A stretch of 50,284 nucleotides of DNA. Source: Blastococcus tunisiensis (GTDB taxonomy: Bacteria > Actinomycetota > Actinomycetes > Mycobacteriales > Geodermatophilaceae). Every line of letters starts with the position of its first letter. Position 1 is the first letter of the stretch. Shown piece after piece: positions 1 through 50,284 of this stretch. The stretch covers positions 1 to 50,284 of the forward strand of contig NZ_FOND01000028.1 of assembly GCF_900112815.1 (NCBI RefSeq), read 5' to 3'. Made by a program: the position numbers and the translations under genes. The notes beneath the pieces are model-generated. The model made no database searches. It had not been told where the DNA came from and worked only from the letters and a program-made list of their open reading frames with translations.

Positions 1-1
1 G

Positions 2-1450
2 CAGTGGCAGGACCGGCGTCCGCAGGGGGAGCGCCCGCAGCGTTCCGGCGCGCCCCGGTCCGACCGGCCGACCGGTGACCGGCCGCAGTGGCAGGACCGG
101 CGCACGCAGCGCGGCGGCCCCGGGGATGGCGCCGGCCACGAGCGTTCCGAAGGGTCCCGGAATGCCCGCGGGCAATGGCAGCAGCGCACGGAGCGCAACG
201 GTCCGCACGGCAGCAGTCCGACCGGTGACCGGCCGCAGTGGCAGGACCGCCGGCCCCAGGGAGACCGCCCGGACCGCACCGCCGCGCCACGAGGCGGCGG
301 TGGCTGGCGTGAGCGGCGGCCCACCGACGACCGGCGCGGCGCGCCGGCCCGCGGTGCTGGCCGACCGACCGCTCCCGGCCGGCCGGCGGGCGCCGGTGAG
401 GAGCGCCGTCCACCGCTCCCGCCCGGCCCGGCCATCCCGGACTGGGTCGACGTCCGGGACCTGGACCCGGCGGTGCGGAACGCGCTGCGGGGCATGGACC
501 CGCGGAACGTCGAGCGGGTGGCCGCCCACCTCGTCGCCGCGGGCACCCTCGTGGACGACGACCCCGCCGCCGCCCTGGCACACGCGCGTGCCGCCCGGGA
601 CCGCGCCTCCCGCGTCGCCGCGGTCCGTGAGGCCGTGGGGGTCGCCGCCTACCACGCCGAGGACTACGCCGAGGCGGCTCGTGAGCTGCGCGCCTACCGC
701 CGGATGAGCGGGGACGAGGGCTACCGCGCCGTCCTGGCCGACTGCGAGCGCGCTCTCGGGCGCCCGGAGGTGGCGCTGCGGCTCGTGGCGGAGGCGCTCG
801 CCGACGCCCCGGATGCGCAGGAGACCGCGGAGCTGCGGATCGTGGAGTCCGGCGCCCGGCTCGATCTCGGGGAGACCCCAGCGGCCCGGCTCGTGCTCGA
901 GGCGGCCCTCGGCACACCGCTGGAACCGGCGACCCTCCAGGCCGGGGACGAGGCCCGGCTCAGGCTGGCCACCGCATATGCCGATCTCCTGGAGCTCCAG
1001 GGCGAGACGGAGCGGGCGATGGAGTGGCTCGTCGCCATCGCCGCCGCGGACGCCGACGGCGTCACCGGAGCCGTGGACCGCCTCGGCATCGAGTTCACCG
1101 ACCTGGAGGACGAGTTCGTCGACGCTGCCGACGGCGACGGCGACGGCTCCGGGAACGAGGGCTCCGGGAACGACGGCTCGGCGAACGACGAGGACTCGGT
1201 GGACGTCGAGGACTCCCTGGACGAGGACGGCGGTACGGCCGGCGTCGAGCAGGTCGCCGACGAGCCCGCGAGCTTCCCGGCTGCCGCGCCACCGGAGGTC
1301 GTGGAATCGCTCCCCGAGGACGACCACGGACTCGGCCGCAGCTTCGACGAGGACGTCGAGGCCGAGGTGGCCGAGCTCCTGGGGGAGGTGGATCCGCCGT
1401 CGGCCGGCGCCGACCAGGACGGGGCCCACCCGTCGGGCACCGACGGCTGA
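2..1450 (+). CDS. TPR-like protein with Arg/Pro/Gln-rich N-terminal repeats (5' partial)
   Basis: The frame is open from the left edge of the window, so the true start lies outside and about 482 residues are visible. The first ~150 residues are low complexity, rich in Arg, Pro, Gly and Gln, and carry three copies of an RPQWQDRR-like motif, or QWQDRR at the cut edge. A well-behaved helical segment follows (about residues 158-345) that reads as tetratricopeptide-type helix pairs, for example around AAYHAEDYAEAARELRAYR. The C-terminal ~135 residues are strongly acidic with Gly/Ser/Asn/Asp runs. The mix of a basic repetitive head, TPR core and acidic tail suggests a scaffold or nucleic-acid-associated protein, but no enzymatic motif is visible and I assign no function. 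An SSB-like gene follows 92 bases downstream on the same strand. Confidence 0.8.
   Translation, partial: QWQDRRPQGERPQRSGAPRSDRPTGDRPQWQDRRTQRGGPGDGAGHERSEGSRNARGQWQQRTERNGPHGSSPTGDRPQWQDRRPQGDRPDRTAAPRGGGGWRERRPTDDRRGAPARGAGRPTAPGRPAGAGEERRPPLPPGPAIPDWVDVRDLDPAVRNALRGMDPRNVERVAAHLVAAGTLVDDDPAAALAHARAARDRASRVAAVREAVGVAAYHAEDYAEAARELRAYRRMSGDEGYRAVLADCERALGRPEVALRLVAEALADAPDAQETAELRIVESGARLDLGETPAARLVLEAALGTPLEPATLQAGDEARLRLATAYADLLELQGETERAMEWLVAIAAADADGVTGAVDRLGIEFTDLEDEFVDAADGDGDGSGNEGSGNDGSANDEDSVDVEDSLDEDGGTAGVEQVADEPASFPAAAPPEVVESLPEDDHGLGRSFDEDVEAEVAELLGEVDPPSAGADQDGAHPSGTDG
68..249 (+). repeat. 32-bp exact direct repeat inside the N-terminal region of the TPR-like gene
   Basis: The 32 bases at 68-99 recur exactly at 218-249, a spacing of 150 bases that keeps the reading frame. 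The last part of the unit, gcagtggcaggaccgg, is also present at 1-16. The repeat encodes the RPQWQDRR motif. In-frame spacing suggests the repeat number can change without disrupting the gene. Confidence 0.85.
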
Positions 1451-1542
1451 CATGCCGGGCCTCGTCGTCCACACCGCCCGGCGGCGTCCACAGATGCCGC
1501 CGGGGGGTGGGTGGGGGGCCGTGATCGGCGCAGGCTCTCCGC

Positions 1543-1902
1543 ATGAGCGTGGCCGTGATCGACCGCAACGACGTGGTGCTCCGGGGGCGCCTGTCCGCCC
1601 CCGCCGAGATCCGGACGCTGCCCAGCGGTGATCCGCTGCTGACCTTCCGGCTCGTGGTCCGCCGGCCCGAGCCGCGGGCGCGCGGGCAGTCGGTGGACGT
1701 GCTCACCTGCATCACCTACGACCGAGGACTGCAGCGGCGTGCGGCGATGTGGCAGCCCGGCGATGTCATCGAGGTCGAGGGCGCCCTGCAGCGGAGGTTC
1801 TGGCGCACCGGCAGCGGCACGGCCTCGGTCTGCGAGGTCAACTGCCGGAGGGGCCGCAAGGTGCCCCGTTCGGGCGCCGCCGGCGGCGAGCGGACCGCGT
1901 GA
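1543..1902 (+). CDS. Single-stranded DNA-binding protein paralogue (OB-fold)
   Basis: A 119-residue protein with the SSB-family OB-fold pattern: NDVVLRGRLSAPAEIRTLPSG, then LTFRLVVRRPE, then a late strand around GDVIEVEGALQRRFW. It should bind single-stranded DNA in the cytoplasm. It is shorter than the main replicative SSB and ends GGERTA, without the acidic DDDIPF-type tip used to recruit partner proteins. This makes it a paralogue comparable to the second SSBs of actinomycetes, not the essential one. The ATG at 1543 has only a weak upstream purine stretch. The next gene is convergent and starts its stop codon 8 bases after this one ends. Confidence 0.8.
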   Translation: MSVAVIDRNDVVLRGRLSAPAEIRTLPSGDPLLTFRLVVRRPEPRARGQSVDVLTCITYDRGLQRRAAMWQPGDVIEVEGALQRRFWRTGSGTASVCEVNCRRGRKVPRSGAAGGERTA

Positions 1903-1909
1903 AGGCCGC

Positions 1910-3220
1910 TCAGTCCGCCAGCGGACGCATGACCAGGCCGGTTCGTGGCTTCGGCACGAAGAGCGTGGACTTGCGCGGCATGCGGGCGCCGGCCCGGGCC
2001 ACCGCCGCCACATCGGCGGGCGAGGGTGGGCGCAGCAGCAGAGCCACTCCGGCCCGCTCCGCGGCGACCCGGAGGGCCTCCTCGACGCTGTGCGCGATCA
2101 GCACCGAGTCCGGGTCGTCCGCACGCCGCCACAGGTGCGCCAGGAGGCCGTGGTGGGCCAGGACCACGTCCAGGCCCCGCCAGGCGGGCGGCGCCTCCGG
2201 CGGCACGGTGGTGAGGACGTCGCCGGTGGGGTGGGACAGGTGCACCAGCCGCTGCCCGTCGCTCACCAAGAAGCCGGTCTGCTCCGGATCGGCCGCCCAT
2301 CGCCGGACGTCGTCGGCGAGCGACGAGCCACCGGCGGGCAGCTCGGTGAGACGGAAACCGGCGGCGGCGGCGTGGAGTGCCGCGTCCAGGTCGAGGCCGG
2401 GGACGACGCGGTGGATGGCATCGACCCGCAGCCCGCCGGGACCCATCGGGGTCACCAGGGCGAGGACGCTGCCAGGCCCTCCGCCGGTGCTGCGCTGGTG
2501 GGCGCGAGCGGCGGCGAACCGGTGGTGGCCGTCGGCGATGACCGCCTCGGTGCGGGCCAGGGCACCGATGACGCCGCCGATCGTCCGGCGGTCGGTCACC
2601 CGCCACAGCCGGTGCCGGACCCCGTCGACGTCCTGGACCACGAGGTCCGGCCGACCGCGGCGCATCTCCCCGGTCAGCGCCGCGACCTCCGGGTCGGGGT
2701 CGTGGGCGAGGACGATGGGCTCGAGATCGGTCGCGGTGGCCGACAACAGGGCCCGTCGTCCCTCCACCGCACGTGGATAGGTGTCCTCGTGCGGCAGGAC
2801 CGCAGTGGATCCTGGCGGCGGCAGCGCGACCGCCCCCAGCCACCCCACGGTGGCCGGGCCGTCGCCGGCCGGCTGCAGCTCGTAGAGCCACAACGCCGGT
2901 TCGGCGTCGCGGACCAGCACGCGGTCCTGCTGCCATCGGCCCAGCGTCGCGGCGGCGAGCTCGGCCGAGCGCTGGACGGCGTCGCCCTCGCCGGGGTCCT
3001 GGCCGTCGCCCGGCCCGGTGAGCGGCAGGATCAGCCGGACGACGTTGTGCGGGTCGCTCGCGGCCAGCCGGCGCCTGCCGGCCGGCGTCACCAGGTCGTA
3101 GGCTGGCGAACTCACCCGGGCGAGGTGCTCGGGGTCCTGGTGCCGATAGGTGAGGGCGCGGAAGGGACGGACGTCGAGGCCCGTCGCCGACGCGGACGAC
3201 CGGGACGACGACTGGGGCAC
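1910..3220 (-). CDS. DUF1015 family protein
   Basis: The frame stays open far upstream, but the family-like sequence begins at the GTG at 3220, giving 436 residues, close to the usual length of DUF1015 proteins. The conserved opening VRPFRALTYRHQDPEHLARV and the PAYDLVTPAGRR and HNVVRLILP segments are typical, as is IADGHHRFAAAR in the middle. The family has been likened to nucleotide-binding or kinase-like proteins, but its biochemical role is not established. It is divergent from the TPR gene at 3326, with 105 bases between the two starts available for both promoters. Confidence 0.82.
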   Translation of the reverse strand: MPQSSSRSSASATGLDVRPFRALTYRHQDPEHLARVSSPAYDLVTPAGRRRLAASDPHNVVRLILPLTGPGDGQDPGEGDAVQRSAELAAATLGRWQQDRVLVRDAEPALWLYELQPAGDGPATVGWLGAVALPPPGSTAVLPHEDTYPRAVEGRRALLSATATDLEPIVLAHDPDPEVAALTGEMRRGRPDLVVQDVDGVRHRLWRVTDRRTIGGVIGALARTEAVIADGHHRFAAARAHQRSTGGGPGSVLALVTPMGPGGLRVDAIHRVVPGLDLDAALHAAAAGFRLTELPAGGSSLADDVRRWAADPEQTGFLVSDGQRLVHLSHPTGDVLTTVPPEAPPAWRGLDVVLAHHGLLAHLWRRADDPDSVLIAHSVEEALRVAAERAGVALLLRPPSPADVAAVARAGARMPRKSTLFVPKPRTGLVMRPLAD

Positions 3221-3325
3221 GTGGTCGATCGTAGGAGCGCGGCGCCAAGCGCCCGGCACCAGCCGCCGGTCAGGGGCCGTCCCCGGACCCGGGCCGGGTC
3301 TGGCACGACGAGGGAGGTGGCACGC

Positions 3326-3718
3326 GTGTCGGAGTCCGCACCCGACGGCGGCGTCTACGAGTGGTACCAGCGCGGTAGCCAACTCCTGCGCGAGGGCCAC
3401 CCCGCCGCAGCCGCCACGCTCCTGGGCCGCGCCTCGGCGACGGAACCGGACTCGCGCAGCATCCTGGAGGCGCTGGCGCGCGCACAGTACGACGCGGGCC
3501 GCTACGAGGAGGCCGTCATCAGCTTCACCAGGCTCGCATCCACCAGTCCCACCGACGACTACGCGCACTTCGGCCTCGGGCTGGCCGCCAGCCGGGCCGG
3601 GGAACTCCGGCTGGCCGCCGAGCACCTCGCCCTGGCGGTCGCCATGCGTCCCGACCTCGGCCACTACGCGCGGGCGCTGCGCGGGGTCCGGGCCCGGCAG
3701 GCGGCCGGGCCCGCATGA
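3326..3718 (+). CDS. Small tetratricopeptide-repeat protein
   Basis: A 130-residue, almost entirely helical protein with about three TPR-like helix pairs: EWYQRGSQLLREGHPAAAATLLGRAS, then ILEALARAQYDAGRYEEAVISFTRL, then YAHFGLGLAASRAGELRLAAEHLALA. The GTG at 3326 was chosen because AGGGAGG lies eight bases upstream; another in-frame GTG is at 3317. The stop overlaps the next start as ATGA, so it is translationally coupled to the HAD phosphatase and may act with it as an adaptor. There is no signal peptide or membrane segment. Confidence 0.82.
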   Translation: MSESAPDGGVYEWYQRGSQLLREGHPAAAATLLGRASATEPDSRSILEALARAQYDAGRYEEAVISFTRLASTSPTDDYAHFGLGLAASRAGELRLAAEHLALAVAMRPDLGHYARALRGVRARQAAGPA

Positions 3719-4818
3719 GCGCCGACGCCGCTCCGCTGCTCGCCGGCAGCAGCGCCCCGCCCGCGCAGGTCCACGACGTGGCCCTGCTCGACCTGGACGG
3801 GGTGGTCTACGTCGGCCCCGAGGCCGTCCCGGGGGTCCCGGAGGCCCTGCACGAGGCCCGGCGGGTGGGGATGCGCCTCGGGTTCGTCACCAACAACGCC
3901 GCCCGGACGCCCGAGCAGGTGGCCGCCCACCTGAGCGAGCTCGGCGTCCCCGCCGAGGCCGACGACGTCATCACCAGTTCCCAGGCAGCGGCCACGGTGG
4001 TCGCGGACCTGCTCGGCGCCGGCGCGCGGGTGCTGCCCGTCGGCGGCCCCGGGGTGTCGGCCGCGCTCGACGCCGCCGGCCTGGTCGTGGTCGGGCGGGC
4101 CGAGGACCGGCCGGCCGCCGTCGTGCAGGGGTACGGCCGCGAGGTGGGCTGGGCGGACCTCGCCGAAGCCGTGGTCGCCATCCGGAACGGGGCTCGGCAC
4201 GTCGCCACGAACGCCGATGCCACGATCCCCTCTCCACGCGGCCCCCTCCCGGGCAACGGGGCGATGGTGGGCGTGGTCGCGGACGTCACCGGTCAGGCCC
4301 CGCTGGTCACCGGCAAGCCGGATCCGGCCATGCACGCCGAGTGCCTGCGCCGGACCGACGCGCGCCGGCCGCTGGTCGTCGGTGACCGGCTGGACACCGA
4401 CATCGAGGGCGCTCGGCGCGCCGGTGCGGCGAGCCTGCTGGTGCTGACCGGCGTGACCGACGCGGCCGTCCTGCTCGCGGCCGCCCCCGACCGGCGCCCC
4501 GACCTCCTGGCCGAGGACTGCACCGGACTGCTACGGGCCCACCCGTCGGTGGTCCCGGACGGACCGTCCTGGCGGTGCGGCACGTGGACGGCGCACCCCG
4601 GCGAGGGCGAGGACGTGCTCGTCCTGGAGACGGGACAGGGCGCGCCCACCGGCGACGACGGGCTCGACGGGCTGCGGGCGCTCTGCGCGGCGCACTGGGC
4701 GCGGCACCCCGCGGACGCCGCGGCCCCCCGAATCGTGGCCGCCGGCGCCCCGGCGGAGGCGGCGCTGCACCGCTGGGGACTCCCGGCGGCCGGTCCCGAC
4801 CGTGGCCGGCGCGCCTAG
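3715..4818 (+). CDS. HAD-IIA family sugar/nucleotide phosphatase (NagD/p-nitrophenyl phosphatase type)
   Basis: A 367-residue cytoplasmic hydrolase. HAD motif I is DLDGVVY (residues 26-32, nucleophile Asp26 and general acid Asp28). Motif II is the TNN at about 59-61. VTGKPDP carries the motif III lysine, and GDRLDTDIEGA is the metal-binding motif IV. This arrangement, with the cap between motifs II and III, defines subclass IIA, which includes NagD and phosphoglycolate or nitrophenyl phosphatases. The true substrate cannot be read from sequence. A C-terminal extension of ~80 residues beyond the HAD core is less conserved. The stop codon overlaps that of the convergent SCP2-like gene. Confidence 0.87.
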   Translation: MSADAAPLLAGSSAPPAQVHDVALLDLDGVVYVGPEAVPGVPEALHEARRVGMRLGFVTNNAARTPEQVAAHLSELGVPAEADDVITSSQAAATVVADLLGAGARVLPVGGPGVSAALDAAGLVVVGRAEDRPAAVVQGYGREVGWADLAEAVVAIRNGARHVATNADATIPSPRGPLPGNGAMVGVVADVTGQAPLVTGKPDPAMHAECLRRTDARRPLVVGDRLDTDIEGARRAGAASLLVLTGVTDAAVLLAAAPDRRPDLLAEDCTGLLRAHPSVVPDGPSWRCGTWTAHPGEGEDVLVLETGQGAPTGDDGLDGLRALCAAHWARHPADAAAPRIVAAGAPAEAALHRWGLPAAGPDRGRRA

Positions 4819-5153
4819 AGCAGCTTGCGCAGCCGCAACAGGTCGCGCAGGCCCGCCTCCAGCTTGACCCGTCCGCTCGCCCACGCCTGACCGAAGTGCA
4901 GGTCGCCGGCGACCATGGCCACGAGGTCGTCGCTGTTCATCGTCAGCCGGATGTCCGCCTTCGGCACCGCCGGCCCGTGCGGCAGCACGTGCAGGTCGCG
5001 GACGGCGCCGGAGCTCAGCCGCCCCAGCACCACCTCGTCGAGGTCGGTCAGCCGGCAGGAGAGGCTGCGGTCCAGACCCTCGGCGGCCGGGCTCCGGGCC
5101 AGGTCACCGAGGATGCTCCGGAGCGCCGTCATGCACTGATCCATCGTCGCCAC
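4815..5153 (-). CDS. SCP2 sterol-binding-like domain protein
   Basis: A 112-residue protein with the single-domain SCP2-like pattern: an early amphipathic helix, a strand segment (LSCRLTDLDEVVLGRL), and the characteristic end RLTMNSDDLVAMVAGDLHFGQAWASGRVKLEAGLRDLLRLRKLL. Such domains bind lipids or hydrophobic ligands in a central cavity; the actinobacterial ligand is unknown. I placed the start at the GTG at 5153 because a GGAGGAA lies about seven bases upstream; an ATG three codons later is the alternative. It is divergent from the tlyA operon and convergent with the HAD gene. Confidence 0.75.
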   Translation of the reverse strand: MATMDQCMTALRSILGDLARSPAAEGLDRSLSCRLTDLDEVVLGRLSSGAVRDLHVLPHGPAVPKADIRLTMNSDDLVAMVAGDLHFGQAWASGRVKLEAGLRDLLRLRKLL

Positions 5154-5244
5154 GCGGGCGTTCCTCCAAGGCTGCACGGGTCCGGTCCGGTCGCGAGACG
5201 TTACCGCCTCCGTTCGTCCGCCCGTGCCCGTCGCCCGTGGCCGG

Positions 5245-5250
5245 TAACCT
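5245..5250 (+). promoter_or_regulatory. Candidate -10 element for the tlyA-nadK-recN operon
   Basis: TAACCT in the 164-base divergent gap fits the actinobacterial TAnnnT -10 pattern. It would start transcription about 60 bases before the small gene at 5318. No convincing -35 is present, so this is a weak assignment. Confidence 0.35.
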
Positions 5251-5317
5251 CGCCAGCGACGAGAACCGGCCCAGCGGGACACCGCGGGTGGGTGCCACTC
5301 CACCGGAAGGCAGGGCG

Positions 5318-5533
5318 ATGACCGAGCCGAGCACGCCGCGACCCGTTCCCGGTCCGCCGCGCCCCGGTCCGCGTCCCGCCGAACCCGGCCCGGCGGACGG
5401 GACCGTGCCGGGGACGGCCGCCGTCGACGCGTTCGGCGACCTCGGCGGGCGGCCCATCGCCGAGCACGTGGCGGTCTTCGAGGCCGAGCACGCCCGGCTC
5501 GAACGCGAGCTCGGCACGATCGACCAGCTCTGA
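5318..5533 (+). CDS. Small Pro-rich hypothetical protein, first gene of the tlyA operon
   Basis: A 71-residue protein. The first ~35 residues are Pro/Arg/Gly-rich and probably disordered. The remainder contains a predicted helix (GRPIAEHVAVFEAEHARLERELGTIDQL), so the protein may dimerise through this short coiled coil. The ATG at 5318 follows GGAAGG; the frame is open further upstream but without a better ribosome site. Its TGA overlaps the tlyA ATG (TGATG), so the two are coupled. Small proteins of this kind occur upstream of tlyA in related actinobacteria to my recollection, but their function is unknown. Confidence 0.7.
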   Translation: MTEPSTPRPVPGPPRPGPRPAEPGPADGTVPGTAAVDAFGDLGGRPIAEHVAVFEAEHARLERELGTIDQL

Positions 5534-6330
5534 TGGCCCGCCGCAGCCGGCTCGATGCCGAGCTCGTGCGGCGGGGCCTGGCCCGGTCCCGCGAGCACGC
5601 CGTCGCCCTCATCGCCGAGGGACGCGTCGCCGTCTCCGGCCAGGCCGCCACCAAGCCGGCGACCGGCGTCGAGGCGGCCACCCCCGTCGTGGTCCGCACG
5701 GATCCCGACCAGCCGAGCTGGGTCTCCCGCGGCGCGCACAAGCTGCTCGGCGCGCTCGAGGCGTTCGAGGTCCCCGTCGAGGGACGTCGTGCACTCGACG
5801 CAGGCGCCTCCACGGGCGGATTCACCGAGGTGCTGCTGAGCCGGGGCGCGGCCGAGGTCGTCGCCGTGGACGTGGGCTACGGCGAGCTGGCCTGGTCGCT
5901 GCGCACCGACGAGCGGGTCCGGGTCCTCGAGCGCACCAACGTCCGCACTCTCGCGCCCGAGGCGATCGACGGGCCGGTGGACCTGGTGGTCGCCGATCTC
6001 TCGTTCATCTCCCTGCGGCTCGTCCTGCCCGCCCTCGTCGCCTGCGCGACCGACGACGCCGACCTGCTGCCCATGGTGAAGCCCCAGTTCGAGGTGGGAC
6101 GGGAGCGCCTGGGCGCCGGGGGCGTGGTCCGCGACCCCGAGCACCGGGTCGGGGCCGTCCTCGAGGTGGCCGCCGCGGCCGCCGCGCTGGGCTGGGGGAC
6201 CGCCGGCGTGGTGGCCAGTCCGCTGCCCGGTCCGGCCGGCAACGTCGAGTTCTTCCTCCGCCTGCGCCGGGACGCCCCCGCTCCGCAGGAGGACGACGTC
6301 CGCCGGGCGGTCCGGGAGGGGCCGTCGTGA
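5533..6330 (+). CDS. tlyA: TlyA family rRNA 2'-O-methyltransferase
   Basis: A 265-residue enzyme that in mycobacteria 2'-O-methylates 16S rRNA C1409 and 23S rRNA C1920, needed for capreomycin susceptibility. The N-terminal S4 RNA-binding domain covers about residues 4-62. The FtsJ-like methyltransferase domain has the SAM motif DAGASTGGFTE (89-99). Lys70, Asp155, Lys183 and Glu239 line up one residue later than the catalytic K69-D154-K182-E238 set of the M. tuberculosis enzyme, so it should be active. It starts in TGATG overlap with the upstream small gene. GGGAGGGG just before its stop probably serves the next reading frame. Confidence 0.94.
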   Translation: MARRSRLDAELVRRGLARSREHAVALIAEGRVAVSGQAATKPATGVEAATPVVVRTDPDQPSWVSRGAHKLLGALEAFEVPVEGRRALDAGASTGGFTEVLLSRGAAEVVAVDVGYGELAWSLRTDERVRVLERTNVRTLAPEAIDGPVDLVVADLSFISLRLVLPALVACATDDADLLPMVKPQFEVGRERLGAGGVVRDPEHRVGAVLEVAAAAAALGWGTAGVVASPLPGPAGNVEFFLRLRRDAPAPQEDDVRRAVREGPS

Positions 6331-6407
6331 ACCGCGGCGCGACCCACCGCAGGAACCGCACCGCGTCGCGAGCACGGCCGATCAGCGCCAGCGAGGAGAA
6401 CACGTGA
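6327..6407 (+). CDS. Candidate 26-residue basic ORF bridging tlyA and nadK
   Basis: This GTG-started frame overlaps the tlyA stop as GTGA (6327-6330) and itself ends at 6405-6407, overlapping the nadK GTG as GTGA. A strong GGGAGGGG ribosome site ends five bases before its start. The product would be very basic (VNRGATHRRNRTASRARPI and on). The geometry is that of a coupling ORF passing ribosomes from tlyA to nadK. Whether the peptide itself matters is unknown, and it could be chance in such GC-rich sequence. Confidence 0.35.
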   Translation: MNRGATHRRNRTASRARPISASEENT

Positions 6408-7456
6408 ACCAGCCCCGACCGGGCGCGCCCGACCCGCAGGAGCCCCGCCGGGTCCTCCTGACCGTGCACACGGGCCGGAGCGACATCGTCGACCTCGCCC
6501 GTACCTCGGCCGCCCGGCTGATCGCGGCGGGGATCGTCGTCCGCGTGCTGGCCGATGAGGCCGAGGACCTCGACATCGCCGGCGCCGAGGTCGTCTCGGC
6601 CGACGCCGAGGCGGCCGGCGGCACGGAGATCGTGATGGTCTTCGGCGGGGACGGCACGTTCCTGCGGGCGGCGGAGCTGGCCCGGTACACCGACGCCGCG
6701 CTGATGGGGGTCAACCTCGGCCGGGTCGGCTTCCTGGCCGAGACCGAGCCGGAGGCGGTGGAGGAGACCCTGCTGGCGATCGAGCGGTGCGAGTACTCCG
6801 TGGAGGAGCGCCTCGCGCTGCAGGTCGACGTGCTCGACGGCCGGGGCACCGTCGTCGGCGGCACCTGGGCGCTCAACGAGGTCTCCGTCGAGAAGGCCCA
6901 GCGCTCGCGGGTCCTCGACGTCGTCCTCGCCATCGACGGCCGGCCGTTGACCAGCTTCGGGTGCGACGGCGTCCTGTGCGCCACCCCGACCGGCTCGACG
7001 GCCTACGCCTTCTCCGCCGGCGGTCCGGTGGTCTGGCCCGACGTCGAGGCCCTGCTGCTGGTCCCGAGCAACGCGCACGCCCTGTTCGCCCGCCCGCTGG
7101 TCACCTCGCCGGATTCGGTTCTCACCGTCGCCGTCCCGGCCGACGGCAACCGGTCGCGGGTGTCGGCCGACGGACGGCGCATGGTGGAGGTGCCCGACGG
7201 CGGGCGGGTCGACGTCCGCCGCGCCGACCGGCCGGTGCGGATCGCCCGCGTGCACGTGTCCACCTTCGGCGACCGGCTGGTGGCGAAGTTCGGGCTGCCC
7301 GTGCGCGGCTTCCGGGACGCCCGCCACGCCGGCCCGGGCCACGAGCTCTTCACCAGCCGCACGGTGCTCGACCACGACGTCGTGGCGAACCCCGCCGACG
7401 CCGACGTCACCGCCCCGACGGAGGTGCCAGGTGCCGGCCCGCACGACCGCGACTGA
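6404..7456 (+). CDS. nadK: NAD kinase
   Basis: A 350-residue enzyme phosphorylating NAD+ to NADP+ in the cytoplasm. It shows the signature GGDGTFLRA (GGDG at 81-84), GVNLGRVGFLAE, the NE pair in WALNEVSVEK (158-159) and the substrate loop TPTGSTAY (194-201). The C-terminal ~55 residues after the catalytic fold form a variable extension. The GTG start follows gaggagaacac. It lies between tlyA and recN as in M. tuberculosis (Rv1694-Rv1696), and overlaps recN by 26 bases. Confidence 0.95.
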   Translation: MNQPRPGAPDPQEPRRVLLTVHTGRSDIVDLARTSAARLIAAGIVVRVLADEAEDLDIAGAEVVSADAEAAGGTEIVMVFGGDGTFLRAAELARYTDAALMGVNLGRVGFLAETEPEAVEETLLAIERCEYSVEERLALQVDVLDGRGTVVGGTWALNEVSVEKAQRSRVLDVVLAIDGRPLTSFGCDGVLCATPTGSTAYAFSAGGPVVWPDVEALLLVPSNAHALFARPLVTSPDSVLTVAVPADGNRSRVSADGRRMVEVPDGGRVDVRRADRPVRIARVHVSTFGDRLVAKFGLPVRGFRDARHAGPGHELFTSRTVLDHDVVANPADADVTAPTEVPGAGPHDRD

Positions 7457-9263
7457 CGACGGGCCTCCCGTCGCCACACCCCGCACCGGCACCCGGCGCG
7501 GGACCCGGCAGGATGGCCGACCGAGCACGTCCCCCGGCCGGCTGACCGAGCTGCGGATCCGCGGGCTGGGCTCGATCGACGACGCCACCCTGGAGCTCGG
7601 CACCGGCCTCACGGTGGTCACCGGTGAGACGGGCGCCGGCAAGACCATGGTGGTCACCGGGCTGACCCTGCTGTTCGGCGGCCGGGCCGATCCGGGCCGG
7701 GTCCGCGCCGGCGGCAAGGCCGGGGTGGAGGGACGCCTGGTGCTCCCGCCGGAGTCCCCGGCCTGGGCGCGGGCCGCCGACGCCGGCGCCGACCCCGACG
7801 ACGACGGCAGCCTCATCCTGGCCCGCACGGTCAGCGCCGAGGGCCGCTCCCGCGCCTTCCTGGGCGGCCGCAGCGTGCCCGTGGGCGTGGTCGCGGAGCT
7901 GGCCGAGGGGCTGCTCGCGGTCCACGGGCAGACCGACCAGCTGCGGCTGTCCCGACCGGCGGAACAGCGGCGGGCCCTCGACCGCTATGCCGGCGCCGCC
8001 CACCTGGCGCTGCTCGACCGCTACCGCGAGGCGCACCAGCGGTGGCGTTCGCTGGCGGCCGACCTCGAGCGCCGGCACAGCCAGGCGCGGGAGCTGGCGC
8101 AGACCGCCGACGTCCTGCGCCACGGCCTCGAGGAGATCGCGGCCGTGGCCCCGGAGGCCGGCGAGGACGAGGCGCTCGACACCCAGGCAAAGCGGCTGGC
8201 CGACGCCGACGCGCTGCGCGCCGCGGCCGACGAGGCGCGGATGGCCCTGGTCGGCGACGTGACGGGGGACCTCGGCGGCGGCGAGCTGCCCCAGGACGCG
8301 ACCGCCGCGCTGGCCATCGCCGAGCGGGCCCTGGCGGGCTCCGACGACCCCGCCCTCGTCCTCCTCGCGCAGGACCTCGCCGACGCCGTCGCCGTGGTGT
8401 CCGACGTGTCCGTGCAGCTGGCCGGGTACGTCGCCGACCTCGACGCCGACCCCGCACGGCTGGCCGAGGTCCTCGACCGGCGAGCCACCATCACCGCCCT
8501 CGTGCGCAAGTACGCCGGGCCGGGGGAGGGGCTGGCCGGCGTGCTCGCCTGGGCCGAGGACGCCGCCGGGCGGCTGGCCGCGCTCGACGTGTCCGACGAG
8601 GCGCTGGAGGCGCTCGCGGCGGCCCGCGACGCCGCCCGTGCCGAGGTGGACGACCTCGGTGCGCAGCTGTCCGCCGGCCGGCGCGCCGCCGCCGAGGGGT
8701 TCGCGGCGGAGGTGGGCGCCGAGCTGGCCGGGCTGGCCATGAAGAGCGCCCGCGTCTCCTTCGCCGTGGACAGCCACCCCGACGACCCCGGCGCCGAGGG
8801 CATCGACGAGGTCGCCCTGCTCCTCGCCCCGCACCCCGGTGCCCCGCCCCGGCCGGTGCACAAGGGTGCGTCCGGCGGTGAGCTGTCCCGGGTGATGCTC
8901 GCCATCGAGGTCGTGTTCGCCGGCGCCGACCCGGTCCCGGTCATGGTGTTCGACGAGGTCGACGCGGGGGTCGGCGGCCAGGCGGCCGGCGAGATCGGCC
9001 GGCGGCTGGCCCGGCTGGCCCGCGACCACCAGGTCGTCGTGGTCACCCACCTGGCGCAGGTGGCCGCCTTCGCCGACACGCACCTGGTCGTCGACAAGTC
9101 CCCGGACACCGCGGCGGGGGTCACCGCGACCGACATCCGGGTGGTCGAGGGGGAGGACCGCGTCCGGGAGATGGCCCGGCTGCTGTCCGGGCTCGGGAAC
9201 AGCGACACCGGGCAGGCGCACGCGCGGGAACTGCTGGCGGTCGCGGCGGCCGGGCGCGGCTGA
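7431..9263 (+). CDS. recN: DNA repair protein RecN
   Basis: A 610-residue SMC-like ATPase involved in double-strand break repair. The Walker A motif GETGAGKT is at residues 65-72 and the Walker B region, with MVFDEVDAGVGG, is near residue 510. Two long helical arms lie between, with heptad-like Ala/Leu/Glu-rich sequence. GASGGELSRVMLAIEVVF near the end is the ABC signature. GTG at 7431 is preceded by GGAGG six bases away and overlaps nadK, indicating coupled translation. The ~36-residue segment before LTELRIRGLGSI is longer than in most RecN proteins, so an internal start is possible. Confidence 0.94.
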   Translation: MPARTTATDDGPPVATPRTGTRRGTRQDGRPSTSPGRLTELRIRGLGSIDDATLELGTGLTVVTGETGAGKTMVVTGLTLLFGGRADPGRVRAGGKAGVEGRLVLPPESPAWARAADAGADPDDDGSLILARTVSAEGRSRAFLGGRSVPVGVVAELAEGLLAVHGQTDQLRLSRPAEQRRALDRYAGAAHLALLDRYREAHQRWRSLAADLERRHSQARELAQTADVLRHGLEEIAAVAPEAGEDEALDTQAKRLADADALRAAADEARMALVGDVTGDLGGGELPQDATAALAIAERALAGSDDPALVLLAQDLADAVAVVSDVSVQLAGYVADLDADPARLAEVLDRRATITALVRKYAGPGEGLAGVLAWAEDAAGRLAALDVSDEALEALAAARDAARAEVDDLGAQLSAGRRAAAEGFAAEVGAELAGLAMKSARVSFAVDSHPDDPGAEGIDEVALLLAPHPGAPPRPVHKGASGGELSRVMLAIEVVFAGADPVPVMVFDEVDAGVGGQAAGEIGRRLARLARDHQVVVVTHLAQVAAFADTHLVVDKSPDTAAGVTATDIRVVEGEDRVREMARLLSGLGNSDTGQAHARELLAVAAAGRG

Positions 9264-9343
9264 ACGGCGCCGCGCGTGTGGCGCAGGACACGGACGGGTG
9301 AGCAGGGGCGTGACCGGCCCGACCGCGGGGTAGGCGGGCGGGC

Positions 9344-10057
9344 GTGACCTGCTTCTCCTCCGCCGACGAGTCGGCCCACTACGGATTCTCGGTGTGCATG
9401 CTCCTGGAGCAGTACCGCGCCCCGCTGGGATGGGAGGCGGAAGGGGTCGTCGAGCTGGGGACCGGTGATGCCACCGCCATCGCCGACGTGGTGCGGTCGC
9501 TGCCCGGCCTCCGGGTGTCCAGCTTCGACATCAGCGCCACCTCGGTCGAGACCGCCCGCGCGAACATCGCCGCCCGCGGCGTGGCCGACCGCTACACCGT
9601 GGAGCTGGGGGACTTCTTCGACCAGGCCGACGCCGCCGGTGGGCCGTCGGTGTCCACGGTCATCTCCAACCCGCCCTACATCCCTGCGCCGGACGGCGAC
9701 ATCCTGATGCCCGAGCTCTGGGGCGGCGTGCACGGCAACGATCTCGTCCTCCGCCTGCTCAAGGCGGGCTACGACAACGTGATCACCGCCGTGGCCAGCT
9801 ACTCCGATCCCGCGGAGACCATCCGCACCGCGGCGGACCTGGGCTACCGCGTCGCGAACTTCCTCGCGATGGGCCTGGACTACGGCGCGTACAGCGGGGA
9901 GCCGAAGGTGCAGCGGCACATCCGCCGGATGTGCGGGGAGGGCCGCGGCTGGGCGGGCGAGGACGGGTACATGGTCGCCATCGCCCTGTTCACCCGGAGC
10001 CCCGACGTCCCCGGCGACCGCGCCGACCAGCTCCTCGCCGCCCTCCAGGTGTCCTGA
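9344..10057 (+). CDS. Class I SAM methyltransferase with NPPY motif
   Basis: A 237-residue protein with SAM-binding motif VELGTGDAT (36-44), an acidic residue after strand 2 (FDIS) and NPPYIP (109-114). NPPY is used by PrmC-like enzymes that methylate Gln or Ade amino groups, so an N-methyltransferase acting on protein, nucleic acid or a small molecule is likely; the substrate cannot be inferred. The GTG start has no ribosome site, but TAGGCG lies seven bases before it, compatible with a leaderless transcript. It stands alone, 80 bases after recN and convergent with the TetR gene. Confidence 0.78.
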   Translation: MTCFSSADESAHYGFSVCMLLEQYRAPLGWEAEGVVELGTGDATAIADVVRSLPGLRVSSFDISATSVETARANIAARGVADRYTVELGDFFDQADAAGGPSVSTVISNPPYIPAPDGDILMPELWGGVHGNDLVLRLLKAGYDNVITAVASYSDPAETIRTAADLGYRVANFLAMGLDYGAYSGEPKVQRHIRRMCGEGRGWAGEDGYMVAIALFTRSPDVPGDRADQLLAALQVS

Positions 10058-10086
10058 CGAGCGGGGGCCCGGAGGGCTCCCGACGA

Positions 10087-10935
10087 TCAGCGTGACTTCG
10101 CGTAGCCCGCCAGGCCGAACTGCAGGAGCGAGAGCCCCCGTCGGCCCTGGCGGCGCAGCTCCGCGGCCAGTTCGGGGCCGTGCACACCCGCCAGCACGCG
10201 GTCGCGGGCGAGCTCCAGCAGGGAGGCGTACAGGCCGAGGACGGCGTGCGCGGCCAGCCACGGCTCCACCTGGCCGCGCCGCGCGCCGGTCTCCTCGGCG
10301 ATCAGCGCGGCCAGGGCGTCGGTCAGCTCGCCCAGGATCTCCCGCTCGCGCGCCTGCAGCGTCCGGCTGCCCCGGATGATGCGGGCCATCCGGCGCACCC
10401 CCGAGGCGGCCTCGGGAGAGCCCAGCAGGCTGACCGCCCCGACGACGAAGCTGCCCGCGGCCGCGGACACCGACTCACCGGCCGGCCGACGGCGGACGGC
10501 GTCCAGCAGGGCGGCCCGCATCGGCGGGTCGGCGTCGAAGACCAGCCCCTCCTTGACCGGGAAGTGGTTGAAGACCGTCTTCTCCACGACACCGGCCCGG
10601 CGGGCGATCTCCAGCACGCTGACCGCGTCGAAGCCCCGCTCGGCGAACAGCTCGGCGGCGGCGTCGACGATCCTCGCCCGTGTCTCCTGGCGCTTCTGTT
10701 CCCGGACCCCGGGCCCCTGCTCCGCCGAGCGGCGGCGCCGGGGCGGGGTGGCGGGCGCGGCAACCGGCTCCGGCTGGGCGGCGTGCTGGGTCTCGACCGG
10801 GGCCGCGACCTCGCGGGCGACCGACGGAACCGCCCGGATGGTCGCCCCGACCGCGGCTGCCGGAGCGGCGTCGTCCCCGGACGGCGGTCCGGGCAGGGGG
10901 GTGGGTCGGGGCAGGGCGTGGGCCACTCCAGTCAC
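10087..10935 (-). CDS. TetR family transcriptional regulator with long N-terminal extension
   Basis: About 282 residues. The TetR DNA-binding domain spans roughly residues 78-128: RQETRARIVDAAAELFAERG, then helix-turn-helix AVSVLEIARRAGVVEKTVFNHF (104-125). The C-terminal ligand/dimerisation domain follows. The first ~75 residues are a Pro/Ala-rich tail ending in RRRRS, unusual for the family. GTG codons at 10926, 10935 and 10953 are all possible starts and none has a clear ribosome site; a start close to the HTH cannot be excluded. It is divergent from steA, so its target may be itself or the cell-separation operon. Confidence 0.8.
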   Translation of the reverse strand: MTGVAHALPRPTPLPGPPSGDDAAPAAAVGATIRAVPSVAREVAAPVETQHAAQPEPVAAPATPPRRRRSAEQGPGVREQKRQETRARIVDAAAELFAERGFDAVSVLEIARRAGVVEKTVFNHFPVKEGLVFDADPPMRAALLDAVRRRPAGESVSAAAGSFVVGAVSLLGSPEAASGVRRMARIIRGSRTLQAREREILGELTDALAALIAEETGARRGQVEPWLAAHAVLGLYASLLELARDRVLAGVHGPELAAELRRQGRRGLSLLQFGLAGYAKSR

Positions 10936-11016
10936 ACGGGCAACGCTAGTCACGACTCGGTAACGGTCCCGCTCAGGCGGCCGCGGGGGCGGACCGGGCG
11001 TGTCGCTCCGCCCGAA

Positions 11017-11027
11017 GTGTCGGACAC
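11017..11027. promoter_or_regulatory. Candidate TetR operator dyad between the TetR gene and steA
   Basis: GTGTCGGACAC is an inverted repeat (GTGTC, one base, GACAC) near the middle of the 165-base divergent intergenic region. Its size is at the short end for TetR operators. No second copy was found, so the link to the adjacent regulator is inference. Confidence 0.3.
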
Positions 11028-11087
11028 GGTGCGTGACTGACAGGTCGCACAGGCGCGTCGGACGACCGGTGCCTCCGGGCGTCGTGA

Positions 11088-11093
11088 CAGCAT
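11088..11093 (+). promoter_or_regulatory. Candidate -10 element for a leaderless steA transcript
   Basis: CAGCAT sits exactly seven bases before the steA ATG, the same geometry as the TAnnnT boxes before scpA and pyrG. The first base departs from the consensus and no ribosome site is present, so transcription may start at or next to the ATG. Confidence 0.3.
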
Positions 11094-11100
11094 CGGGGTC

Positions 11101-12288
11101 ATGCGCATCGGCACCCTTCGGCGCGGCCGGGGACAGGACACCGGGCCAGGTGTCTCCGGCACCGTCCGACTGGACCGCCGGACGAAGAACCTGACCAAGC
11201 GGCTGCAGCCCGGCGACATCGCGGTGATCGACCACGTGGACATCGACCGGGTCAGCGCCGACGCGCTGGTCGGGTGCAAGGTGTCCGCGGTGGTCAACGC
11301 CGCGCCCAGCATCTCCGGCCGCTATCCCAACCTCGGGCCCGAGATCCTCATCAACGCCGGCATCCCGCTGCTCGACGACGTCGGCAAGGACGTGTTCGCC
11401 CGCATCAAGGAGGGGGCCCACCTCCGGCTCGACGGCAACCAGCTGGTCACCGGCGAGGGCGAGGTCGTCGCCGAGGGCCGGGTGCACGACCGGCCGTCCG
11501 TCGCCATGGCGATGGCCGAGGCCAAGGCGGGCCTGTCCACGCAGCTGGAGGCCTTCGCCACCAACACGATGGAGTACATGAAGCGGGAGCGCGCGCTCCT
11601 GCTCGACGGGGTCGGCGTGCCCGACGTCGCCACCCGGATCGAGGGCCGGCACGTGCTGGTCGTCGTCCGTGGCTACGACTACAAGGAGGACCTGGCCGCC
11701 CTCCGCGCCTACATCCGCGACTACCGGCCGGTGCTGATCGGCGTCGACGGCGGCGCCGACGCGCTGCGCGAGGCCGGGTACCAGCCGGACATGATCGTCG
11801 GCGACATGGACTCGGTGAGCGACGACTCGCTCACCTGCGGGGCCGAGGTGGTGGTGCACGCCTACGCCGACGGCCGCGCTCCGGGCCTCGCCCGCGTGCA
11901 GGACCTCGGTGTGGAGGCGATCACCTTCCCGGCGTCGGCGACCAGCGAGGACATCGCCATGCTGCTGGCCGACGAGAAGGGCGCCACGCTGATCGTCGCG
12001 GTCGGCACGCACGCCACCCTGGTCGAGTTCCTCGACAAGGGCCGCGGCGGGATGGCCTCCACCTTCCTCACCCGGCTCCGCCTGGGCGGCAAGCTCGTCG
12101 ACGCCAAGGGCGTGAGCCGGCTGTACCGCAGCCGCATCTCCACGGCCGCGCTGGTGGTCCTCGTGCTCGCCGCGTTCCTCGCGATCGGCTCGGCCCTCGC
12201 GGTGTCCGCGGCCGGCCGCCTCTACCTCGACCTCCTGCTCGACCAATGGAACAGCTTCGTGTTCTGGTTGGAGAACCTCTTCTCGTGA
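11101..12288 (+). CDS. steA: SteA, cell-separation protein of the RipC-FtsEX pathway
   Basis: A 395-residue protein matching the actinobacterial SteA family (Rv1697 in M. tuberculosis). It was identified in Corynebacterium as a partner of SteB in septal peptidoglycan splitting. The soluble part resembles a thiamin-pyrophosphokinase-like fold: VLIGVDGGADALREAGYQPDMIVGDMDSVSDD is a typical core. A single transmembrane segment lies at about 342-368, leaving a short C-terminal end. It is followed by steB in GTGA overlap, so the two are made together. Confidence 0.88.
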   Translation: MRIGTLRRGRGQDTGPGVSGTVRLDRRTKNLTKRLQPGDIAVIDHVDIDRVSADALVGCKVSAVVNAAPSISGRYPNLGPEILINAGIPLLDDVGKDVFARIKEGAHLRLDGNQLVTGEGEVVAEGRVHDRPSVAMAMAEAKAGLSTQLEAFATNTMEYMKRERALLLDGVGVPDVATRIEGRHVLVVVRGYDYKEDLAALRAYIRDYRPVLIGVDGGADALREAGYQPDMIVGDMDSVSDDSLTCGAEVVVHAYADGRAPGLARVQDLGVEAITFPASATSEDIAMLLADEKGATLIVAVGTHATLVEFLDKGRGGMASTFLTRLRLGGKLVDAKGVSRLYRSRISTAALVVLVLAAFLAIGSALAVSAAGRLYLDLLLDQWNSFVFWLENLFS

Positions 12289-13232
12289 TCGACTTCCGCT
12301 ACCACCTGGTCTCGCTGATCGCCGTCTTCCTGGCGGTCGCGCTGGGCATCGTCATCGGGACGACGGCGCTCAACGAGCCGATCCTGACCGACCTCGAGCG
12401 CCAGGTGAGCGCGCTCACGGAGGACAAGCGCTCCCTCGAGGACCAGACCCAGCGGCTGCAGACGCAGCTGGACACCACCGAGGCCTTCGAGCAGGCCGTC
12501 GGCCCCGCCCTGGTCAACGGCACCCTGGAGGGGCAGCGCGTGCTGCTCGTCAGCACCAACGAGGACGTCGCGCCCGAGACCGTCGAGCAGGTGACGGCGC
12601 TGGTCGGCGAGGCCGGCGGCAGCGTGAGCGGGACGCTCTCGGTGCTCCCGGCCTACAGCGATCCGTCCACCGCGGCCAGCCTGCAGAGCTACGCCACCGG
12701 TGGCGGGCTGCCCGCGGGCATCGAGCTGCCCCCGACGGACGACGCCGGGCAACTCGTCGGCAGCCTCCTGGCGCAGGTGCTCATGGTGCCCGCCGAGGGG
12801 GCGGAGCCGGACGCGGCCGCGGCCTCCTCCGTCCTGTCCGGGCTCAGCTCGCTCGAGGTGCTCTCGGCCGACCGCGACACCGTCGCGCCGGCCGACTACG
12901 CGATCGTGCTGACCCAGGACGCCTTCACCGGCGAGGGCGCCGCCGACCGCAACGCGACCCTCATGGAGCTCGTCGCCGCGCTGGACGACGCCGGCTCGGG
13001 TGCCGTGGTCGCCGGTGACGCCGCATCCGCGGGGGAGAACGGCCTGGTCGGCGCGATCCGCGCCGATCCCGACCTCTCGGCGTCGGTCTCCACCGTGGAC
13101 AACGTCCCCACCGCGGCCGGCCGGATCAGCGCCGTCCTGGCACTGAGCGCCGAGGCCGAGGGCACCTCCGGCACGTACGGGACCGCCGAGGGCACCCAGC
13201 CGGTGCCCCCGGTCCCCGCCGCCGTCCCGTGA
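12285..13232 (+). CDS. steB: SteB/MctB family membrane protein
   Basis: A 315-residue protein with one N-terminal membrane anchor (about residues 7-28, LVSLIAVFLAVALGIVIG). A coiled coil follows (about 38-68, LERQVSALTEDKRSLEDQTQRLQ), then an outside domain ending in a Pro/Val-rich tail. It matches the family called MctB in mycobacteria, where a copper-export role was proposed, and SteB in Corynebacterium, where it partners SteA in daughter-cell separation. No Cys/Met-rich copper motif stands out, so I favour the SteB role. The GTG overlaps the steA stop. Confidence 0.82.
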   Translation: MIDFRYHLVSLIAVFLAVALGIVIGTTALNEPILTDLERQVSALTEDKRSLEDQTQRLQTQLDTTEAFEQAVGPALVNGTLEGQRVLLVSTNEDVAPETVEQVTALVGEAGGSVSGTLSVLPAYSDPSTAASLQSYATGGGLPAGIELPPTDDAGQLVGSLLAQVLMVPAEGAEPDAAAASSVLSGLSSLEVLSADRDTVAPADYAIVLTQDAFTGEGAADRNATLMELVAALDDAGSGAVVAGDAASAGENGLVGAIRADPDLSASVSTVDNVPTAAGRISAVLALSAEAEGTSGTYGTAEGTQPVPPVPAAVP

Positions 13233-14083
13233 GCGGTCCGGTCGGCACGTCCGTGCGGTGGACGCTGCCGTTGGCGCTGGCCGGTGCGGGCGCCGCGCGG
13301 GCGGCACTGGCGGGGGCGGCCGCCCTCGACCGGCGGCCCGGCGGCCGGCCCTGGCGGCGGACGAACTTCGCCGGCCGGCCGGTGACGCTGCTGGGCGGAC
13401 CCGCGCTCGCCCTCTCCGCGACCGCGTCCGCGGTGCTCGGCGCACCCGCCGGGACGCGGGCGGCGGCCGCGGTCGTCGGGACCGTGTCGGGCCTGGTCGG
13501 GGCCTACGACGACCTCGCCGGCGCCCGGCCGGAGCAGGCCCGCGACAAGGGGCTCGCCGGCCACCTCCGGGCGCTGCGGGCCGGCCGGGTCTCGGCCGGG
13601 GCGGTGAAGGTGGCCGGGATCGGGGCGGCCGCGGCCACGGCCGCCGTGCTCACCCGCCGCGGCACCGGCGCGGCTGCGTTCGTCGACGGCGTGCTCACCA
13701 CCGGGCTCGTGGCCGGGACGGCGAACCTGGTGAACCTGCTCGACCTGCGACCGGGACGGGCCGGCAAGGCCGGCGTGCTCACCGCCGCGGCGTCCCTGCG
13801 GGGCCCGGCCGGTGCGCTCGTCGCCGGCCCCCTCGGCGCCACGCTCGCGGTGCTCCCGGCGGACCTGGGGGAGCGGGTCATGCTCGGCGACTCCGGCGCC
13901 AACGCCCTGGGCGCGCTGCTCGGGCTGCGCCTGGCCGGCATCCCGGCCCGCGGGGCACGGACCGGCCTGCTGGCCGCCGTGGTGGCGCTGACCCTGGCCA
14001 GCGAGAAGGTCAGCTTCACGAAGGTCATCGAGGCCACCCCGGGACTGCGCGAACTGGACCGCCTCGGCCGCCGGGCGCCGTGA
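13229..14083 (+). CDS. MraY/WecA-like polyprenyl-phosphate sugar-phosphate transferase
   Basis: A 284-residue hydrophobic protein. Motifs of the polyprenyl-phosphate N-acetylhexosamine-1-phosphate transferase family are present: YDDLAG (93-98, the DD pair), NLVNLLDLRPGRAGK (166-180) and LGDSGANALG (219-228). KVSFTKVIEATPGLRELDRLGR at the end replaces the HxH-type histidine motif of MraY. It is shorter than MraY (usually ~350) with fewer clear membrane segments. The reaction would be transfer of a sugar-phosphate from a nucleotide sugar to a lipid carrier. It overlaps both steB and the MurJ-like gene by four bases. Confidence 0.75.
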   Translation: MSGPVGTSVRWTLPLALAGAGAARAALAGAAALDRRPGGRPWRRTNFAGRPVTLLGGPALALSATASAVLGAPAGTRAAAAVVGTVSGLVGAYDDLAGARPEQARDKGLAGHLRALRAGRVSAGAVKVAGIGAAAATAAVLTRRGTGAAAFVDGVLTTGLVAGTANLVNLLDLRPGRAGKAGVLTAAASLRGPAGALVAGPLGATLAVLPADLGERVMLGDSGANALGALLGLRLAGIPARGARTGLLAAVVALTLASEKVSFTKVIEATPGLRELDRLGRRAP

Positions 14084-15720
14084 ACCGCCGCACGGTCGCG
14101 CAGGGTGTCGCCGGGGCCGCGGCCCTGATCGCCGTCCTCACCCTGCTGGCCCGCATGGCCGGCTTCGGCCGCACGCTGGTCTTCACCAACACCGTCGGGG
14201 CCGACAGCACCGGCGACGCCTACCAGGCCGCCAACACCGTGCCGAACATCGTCTTCGAGGTGGTCGCCGGCGGGGCGCTGGCCAGCCTCGTGGTCCCGAT
14301 GCTGGCCGGCGGCATCGCCGCGGGGAACGCCGAGCAGGTGCGCCGGACGGCGTCGGCGCTGCTGGGCTGGACGCTGCTGGTGCTGACGCCCCTGGCCGTC
14401 GCGATCGCCGTGCTGGCCGAGCCCATCGCCCGCCTGTTTCTGGGCGGGGAGAACGAGGCGGAGGTGGCGCTGGCCGCCCGCTTCCTGCTGGTGTTCGCCC
14501 CGCAGGTGGTGCTCTACGGCATCGGCATCGTCCTGACCGGCATCCTGCAGGCCCACCGGCGCTTCGCCGGGCCGGCGATCGCCCCGCTGCTGTCCAGCGT
14601 CGTGGTCGCGGGCGCCTACCTCACCTTCGCCGCGATCGGCGGGGCAGGGGAGATCGAGGACCTGTCGCGGCCCGCCGAGCTGGTGCTCGGGGTCGGCACG
14701 ACGCTCGGCGTGGTGGCGCTGAGCCTGAGCCTGCTGGTCCCCATGCGCCGGTTGCGGCTGGGGATCCGCCCGTCGCTGCGCTTCCCCGTCGGCGCCGCTC
14801 CGCGGGTCCGGCGGCTGGCCGTCGCCGGCGTCCTCACCCTCGCCGGGCAGCAGCTGGTGGCCGCCGTCGCCATCCGGCTGGCCGCCGGCGGCCCGGACGG
14901 CACCCAGGTCGTGTACGCCGCCGGCCTCACCCTCTTCCTGGTCCCGTGGGCGGCCCTGGCCGTCCCGCTGGCCACCTCGGCCTACCCCGGGCTCAGCGAG
15001 CGGGCCGACTCCGGCGACGCGGAGGGGTACCGCCGGGCGCTGGCCCCGGTCGCGGTCCTCGTCGTCGTCGCGGCGACCGTGGCGGCGGCCCTGCTGGTCG
15101 TCGTCGCGGGCCCCATGGCCCGCATCTTCCTGTCCGCCGAGACCGACGACGCCGTCGGTGCGCTCCGGGACACGATCATCGCCTTCGCGCCGGGCCTGCC
15201 GGGGTACGCCCTCGTCGCCCTGCTCACCCGCGCCCTGTACGCACGGGGGCTCTGGAAGCCGCCGACGGTGTGCGTGGTGAGCGGGTGGCTGCTCGCCGTC
15301 GTCGCCGACGTCGTCCTCGCCCGCGTCCTGCCGGTGGAGGACCGCGGGCTGGCGCTCGGGGCGGGGCACAGCATCGGGGTGCTCGTGGCCGGGTTCGCCC
15401 TCCTGGTCGCCGTCTCCCGCGCCGCCGGCCCCGGGGCGCTGTCCGGTCTTCCCCGGGCCGCCGGAGCCGCACTGGCCGGGTCCGCGCTGGGCGCCGGGCT
15501 GGGCCTGCTGGGCACGCGGGCGATGGGCGCCGACCCGGTGCCCGGTGGGCTGGGGACCGCGGTCGGCGGCGGCGTGGCCGGGGCGGGGATCGTGCTGGTC
15601 ATCGCGGTCACCGTCATGATGGGGACGGCACGGCGGCCCCTGACCGAGGCGTGGGCTGCGCTCCGGGCACCCGACCGCCCGGTGCTCGCGACGGACCGAC
15701 AGGAGGTGCACGGTGACTGA
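14080..15720 (+). CDS. MurJ-like lipid II flippase family protein
   Basis: A 546-residue polytopic membrane protein of the MOP/MVF superfamily with about 13-14 hydrophobic segments. The N-terminal block, with GRTLVFTNTVGADSTGDAYQAANTVPN and the following GGALASLVVP, is typical of MurJ/MviN. The family flips lipid-linked glycans across the membrane. Whether this is the main lipid II flippase or a dedicated copy for a second polymer cannot be told from the window. Its setting beside an MraY-like transferase and a GT4 suggests the latter. GTG at 14080 overlaps the preceding stop; its end overlaps the next gene by eight bases. Confidence 0.83.
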   Translation: MNRRTVAQGVAGAAALIAVLTLLARMAGFGRTLVFTNTVGADSTGDAYQAANTVPNIVFEVVAGGALASLVVPMLAGGIAAGNAEQVRRTASALLGWTLLVLTPLAVAIAVLAEPIARLFLGGENEAEVALAARFLLVFAPQVVLYGIGIVLTGILQAHRRFAGPAIAPLLSSVVVAGAYLTFAAIGGAGEIEDLSRPAELVLGVGTTLGVVALSLSLLVPMRRLRLGIRPSLRFPVGAAPRVRRLAVAGVLTLAGQQLVAAVAIRLAAGGPDGTQVVYAAGLTLFLVPWAALAVPLATSAYPGLSERADSGDAEGYRRALAPVAVLVVVAATVAAALLVVVAGPMARIFLSAETDDAVGALRDTIIAFAPGLPGYALVALLTRALYARGLWKPPTVCVVSGWLLAVVADVVLARVLPVEDRGLALGAGHSIGVLVAGFALLVAVSRAAGPGALSGLPRAAGAALAGSALGAGLGLLGTRAMGADPVPGGLGTAVGGGVAGAGIVLVIAVTVMMGTARRPLTEAWAALRAPDRPVLATDRQEVHGD

Positions 15721-16866
15721 GCGCCTCCCCCTGTCCGGCCGTTCCGTCGTCGAGGTGCTCGCCACGAGCACCGGCGGTGTGGGCAGCCACGTCGCGACCA
15801 TCGCCCCGGCGATCCGGGCCGCCGGGGCCACCGTGCGGGTCTGCGGTGCACCGGCGACGGAGGAGCTCTTCGGCTTCACCGCCACCGGCGCCGAGTTCCG
15901 GCCGGTCGGCATCTCCGGCGGCCTCGACCCCCTCGCCGACGGCCGGGCGGTGCTCCAGCTCCGGCGGGCGATCGGGGGAGCGCACCTGCTGCACGCCCAC
16001 GGCCTCCGGGCCGGGCTCGTCGCCGCGGCGGCCCGGCGGATCTCGGGAGACCGCAGCCGGCCGCTGGTCCTCACCCTCCACAACGCCCTCCAGGAGGACT
16101 CCGGCCCCAGGCAGCGCCTCCTCCGGGCGATCGAGGGGACGACGATCCGCGCCGCCGACCTCGTCCTCGCCGTCTCCGGCGACCTCGCGGACAACGCCCG
16201 CCGGCTCGGCGCCCGGGACGTCCGCGTGGTGCCCGCGCTCGCCCCGCCGCGCCCACCGGCCGAGCGCTCCCGCGACGAGGTCCGGGCGGAGCTCGGTCTC
16301 GACGCCGGACGCCCGCTCGTCGTGGCCGTGGGCCGGCTGCACCCGCAGAAGGGCTACGACGTCCTGCTCGACGCCGTGGCGCGCTGGGAAGCCGACGGGC
16401 GGCTGCGGCCGGCACCGCTGGTGGCCGTCGCCGGCGACGGCCCGCTCGAGGACCAGCTCGCCGACCGGATCCGTGCCCAGCGCCTGCCCGTGCTGCTGCT
16501 CGGCCGCAGGTCCGACGTCGCCGACCTGCTCGCCGCCGCCGACCTGTGCGTCCTGCCCTCGCGCTGGGAGGGCAGCCCCTTCACCGGGCAGGAGGCGCTC
16601 CGCGCGGGCACGCCACTGGTCGCCACCCGCGCGGGCGGCATGCCCGACCTCTTCGGCGACGCCGCCGCGTTCGTGCCCGTCGGCGACGCGGGCGCCCTCG
16701 CCGACGCCGTCGTCCAGGTCCTCACCGACCCGGTGCGCGCCGCCGAGCTGTCCGCGGCCGGGCCCCGGCAGGCCGCCGGCTGGCCGGACGAGGAGGCGGC
16801 CGGCCGGACGATCGTCGCCGTCTACCGCGAGCTCCTCGGTGCCCCCGGGCAGGAGGACGGCCCGCC

Positions 16867-16870
<4 letters not shown>
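15713..16870 (+). CDS. GT4 family glycosyltransferase
   Basis: A 385-residue GT-B fold enzyme. The N-terminal domain has the glycine loop in STGGVGSHV. The C-terminal donor-binding domain has VGRLHPQKGYDVLLDAV, AGDGPLEDQL, and PSRWEGSPFTGQEALRAGTPLVATRAGGMPDLF, which contains the EX7E-like donor site (E near SRWEG and in GQEALRAG). It would transfer a sugar from a nucleotide donor, probably to a lipid-linked acceptor given its neighbours. AGGAGG upstream of the GTG and an eight-base overlap with the flippase gene show a shared transcript. Confidence 0.85.
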
Positions 16871-20952
<4,082 letters not shown>

Positions 20953-20953
<1 letters not shown>

Positions 20954-21537
20954 TGCCCCACGAGTTCCGGGTGCTCGCCAGCGAGCCCGTCTACGAGGGG
21001 CGGGTCATCGCGCTGCGCCGGGACACCGTGGCCATGCCGGGGGGCGGGGACAGCGTCCGCGAGGTCGTGTCCCACCCCGGGGCCGTCGCCGTCGTGGCGC
21101 TGGACGACGAGGACCGCGTCGTCCTGCTCCGCCAGTACCGCCACCCGGTCGGCCGGCACCTCTGGGAGCTGCCGGCCGGGCTGCGCGACGCCGACGGGGA
21201 GCCGCCGCTGGAGACGGCGAAGCGCGAGCTGGCCGAGGAGGTCATGCTGCGCGCGGACCGCTGGTCGTTGCTGACCGAGGTCTACAACTCGCCGGGATTC
21301 TGCGACGAGCTGGTGCTGGTGTACCTCGCCGAGGGGCTGGCCGAGGTGGCCCGCCCCGACGGCTTCGTCGTGGAGCACGAGGAGCGGGACATGACCGTCG
21401 AGCGGGTCCCGCTCGCCGACGCGGTCCAGCGGGTGTTCGACGGGGACATCCGCAACTCCTCCGCCGTCACCGGGATCCTGGCCGCGGCCCAGGTCCGCAG
21501 CGGATCCCCGCGGGTGCGCCCGGCCGACGCGAGCTGA
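20953..21537 (+). CDS. NUDIX hydrolase, ADP-ribose pyrophosphatase type
   Basis: A 194-residue enzyme. The Nudix box at about 76-99 contains G-x5-E and RELAEEVML, so the catalytic R-E-x-x-E-E core is intact. The box glycine (EExG) is replaced by Met. VVLLRQYRHPVGRHLWELPAG before it is typical of ADP-ribose pyrophosphatases, as is NSPGFCDELVLVYLAEGL after it. It would hydrolyse ADP-ribose to AMP and ribose 5-phosphate. It is coupled to pyrG as Rv1700 is to Rv1699. After its stop the GC content drops visibly, marking the start of an accessory segment. Confidence 0.86.
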
Positions 21538-21683
21538 GCTGTTCGCCACCCGTCAGCTCTGGGGATCGGTCGCAGGCGCAGGCGAGCGCTGAACTTCGGG
21601 TGATTCCCATCCTGGCGGTGTGGGCGAGGGCATTGGTGTTGAGGAAGACAGTTGTGTAGCTGCCGAAGTGGCAGGCTGAGGGG

Positions 21684-22607
21684 ATGGTGAGAATCGGGGC
21701 AGTGAAACTGCCCGCGAGCAAGAAGAAGCTCTCCGAGCTAGGCCAGCGGCTGGCTTCCGAGACCCTCCTTCCCGGTGACCAGGAGCTTTATGTCGCTCTC
21801 CTTGACACCTATGACCGGGTGCAGCAGGCGACTAGAACGGTCATCGAAGGTGTCGACTGGGGTCCCTTGCTCAGTGGTCCCCTTGACGTGACCGGGCGCA
21901 CGAAAACGCTGGACACGCTTGTCCAGAAGCTCAGACGGTCGCCCGCAACGAAGCTTCCCTACGTCAGGGACATCGCTGGGGTTCGGGTGGTCGGAGATTT
22001 CCCGTTGGTCGTGCAAACTGCACTCGCCACCAGGTTGCTCACGGCCTTCGACGAGCCAGACGGAGTCCTCATCGATCGTGTCGCGCAGCCCGTCTCCGGC
22101 TATCGGGCGATTCATATCGTCGTCCGAATCGACGGAATTCCGGTTGAGGTGCAGATTCGCACTCGCCTGCAGCACGTGTGGGCTGAAATCTACGAGCGTG
22201 TGGCTGACCGCTGGGGTCGACAGATCAGATATGGGGACCCGCCGGACCCTGAGCCGCTTCCGCGCGAGGACGGTCTAACCCGGCAAGAAATCGTCGGCTT
22301 CTTGCAGAGACTCTCGCTCGAAGAGATCGCTGAATGCGAGCGCGCCGGCATCCTGTCATTCGCAGTCTCCGAGGCCCTCCGCCCCGGCAGTGTCGGTGCG
22401 GCAGTTCGGCCCGTCCTAGGTCTTGAGTCCGACCTCGAGAAGTTGGCGGAGGACCGGCTGACGGAGTGGCGGACTACGTCATCCGAGGTCGTCGACCGAG
22501 TGCAGGAGGTCGGAGCGGCTCTCGAGGACACCCTGCTCAAGGTGGGGGAGTTGCTGGACGAAGAAGAACCAGACCACGAAATTGCGTCTAGCCTGGAGGG
22601 ACCATGA
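21684..22607 (+). CDS. RelA/SpoT-domain nucleotide (p)ppGpp synthetase-like protein
   Basis: A 307-residue protein with an intact-looking synthetase domain and no HD hydrolase, TGS or ACT domain. Visible motifs: GRTK (71-74), VRDIAGVRV (94-102), GYRAIH (139-144), VEVQIRT with the catalytic Glu (154-160) and HVWAE (164-168). After it comes a ~110-residue acidic helical C-terminal region. It is in the size range of single-domain alarmone synthetases, which include housekeeping SAS and toxic toxSAS enzymes. Codons ending in A or T (CTA, GAA, TTT, TAT) are much commoner than in neighbours, suggesting transfer. It overlaps a small gene as ATGA. The ATG sits directly after gagggg, so GTG at 21702 is an alternative start. 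Confidence 0.85.
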   Translation: MVRIGAVKLPASKKKLSELGQRLASETLLPGDQELYVALLDTYDRVQQATRTVIEGVDWGPLLSGPLDVTGRTKTLDTLVQKLRRSPATKLPYVRDIAGVRVVGDFPLVVQTALATRLLTAFDEPDGVLIDRVAQPVSGYRAIHIVVRIDGIPVEVQIRTRLQHVWAEIYERVADRWGRQIRYGDPPDPEPLPREDGLTRQEIVGFLQRLSLEEIAECERAGILSFAVSEALRPGSVGAAVRPVLGLESDLEKLAEDRLTEWRTTSSEVVDRVQEVGAALEDTLLKVGELLDEEEPDHEIASSLEGP

Positions 22608-22864
22608 GCAGCTTCCTGATCCGCTACGACCGCCGTACTGGCGCCGTCGACGTCACCGAGTACCAGGGGGAACGCGGCCGGGTGATGGCGCTTGCGGGTC
22701 GGGTTGAGGCTGAACTCAACCGTGACGGACGGGATCTGGAGGTTGTCGTTCTGTCTGCGGGCTCCCTCGAGGAGCTCAAGCGCACGCACGGCCGCTACTT
22801 TCGCTCAGCTCGTGAACTGATCGCAGGCCTCACCGAAGGCAGCTCTCCGGTTCGAACAGCGTAA
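22604..22864 (+). CDS. Small unknown partner of the RelA/SpoT-domain gene
   Basis: An 86-residue protein I do not recognise. It starts with a strand-rich segment (SSFLIRYDRRTGAVDVTEYQ), then helix (GRVMALAGRVEAELNR), strand (LEVVVLSAGS) and helix (LEELKRTHGRYF), a compact alpha/beta pattern without catalytic motifs. Its ATG overlaps the upstream stop as ATGA, so it is made with the synthetase. The size and coupling fit an antitoxin or a regulatory subunit; neither is shown by sequence. Third-base A/T use is also above that of the flanking genes. Confidence 0.75.
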   Translation: MSSFLIRYDRRTGAVDVTEYQGERGRVMALAGRVEAELNRDGRDLEVVVLSAGSLEELKRTHGRYFRSARELIAGLTEGSSPVRTA

Positions 22865-22906
22865 TGACTACGGCTGAAACCGATGAGCGCGCAGCGCTCC
22901 AGCTAG

Positions 22907-22920
22907 CGATCAGCTGATCG
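22907..22920. promoter_or_regulatory. 14-bp perfect palindrome downstream of the RelA module
   Basis: CGATCAGCTGATCG is a perfect palindrome 42 bases after the small partner's stop, in the non-coding tail of the accessory segment. It could be an operator, a weak transcript end or an insertion-related site; no T tract follows. Confidence 0.3.
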
Positions 22921-23015
22921 GACTGCTCGGCTGGGGGTGTGAGCTAGAGGGCATGTGATCGGTCAGCGTTGGGGCGCCTGGCCGTTGCACGAGCGATCCC
23001 TCGGCTGGGCTGTCG

Positions 23016-23651
23016 TCAGGAGCCGCATTTAGCTCGCGTGGGCCCGTCGCCGGGAAGCCGTAGGCCGAGCCGGTGCAGCTCCACGGCCGCCAGTGCACGC
23101 ACGGCGGCCGGGTCGCCGGCGTGCCAGGCCGCCCCCGTGCCGGCCGGTAGCGCGGCGAGCCGGGGGAGTGGCGCGGTGGCGAGCGCCCGGGCCGCGAGCA
23201 GGTGCAGGTCGGGTGTCCCGTCCAGCAGCGTCCGCGCGGCGGTCGCCTCCTGCACCCAGCCCAGTCGCCACGGCAGCCAGCGCAGCAGCGCCCAGCCGAC
23301 CGGCAGGGCCACCAGGACGACGGCCAGGACCGCGGCGAGCGTGCCGACGGCGTCCTGCGCGGCCTGCCCGGCGCCCGACACCGACGCCCCCGCGTCGGCC
23401 AGGGCGTCGAAGGGCGCGGAGAGCTCGTCGCCCACCAGCGGCACGTCCCGGGCGGCGCCCGACGCCGACCCCATGTTCCCGGCCACCGACCGGCCCAGGT
23501 CCTCGACCGCCAGGCCCGGCGCGGCGAGCACGAGCACCGCGCCGTGGACCGCGCGGGCGACCAGGACCCAGAGGAGCACCCAGGCCAGCAGGCCGGCGTC
23601 GGCAGCCACCTGGCGGGTGCGCTGGGCCGGCGGGTGCGCGTAGAGCTGCAT
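23016..23651 (-). CDS. Putative membrane protein
   Basis: A 211-residue protein with two membrane segments, about 14-40 ([26 protein letters not shown]) and 100-122 ([22 protein letters not shown]). A loop of about 60 residues outside lies between them, and the ~85-residue C-terminal cytoplasmic part is Ala/Leu-rich. No family is recognised. The ATG at 23651 begins MQLYAHPP. The last residues (RAKCGS) come from less GC-rich DNA at the edge of the RelA segment, so the C-terminus may have been altered by the insertion. It is divergent from ald. Confidence 0.7.
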
Positions 23652-23744
23652 CGCTGCATCCTCGGTCGCGGGCGTCCAGCGCGCAGCGAGGCGGCGGGTC
23701 ACGGCCCCACCGGGACACCGGCTGCCCCTGTCGCGACCGGGACC

Positions 23745-23761
23745 CCGATTCGCGGAATCGG
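23745..23761. promoter_or_regulatory. Hyphenated palindrome upstream of ald
   Basis: CCGATTCGCGGAATCGG has 7-base arms and a 3-base centre. It lies about 35 bases before the candidate ald -10 (TAGACT, 23796-23801), where an activator would sit. Alanine dehydrogenase genes are often controlled by Lrp/AsnC-type AldR; the link here is inference. Confidence 0.35.
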
Positions 23762-23795
23762 CGGGCACGGGCCGGGGAGAACGGGTCCGCGTGCC

Positions 23796-23801
23796 TAGAC
23801 T
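23796..23801 (+). promoter_or_regulatory. Candidate ald -10 element
   Basis: TAGACT fits TAnnnT and would start a transcript with a leader of roughly 85-90 bases. That leader includes another dyad, CGGGACGGTCCCG (23839-23851). Confidence 0.4.
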
Positions 23802-23894
23802 CCGGCCGAGGCGTGCCCCGACCGGGCCGCCCACGCCGCGGGACGGTCCCGTCACCCTCGGGTGGCCGCACCCGCCACGGACAGGGAGTCGAGC

Positions 23895-25010
23895 ATGCGG
23901 GTCGGGGTCCCCCGAGAGGTCAAGAACCGCGAGTACCGGGTGGCGCTCACCCCGGCCGGCGTCACGGAACTCGTGCGCGGCGGGCACGAGGTGCTCGTCG
24001 AACGCGGCGCGGGGGAGGGGTCCTCCATCCCCGACGCCGACTTCGTGGCCGCCGGTGCGCAGCTCCGGGCCACCGCCGACGACGTCTGGGGCGAGGCGGA
24101 CCTGCTGCTCAAGGTGAAAGAACCCGTCGCCGAGGAGTACGGCCGCATGCGGGCCGACCAGACGCTGTTCACCTACCTGCACCTGGCCGCCTCGCGGGAG
24201 TGCACCGACGCCCTCGTCGCCTCCGGCACCACCGCGATCGCCTACGAGACCGTGCAGGGGGCCGACGGCGCGCTGCCGCTGCTGGCCCCGATGTCCGAGG
24301 TCGCCGGCCGGATGGCGCCGCAGGTGGGCGCGCACAGCCTCGAGCGGGCCCACGGCGGCCGCGGCATCCTGCTCGGCGGGGTGTCCGGGGTCTACGCCGG
24401 CAAGGTCGTCGTGATCGGCGCCGGTGTCTCCGGCATGAACGCCGCCGCCATCGCCCTGGGCATGCAGGCCGAGGTCATCGTCCTGGACCGCGACATGGAG
24501 AAGCTGCGCGCCGCGGACCGCATCTACCGGGGGCACCTGCAGACCGTCGCCTCCAACGCCTACGAGCTGGAACGGGCGGTGCTCGACGCCGACCTGGTGA
24601 TCGGTGCGGTGCTGGTCCCCGGCGCCAAGGCACCCACGCTGATCAGCAACGAGCTGGTGTCGCGGATGAAGCCTGGGTCGGTCCTGGTCGACATCGCCGT
24701 GGACCAGGGCGGCTGCTTCGAGGACACCCGGCCGACGACGCACGACGAGCCGACGTACCGGGTGCACGACTCGGTCTTCTACTGCGTGGCGAACATGCCC
24801 GGCGCCGTCCCCAACACCTCCACCCACGCCCTGACCAACGTGACGCTGCCCTACGTCATGGCGCTGGCCGACGAGGGGACCCCGGCCGCCGTCGGCAACC
24901 ATCCGGGCCTGGCCCACGGCGTCAACGTCGTCGCGGGGCAGGTGGTGCTGCCGGAGGTCGCGGAGGCCCACGGGATGACGGCCGTCCCGCTCCGGGAGGT
25001 CCTGCCCTGA
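23895..25010 (+). CDS. ald: Alanine dehydrogenase
   Basis: A 371-residue enzyme interconverting L-alanine with pyruvate and ammonia using NAD. The length equals the usual family length from the ATG at 23895, which follows agggag. Seen motifs: opening [20 protein letters not shown], catalytic Lys in LLLKVKEP, catalytic His in YLHLAAS, and the NAD-binding Rossmann loop [30 protein letters not shown] near the end is also typical. In M. tuberculosis ald lies elsewhere, so its place between the NUDIX gene and xerD is lineage-specific. It may share a transcript with xerD. Confidence 0.95.
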
Positions 25011-25129
25011 CGACAGCGACGGGAGCATCGCAGCGAGGAACGAGCGAGGAGCGGACCGGCGCGCGGAGTCGGGGCGGGGAGAAGAGCCTGACGAGCACCC
25101 TGGACGCCGGGCCCGGCATCGACCGGGTC

Positions 25130-26044
25130 GTGACGGGCTACCTGGACCACCTCACCGTCGAGCGCGGGCTGGCGGCCAACACCATCGCCTCCTACCGGCG
25201 GGACCTGCGCCGGTACGCCGACTACCTGGCCGCCGCCGGCGTCCGCGGGCTGGGCGAGATCGCCGAGTCCGACGTCTCCGGCTTCCTGTCCGCCCTGCGC
25301 CGGGGCGACGACGACCACCCGCCCCTGTCGGCGACCTCGGCGGCCCGGGCGGTGGTCGCCGTCCGGGGGCTGCACCGGTTCGCGCTGCTGGACGGGATCG
25401 TGGCCGACGACGTGGCGCACGAGGTGCGGCCCCCGACCCCGGCGCGACGACTGCCCAAGGCGATCCCGGTCGAGTCGGTGGAGGCCCTGATCGGGGCGGC
25501 GGGCGCCCTGGAGGGGCCGCGGGGGCTGCGCGACCGCGCCCTGCTGGAGGTGCTCTACGGCACCGGCGCCCGCATCTCCGAGGCCGTGGGGATGGCCGTC
25601 GACGACCTCGATCGCGCGCAGGCGTCGGTCCGGCTGGCGGGCAAGGGCGGCAAGGAGCGCGTCGTCCCCGTCGGCAGCTACGCGCTGCGGGCGGTCGAGG
25701 ACTACCTGGTGCGGGCCCGTCCGGCCCTCGCGGCCGAGGGGCGCGGCGGGGTCCGGGGTGGTGCGCTGTTCCTCAACGCGCGGGGCGGTCCGCTCTCCCG
25801 GCAGAGCGCCTGGGCGATCCTGCGGACGGCCGCCGAACGCGCCGGGCTGGATTCTGCGACGGTCTCGCCGCACACGCTGCGGCACTCCTTCGCGACCCAC
25901 CTGCTCGACGGCGGGGCCGACGTCCGCGTGGTCCAGGAGCTGCTCGGCCATGCCTCGGTGACGACCACGCAGGTGTACACGCTGGTGACCGTGGACCGCC
26001 TCCGCGAGGTGTACGCCACGAGCCATCCGAGGGCCCTGACCTGA
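25130..26044 (+). CDS. xerD: Tyrosine recombinase XerD
   Basis: A 304-residue site-specific recombinase resolving chromosome dimers at dif. The N-terminal SAM-like core-binding domain has [22 protein letters not shown]. The catalytic set is complete: Arg in [10 protein letters not shown], Lys in [15 protein letters not shown] (HxxR), His in [11 protein letters not shown] and Tyr in VYTLV. The only in-frame standard start after ald is the GTG at 25130, which has no ribosome site and slightly clips the usual N-terminus. A CTG at 25088 follows a GGGGAGAAGAG sequence and may be the real start. Position matches Rv1701. Confidence 0.9.
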
Positions 26045-26258
26045 CACGTCCGCCGGGCCCGGATTGGCAGGTTCTGGACCCGGTTCGGCTTGAGCGGTCA
26101 CACGCGTAGTCAGTAATCGCCATGTCGACAAGTGGTCCGGCGTGCCTACGGAGGAACCTTCGCCACCCTTCGTAGCGTCTTCATCACCCGAGCGGGCAGG
26201 ACGGCTGACCGCACCCGGATCGACCGGGATCGGGCACGAGGTGGAGGCAACAAGACCC

Positions 26259-27161
26259 ATGGCTATCCGAGCGGACGCGGCCTCTGCCGTCGCGCGCCCG
26301 CACGACAGCGGCCCCGAGATGGGGGCGATCTCCCGGCAGGACCCGGCCAAGGCGCGCCAGCGCCCCCTGCCGGATCCCAAGCCCCTCACGGAGCACGGGC
26401 CCGCCCGGATCGTCGCGATGTGCAACCAGAAGGGCGGCGTCGGCAAGACGACGTCGACCATCAACCTGGGCGCCGCGCTGACCGAGTTCGGCCGGCGCGT
26501 GCTGCTCATCGACCTGGACCCGCAGGGTGCCCTGTCGGTCGGGCTGGGCATCCCCGCCCAGACCATGGACCGGACGATCTACAACGCCCTGATGGAGCGG
26601 AAGACCACGCTGGCCGACGTGCGCGTGCCGACCGACATCCCGGGGCTGGACCTGGTGCCCAGCAACATCGACCTCTCCGCGGCCGAGGTGCAACTGGTCA
26701 GCGAGGTCGCCCGGGAGCAGACGCTGCTGCGGGTGCTCGCCGACGTGCGCGACGACTACGACTACATCCTGATCGACTGCCAGCCCTCCCTGGGGCTGCT
26801 GACGGTCAACGCGCTCACCGCCGCCCAGGGGGTGATCATCCCGCTGGAGTGCGAGTTCTTCTCCCTCCGCGGCGTGGCCCTGCTGGTGGACACGATCGAC
26901 AAGGTCAAGGAGCGGCTGAACCCGTCGCTGGAGATCTCCGGGATCCTCGCGACCATGTACGACTCGCGGACCGTGCACTGCCGCGAGGTCTTCAGCCGGG
27001 TCGTCGAGGCCTTCGACGACGTGGTCTTCCAGACCGTCATCCAGCGCACCGTGCGGTTCCCGGAGACCACGGTCGCCGGCCAGCCGATCACCACGTGGGC
27101 CCCCACGTCGTCGGGCGCCGCGGCGTACCGCGACCTCGCCAAGGAGGTGCTTGCTCTGTGA
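26259..27161 (+). CDS. ParA/Soj family chromosome-partitioning ATPase
   Basis: A 300-residue deviant-Walker ATPase: CNQKGGVGKTTS (55-66) with the signature lysine, then LLIDLDPQG (82-90), and DYILIDCQPSLG as Walker B. The first ~50 residues are a Pro/Arg-rich tail. The ATG at 26259 follows GTGGAGG. The location before scpA equals that of Rv1708, a second ParA-like protein separate from the origin-proximal parAB. It probably forms a nucleoid-bound ATP switch that positions a cargo with help from the downstream RHH-like protein. The 214-base upstream gap shows no other gene. Confidence 0.9.
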   Translation: MAIRADAASAVARPHDSGPEMGAISRQDPAKARQRPLPDPKPLTEHGPARIVAMCNQKGGVGKTTSTINLGAALTEFGRRVLLIDLDPQGALSVGLGIPAQTMDRTIYNALMERKTTLADVRVPTDIPGLDLVPSNIDLSAAEVQLVSEVAREQTLLRVLADVRDDYDYILIDCQPSLGLLTVNALTAAQGVIIPLECEFFSLRGVALLVDTIDKVKERLNPSLEISGILATMYDSRTVHCREVFSRVVEAFDDVVFQTVIQRTVRFPETTVAGQPITTWAPTSSGAAAYRDLAKEVLAL

Positions 27162-27241
27162 TCGAGCTCGCGAGATCACTCATGGGTGCAGCGACTCCCG
27201 TCGGTCAGTCGACGAGCGCCGGCGAGCAGGTGTCGGCATGA
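27158..27241 (+). CDS. Candidate 27-residue ORF bridging parA and the RHH gene
   Basis: It starts with a GTG overlapping the parA stop (GTGA) and ends in a TGA overlapping the next ATG (ATGA, 27238-27241). AAGGAGG is ten bases upstream. The peptide would begin VIELARSLMGAATPVG. It is in a different frame from both neighbours. As with the ORF between tlyA and nadK, the geometry suggests ribosome hand-over; peptide function is unknown. Confidence 0.35.
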   Translation: MIELARSLMGAATPVGQSTSAGEQVSA

Positions 27242-27738
27242 CACGTCGACCGGTCCTGCCCGGGGCGTCGGAGCTGTTCCGCCGCACCGACTCCGCTCCC
27301 GCGGCCCCCGAGGTGACCGAGCTCCCGAGCCTCAGCTCGACCGTCAGCTCCCCGTCGCTGCGGGGCGCCGCCCGGCAGGCCGAGGAGGTGCCCGGTACGC
27401 CCCTCACGCTCGTCCCGGGTGGCGCCACCACCCAGGGCGACGAGCTCGCCGGCTTCCGCGGCGCACCCTCGCCGGCCCCGACGCTGCAGCCGCACGTCCC
27501 CACCCGGGGGCGGCCGGTCCGCCGGACCGAGCGGGCCAAGCACGACGAGAAGATCACCGTCTACATCTCCGCCGACGAGCTGCTCGCCCTCGAGACGGCG
27601 CGGCTGACCCTGCGTGGGCAGCACGGCCTGGCCGCCGACCGCGGCCGGATCGTCCGCGAGGCGATCTCGGTCCTGCTGGCCGACCTCGGCGAGCGGGGCG
27701 ACGAGTCGGTCCTGGTGCGCCGGCTGAGAGGCCAGTGA
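27238..27738 (+). CDS. ParA partner candidate with C-terminal ribbon-helix-helix-like domain
   Basis: A 166-residue protein. The first ~100 residues are Pro/Ser/Thr-rich and probably disordered. The C-terminal part looks like a ribbon-helix-helix fold: strand KITVYIS (105-111), helix ADELLALETARLTLR, then helix RGRIVREAISVLLADL (about 135-150). RHH proteins such as ParG serve as centromere-binding partners of ParA in plasmids, so a DNA-binding cargo or regulator for the upstream ParA is a reasonable inference. The ATG overlaps the stop of the bridging ORF. Confidence 0.75.
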   Translation: MTRRPVLPGASELFRRTDSAPAAPEVTELPSLSSTVSSPSLRGAARQAEEVPGTPLTLVPGGATTQGDELAGFRGAPSPAPTLQPHVPTRGRPVRRTERAKHDEKITVYISADELLALETARLTLRGQHGLAADRGRIVREAISVLLADLGERGDESVLVRRLRGQ

Positions 27739-27750
27739 GGGCGGGACGCA

Positions 27751-27756
27751 TACCCT
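27751..27756 (+). promoter_or_regulatory. Candidate -10 element for leaderless scpA
   Basis: TACCCT matches TAnnnT and lies exactly seven bases before the scpA GTG, with no ribosome site between. This indicates a leaderless transcript starting at scpA in addition to read-through from parA. Confidence 0.45.
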
Positions 27757-27763
27757 CGCGTCC

Positions 27764-28654
27764 GTGAGCAGCGAGACCGGCGCGGCACCGGAGGCCGCTG
27801 TGCCCTCCGGGGCCGCGCCGGCGCGTTTCACCGTCCGGCTCACCAACTTCGAGGGCCCGTTCGACCTGCTGCTGCAGCTGATCGGCAAGCACAAGCTCGA
27901 CGTCACCGAGATCGCGCTGTCGACGGTCACCGACGAGTTCATCGCCCACCTTCGGGCCCTGGGTGACCAGCTCGACCTCGACCAGGCCAGCGAGTTCCTG
28001 GTCGTGGCCTCCACGCTCCTCGACCTCAAGGCCGCCCGTCTCCTGCCGGCCGCCGACGTCGACGACGAGGAGGACCTGGAGCTGCTGGAGGCGCGCGACC
28101 TGCTGTTCGCCCGGCTGCTGCAGTACAAGGCCTACAAGCAGGCGGCCCGCTTCCTGCGGGAGCGGGAGGCCGAGGCCGCGCACCGCCACCCGCGGTCGGC
28201 CGCGCTGGAGCCGAGGTTCGCCGACCTGGTGCCCGAGGTGGTCCTCGACCTGAGCTCCGTGCAGTTCGCGGCCCTGGCCGCACGGGTGCTCACGCCGAAG
28301 GCACCGGAGCTGGTGAGCGTCTCGCACCTGCACGCCCCGCCGGTGAGCGTCGCCGAGCAGCTGCTGGCGGTCCGCAACCACCTGGTGCGCGCGGGGACGG
28401 CGACCTTCCGGGCGCTCACCGCCGACTGCGGGCACACCCTCGAGGTGGTGGCACGCTTCCTCGCGCTGCTGGAGCTCTACCGGCAGCAGCGGGTCGTGTT
28501 CGAGCAGCTGACCCCGCTCGGGGAACTGCACGTGCGCTGGACCGGGGGCACCGTCCCGGCCGACGGCGGCCATGACGACGGCCAGGACGACGGCGCGGGC
28601 ACCGGCGTCGGGGATGCTGACCGGGGACCGGACGTGGACGAGGAGTACGGGTGA
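27764..28654 (+). CDS. scpA: Segregation and condensation protein A
   Basis: A 296-residue kleisin that bridges the SMC heads. The N-terminal SMC-neck-binding domain begins FTVRLTNFEGPFDLLLQLIGKHKLDVTEIALSTVTDEF (about 22-60). The C-terminal winged-helix region includes TFRALTADCGHTLEVVARFLALLELYRQQRVVFEQ. An Asp/Gly-rich acidic tail (about 266-296) follows. The GTG start has a -10 box seven bases upstream and no ribosome site. It overlaps scpB as GTGA, so the two subunits are made together. Confidence 0.93.
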   Translation: MSSETGAAPEAAVPSGAAPARFTVRLTNFEGPFDLLLQLIGKHKLDVTEIALSTVTDEFIAHLRALGDQLDLDQASEFLVVASTLLDLKAARLLPAADVDDEEDLELLEARDLLFARLLQYKAYKQAARFLREREAEAAHRHPRSAALEPRFADLVPEVVLDLSSVQFAALAARVLTPKAPELVSVSHLHAPPVSVAEQLLAVRNHLVRAGTATFRALTADCGHTLEVVARFLALLELYRQQRVVFEQLTPLGELHVRWTGGTVPADGGHDDGQDDGAGTGVGDADRGPDVDEEYG

Positions 28655-29547
28655 CCAGCGAGGAGGGACCGGTGGACCAGGACGTCCCGGAGGGCGGCGG
28701 TCCCCGCCAGGAGCCGGCGCCGATCTCGTGGGAGGCGCTGGCCGCGGAGCTGGCCGCCACCCGGGAGCTGGCGCAGGACCGGGGGGAGGAGGACCCGACC
28801 GCCTGGGACGCCGTCGCCGCGGAGCTGGCCGCGCGGGTCGCCGACCAGCCGGTGGAGACGCCGGAGCCACCCCCGCTGCCGCCGGTGCCGGAGCCGGCAG
28901 CAGCCGATCCGGCTCCGCCGCAGGACCCCACACCGGCCGACGTCCGGGTGGGGGAACCTGCGCCCGGTGGACCCGTGGCCGACCAGCCCGAGCTGCTCGA
29001 CCCCGAGGAGCTGCAGGGCGGGCTCGAGGCGCTGCTGTTCGTCATGGACGACCCGGTGGACGAGGAGACGCTCGCCACCGCGCTGCGCTGCCCCGTCCCG
29101 CAGGTCCGGACGGGGCTGGCCGCGCTCGCCGAGGACTACGACCGGCGGCGCTCCGGGCTCCAGCTGCGGCGGGTGGGGGAGGCCTGGCGGCTCTACACCC
29201 GCGAGGAGCACGCCCCCGTCGTGGAGCGCTACCTGGTCGACGGCCAGCGCAGCCGGCTGACCCAGGCCGCTCTGGAGACCCTCGCCGTGATCGCCTACCG
29301 CCAGCCGGTCACCCGCGCCCGGGTCTCGGCGATCCGCGGCGTCGGGGTGGACGGCGTCATGCGCACCCTGCTCACCCGCGGCCTGGTGCACGAGGTCGGC
29401 AGCGACCCCGACAGCGGTGGCGGTCTCTACGCCACCACGCCGCTGTTCCTGGAGCGGCTCGGCCTGGCGAGCCTGGCCGAGCTGCCCGAGCTCGCGCCCT
29501 TCCTCCCGGAGACCGCCGCGATGCTCGACGAGCACCCGGACAGCTGA
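28651..29547 (+). CDS. scpB: Segregation and condensation protein B
   Basis: A 298-residue ScpB; the usual protein is ~190-200 residues. The extra is an N-terminal ~110-residue acidic, Pro/Ala-rich extension containing two similar blocks (SWEALAAELAATRELAQDRGEEDPT and AWDAVAAELAARVADQPVE). The two winged-helix domains begin at LEALLFVMDDPVDEETLATALR and include LTQAALETLAVIAYRQPVTRARVSAIRGVGVDGVMRTLL. It binds ScpA and SMC in the condensin complex. Its stop is one base from the convergent hydrolase stop. Confidence 0.92.
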   Translation: MTSEEGPVDQDVPEGGGPRQEPAPISWEALAAELAATRELAQDRGEEDPTAWDAVAAELAARVADQPVETPEPPPLPPVPEPAAADPAPPQDPTPADVRVGEPAPGGPVADQPELLDPEELQGGLEALLFVMDDPVDEETLATALRCPVPQVRTGLAALAEDYDRRRSGLQLRRVGEAWRLYTREEHAPVVERYLVDGQRSRLTQAALETLAVIAYRQPVTRARVSAIRGVGVDGVMRTLLTRGLVHEVGSDPDSGGGLYATTPLFLERLGLASLAELPELAPFLPETAAMLDEHPDS

Positions 29548-29548
29548 C

Positions 29549-30364
29549 TCACCGCTGCGGCGCGCAGCGGGCCGCGAACGTCGCGATGTCGGCGGCCAGC
29601 CGGGCCGGCTGCTCCTCCAGGACCAGGTGCCCGGTGCCGGGGTACTCGATCCACTCGGCGCCGGGGACGGCCGCGACGAGCGCGACGGTCTCGCCCCGCC
29701 CCACGAGCTCGTCCCGCCCGCCGCTGACGACCAGGGTCGGGGCGGTGACCGTGCCCGCCTCCGTGGGCGGCCGGGAGGTGGTCAACCCCGCGAAGGTCGC
29801 CCGCCAGACGGCGGCCGGCAGCCGGAGCGCATCCTCGACCATGAGGTCGACGTACCAGCCGGGCAGCAGGTCCAGGTCGGTCAGGCCGCCCTGGAACCGC
29901 CGCACCCACGCCGGGTCCACCGGATCGCGCAGGGCCTCGACCTCGTCGGCGAACGGCGGCCGGCCGCGCAGGTCCCGCGGGGCGCCGGCCAGCACGAGCC
30001 CCGCCACCCGGTCCGGCGCGTCGACGGCGACCTGCTGCGCGACGTAGCCGCCGCTGGAGGCGCCCACCAGCACGGCCGGCGGCAGGTCCAGGGCGTCGAG
30101 CAGCGCCACCACGTCCGCCGCGAGGGTGACGACGTCGTAGCCGGCCGGCGGCCGGTCGGCGTCCCCGTGACCGCGGAGGTCGGCTGCGACGACGTGCAGG
30201 TGCCCGGGCAGGTGCGGCAGCAGCGCGGCGAAGGAACGGCGGGAGGCGGCCCAGGAGTGCAGCAGCACCAGGGACGGGGCGCCGTCCGGGGCGCCGCGCT
30301 GGTCGACGGCGGTCGTGATCCCGGTGGCCAGCCGGAGCCGGCGCCCGCGATGGCCGGGCTGCAT
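29549..30364 (-). CDS. Alpha/beta-fold hydrolase
   Basis: A 271-residue hydrolase. The oxyanion region is LLHSWAASRRSF; the nucleophile elbow is GASSGG (Ser in G-x-S-x-G); the acid is in GGRDELV and the His in GTGHLVLEE. The pattern is that of small esterases, dienelactone-like or chloroperoxidase-related enzymes; the substrate is not evident. No signal peptide is present. It lies nine bases after the small membrane-protein gene on the same strand, probably one transcript. Confidence 0.85.
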   Translation of the reverse strand: MQPGHRGRRLRLATGITTAVDQRGAPDGAPSLVLLHSWAASRRSFAALLPHLPGHLHVVAADLRGHGDADRPPAGYDVVTLAADVVALLDALDLPPAVLVGASSGGYVAQQVAVDAPDRVAGLVLAGAPRDLRGRPPFADEVEALRDPVDPAWVRRFQGGLTDLDLLPGWYVDLMVEDALRLPAAVWRATFAGLTTSRPPTEAGTVTAPTLVVSGGRDELVGRGETVALVAAVPGAEWIEYPGTGHLVLEEQPARLAADIATFAARCAPQR

Positions 30365-30373
30365 GACCCGACG

Positions 30374-30763
30374 CTAGACCCGGGACCGCGACGCCACGGC
30401 GATGATCGCCGAGGAGGCGAGGAACGCCGCGACCCCCAGCCCGAGCGACACCTGGCGGAGGACGTCGGAGGTGGCGTAGGGGTCGAGCAGCAGGAACGCG
30501 GCCAGGCAGGCGATCGAGAGGACCGCGAGCGCCGCGGCGACCCGGTCCGGCGTCCGGCTCCCTCCGGGGCGGCCGGTGCGGAGGGAGACCAGCAGGGTGA
30601 TCGAGGCGCCGGCGCTCACCGGCAGGGCGAGCAGCGCGACGAGGCCGGCACCGATGTCGGCGCCGTCGTCCGGGTCGCCGGTGAGCACGGCCACGAGGAA
30701 GAGCAGCCAGAGCAGGGCCGCCACGGCGGCGAGGGCCAGCCCGACGGTGCGTGTCCGGTTCAC
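30374..30763 (-). CDS. Small four-helix membrane protein
   Basis: A 129-residue protein with four hydrophobic segments at about 7-27, 38-60, 76-95 and 104-124. A short charged loop (RTGRPGGSRTPDR) separates the two pairs. No family is recognised. The GTG start at 30763 lies 106 bases from the divergent rluB start. Confidence 0.7.
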   Translation of the reverse strand: MNRTRTVGLALAAVAALLWLLFLVAVLTGDPDDGADIGAGLVALLALPVSAGASITLLVSLRTGRPGGSRTPDRVAAALAVLSIACLAAFLLLDPYATSDVLRQVSLGLGVAAFLASSAIIAVASRSRV

Positions 30764-30869
30764 CGGCCCAGCCTGCCTGCTGCACGCCGGTCCGCCGTGG
30801 TGGCCGGGTCACCCGGACGGGAGAGGTGGACGCGGACCCGCGTCCCGGACGGTGGGAGACTGCACGGTG

Positions 30870-31727
30870 ATGAACGCCGTACCCGACGACTCCGACCCGA
30901 ACGACGAGCGCAGCACCGACGCCGGCGAGGGGTGGTCGGAGGACATGGAACTGGCCCCGGTCCACCCCGGGGACCGCCCGACGGCCGTCCCGGAGGACGA
31001 GCGCGAGGGGGAGCGGCTGCAGAAGGTGCTCGCGCGCGCCGGGGTCGGCTCACGGCGGGTCTGCGAGGACATGATCGAGGCCGGCCGGATCAGCGTGAAC
31101 GGGGCCGTCGTCGGCGTCCAGGGCATGCGGGTCGACCCCGCCCGGGACCGGATCGCCGTCGACGGGGTCCGCATCGAGGTCCGCGACGACCGGGTCACCT
31201 ACGCGATGAACAAGCCCCCGGGCGTCATCACCGCGATGAGCGACGACCGCAACCGCACCTGCGTCGGGGACATGGTCGGCGACCTGGCCAAGGGACTGGT
31301 GCACATCGGCCGGCTGGACCAGGACACCGAGGGGCTGCTGCTGCTCACCAACGACGGGGAGCTCGCCCACCGGCTGGCCCACCCCTCCTACGAGGTCCGC
31401 AAGACCTACCTGGCGCAGGTGTCGGGGTCGGTGCCCCGGGACCTCGCCCGCCGGCTCCGGTCGGGGGTCGAGCTGGAGGACGGGCCGGTGAAGGTCGACG
31501 CGTTCCGCGTGGTCGACACCCACGCCGGGCAGTCGGTCGTCGAGGTCGTCCTGCACGAGGGGCGCAAGCACATCGTGCGGCGCCTGCTGGCGCACGTCGG
31601 CCTGCCGGTCTCCCGGCTGACCCGCACCGCCGTCGGGCCGATCCAGTTGCAGCGGATGCGCTCGGGCTCCATCCGCCGGCTGTCCAAGGAGGAGCTGGGC
31701 ACGCTGCAGGAGCTCGTCGGCCTCTAG
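30870..31727 (+). CDS. rluB: rRNA pseudouridine synthase, RluB/RsuA family
   Basis: A 285-residue enzyme isomerising a uridine in rRNA. The S4 RNA-binding domain is at about 50-100 (LQKVLARAGVGSRRVCEDMIEAGRISVNG). The catalytic Asp is in GRLDQDTEGLLLLTNDG. EGRKHIVRRLLAHVGLPVSRLTR completes the RsuA-type signature. The first ~45 residues are acidic and variable. ATG at 30870 was chosen; GTG one codon earlier (30867) is equally possible. Its position after scpB follows the Rv1709-Rv1711 order, interrupted here by two opposite-strand genes. Confidence 0.92.
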   Translation: MNAVPDDSDPNDERSTDAGEGWSEDMELAPVHPGDRPTAVPEDEREGERLQKVLARAGVGSRRVCEDMIEAGRISVNGAVVGVQGMRVDPARDRIAVDGVRIEVRDDRVTYAMNKPPGVITAMSDDRNRTCVGDMVGDLAKGLVHIGRLDQDTEGLLLLTNDGELAHRLAHPSYEVRKTYLAQVSGSVPRDLARRLRSGVELEDGPVKVDAFRVVDTHAGQSVVEVVLHEGRKHIVRRLLAHVGLPVSRLTRTAVGPIQLQRMRSGSIRRLSKEELGTLQELVGL

Positions 31728-31777
31728 GCCCTCCTGCAGGTGGTCCGCCCCCCGGTGACGGTGCCGGACCGCCCGCG

Positions 31778-34174
31778 TCAGGCCGGGGTGACCTCCACCG
31801 GGGTGGTCAGCACCCGCTCCGGGCCGACCACGCGGTCCGGTCCGGTCAGCCGCACGCAGGCGGACAGCCGCAGGTCCTCGCTGGAGGACCCGACGCGGAA
31901 CGCCAGCTCGCCGGCCTCGACCACCCGCTGCAGGTCCCGGCCGGTGAACGACGTCCGGTCGGTGTGCACCGAGAAGCGCACCTCCGCCGAGGCGTCGGCG
32001 GCCAGGTCCACGCGGGCGAAGCCGATCAGCTGGCGGACCGGCCGGACCACGCTGGCCACCGGGTCCTCCAGGTACAGCTGCACCACCTCCGACCCGGCCC
32101 GCCCACCGGTGTTGGCCACCGTGCAGGCGATCTCCAGCCGGCCGTCGGTGGGCACCTCGGCCGGCTGCCCGCCGGCGGGGGCGTCGTCGATCCGCAGGTC
32201 GGTGTAGTCGAACCGGGTGTAGCTCAGCCCGTGGCCGAACGGGAAGGCCGGGGTCGGGTCGGCCGAGCTGATGTCGCTGCGCCGGGCGAGCGCGGGCCCC
32301 AGGTACGTGGCGGGCGAGCCACCGGGGGTGCGCGGCACCTGCACGGGCAGCCGCCCGGAGGGGTTCACCCGGCCGCTGAGGACCCCGGCGACGGCACCGG
32401 CCCCCTCCTCGCCCGGGAAGAACGCCTGCACGACCGCCGCGGCCCGGTCGACGACGGCGCCCAGCGCGTACGGCCGCCCGGTGAGCAGCACCACGACGAC
32501 CGGCGTCCCGGTCTCCAGCAGGGCCTCCAGCAGATCGGCCTGCGCGCCGGGCAGCCGCAGGTCGTCCGCGTCGCACCCCTCGCCGGAGGTGCCGCGGCCG
32601 AAGAGGCCCGCCCGGTCACCGAGCACGGCGAGGCAGACGTCGGCCCCGCGGGCCACCCGGACGGCGTCGGCGATCCCGCTGTGGTCGACCTCCTGCACCG
32701 GGCAGCCCGGTGCGGCGTCCACCAGGGCGTCGGGGAACTCGGTCCGGACCGCCTCCAGGACGGTGGCCAGGTCCACGCCCACGGGCATCTCGGGGTGGTG
32801 CGCCCCCGCGTGGTTGGGGAAGGCGTAGCAGCCCATCAGGGACAGGACGTCGTCGGCGCACGGGCCCACGACGGCCAGCCGGGCGGGCCGGCTCAGCGGG
32901 AGCAGCCCGGACCGGTTGTCCAGCAGGACGACCGACCGCTCGGCGAGCGACCGGGCCAGCTCGCGCATGGCCGGCGGGTCGAGGTCGATCACCCGGCCCT
33001 CGCGCAGCGCCGGCGGCTCGGGGTCCCAGCCGGCGTCGAGCAGCCCGAGCTCGCCCTTCTGCAGCAGGACGCGCTCGACGGACCGGTCGAGGACGGACAT
33101 GGGCACCCGGCCGGAGCGGACGAGGTCGAGCAGGGGCTCGCCGTAGCAGCGGACCGTCGGCAGCTCGACGTCGATCCCGGCGGTCAGCGCGAGCGCCGCG
33201 GCCTCGCCGGGTGAGGCAGCCAGCCCCTGCGTGGTCTCCAGGAAGGAGACCGCGAAGTAGTCGGCGACCACGACGCCGTCGAACCCCAGCCGGCCGCGCA
33301 GCAGGTCGGTCAGCAGCGCCGGGTCCGCAGCGGGGGCCACCCCGTCGACGGCGGCGTAGGAGTTCATCACCGACCGCGCCCCGCCCTCGCGCAGGGCGGT
33401 CTCGAACGGCGGCAGCACGACGTCGGCGAACTCCCGGGGGCCGAGGTGGACCGGTGCGTGGTTGCGGCCGGCGCCGGAGGCGGAGTAGCCGGCGAAGTGC
33501 TTCAGCGTGGCGACGATGCCGGCGCCCTCCAGGCCGCGCGTGTAGGCGGCACCCAGGACCGAGACGAGGTAGGGGTCCTCGCCGATGGTCTCCTCGGTCC
33601 GGCCCCAGCGGTAGTCGAAGGTGACGTCCAGGACGGGGGAGAGGCCCTGGTGGACCCCGACCGAGCGCATGGAGCGGCCGATGCCGGCCGCCATGGCCTC
33701 CACGGTGCCGGGGTCGAAGGAGGCGCCCCACGCCAGCGGGGTGGGGAACACGGTGGCCTGCCAGGCGGCGAAGCCGGTGAGGCACTCCTCGTGCGCGATC
33801 GCCGGGATGCCCAGGCGGGAGTTCGCCACCAGGTCGCGCTGGGTCTGGGCCAGCACGCGGGCCCCGGTCTCCGGCTCGACGGGGACCGTGCCGAACATCC
33901 GGGTGAGCTGGCCCAGGCCCGGCTTGGTCAGCTCCTCCCAGGGCGGCAGGGGCTCGGCGAAGTCGTGCTGGTTGGGGGCGACCTCGTCGCCGTCCCCGAT
34001 GGAGGTCCACACCCCGTACAGCTGGGCGACCTTCTCCTCGACGGTCATCGCGTCCAGGAGCGCGCGTACCCGCTCCGGCAGCGGGCGGGCGGGGTCCCGC
34101 CAGGGGGCCCCGGCGGCGGGGTCGGCCGGCTCGGAGGGGTGCGGGCTCCGGGGGCTGGCCGCAGGCTCGATCAC
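31778..34174 (-). CDS. Glycoside hydrolase family 3 (beta-glucosidase/beta-xylosidase)
   Basis: A 798-residue cytoplasmic enzyme with no signal peptide. The GH3 N-terminal barrel has KHFAGYSASG (225 on) and nucleophile Asp305 in GFDGVVVADYF. The C-terminal alpha/beta sandwich has GTSGEGCDADDL, with a candidate acid/base Glu, and PFGHGLSYTRFDY. A fibronectin-III-like domain ends the protein. It would release terminal glucose or xylose from imported oligosaccharides. The GTG at 34174 follows GAGGAG. Its gene sits directly behind the LacI regulator, and the whole block resembles the Streptomyces bxl xylobiose system, so xylo-oligosaccharides are a good substrate guess. Confidence 0.9.
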   Translation of the reverse strand: MIEPAASPRSPHPSEPADPAAGAPWRDPARPLPERVRALLDAMTVEEKVAQLYGVWTSIGDGDEVAPNQHDFAEPLPPWEELTKPGLGQLTRMFGTVPVEPETGARVLAQTQRDLVANSRLGIPAIAHEECLTGFAAWQATVFPTPLAWGASFDPGTVEAMAAGIGRSMRSVGVHQGLSPVLDVTFDYRWGRTEETIGEDPYLVSVLGAAYTRGLEGAGIVATLKHFAGYSASGAGRNHAPVHLGPREFADVVLPPFETALREGGARSVMNSYAAVDGVAPAADPALLTDLLRGRLGFDGVVVADYFAVSFLETTQGLAASPGEAAALALTAGIDVELPTVRCYGEPLLDLVRSGRVPMSVLDRSVERVLLQKGELGLLDAGWDPEPPALREGRVIDLDPPAMRELARSLAERSVVLLDNRSGLLPLSRPARLAVVGPCADDVLSLMGCYAFPNHAGAHHPEMPVGVDLATVLEAVRTEFPDALVDAAPGCPVQEVDHSGIADAVRVARGADVCLAVLGDRAGLFGRGTSGEGCDADDLRLPGAQADLLEALLETGTPVVVVLLTGRPYALGAVVDRAAAVVQAFFPGEEGAGAVAGVLSGRVNPSGRLPVQVPRTPGGSPATYLGPALARRSDISSADPTPAFPFGHGLSYTRFDYTDLRIDDAPAGGQPAEVPTDGRLEIACTVANTGGRAGSEVVQLYLEDPVASVVRPVRQLIGFARVDLAADASAEVRFSVHTDRTSFTGRDLQRVVEAGELAFRVGSSSEDLRLSACVRLTGPDRVVGPERVLTTPVEVTPA

Positions 34175-34203
34175 GGAAGGAACTCCTCGACAGGTGGGAG
34201 CGG

Positions 34204-35205
34204 TCAGCGAGGACGCGCGGTGGAGGCCCGGGGGACCAGGTGGGTGGCGAGCTCGAGGCGCTGGGTGTCGAGCGCGTCGCCGTTGATCAGGCGGTGCAGG
34301 ATGCGGCCGGCCATGCGGCCCATGTCGGCCAGTGGCTGGCGGACCGTGGTCAGCGGCGGCGAGGACCACCGCGCCATCGGCAGGTCGTCGAACCCGACCA
34401 CGCTGAGGTCGCCGGGGACGGAGAGCCCGGCCTGGCGGGCGGCCTCCATGACGCCGAAGGCCTGCTCGTCGCTGCCGGCGAAGACGGCGGTCGGGGGGTC
34501 GGGCAGCTCGAGCAGGGCGCGCGCCTGATCGTAGCCGCCCTCGTGGTGGAAGTTCCCGTGCCGGACGAGGTCGGGGTCCACGCCGATGCCGGCCCGCTCC
34601 AGGGCGGCCCGGTAGCCGTCGATGCGGGCCCGGCTGCACAGGAAGTCCTCCGGCCCGCCGATCACGGCGATCCGGCGGTGCCCCAGTTCCACGAGGTGCT
34701 CGGTGGCCGAGAGCCCGCCGGCCCAGTTGGTGGCGCCCACGCTCGGGACGTCCTGCCCCGGCATGTCCACCGGATCGATCACCACGACCGGCAGGTGCGA
34801 GCTGCCGAGCCGGCGCTGGTCCGCGGCGGTCAGGTGCGAGGTGACCACGAGGGCACCGCGCCGGCCGCCGTCGATCAGCCCCTGCACCCAGTCGGCCCCG
34901 GGGGACCGGGCCAGGGTGGTGACGACGACGTCGAGGCCGCTCTCGGTGACCCCGCGCAGGATCTCGACGGCCCAGGGGCTGTCCAGGGCGGTGAACACGA
35001 CGTCGACCAGCGGGGTCTCCCGCGCCAGGGTCTTGCGGGCGACCGGGACGTAGTTGTGCTCCTCCAGCAGCTGCTGGACGAGGGCCCGGGTCGCGGGGGA
35101 GACGTCCTGACGGCCGTTGACGACCTTGGAGACGGTCGGCAGCGAGACGCCGGCCGCCGCCGCGATGCTGGCCAGGGTCGGCCGACCGAGCTGCTGGGAC
35201 GCCAC
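34204..35205 (-). CDS. LacI family transcriptional repressor of the sugar block
   Basis: A 333-residue regulator. The HTH and hinge occupy residues ~9-60 (TLASIAAAAGVSLPTVSKVVNGRQDVSP). The sugar-binding periplasmic-protein-like domain follows, including ARIDGYRAALERAGI and VVGFDDLPMARWSSPPLTTVRQP. GTG at 35205 has GGGGAGGA upstream. It probably binds the two CGAAA-N-TTTCG dyads in the divergent intergenic region and releases them on binding an imported sugar. It is 29 bases upstream of the GH3 gene on the same strand. Confidence 0.92.
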   Translation of the reverse strand: MASQQLGRPTLASIAAAAGVSLPTVSKVVNGRQDVSPATRALVQQLLEEHNYVPVARKTLARETPLVDVVFTALDSPWAVEILRGVTESGLDVVVTTLARSPGADWVQGLIDGGRRGALVVTSHLTAADQRRLGSSHLPVVVIDPVDMPGQDVPSVGATNWAGGLSATEHLVELGHRRIAVIGGPEDFLCSRARIDGYRAALERAGIGVDPDLVRHGNFHHEGGYDQARALLELPDPPTAVFAGSDEQAFGVMEAARQAGLSVPGDLSVVGFDDLPMARWSSPPLTTVRQPLADMGRMAGRILHRLINGDALDTQRLELATHLVPRASTARPR

Positions 35206-35287
35206 CGTCGTCCTCCCCTTCCCGTGAAGTACCGGCCCCCGCGGGCCGGACGTGCCCTGGATCACGCCGAGGGCCGCGTCACGGTAT

Positions 35288-35298
35288 CGAAAGTTTCG
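35288..35298. promoter_or_regulatory. LacI-type operator 1 (CGAAAGTTTCG)
   Basis: An 11-base dyad symmetrical about one base, about 83 bases upstream of the LacI gene. It is nearly identical to the second site at 35432. On the minus strand TTGACG and TATCGT (plus-strand 35326-35356) form a possible promoter upstream of it, placing this operator inside the LacI-GH3 leader. Confidence 0.75.
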
Positions 35299-35390
35299 GG
35301 ATTCCGATAGCCCGGCGCGCTGCGGACGATAGGGTCGGCTCCGGCACCGACGTCAACCCCAATCGTTATGTTCCAGGCCACGGGCCCTCG

Positions 35391-35419
35391 TTGACACCAA
35401 TGGTGACCCGGCTTACATT
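35391..35419 (+). promoter_or_regulatory. Promoter of the sugar ABC importer operon
   Basis: The -35 is TTGACA (35391-35396, perfect consensus). A 17-base spacer follows, then -10 TACATT (35414-35419). This is the best sigma-A/HrdB-type promoter in the window. Transcription would begin around 35425, just before operator 2. Confidence 0.75.
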
Positions 35420-35431
35420 CTCGCAACTGCT

Positions 35432-35442
35432 CGAAACTTTCG
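35432..35442. promoter_or_regulatory. LacI-type operator 2 (CGAAACTTTCG)
   Basis: An 11-base dyad identical in both arms to operator 1, with the opposite central base. It lies just after the predicted transcription start, where a bound repressor blocks the polymerase. The centres of the two sites are 144 bases apart, so looping is possible. Confidence 0.8.
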
Positions 35443-35477
35443 GTGTTCAACGACGAGACAGGAAGGTGGCGGTGGGG

Positions 35478-36794
35478 ATGTCCTCCCGGCGTCTGACCCG
35501 TTCGGCCTGGCAGGCCGGCGCACTCCTCATGGCAGGCACTCTGGTCGCCTGCGGCTCCTCCGGGCCCAGTGGCGGCGGCGGCGGGGGAGGTGACGGCGGC
35601 ACCGGTCAGGTGTGGGCACTGGAGGACGGTGCGCTGAACCCGATCGAGGAGGCCTCGATCGAGCGCTTCAACGAGGGCTCCGACGCCGGCGAGCTGGAGC
35701 TGGCCACGTTCGGCAACGACCCGTACAAGCAGCGCCTGCGCGTCGCCATCGGCTCGCCCAATGCCCCGGACCTGTTCTTCAACTGGGGCGGCGGCAACCT
35801 GAAGGAGTACGTCGACGCCGGTGAGGTCGAGGACCTCACCTCGCTGCTCGACGAGAACCCGGAGCTGCGCGACGCCTTCCTGCCCAGCGTGCTCGCCGGC
35901 GCCGAGCTGGACGGCAAGAACTACGGCCTGCCGATGCGCGGCATGCAGCCGGTGATGATGTTCTACAACGACGCGGTCCTCGAGTCCGCCGGCGTGGAGG
36001 TGCCCGAGACCTGGGACGACCTGCTCGCCGCGGTCGACGCCCTCAAGGCCGCAGGGGTCACGCCGATCGCACTGGCCGGCACCCAGGCGTGGACCGAGCT
36101 GATGTGGATCGAGTACATCCTCGACCGCGTCGGCGGCCCGGAGGTCTTCCAGGCCATCCGGGACGGCGAGGAGGGCGCCTGGGAGGACCCGGCCGTCCTC
36201 GAGGCCCTGACGATGCTGCGCGAGCTCATCGACCGCGGCGCGTTCGGCAACGACTTCGCGTCGGTCGGCTACGACGTCGGCGGCGCGTCGACGATCCTGG
36301 CCCAGGGCGGTGCGGGGTTCCACCTCATGGGCTCGTGGGAGTACACCAACCAGCTCAACGACAGCCCCGAGTTCGTCGAGGCCGGAGACCTGGGCTGGGC
36401 CACGTTCCCGGCGATCGAGGGTGGCGAGGGCGACCCGTCCAACCTCGTGGGCAACGTGTCGAACTTCTACTCGCTCACCAGCTCCTCGGAGAACAAGGAG
36501 GCGGCCCGCGAGTACCTGGCGACCGCGCTGACCGACGACGAGTACATCTCCGACCTCATCGCGGCCGGCGACGTGCCGCCGGTGCAGGGTGTCCGGGACC
36601 AGCTGGCCGAGACCGAGAACGGTGACTACGCGACGTTCATCTACGACGCGACGGTCGACGCGGACAACTTCCAGCTGTCCTGGGACCAGGACCTGCCGGC
36701 CGACGAGGCCACCGAGATGTTGACCCAGCTGGAGCAGCTGTTCCTCGGCAACCAGACGCCGCAGGGCTTCGTCGACGCGATGTCGGCCCTCTGA
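35478..36794 (+). CDS. Sugar ABC transporter substrate-binding lipoprotein
   Basis: A 438-residue family-1 extracellular solute-binding protein. The signal peptide ends in lipobox LVAC with lipidated Cys25, followed by a Gly/Ser linker (26-42). The mature part has the usual two-lobe pattern (LFFNWGGGNLKEYVDAG, GLPMRGMQPVMMFYNDAVLESAGVEVPETWDDLLAAVDALKAAG). It should capture an oligosaccharide outside the membrane. ATG at 35478 was chosen; the GTG at 35472 is nearer the AGGAAGG site. It heads the importer operon, under the promoter and operator described above. Confidence 0.92.
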   Translation: MSSRRLTRSAWQAGALLMAGTLVACGSSGPSGGGGGGGDGGTGQVWALEDGALNPIEEASIERFNEGSDAGELELATFGNDPYKQRLRVAIGSPNAPDLFFNWGGGNLKEYVDAGEVEDLTSLLDENPELRDAFLPSVLAGAELDGKNYGLPMRGMQPVMMFYNDAVLESAGVEVPETWDDLLAAVDALKAAGVTPIALAGTQAWTELMWIEYILDRVGGPEVFQAIRDGEEGAWEDPAVLEALTMLRELIDRGAFGNDFASVGYDVGGASTILAQGGAGFHLMGSWEYTNQLNDSPEFVEAGDLGWATFPAIEGGEGDPSNLVGNVSNFYSLTSSSENKEAAREYLATALTDDEYISDLIAAGDVPPVQGVRDQLAETENGDYATFIYDATVDADNFQLSWDQDLPADEATEMLTQLEQLFLGNQTPQGFVDAMSAL

Positions 36795-36856
36795 CCGGCA
36801 TCGGCTAGTACGGCATGCACGGCGCAGCGCAGCAGACCAGGACAGGGGCAGCACCG

Positions 36857-37735
36857 ATGGCGGTCACCCGGCAGGACCGGCCCTCCGGCTGGTACCTGGC
36901 ACCCGCACTGACGTTCTTCGGAGCGTTCGCGGTGCTGCCCATGGTCCTGGTCGTGTACCTCAGCTTCACGTCCTGGGACGGCTTCGGTACGCCGGAGCTG
37001 TCCGGGGTGGGGAACTGGGAACGCCTGATGGACGACGGTCGGGCGTGGGACTCGCTGTGGCTGACGCTGGTGTTCATGGTGCTCACCTGGCTCGTCCAGA
37101 CCCCGATCGCACTGCTGATCGGGGTCTGGGCGGCCGGGCGCCAGCGCAACCGGGCGGTCCTCAGCTCGCTGTTCTTCCTGCCGCTGCTGCTGTCCACCGC
37201 GGCGATCGCGCTGCTGTGGGCGGCCGTCCTCGACCCCAACTTCGGCGTGACGCAGCGGCTGCCGTTCCTCGGCGACTTCAACTTCCTCGGCAACACCGAG
37301 CTGGTGGTCTACACGGTGGTGTGGGTGATCAGCTGGCAGTACGTGCCCTTCCACACCCTGCTCTACCAAGCCGCCGCCCGGCAGGTGCCGCAGAGCCTGT
37401 ACGAGGCGGCGACGCTGGACGGGGCGGGGCGCTACCGGCAGTTCTTCACGATCACGCTGCCGCTGGTGAAGTACACGATCATCACCTCGACGGTGCTGAT
37501 GCTCGTCGGCTCGGTGACGACCTTCGACACGATCCTCATCCTCACCGGCGGCGGGCCCGGGACCGCGACCCGCATCCTGCCGCTGCACATGTACATCACC
37601 GGGTTCAGCGGGTACGAGTTCGGCTACGCCAGCGCCGTCGCGGTGCTGCTGCTGCTCCTGGGCGCCGGTCTCTCCCTCGCCGTCACCCAGGCCACCGGGT
37701 TCCGGAAGATGCAGAGCCAGCAGGAGGGCATGTGA
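36857..37735 (+). CDS. Sugar ABC transporter permease (MalF-like)
   Basis: A 292-residue membrane protein with six hydrophobic segments. The EAA loop that contacts the ATPase is LYEAATLDGAGRYRQFFTITLPL. The ATG at 36857 starts MAVTRQDRPSGW; an upstream ATG at 36815 has no ribosome site. It overlaps the second permease as GTGA and forms the channel heterodimer with it. Confidence 0.92.
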   Translation: MAVTRQDRPSGWYLAPALTFFGAFAVLPMVLVVYLSFTSWDGFGTPELSGVGNWERLMDDGRAWDSLWLTLVFMVLTWLVQTPIALLIGVWAAGRQRNRAVLSSLFFLPLLLSTAAIALLWAAVLDPNFGVTQRLPFLGDFNFLGNTELVVYTVVWVISWQYVPFHTLLYQAAARQVPQSLYEAATLDGAGRYRQFFTITLPLVKYTIITSTVLMLVGSVTTFDTILILTGGGPGTATRILPLHMYITGFSGYEFGYASAVAVLLLLLGAGLSLAVTQATGFRKMQSQQEGM

Positions 37736-38703
37736 GCGACCGGGCGCCCCTGGGCGGGAACAGCGGAACGGACGGCCGCTCGGGTGCGGTGGACGTGCGG
37801 ACGGCCGAGGCGCCGCCCTCGCCGATCGCCCCGGTCCCGGAGGTGCCCGAACGCCAGCGGCGGCGGGTCTGGAAGCGACGCCGGGGCACCGGCCGGCCGA
37901 ACGTGCTAGCGGGCGTGCTGGCCACGATCTGGCTGATCGTCGTCGCCGTCCCGCTGTACTTCCTGGTGTCGGCGAGCTTCCGCACCCGGGCCGACTACCT
38001 GTCCGACAACCCGCTGGCCCCGCCGCCGGAGCCGACGCTGGAGAACTACGCGACGGTCCTCACCGGCGACTTCCCGACCTACCTGCTCAACACGCTGATC
38101 GTCACGATCGCGACGATCGCCATCGTGGTCGCGCTCACCGTGCCGGCCGCCTACGCCGTGGCGCGCAACGCGGGCAGGATCGTGCAGCGCGGCTTCTCGC
38201 TCATGCTCGTCGGGCTGGCCATCCCGGCGCAGGCGGCGATCATCCCCGTCTACCTGATGATCACCCAGCTGCGCCTGTACGACACCCTCTTGGCGATCAT
38301 CCTGCCGACGGCGGCGTTCGCGATGCCGGTGGCGCTCCTGGTCATGACCAACAGCCTGCGCGACATCCCCCGCGAGCTGTACGAGGCGCAGACCCTCGAC
38401 GGCGCCGGACCGTTCAAGGCGCTGCGCCACCTGGTGCTCCCGCTGGCCAAGCCGGCCATCACCACCGTGGCGGTGTTCACCTCGCTCACCGCCTGGAACG
38501 GCTTCCTGTTCCCCCTGGTGCTGACCCAGTCCGTCGACACCCGCGTGCTCACCCTCGGCCTCTGGGACTACCAGGGCCAGTTCGGGACGAACGTGCCCGC
38601 GCTGCTGGCCGCCGTGACGCTCTCGGTCATCCCGATCTTCGTCCTGTACCTGTTCGGTCGCCGGTACCTGCTCAGCGGCCTGACCGCCGGTGCCGGCAAG
38701 TAG
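37732..38703 (+). CDS. Sugar ABC transporter permease (MalG-like)
   Basis: A 323-residue membrane protein. It has a ~55-residue hydrophilic N-terminal segment ending in RRRVWKRRRG, then six membrane helices. The EAA loop is LYEAQTLDGAGPFKALRHLVLPL. The GTG overlaps the first permease stop and is preceded by AGGAGGG. It pairs with the upstream permease. Confidence 0.92.
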   Translation: MSDRAPLGGNSGTDGRSGAVDVRTAEAPPSPIAPVPEVPERQRRRVWKRRRGTGRPNVLAGVLATIWLIVVAVPLYFLVSASFRTRADYLSDNPLAPPPEPTLENYATVLTGDFPTYLLNTLIVTIATIAIVVALTVPAAYAVARNAGRIVQRGFSLMLVGLAIPAQAAIIPVYLMITQLRLYDTLLAIILPTAAFAMPVALLVMTNSLRDIPRELYEAQTLDGAGPFKALRHLVLPLAKPAITTVAVFTSLTAWNGFLFPLVLTQSVDTRVLTLGLWDYQGQFGTNVPALLAAVTLSVIPIFVLYLFGRRYLLSGLTAGAGK

Positions 38704-38731
38704 CCCGGCCCGCCCCGTCGAGAGGAACCCC

Positions 38732-39808
<1,077 letters not shown>

Positions 39809-39841
39809 CCCGCACGGGGGAGGGCGGTGGCGGAGGCTCCC

Positions 39842-39847
39842 TAGACT
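39842..39847 (+). promoter_or_regulatory. Candidate -10 element for aroH-cmk-der
   Basis: TAGACT, the same hexamer as before ald, lies 52 bases before the aroH ATG. No clear -35 is visible. Confidence 0.35.
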
Positions 39848-39898
39848 CGCTCGAAGGGCCCGGCGATCCGGGCACTGCAATCGATCGAGGAGAAGTGC

Positions 39899-40261
39899 AT
39901 GGCCGTCCGAGCCATCCGGGGTGCGACGCAGGTCGACGCCGACGACCGGGAGCAGGTGCTCGAGGCCACCCGCGAGCTGGTCAGCGCGGTGATGGAGCGC
40001 AACCGGCTCGACCGGGACGACGTGATCAGCATCCTGTTCACGGCGACGCCGGACCTGGTCTCGGAGTTCCCGGCGCTGGCCGCCCGCGAGCTCGGCTTCG
40101 GTGACGTGCCGCTGATGTGCGCCTCGGAGATCGCCGTCCCGCACGCCCTGCCCCGGGTGCTGCGGTTGATGGCGCACGTGGAGAGCGATGCGCCGCGCAG
40201 CGAGATCCAGCACGTGTACCTGCGCGGCGCCGTCGCCCTGCGCAAGGACATCGCCCAGTGA
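39899..40261 (+). CDS. aroH: Chorismate mutase, AroH type
   Basis: A 120-residue monofunctional chorismate mutase converting chorismate to prephenate for Phe and Tyr synthesis. Arg7, Cys74, Glu77, Arg89 and Tyr107 correspond to the Bacillus subtilis active-site set R7, C75, E78, R90 and Y108. The [20 protein letters not shown] opening is typical. ATG follows GAGGAGA. It overlaps cmk as GTGA. Confidence 0.93.
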
Positions 40262-41001
40262 GCGAGCGCCAGCGAGCGGACACCACTGGGCTGGGCGATC
40301 GCGCAGTGACCGGCGGGTTCACCGGCCAGATCACCCTCGACGGGCCCTCCGGCACGGGCAAGTCCAGCGTGGCCCGAGGCGTCGCGGCGCGGCTGGGCGC
40401 GGCCTACCTGGACACCGGGGCCATGTACCGGGCGGCCACCGTCGCCGTCCTGGACGCGGGGGTCGGTCTGGACGACGAGATCGCCGTGGCGCGTGCCGTC
40501 ACCGGCGCCCGGATCGAGGTCGGCACCGACGCGGGGACGGAGGTGGTCCGCGTCGACGGCGTCGACGTGGCCGAGCGCATCCGCGGTGCCGAGGTGACGC
40601 GCGCGGTGTCGCCCGTGTCCGCCGTCCCGGCCGTCCGCCGGCACCTGGTCGCGCAGCAGCGGGACCTGGTCGCCGAGGCCGACGCCGTGGTGGTCGAGGG
40701 CCGCGACATCGGCACCGTCGTCCTCCCGGACGCGACCCTCAAGATCTACCTGACCGCGGCGCCCGAGGTCCGTGCCCAGCGGCGGGCCGGTCAGCTCGGG
40801 GTGACCGATCCCGACAAGATCGCCGCTCTGGCGCAGGACCTGCGCCGCCGCGACGAGTACGACAGCAGCCGGGCCGACAGCCCGCTGCGACCGGCGGCGG
40901 ACGCCGTCGTCGTGGACAGCACCGACCTCGACCAGCAGGGCGTCGTCGCCAGGATCGTGGAGCTCGCGGCGTCGACCGTCGGGGCAGGGGAGCGGGCATG
41001 A
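40258..41001 (+). CDS. cmk: Cytidylate kinase
   Basis: A 247-residue kinase phosphorylating CMP and dCMP. Walker A is GPSGTGKSS (29-37). [21 protein letters not shown] and [23 protein letters not shown] are typical. GTG at 40258 overlaps the aroH stop and has aagga ten bases upstream; the GTG at 40306 would give 231 residues, nearer the family norm. It overlaps der as ATGA. The cmk-der pair follows Rv1712-Rv1713. Confidence 0.92.
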
Positions 41002-42344
41002 GCGAGGACCAGAGCGGGCCGCTGCCCGTCGTCGCGATCGTGGGCCGGCCCAACGTCGGCAAGTCGACGCTGGTCAACCGGTTCCTCGGCCGGCGTGCCG
41101 CCGTCGTCCAGGACGTCCCCGGCGTCACCCGCGACCGGATCAGCTACGAGGCGCTGTGGAACGGCAAGCGGTTCACCGTCGTCGACACCGGCGGCTGGGA
41201 CCCGAAGGCGGCCGGGCTGGGCGGGGCGATCAGCCGCCAGGCCGAGTACGCCATGAAGACCGCCGACGTCATCGTCTTCGTCGTCGACAGCCAGGTCGGG
41301 GCCACCGACACCGACCTCGCCGCCGCGCGCATCCTCCGGCGCAGCGACCGCCCGGTGATCCTGGTGGCCAACAAGGTCGACGACGAGCGCAGCGAGGCCA
41401 ACGTCGCCGAGCTCTGGTCGCTGGGCATGGGGGAGCCGCAGCCGGTGAGCGCCCTGCACGGCCGCTCCAGCGGCGACCTGCTCGACCTCGTGCTTGAGGC
41501 GATGCCCGATGCGCCCCGGGAGCAGGAGGAGGAGGGCGGCCCGCGCCGGGTGGCGCTGGTCGGCCGGCCGAACGTCGGCAAGTCCAGCCTGATCAACCGG
41601 CTGGCCAAGGAGGAGCGCTCGGTCGTCGACTCCGTCGCCGGGACGACGGTGGACCCGGTGGACTCGATCGTCACCCTCGGCGGCGAGGAGTGGAAGTTCG
41701 TCGACACCGCCGGCCTGCGCCGCAAGGTCAACACCGCCAGCGGCATGGAGTACTACGCCAGCCTGCGCACCGAGGCCGCGATCCAGGCCGCCGAGGTGGC
41801 CGTCGTCCTCCTGGCCGCCGACGAGGTGATCAGCGAGCAGGACCAGCGGGTGATCAGCCAGGTCGTCGACGCCGGCCGCGCGCTGGTGATCGCGATCAAC
41901 AAGTGGGACACCCTCGACGAGGACCGGCACTACCAGCTGGAGAAGGAGATCGAGCGCGAGCTGGCCCGGGTGCGCTGGGCGACCCGCGTGAACATCTCGG
42001 CCAGCACCGGGCGCGGCGTGAACAAGCTCGCCGGCCACCTGCGTGCCGCGCTGGCGTCGTGGGAGTCGCGGGTGCCGACGGCGGAGCTCAACACCTTCGT
42101 CCGGGCGCTGGTCCAGGAGACGCCGCCGCCGGCGCGCGGCGGGCGGGCGCCGAAGATCAAGTACGTGACCCAGGCCGACGTCCGGCCGCCGCGGTTCGTG
42201 GTCTTCTCCACCGGCTTCCTGGAGGCCGGGTACCGCCGGTTCCTCGAGCGCAAGCTGCGCGAGCGCTGGGGCTTCGAGGGCACGCCGATCGAGGTGTCGG
42301 TCAAGGTCCGCGAGGGCCGGGGGAGCGACCGGCCGAAGGGCTGA
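40998..42344 (+). CDS. der: GTPase Der (EngA)
   Basis: A 448-residue double GTPase for 50S ribosome assembly. The first G domain has [15 protein letters not shown] and NKVD; the second has [17 protein letters not shown] and NKWD. The C-terminal KH-like domain ends with [42 protein letters not shown]. The ATG overlaps the cmk stop. A small dyad lies right after its stop. Confidence 0.96.
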
Positions 42345-42359
42345 GACGGGTCGCCCGTC
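42345..42359. terminator. Possible bidirectional terminator between der and the MMPL gene
   Basis: GACGGG, a TCG loop and CCCGTC form a 6-base stem between two convergent genes, overlapping the MMPL stop. There is no T tract, so it is weak. Confidence 0.35.
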
Positions 42360-44517
42360 ACTGCCCGGGGCGGACGTCCTGGGTGGTGTCCCGGTCGCTC
42401 CGTGGCGTGGGCACCAGCGCGGCCTCCCTGCCGGAACGGCGGGCGTACCCCGGCTCGTCCCGGCGCTGGGCGAGGCTGCTCGGCCACCACATGTGCCGGC
42501 CGACGTCGAGGTTCAGCGCGGTGACGAGGACGGACCGGACGACGATGGTGTCGGGGAGCACCCCGAGCGCGACCGCGATGCCCAGCTGGGTGAGGAAGGT
42601 CAGCGGCAGCGTGCCGAGCACCGAGAAGGTCGCCGCCAGGACGAACCCGGCGGACGTGATCACCCCACCGGTGGCCGCCAGCCCGATCAGTGCCGCCCGC
42701 CGGGTGCCGTGGTCGAACGCCTCCTCCCGCACCCGGGTCATCAGGAAGATGTTGTAGTCGATGCCGAGCGCGACGAGGAACACGAAGACGAACAGCGGGA
42801 AGGAGCTGTCGGTCGCGCTGACGTCGAGCGCCCAGTCGAAGATGAGCGCACTGATCCCGAGCGCGGCGCCGAAGGAGAGCACCACGGTCGCGACGAGGAT
42901 CAGCGGCGCGACCAGGGCCCGCAGCAGCACGCCCAGCACGGCCAGCACCACGAGCATGATCAGCGGGATGATCACCTGGTTGTCGCGCTGGCTGGCGGTC
43001 TGGACGTCGAGGTTGATGGCGGTGTTGCCGCCCACCAGTGCCTCGCCGTCCCCCACCTCGTCGAGCTCCGAGCGGAGCGAGCGGACGGTGTCGTAGGCGG
43101 TGTCGCTGTCGCCGGCGTCCGCCAGCGACGCCTCGATCAGTGCCTGATCGCCGGTGACGCGAGGCTCCTCGACCTCGCCGACGCCGTCGTTCGCGGCCAC
43201 CGCGCTCGCCACCTCGTCGGCCGTGTCGGCGCCGGTGAGGACGTACACCGGGTTGCCCGCGGCGGCGGGGAAGTGTTCCAGCGCGACCTGCTCGCCGGCG
43301 ACTGACTCGGGGGTCCCGCGGAACGAGTCGGCCTGGGTGAGGCCTTTCGCGTTGAGGCCGAACAGGCCGAGGCAGGCCACCAGCAGCAGCCCGCTCGTGA
43401 CCACCCAGACCACCCGGGGGCGTGGCTGGATCATGCTCCCGACCCGCGACCACACGCCGGTGGCGCTCGGCTCGGGGCTGCCCAGGGCCGGGCGCACCGG
43501 CCAGAACACCCAGCGCCCGCAGATGACCAGCAACGCCGGGAGCAGGGTCATGAGCACCACGAGGGTCACGCCGACGCCGATGGCGGCGACCGGTCCCAGG
43601 CCACGGGTGGAGTTCATGTCCGCGGCCAGCAGGCACAGCATCCCGAGGATCACCGTGCCGCCGCTGGCCAGCACCGCCGGCCCGGCGCGGTGGACCGCCT
43701 CCGTCATGGCCTCGTGCCGGTCGCCGTGCAGCCGCAGTTCCTCGCGGTAGCGGGCGACGAGCAGCAACGCGTAGTCGGTGCCGGCGCCGACGACGAGGAC
43801 GGTGAGGATGCTCGCGCTCTGGGCGTTGACGGTGAGGTCGGCGTACCGGGCGAGCAGGTAGATGAGCGCCTGCGAGCAGAAGAGCGCGACCACCGCCGAG
43901 AAGATCGGCAGGATCCAGAGGACCGGGCTGCGGTAGGTGAACAGCAGGATGAGGATGACGACGCCCAGGGCCGCGAAGAGCAGCGTGCCGTCGATGCCCT
44001 CGAAGGCCTCCGACGAGTCCGCCGCCTGGCCCGCGGGTCCGGCGACGTAGACGTCCAGCCCGTCCGGTGCGTCCGCCGCCTCCGTGCGCAGGTCCTCGGC
44101 CAGCGGCGCGATCGCCTCCCATCCGTCGGGCCCGCCGTTCAGCGGCACGACGAGCTGGGCCGCCTGCCCGTCCTCGGAGGGGATCGGCCCGACGACCTCG
44201 CCGTCCAGGCCGTCCATGCGGCTGAAGGCCGCAGCGTCCTGCGCGACGGCGTCCAGGTCCGCTGCGGTGAGTCCGTCGGCCCGCTCGTAGACGACGACGG
44301 CGGGGACGACGTCGGGGTCGGAGCCGAGGGCGACCTGCTGCTCGAGGGCGAGCGTCGACTCCGCGTCGCCGGGCAGCCAGGACGAGATCTCGTTCTCCTG
44401 CTGGTCGGTGAGGCCCGCGGCCAGGGGGGCGGCGAGCGCCGCCAGCACCAGCCAGAGGACGAGGACGACCCACTTCAGCCGTGGATGGCTCACGCGCGAC
44501 GCGAACGACCTGCCCAT
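42358..44517 (-). CDS. MMPL family RND transporter
   Basis: A 719-residue exporter of the MmpL-like RND class. There are twelve membrane helices in two repeats: one N-terminal helix, an outside loop, a five-helix block, then the same again. The helix-4 proton-relay motif is visible as GAGTDYALLLVARYREEL in the first half and LGIDYNIFLMTRVREEA in the second. The family exports lipids, siderophores or drugs. ATG at 44517 follows GGAGGT. No accessory MmpS or regulator is next to it, so its cargo is open. Confidence 0.9.
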   Translation of the reverse strand: MGRSFASRVSHPRLKWVVLVLWLVLAALAAPLAAGLTDQQENEISSWLPGDAESTLALEQQVALGSDPDVVPAVVVYERADGLTAADLDAVAQDAAAFSRMDGLDGEVVGPIPSEDGQAAQLVVPLNGGPDGWEAIAPLAEDLRTEAADAPDGLDVYVAGPAGQAADSSEAFEGIDGTLLFAALGVVILILLFTYRSPVLWILPIFSAVVALFCSQALIYLLARYADLTVNAQSASILTVLVVGAGTDYALLLVARYREELRLHGDRHEAMTEAVHRAGPAVLASGGTVILGMLCLLAADMNSTRGLGPVAAIGVGVTLVVLMTLLPALLVICGRWVFWPVRPALGSPEPSATGVWSRVGSMIQPRPRVVWVVTSGLLLVACLGLFGLNAKGLTQADSFRGTPESVAGEQVALEHFPAAAGNPVYVLTGADTADEVASAVAANDGVGEVEEPRVTGDQALIEASLADAGDSDTAYDTVRSLRSELDEVGDGEALVGGNTAINLDVQTASQRDNQVIIPLIMLVVLAVLGVLLRALVAPLILVATVVLSFGAALGISALIFDWALDVSATDSSFPLFVFVFLVALGIDYNIFLMTRVREEAFDHGTRRAALIGLAATGGVITSAGFVLAATFSVLGTLPLTFLTQLGIAVALGVLPDTIVVRSVLVTALNLDVGRHMWWPSSLAQRRDEPGYARRSGREAALVPTPRSDRDTTQDVRPGQ

Positions 44518-44673
44518 GATGAGACCTCCGGCACCCCGGTCGATGCCTGCTCGGCGATGGCGAGATCCGCGCGCATGACGCTAGCCACGGGTCTCGACGG
44601 CTGTCATTGCGTTAAGACGCGGCAGGGCCGCAGAACTGAGCGGGGGCCGCGCGAGACGCGCCGGAGGGTGCGG

Positions 44674-44679
44674 TAATCT
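44674..44679 (+). promoter_or_regulatory. Candidate -10 element for tRNA-Pro
   Basis: TAATCT, a good TAnnnT match, lies 52 bases before the tRNA in the divergent gap with the MMPL gene. No clear -35. Confidence 0.35.
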
Positions 44680-44731
44680 GCCGGGGCGGCCATCGCGCCA
44701 CCCGGAGATGTCCGGGCGGGCCGACGGCGCG

Positions 44732-44805
<74 letters not shown>

Positions 44806-44818
44806 CAGAGCAGGGCCA

Positions 44819-44849
44819 GGGGCCGTCCGGAGGAGTTCCGGGCGGCCCC
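44819..44849 (+). terminator. Hairpin terminator after tRNA-Pro
   Basis: GGGGCCGTCCGGA pairs with TCCGGGCGGCCCC over 13 bases, with one G-U pair and a GGAGT loop. It starts 13 bases after the tRNA. There is no T run, as is usual in high-GC actinobacteria. Confidence 0.75.
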
Positions 44850-44909
44850 GACTGCTGTCCCGGCGACGTCTCCTTCGCGCTGCGCCGCCCGGACGTCGAT
44901 GATCGTGGG

Positions 44910-45035
44910 GTGGACGTGCGGGAGGTCGCCGAGGAGCTCTACGGACTGCCGCCCGAGGAGTTCATCGCCGTCCGCGACGCCCGGCGGAAGGAGACGCGCA
45001 CCGACGGTGACCGGGACCTGGCCCGGCGTCGTGGA
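44910..45035 (+). pseudogene. N-terminal remnant of a conserved actinobacterial hypothetical protein
   Basis: In this frame the sequence reads VDVREVAEELYGLPPEEF then IAVRDARRKETRTDGDRDLARR. It closely resembles the start of a hypothetical protein I recall as widespread in actinobacteria (pattern LYALPPEEFTAARDARAKEARAAGDRELA). After about 42 residues the resemblance stops and the frame runs into the next gene. I take it as the stub of a deleted gene. Confidence 0.5.
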
Positions 45036-45102
45036 GGGAGGGGTCCTGACGGACTCCTCCCTCCTCGCGCCTGCGACGGGGCCGCCTGCGAGGGTGGGAC
45101 GC

Positions 45103-45990
45103 ATGCGGGTTCTCGTGGCCGGATGGTTCAGCTTCGACGAGGTCATCGCCACGATCGGCGACGAGCTCGGCGCCGACACGGTCGCCGACTGGCTGACCGA
45201 TCTCGGCGTCCCCTTCGACGTCGCTGAGGCGCCCTACCTGGGGACCGGCGTGGACTGGCGCGAGGTCGATCCGGCCGACTACACCCACCTGGTCTTCGTC
45301 AGCGGCCCGGTCAGCGACGAGCCGCTGCTCCGCGAGCTCTGTGCCGCGTTCGAGGGCTCGCAGCGGTGGGCGATCAACGTCTCGGTCGTCGACGGGATCG
45401 GCCGGGGGCTGTTCCACCAGGTGTGGGAGCGGGACGCCCCGGACGTCGCCCGCCCGGACCTCGCCATCGAGCGCCCGGACGGGCGCGGCGAGGACGGCCG
45501 GGAGCGGCCGGTGGTCGCCGTGGCCTTCGCGCCCGCACAGGGGGAGTACGGCGACCGCAGCCGGTCCGAGCAGGTCCGCGAACACCTCGAGGAGTGGCTG
45601 GCCTCCCGCCGGCTCCCCTGGTTCGAGCTCACCATGGACCTGTACGAGAAGCCCCACCGCCGGGAGCCGGACCAGGTGGAGGCGCTGATCCGGCGGGCCG
45701 ACGTCGTCCTCAGCATGCGCCTGCACGCGCTCGTCCTGGGCCTGAAGCACGGCAGGCCGGTGATCGCCGTCGACGCCGTCGCGGGCGGTGCCAAGGTCAC
45801 GGCCCAGGCCGGAGCCCTCGGCTGGCCCGTCGTGCTGGCCGGGGAGGACCTCACGGCCGGAGCGTTGGACGCGGCGCTGGACCGCTGCCTGTCCGGGGAC
45901 GCCGCGGATGCGGTCGCCGCCGCGGTGGACCGGGGGACCGCGGGCAACGCCATCGCCCGGGACTGGCTCAGCCGGCAGCTGCGGAGCTGA
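45103..45990 (+). CDS. Polysaccharide pyruvyl transferase family protein
   Basis: A 295-residue protein with a GT-B-like, two-domain pattern: MRVLVAGWFSFDEVIATIGDELGADTVADWL at the start and RRADVVLSMRLHALVLGLKHGRPVIAVDAVAGGAKV near the end. The latter is the R-x-H signature of the pyruvyl transferase family (PF04230). Such enzymes add ketal pyruvate to surface glycans. ATG at 45103 follows gagggtggg; the frame is open further upstream over the remnant, but without homology-like sequence. It stands isolated, not in a glycan cluster. Confidence 0.78.
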   Translation: MRVLVAGWFSFDEVIATIGDELGADTVADWLTDLGVPFDVAEAPYLGTGVDWREVDPADYTHLVFVSGPVSDEPLLRELCAAFEGSQRWAINVSVVDGIGRGLFHQVWERDAPDVARPDLAIERPDGRGEDGRERPVVAVAFAPAQGEYGDRSRSEQVREHLEEWLASRRLPWFELTMDLYEKPHRREPDQVEALIRRADVVLSMRLHALVLGLKHGRPVIAVDAVAGGAKVTAQAGALGWPVVLAGEDLTAGALDAALDRCLSGDAADAVAAAVDRGTAGNAIARDWLSRQLRS

Positions 45991-46194
45991 CCCCGGGGAG
46001 AGGGCGGTGCGCGCGGCGGAGAACCGGTCCGCCAGCTCCCTGGTCACCGGGCGTCGGGCCGCCAGCGCCGCCGGCAACCGGCGGACCAGTCCGGCGAGGG
46101 CCGACCGTGCCGACGGATCGGTGATCGCCCGCACCGCCGGCCGCGCCGTTCCGGACCTGGCGTGTTCGGCGTCTCGTCGGTCGCGGTGCTCTCC
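45991..46194 (-). pseudogene. Possible C-terminal remnant of a glycosyltransferase-like gene
   Basis: The minus frame reads VRAITDPSARSALAGLVRRL, then PAALAARRPVTRELADRFSAART, with coding-like composition. It resembles the C-terminal tail of actinobacterial family-2 glycosyltransferases (the LPxALxxRRPV pattern). There is no upstream catalytic domain, since a stop lies at 46195-46197. This is a tentative reading. Confidence 0.3.
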
Positions 46195-46466
46195 TCACCG
46201 GGGTCACCGGAGGGACACGCTCGCCCTCTCCCGTCGGTCGGTCGCTCGTGCAGGCCGGGTGTCGGTCACCGGGCCTCGCGCGGGCGGTGACGGTCCCGGA
46301 CCCACCCGTCGCGACGGCCGCCGCGCGCGGGTTCCGGGGCGATGGCCTCCGGCTCGGCTCTCCTACGAGGACCGCGGTGACCCGGGCACGTAGGGTCGCA
46401 GGGGTGGTGGGCACCCCTGCCACCTGCGCGTCAGGCAGCCGGCGCGTCGAGCGCGACGGGTTCTGC
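46195..46466. other. Non-coding stretch before the TIGR02587-like gene
   Basis: No gene is seen. TAGGGT at about 46393-46398 may be a -10 element for the downstream membrane-protein gene, whose start is uncertain within this stretch. Confidence 0.4.
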
Positions 46467-47375
46467 GTGGACACTCGGCACGGTCCCGAAGCAGGGACGA
46501 CCGACGTCTCGTCCCGGCGGGCCGAGCGACCCGGCCGGGCCGCGACGGCGGCCGGAACGCGCCCGGCGGACTCGGCCCCGACTGAGCGCCGGGAGACCCT
46601 GCGGGGAGTCGGTCGCGCGTTCGGCGGCGCACTGCTCTTCGCACTGCCGATGCTGATGACCATGGAACTGTGGCGGTTGGGCCACACGGTCGACCGGTGG
46701 CGGCTCGCGCTCCTGGTGGTGGCGACCGCTCTCCTCGTCCTCGGACTGGTCCGGATCGTCGGGGCAGGGACCGGTGGCACCGGGTTCACCGGCCACCTGG
46801 TCGACACCGGCATCGCACTCCTCGTCGCGGCCGTCGCAGCGGCGGTCGTGCTCACCGTGCTGGCCGTCGTGAACCCGGTCCGTGACTGGCACGACGCCGT
46901 GTCGGTCATCGCCATCGAGACCCTGCCCGCCGCGATCGGTGCCTCCTACGCGCGCAGCCAACTGGGGGAGGGGAGCCACAAGGGCGAGGTGTCCGGATAC
47001 CCGCACGAGCTGTTCCTCATGGCCGCAGGCGCGGTCGTCCTCGCCGCCAACATCGCGCCGACGGAGGAGGTCGTGCTGCTGGCGGCCATGATGAGCGAGT
47101 TCCACACCGTCGCGTTGATCCTGGTGAGCGTCGCGATGATGCACGCATTCGTCTACTCGGTGGGCTTCAAAGGACAGGAGAACGCCGACCGCCCCGTGCG
47201 TGCCTTCCTGACGCTGACCGTCGTGGGCTACGTCATCGCGATGGCGATCTCGGCCTACGTGCTCTGGACGTTCGGCCGCTTCGACGGGGCGGGCCTCGCC
47301 GCGGCCGTGTCCGAGACGGTCGTCCTCGCGCTCCCTGCCAGCCTCGGCGCCGCCGCGGCGCGTCTGATCCTGTGA
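46467..47375 (+). CDS. TIGR02587 family membrane protein
   Basis: About 302 residues with seven or eight hydrophobic helices. The motif region IETLPAAIGASYARSQLGEG and the stretch AGAVVLAANIAPTEEVVLLAAMMS fit TIGR02587, an uncharacterised integral membrane family paired with TIGR02588. The ~42 residues before RRETLRGVGRAF are hydrophilic. The start is unsure: GTG at 46467 gives a usual length, while GTG at 46377 has GAGGA upstream and GTGs at 46404-46407 sit behind a TAGGGT box. The TIGR02588 partner starts 15 bases after its stop. Confidence 0.8.
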   Translation: MDTRHGPEAGTTDVSSRRAERPGRAATAAGTRPADSAPTERRETLRGVGRAFGGALLFALPMLMTMELWRLGHTVDRWRLALLVVATALLVLGLVRIVGAGTGGTGFTGHLVDTGIALLVAAVAAAVVLTVLAVVNPVRDWHDAVSVIAIETLPAAIGASYARSQLGEGSHKGEVSGYPHELFLMAAGAVVLAANIAPTEEVVLLAAMMSEFHTVALILVSVAMMHAFVYSVGFKGQENADRPVRAFLTLTVVGYVIAMAISAYVLWTFGRFDGAGLAAAVSETVVLALPASLGAAAARLIL

Positions 47376-47389
47376 GGAGGAGAACCCGG

Positions 47390-47806
47390 ATGAGCCGATC
47401 GCAGGACGGCGGATCCCGGCCGCACCCGGCGGCCGACGCCAGCAGGGGGGAGTACCTCCTGGGCGGGCTGGGGAGCGTGCTCATCGTCGCCCTGCTGGCC
47501 TTCCTGACCTACCAGGCCCTGACGCCCCGAGAGTCCGGACCGGAGCTGACGGTGACCGTGACGTCGATCGAACCGGCCCCAGCGGGCCATGCCGTCCACT
47601 TCCGGGTCCTCAACAGCGGCGGCCGGACGGCCGAGCAGGTGCACGTCTCCGGAACGCTCACCCGTGGTGGGCAGCAGGTCGGGGAGTCCACGGCCACGGT
47701 GGCCTACGTCCCGCCGGAGAGCCGGCGGGACGGGGTGCTCCTCTTCTCCCGCGACCCGCGGGACGGCGACCTGGCGGTCGCCGCAACCGGCTACGTCCTG
47801 CCCTGA
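47390..47806 (+). CDS. TIGR02588 family protein
   Basis: A 138-residue protein. A hydrophilic N-terminal ~28 residues is followed by one membrane helix at about 28-48 (EYLLGGLGSVLIVALLAFLTYQAL). An outside Ig-like beta domain (ELTVTVTSIEPAPAGHAVHFRVLNSGGRTAEQVHVSGTL and on) completes it. This matches TIGR02588, always found next to TIGR02587; the pair has no known function. The ATG follows GAGGAGGAGAA, an excellent ribosome site. Confidence 0.83.
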   Translation: MSRSQDGGSRPHPAADASRGEYLLGGLGSVLIVALLAFLTYQALTPRESGPELTVTVTSIEPAPAGHAVHFRVLNSGGRTAEQVHVSGTLTRGGQQVGESTATVAYVPPESRRDGVLLFSRDPRDGDLAVAATGYVLP

Positions 47807-47970
47807 CCGCTCCCCGGCCGTGCCGGGGGACCGTCCTGGAGCAGCGTCCGGACGCGCCAAGAACCGTTATCCCCAACACCGACGCGGAGCGGCGAAGGGC
47901 GGCTGACGGCAGCAGCAACCACGGGACCCGGTCGGTGCAGACAGGTCGGGGGCGACACCGATGCGTCCGG

Positions 47971-48174
47971 TCAGCCCGGGGCGAGCCGGGCGCACTCCGG
48001 GCAGGGGTCGGGCGAACCGAGCCCCCGGGGACCGCTCCACTTTCCCTGGACCACGCCGACCGAGGTGCCGCAGATCGCCGCCCACGGCGCCGGCAGGTCC
48101 GCCGTCTCGGCGAGCACGGCGTGCGCCCGCCCGGTGCTCTGGTCCCGCCCGGCCGCGTGGTCGCTGCTGCTCAT
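47971..48174 (-). CDS. Small hypothetical protein with C-x2-C end
   Basis: A 67-residue frame beginning MSSSDHAAGRDQ and ending with ICGTSVGVVQGKW then PDPCPECARLAPG. Three cysteines, two in CPEC, could bind a metal. Similar small Cys-containing proteins occur in actinobacteria. The ribosome site (GGAGG) is too close to this ATG, so the ATG at 48204 may be used. Reality is moderately supported by composition only. Confidence 0.45.
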   Translation of the reverse strand: MSSSDHAAGRDQSTGRAHAVLAETADLPAPWAAICGTSVGVVQGKWSGPRGLGSPDPCPECARLAPG

Positions 48175-48256
48175 GCCTCCATGATCGCGCGGACCGCCGA
48201 GCACCGTGGCGCCGCCGCTGCCGGAGCCTCCAGGCGGTAGGACCGTGGAAATCGCC

Positions 48257-49474
48257 CTACGAGGCGGTCGCCGGCTGCGTCACCGCGCCGTCCCCCGTCG
48301 GCGTGGGGGCGACGGCGTCCTCCGGCGTCCCCTCCGCGGCCGGGGAACCGGGGGCCGCCGGGTGCAGGCGGAGGTACTCGAGCACGCGGTACGTCACCGC
48401 CATCAGTGGGACGGCCAGCAGCGCGCCGGCCACGCCCAGCAGCAGGCCGCCGGCCGTCACGGCGACGAGGATCGCCGCCGGGTGCAGGTGCAGGGCCCGG
48501 CCCATGATGAGCGGCTGCAGCAGGTTGCCCTCCACCTGCTGCACCACGAGGACGACGACCAGGATGATGATCGCGTCGGTCATGTCGTTCGTGACCAGGG
48601 TGACCAGCACCGCCACCGCTCCGCTGACCGTGGCGCCGAGCAGCGGGACGAAGGCGCCCACGAACGTCAGCAGGGTCAGCGAGAGCCACAGCGGCACGCC
48701 GAGGATGAGCAGGGCGGCGCCGATGCCGACGGCATCGATGAGCGCGACGACCACGACCCCGCGCACGTAGTGGGCGAGCGTGTCCCACGCCGACCGTCCG
48801 GCGCCGTCGACCTGCGCGCGCCGCCGGTCCGGGACCCGCTCGAGCAGCCACGCCCACATCCCGGCGCCGTCCTTGAGGAAGAAGAAGACGAGGAAGGCGA
48901 CCAGGATCAGCCCACCGAGGACGTACAGGCCCATGCGGGCACCGTCGGTCGGCGTGGGGCTGGCCTCGTAGATCCAGGTGACGATCTCGTTGCGGATGTC
49001 GGAGACCTGCTCGGGATCGAGGCCGAGCGGGCCCTCGATCGCCCAGACGCGGATGCGGTCGATCCCCGCGGCCAGTGGCCGGGTGAGGTCCTGCATCGTC
49101 GAGGCGGCCCGGAATCCGACGAGGAACCCGATGCCCAGGAGGACGGTGGCCAGGGTGAGGACCGCCAGCAGTGCGGACAACGCCGCCGGCAGGCCGGCCC
49201 GCCGCAGCGCTCCGGAGATGGGGGACGTCAGGGCGGCGAGGAGCACCGCCAGGGCGACGGTGAAGGTGATCAACGGCAGCCGCAGGAGCAGCCAGAACAC
49301 CAGCCAGCCGATCGCAGCCAGGGCGAGGACAGCACCGCTCACGGCCATCGTGCGCACCGTCCACGGCGGCACGGTGGGCAGGCCCGGTCGCCGTCCCGTG
49401 CCGGCCGGGACCGGCGGCTCCGGATCTCCGCTCACGGTGCCGTGCCGTTCGACGCGCGAATTCCTGCCATGCAC
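48257..49474 (-). CDS. AI-2E family transporter
   Basis: A 405-residue membrane protein of the AI-2E/PerM family (PF01594), about eight helices. The N-terminal pairs are at about 43-85, followed by a longer outside/cytoplasmic loop. The conserved block LTLLTFVGAFVPLLGATVSGAVAVLVTLV and the QQVEGNLLQPLIMGRALHLHPAAILVAVTAGGLLLG signature follow. The family exports small molecules or ions; AI-2 transport holds for only some members. The GTG at 49474 follows GGGAGG. The C-terminal ~30 residues are Pro/Thr-rich. Confidence 0.9.
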   Translation of the reverse strand: MHGRNSRVERHGTVSGDPEPPVPAGTGRRPGLPTVPPWTVRTMAVSGAVLALAAIGWLVFWLLLRLPLITFTVALAVLLAALTSPISGALRRAGLPAALSALLAVLTLATVLLGIGFLVGFRAASTMQDLTRPLAAGIDRIRVWAIEGPLGLDPEQVSDIRNEIVTWIYEASPTPTDGARMGLYVLGGLILVAFLVFFFLKDGAGMWAWLLERVPDRRRAQVDGAGRSAWDTLAHYVRGVVVVALIDAVGIGAALLILGVPLWLSLTLLTFVGAFVPLLGATVSGAVAVLVTLVTNDMTDAIIILVVVLVVQQVEGNLLQPLIMGRALHLHPAAILVAVTAGGLLLGVAGALLAVPLMAVTYRVLEYLRLHPAAPGSPAAEGTPEDAVAPTPTGDGAVTQPATAS

Positions 49475-49837
49475 GGCTCCTGCCTCCCTCTTCCCGGCCC
49501 GGGGACGGGCCGCGCAGCGACGGACGCAGTCTCCCGGTGGTCTGCGTCGGCCGACGTACCGGGCGGCCGGTCGTCATCGTCGCCCGGGGGCTCCATGCCC
49601 TCGCGCCGTCCCCGACCGGCGACGGCGGCGAAGATGTCAGCCGATCGTCATGCACCACCTCCCGGTGCCAGTACGGCAACACGTGGGCGGGAATGTGGGA
49701 CATCACCAAGGGAGTCGAGACTCTGACGCACCGGCCCGGTCAGAGATCTCACTGGCCGGCGTGTGCGCTGACGCCCACTTCTGGGCCCTTGGGTTCTAGG
49801 GGTCGTCGCAACACCTCGATGAGACGAGGTGGCCTCG
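49475..49837. other. Non-coding gap between the AI-2E gene and the IS30-like element
   Basis: No gene could be supported. Composition becomes less GC-rich after about 49630. The left end of the insertion sequence probably lies near 49790-49815, where ggttctaggggtcgtcgcaa begins, but the matching right end is outside the window. Confidence 0.5.
49812..49831 (+). promoter_or_regulatory. Hairpin covering the transposase ribosome site
   Basis: CACCTCG and CGAGGTG form a 7-base stem with an ATGAGA loop. The GAGG at 49826-49829, which would serve the ATG at 49838, is in the 3' arm. This could limit translation from read-through transcripts, as reported for other IS elements. Confidence 0.45.
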
Positions 49838-50284
49838 ATGGCTGGAACCGTGCAAGTGCCGAAGCAGGTCCATCGTCGGTTCTGGCGGCTGGTCGCCGCT
49901 GGAAGCTCGACCGAGAATGCCGCTGCTGCCGTCGGCGTGGGTGGTGCCACCGGTCGCAGGTGGTTCGCCGAGGCTGGTGGCATGACGCCGATGAGTCTGG
50001 TCGAGCCCCGTGGCCGCTATCTGTCGTTCGCCGAGCGGGAGGAGATCGCCCTGGATCGGGCGGCCGGCCTGGGCGTGCGAGAAATAGCCCGGCGGCTGGG
50101 GCGCAGCCCGTCAACGATCAGCCGGGAGATCGCCGGCGGCTGCCTGAACCGCCGGCCGCGCGGCCGCTACCGGGCCTCGGTCGCCCAGGCCCGCGCCGAG
50201 GCACGGGCCCGTCGACCGAAGCCGGCCAAGCTGGTTCTGCACCCGCGACTGCGCGACTGGGTGGCCGACAAGCTCGAAAACCTG
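49838..50284 (+). CDS. IS30 family transposase (3' partial)
   Basis: 149 residues are visible and the frame is open at the window end. An N-terminal helix-turn-helix-like region (QVPKQVHRRFWRLVAAG, then AAVGVGGATGRRWF) is followed by the classic IS30 second HTH: LSFAEREEIALDRAAGLGVREIARRLGRSPSTISREI (about 63-99). The DDE catalytic domain would lie beyond the window. ATG at 49838 was chosen; GTG at 49829 is also in frame. Confidence 0.88.
   Translation, partial: MAGTVQVPKQVHRRFWRLVAAGSSTENAAAAVGVGGATGRRWFAEAGGMTPMSLVEPRGRYLSFAEREEIALDRAAGLGVREIARRLGRSPSTISREIAGGCLNRRPRGRYRASVAQARAEARARRPKPAKLVLHPRLRDWVADKLENL

Follow-up and report, generated by a model that had tools for sequence, protein, structure and literature searches.

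Two overlapping genes in the window, by which we mean the whole 50,284-nt stretch of DNA analysed here, very probably constitute an unfused toxSAS toxin-antitoxin module of the PhRel:ATphRel type, horizontally acquired by a high-GC chromosome between a NUDIX hydrolase gene and a gene on the minus strand, with a mode of action that would follow that of studied relatives. We read the pair as a toxSAS module because its two genes have their respective homologues in the PhRel:ATphRel pair of mycobacteriophage Phrann and in the N-terminal and C-terminal portions of fused CapRel proteins, and because the pair is sporadic, non-native in composition and missing from the corresponding site in 14 genomes of the genus. 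A sequence-only reading of the window had suggested a toxic alarmone synthetase with a neutraliser, and homology, tree placement, distribution, composition and the pair-less sites, all of them drawn from sequence comparison, support that suggestion. The module is one more instance of an already described system and leaves the known picture of toxSAS systems unchanged; it adds a chromosomal pair of a type best known from mycobacteriophage, together with pair-less sites in the same genus.

Locus and composition

The toxin gene, placed in the PhRel branch (21684..22607, plus strand), encodes 307 aa and the ATphRel-type antitoxin gene (22604..22864, plus strand) encodes 86 aa, both being assigned from ORFs and homology. 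The ATG of the antitoxin, called the partner below, overlaps the toxin's stop codon as ATGA (22604..22607, plus strand), and the stop-start coupling described in the sequence-only reading is thereby confirmed in the sequence and the ORFs. We are unsure of the toxin's start, which could be ATG 21684, GTG 21687 or GTG 21702; its relatives start near an LPxSK motif.

To the left of the module lies the NUDIX hydrolase gene (20953..21537, plus strand; PF00293, 7.3e-16; syntenic), and to the right a conserved minus-strand gene (approximately 23016..23651) for which Pfam gave no match at E <= 0.01; both are outside the module. Further right come ald and then xerD. The sequence-only reading had named ald and xerD as the genes on this side, and they are indeed present, but the immediate neighbour is the minus-strand gene. 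The extra DNA, not found at the same place in genus relatives by gap comparison with 14 other genomes, spans 21538..23015, approximate bounds set on one side by the NUDIX stop and on the other by the end of the minus-strand gene.

GC content is 0.631 in the 1484 bases between the alignment ends of the NUDIX gene and the next gene, whereas the 500-base stretches on either side of the insert have 0.754 and 0.800, and GC3 is 0.72 in the toxin and 0.71 in the partner, against 0.93-0.99 in five flanking genes (NUDIX, the minus-strand gene, ald, xerD and parA). The composition of the module is foreign and non-native relative to its neighbours, in agreement with the lower GC and differing codon use remarked upon earlier. 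No sigma-70-type promoter was matched within 21400-23200, the sole tRNA of the window is at 44732-44806, and no convincing direct repeats were found at the insert ends. An imperfect inverted repeat of 20 nt (85%) is located almost exactly at the insert edges (21516-21535 and 23031-23050), and it may have arisen by chance, the DNA being GC-rich, or be what remains of a palindrome between convergent genes.

Relation of the two proteins to known toxSAS pairs

The toxin contains the motifs GRTK (residues 71-74), VRDIAGVRV, GYRAIH, VEVQIRT and HVWAE, and a Pfam search at E <= 1 retrieved RelA_SpoT (PF04607, 7.1e-13) alone, with no hydrolase or regulatory domain, so that the ORF and the Pfam result bear out the synthetase as first described. 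By Pfam, it has the stand-alone synthetase domain expected of a PhRel-type toxSAS. This domain covers residues 71-168 and includes R72, R101 and the G-loop Y140; the structure model (pLDDT 90.6) places helices at the N-terminus and, within residues 200-293, at the C-terminus. In an alignment that also contained long Rels, R79, R116 and Y155 of CapRelSJ46 align with R72, R101 and Y140 of the window toxin, and counterparts of these residues are found in every row, long Rels included. A tblastn search of phage records with the toxin matched 14 records, the first row being Phrann gp29 (41.9% identity, residues 12-183, E 1e-29), and the toxin also matched phrog_4773 in PHROGs (2.7e-24) and the PADLOC model PDC-S33 (1.6e-18, profile 6-181 of 349).

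The partner retrieved no Pfam family above the cut-off. Its AlphaFold model (mean pLDDT 90.8) has the strand and helix order E-E-H-E-H-H, and the earlier description of the protein as alpha/beta was right. The same reading took the family to be undescribed, which was mistaken, as it is the family of PHROG 22117 and Phrann gp30. Phrann gp30 is the first row for the partner among five phage records matched by tblastn (41.2% identity, 95% of length, E 6e-5), and phrog_22117 is matched both by the partner (3.8e-14) and by Phrann gp30 (3.1e-38). The partner further matches the C-terminal part of PDC-S33 (profile 265-340, 2.4e-5). Seven of the nine partners of alignment A1 also match that model at E <= 1; Phrann gp30 does not match it. 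CapRelSJ46 matches PDC-S33 over residues 11-370 of 373 (7e-87), nearly its full length, and PDC-S33 is therefore in effect the fused CapRel family; a literature search for the name PDC-S33 found nothing. Comparison of the partner family with the antitoxin domains of fused CapRels by hhalign gave a probability of 94.9 (E 4.7e-8). Because of its matches to PDC-S33 and to phrog_22117 and gp30, we assign the partner to the ATphRel / CapRel antitoxin family, and it is expected to carry a pseudo-zinc-finger-like domain. Sequence searches of the PDB with the partner alone or with a nine-row profile retrieved no relevant chain. VIA puts ATfaRel2 (8pu2; rmsd 2.1 over 57 residues) first for the partner model, though in a tie, with 9% identity in a structural alignment that lays residues 1..67 on 0..56; we do not take the structural matches of the partner as decisive. 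The model has a three-residue helical turn at residues 63-65, and if the alignment is ungapped at that end, Y51 and Y54 of ATfaRel2 would be the counterparts of H62 and Y65.

By score alone the toxin is no nearer to CapRel than to housekeeping small alarmone synthetases (SAS). Foldseek ranked CapRel first for the toxin model (E 1e-8) but with an rmsd of about 20, and VIA gave a tie between CapRel (15.1 over 219 residues) and SAS1 (16.0 over 178). The comparison of predicted folds leaves toxin and housekeeping synthetase unseparated.

A tree of 41 rows and 229 columns was built from the toxin of genome G252 and 40 of the 58 available toxin and Rel rows; the rows left out were G069, six SAS-like rows and 11 long Rel rows, and the tree held no FaRel or Tas1 row. 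The window toxin pairs with that of G012 (96/86), then with G133 and G099 (96/89), and then with G010 (94/91). This five-row subclade belongs to a PhRel branch of 15 rows (94/93) that includes Phrann gp29 and not the CapRels; the branching order of its three subclades is not settled by the tree. The PhRel and CapRel branches join weakly (88/77), together with the unplaced long rows G204 and L016, and the remaining SAS-like rows and six long Rel rows are elsewhere. The motif R-T-x-x-Q-x-x-W-A is found in 22 of 22 rows of the PhRel and CapRel branches; outside them it occurs in one of 18 SAS-like and long Rel rows (L016) and is missing from 16 others, and no motif was read at this position in G204 and L119. 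A fused CapRel was considered as an identity for the locus and rejected, given the two ORFs with their ATGA overlap and a CapRel-type branch of seven rows (100/100) that excludes the window.

The module most resembles the PhRel:ATphRel pair of Phrann, in which the genes are likewise separate, with the toxin first and the antitoxin directly behind it, at the identities given above and with THxRYF in both antitoxins. Unlike the Phrann pair, it lies not in a phage but in a chromosome contig between the NUDIX gene and a conserved gene, its genes overlap instead of being separated by 7 bases, and its toxin falls in another subclade of the PhRel branch. The toxSYNTH N-terminus and antitoxin C-terminus of fused CapRel (CapRelSJ46; PDC-S33, phrog_4773) correspond to the two window proteins; in contrast to the single CapRel polypeptide with YPNYF, the window encodes two polypeptides with HGRYF, on a separate branch. 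FaRel2:ATfaRel2 of Coprobacillus sp. D7 is also a bipartite toxSAS toxin-antitoxin system, and the topology of ATfaRel2 is reported to hint at a circular permutation with respect to the CapRel domain (PMC11782079).

Distribution and insertion site

A close homologue of the toxin (E below 1e-50) was found in three of 61 related genomes, including the one analysed here, and the partner in the same three; 30 others had only toxin matches of E 2.8e-6 or weaker. The sole other RelA_SpoT match in the window's own genome is the long Rel. The sequence-only reading would have been contradicted by universal conservation of the pair at this locus with native codon use, and what we see is this sporadic presence and a non-native GC3. 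Across the class, the partner profile matched 13 of 394 genomes, in ten of which a toxin-profile match directly adjoins; a search of this kind had been suggested in the sequence-only reading. Weak partner matches in G228 (E 5.2e-4) and G321 (E 9.0e-4) have no toxin adjoining. At one locus (L087 of G092, 1501-1743) the antitoxin gene is kept with no detectable toxin, and at another (L086 of G069), whose upstream genes resemble those of G092, the toxin reads in two frames; here the toxin seems to decay before the antitoxin.

We also scanned GTDB contigs with the closest toxins, which yielded 139 relatives, the first row among the matches listed being Geodermatophilus sp. TF02-6; likeness to relatives such as this one suggests that the DNA comes from an actinobacterium. 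Among the best 80 of the 139, there were 46 with a separate downstream partner carrying [T/S]H-x-[R/K]-[Y/F]-F, four with a separate match of another motif, 13 that were fused and 17 without a partner at E < 1; because the scan patterns are biased towards close relatives, the counts do not reflect frequencies in nature. The distance between toxin and partner is -10 to +62 bases in 41 of the 46 H-motif relatives and 419-495 bases in the other five. A related-locus search of genome contigs with the toxin alone and a search of viral contigs with alignment A3 gave no match. The same two-gene order is found in phage WST1, in corynephage IME1320_01 and in one Arthrobacter and one Pseudarthrobacter plasmid. 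The last of these, from Pseudarthrobacter psychrotolerans (L008, 1-3582), carries a PhRel-type pair whose readable antitoxin at about 3361-3582 is unannotated, with TIR-domain, caspase-family and recombinase genes close by in what resembles a defence neighbourhood. In phage Squirty (L009, 2456-3374), gp29 begins like its Phrann counterpart but differs further on, and it is followed by a gene unlike gp30; this toxin gene is mosaic or truncated.

A strong orthologue of the NUDIX gene is present in 15 of 16 genus genomes, counting that of the window, with 76.6-85.9% identity in the 14 relatives; in G007 the match is only weak. The NUDIX-ald neighbourhood is kept without the pair in all 14, the kind of comparison that the sequence-only reading had looked to. 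From one alignment end to the next, the interval that follows NUDIX measures 14-180 bp in nine of these genomes and 583-1502 bp in five. The gap in G011 and G003 holds a WYL-type regulator and a glyoxalase-like frame (by Pfam on G011 and by sequence likeness for G003), that in G013 an MFS transporter and that in G012 a SnoaL-like protein; the gap in G008 is 699 bp long, and two frames tested there gave no Pfam match. The minus-strand gene was not found in G005, was matched over 34 residues in G004, and is cut by a contig end in G001. Since five genus relatives (loci L063, L064, L065, L066 and L067) hold different DNA between NUDIX and the minus-strand gene, this looks like a permissive insertion site. 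The pair of G010 is at 4.51 Mb, with NUDIX at 0.90 Mb, and that of G012 is on another contig than NUDIX. With gaps that are short or varied and other pairs located elsewhere, the window pair looks like an insertion at this site. The G012 pair (L078, 7098-8519) lies, by eye, within 1 kb of a serine recombinase-like gene.

Proposed action, alternative readings and the antitoxin motif

PhRel, CapRel, FaRel2 and PhRel2 are reported to pyrophosphorylate the CCA end of tRNA with ATP as donor (PMC11559606). CapRelSJ46 is restrained by its pseudo-zinc-finger domain, from which a YXXY motif (Y352, Y355) inserts into the ATP site between R79 and R116, and a phage capsid protein sets the enzyme free (PMC9712102); ATfaRel2 also blocks the ATP site, in trans (PMC11782079), and gp29/gp30 of Phrann protect against phage Tweety and others (PMC9262239). 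CapRels are described as fused as a rule, Actinobacteria excepted, and PhRel as commonest in unfused pairs (PMC9712102). By analogy, the window toxin would halt translation by using ATP to attach pyrophosphate to the 3'-CCA end of uncharged tRNA. The partner, encoded immediately downstream in the same operon, would bind the toxin, with the HxxYF motif plugging the ATP donor site near R72 and R101, until a phage component or other trigger disturbs the contact and the released toxin aborts the infection. From these relatives we infer that the module may serve in anti-phage defence.

The sequence-only reading had offered as its alternative a housekeeping small alarmone synthetase (RelQ/RelP-like) that makes (p)ppGpp, with the 86-aa protein as regulatory subunit. 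The toxin does share the catalytic core and the fold of RelQ and RelP, but it has RT-x-x-Q-x-x-W-A where ten of the 12 class SAS-like rows have RT-x-A-M-D-F-W-A, and in the tree it groups with PhRel, away from those rows. Its few close homologues and the 14 genus sites without the pair do not amount to the broad or vertical presence of a housekeeping gene, the composition is foreign, the partner is homologous to a known antitoxin, and a long Rel is already in the genome; we consider this alternative highly improbable. A FaRel/Tas1-like toxin, making (pp)pApp and draining ATP with no tRNA modification, is very unlikely too. The block in FaRel and Tas1 is at the acceptor site, and donor-site blocking, to which kind the partner belongs, is reported with tRNA-targeting toxSASs (PMC11782079); the toxin is on the PhRel branch of a tree that held neither FaRel nor Tas1, and the neighbours, NUDIX and a gene with no Pfam family, are not recognised alarmone hydrolases.

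The pair could also be a decayed or silent passenger, with intact genes that have lost activity or selection. The sporadic distribution fits this, as do copies in G069 and G237 that look frame-broken or truncated and the antitoxin-only locus of G092, yet in the window both frames are intact and overlapping, and R72, R101, Y140 and HxxYF are kept; we judge a passenger unlikely and prefer a working PhRel:ATphRel-type module.

In the partner, T61-H62-G-R-Y65-F66 occupies the place of the YXXY neutralisation motif of CapRel, and in the profile comparison H62-G-R-Y65-F66 is aligned to Y352-P-N-Y355-F of CapRelSJ46. The YXXY position thus reads HGRY, a variant that fits ATphRel because Phrann gp30 itself has HSRY. 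The first nine partners, collected without regard to the motif, all share H62, R64, Y65 and F66. Alignment A4 shows no variation at T61, H62, R64 and F66 and very little at Y65, although A4 consists of the window partner (P0002) and 40 of 46 partners already picked by motif, which makes this invariance partly circular. The toxin alignment A5 comprised 37 of 42 toxins. Separate antitoxins mostly have H-x-R-Y-F, as against YXXY in fused CapRels and ATfaRel2. We found no discussion of an HxxY variant in the available text of PMC9712102 and PMC11782079; others may have noticed it, since a figure legend in PMC9712102 describes an alignment that includes Phrann's antitoxin.

Tentatively, we suggest that separate antitoxins might plug the toxin's ATP donor site with [T/S]H-x-R-Y-F, where fused CapRels use Y/F-P-N-Y-F and ATfaRel2 uses YXXY, a chemically distinct lock that would be tied to acting in trans and that possibly answers to a different trigger. 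If so, the window would hold a chromosomal example of the His-type lock, and the natural replacement of YXXY by HxxYF is a means to test donor-site blocking by the antitoxin. The histidine is also found (THGHYF) in the separate partners from two genomes with toxins on the CapRel branch, G252 and G311, and so tracks the separate state and not the PhRel branch. Exceptions among the separate partners are THPKYV in L149 and THPIYF in L170.
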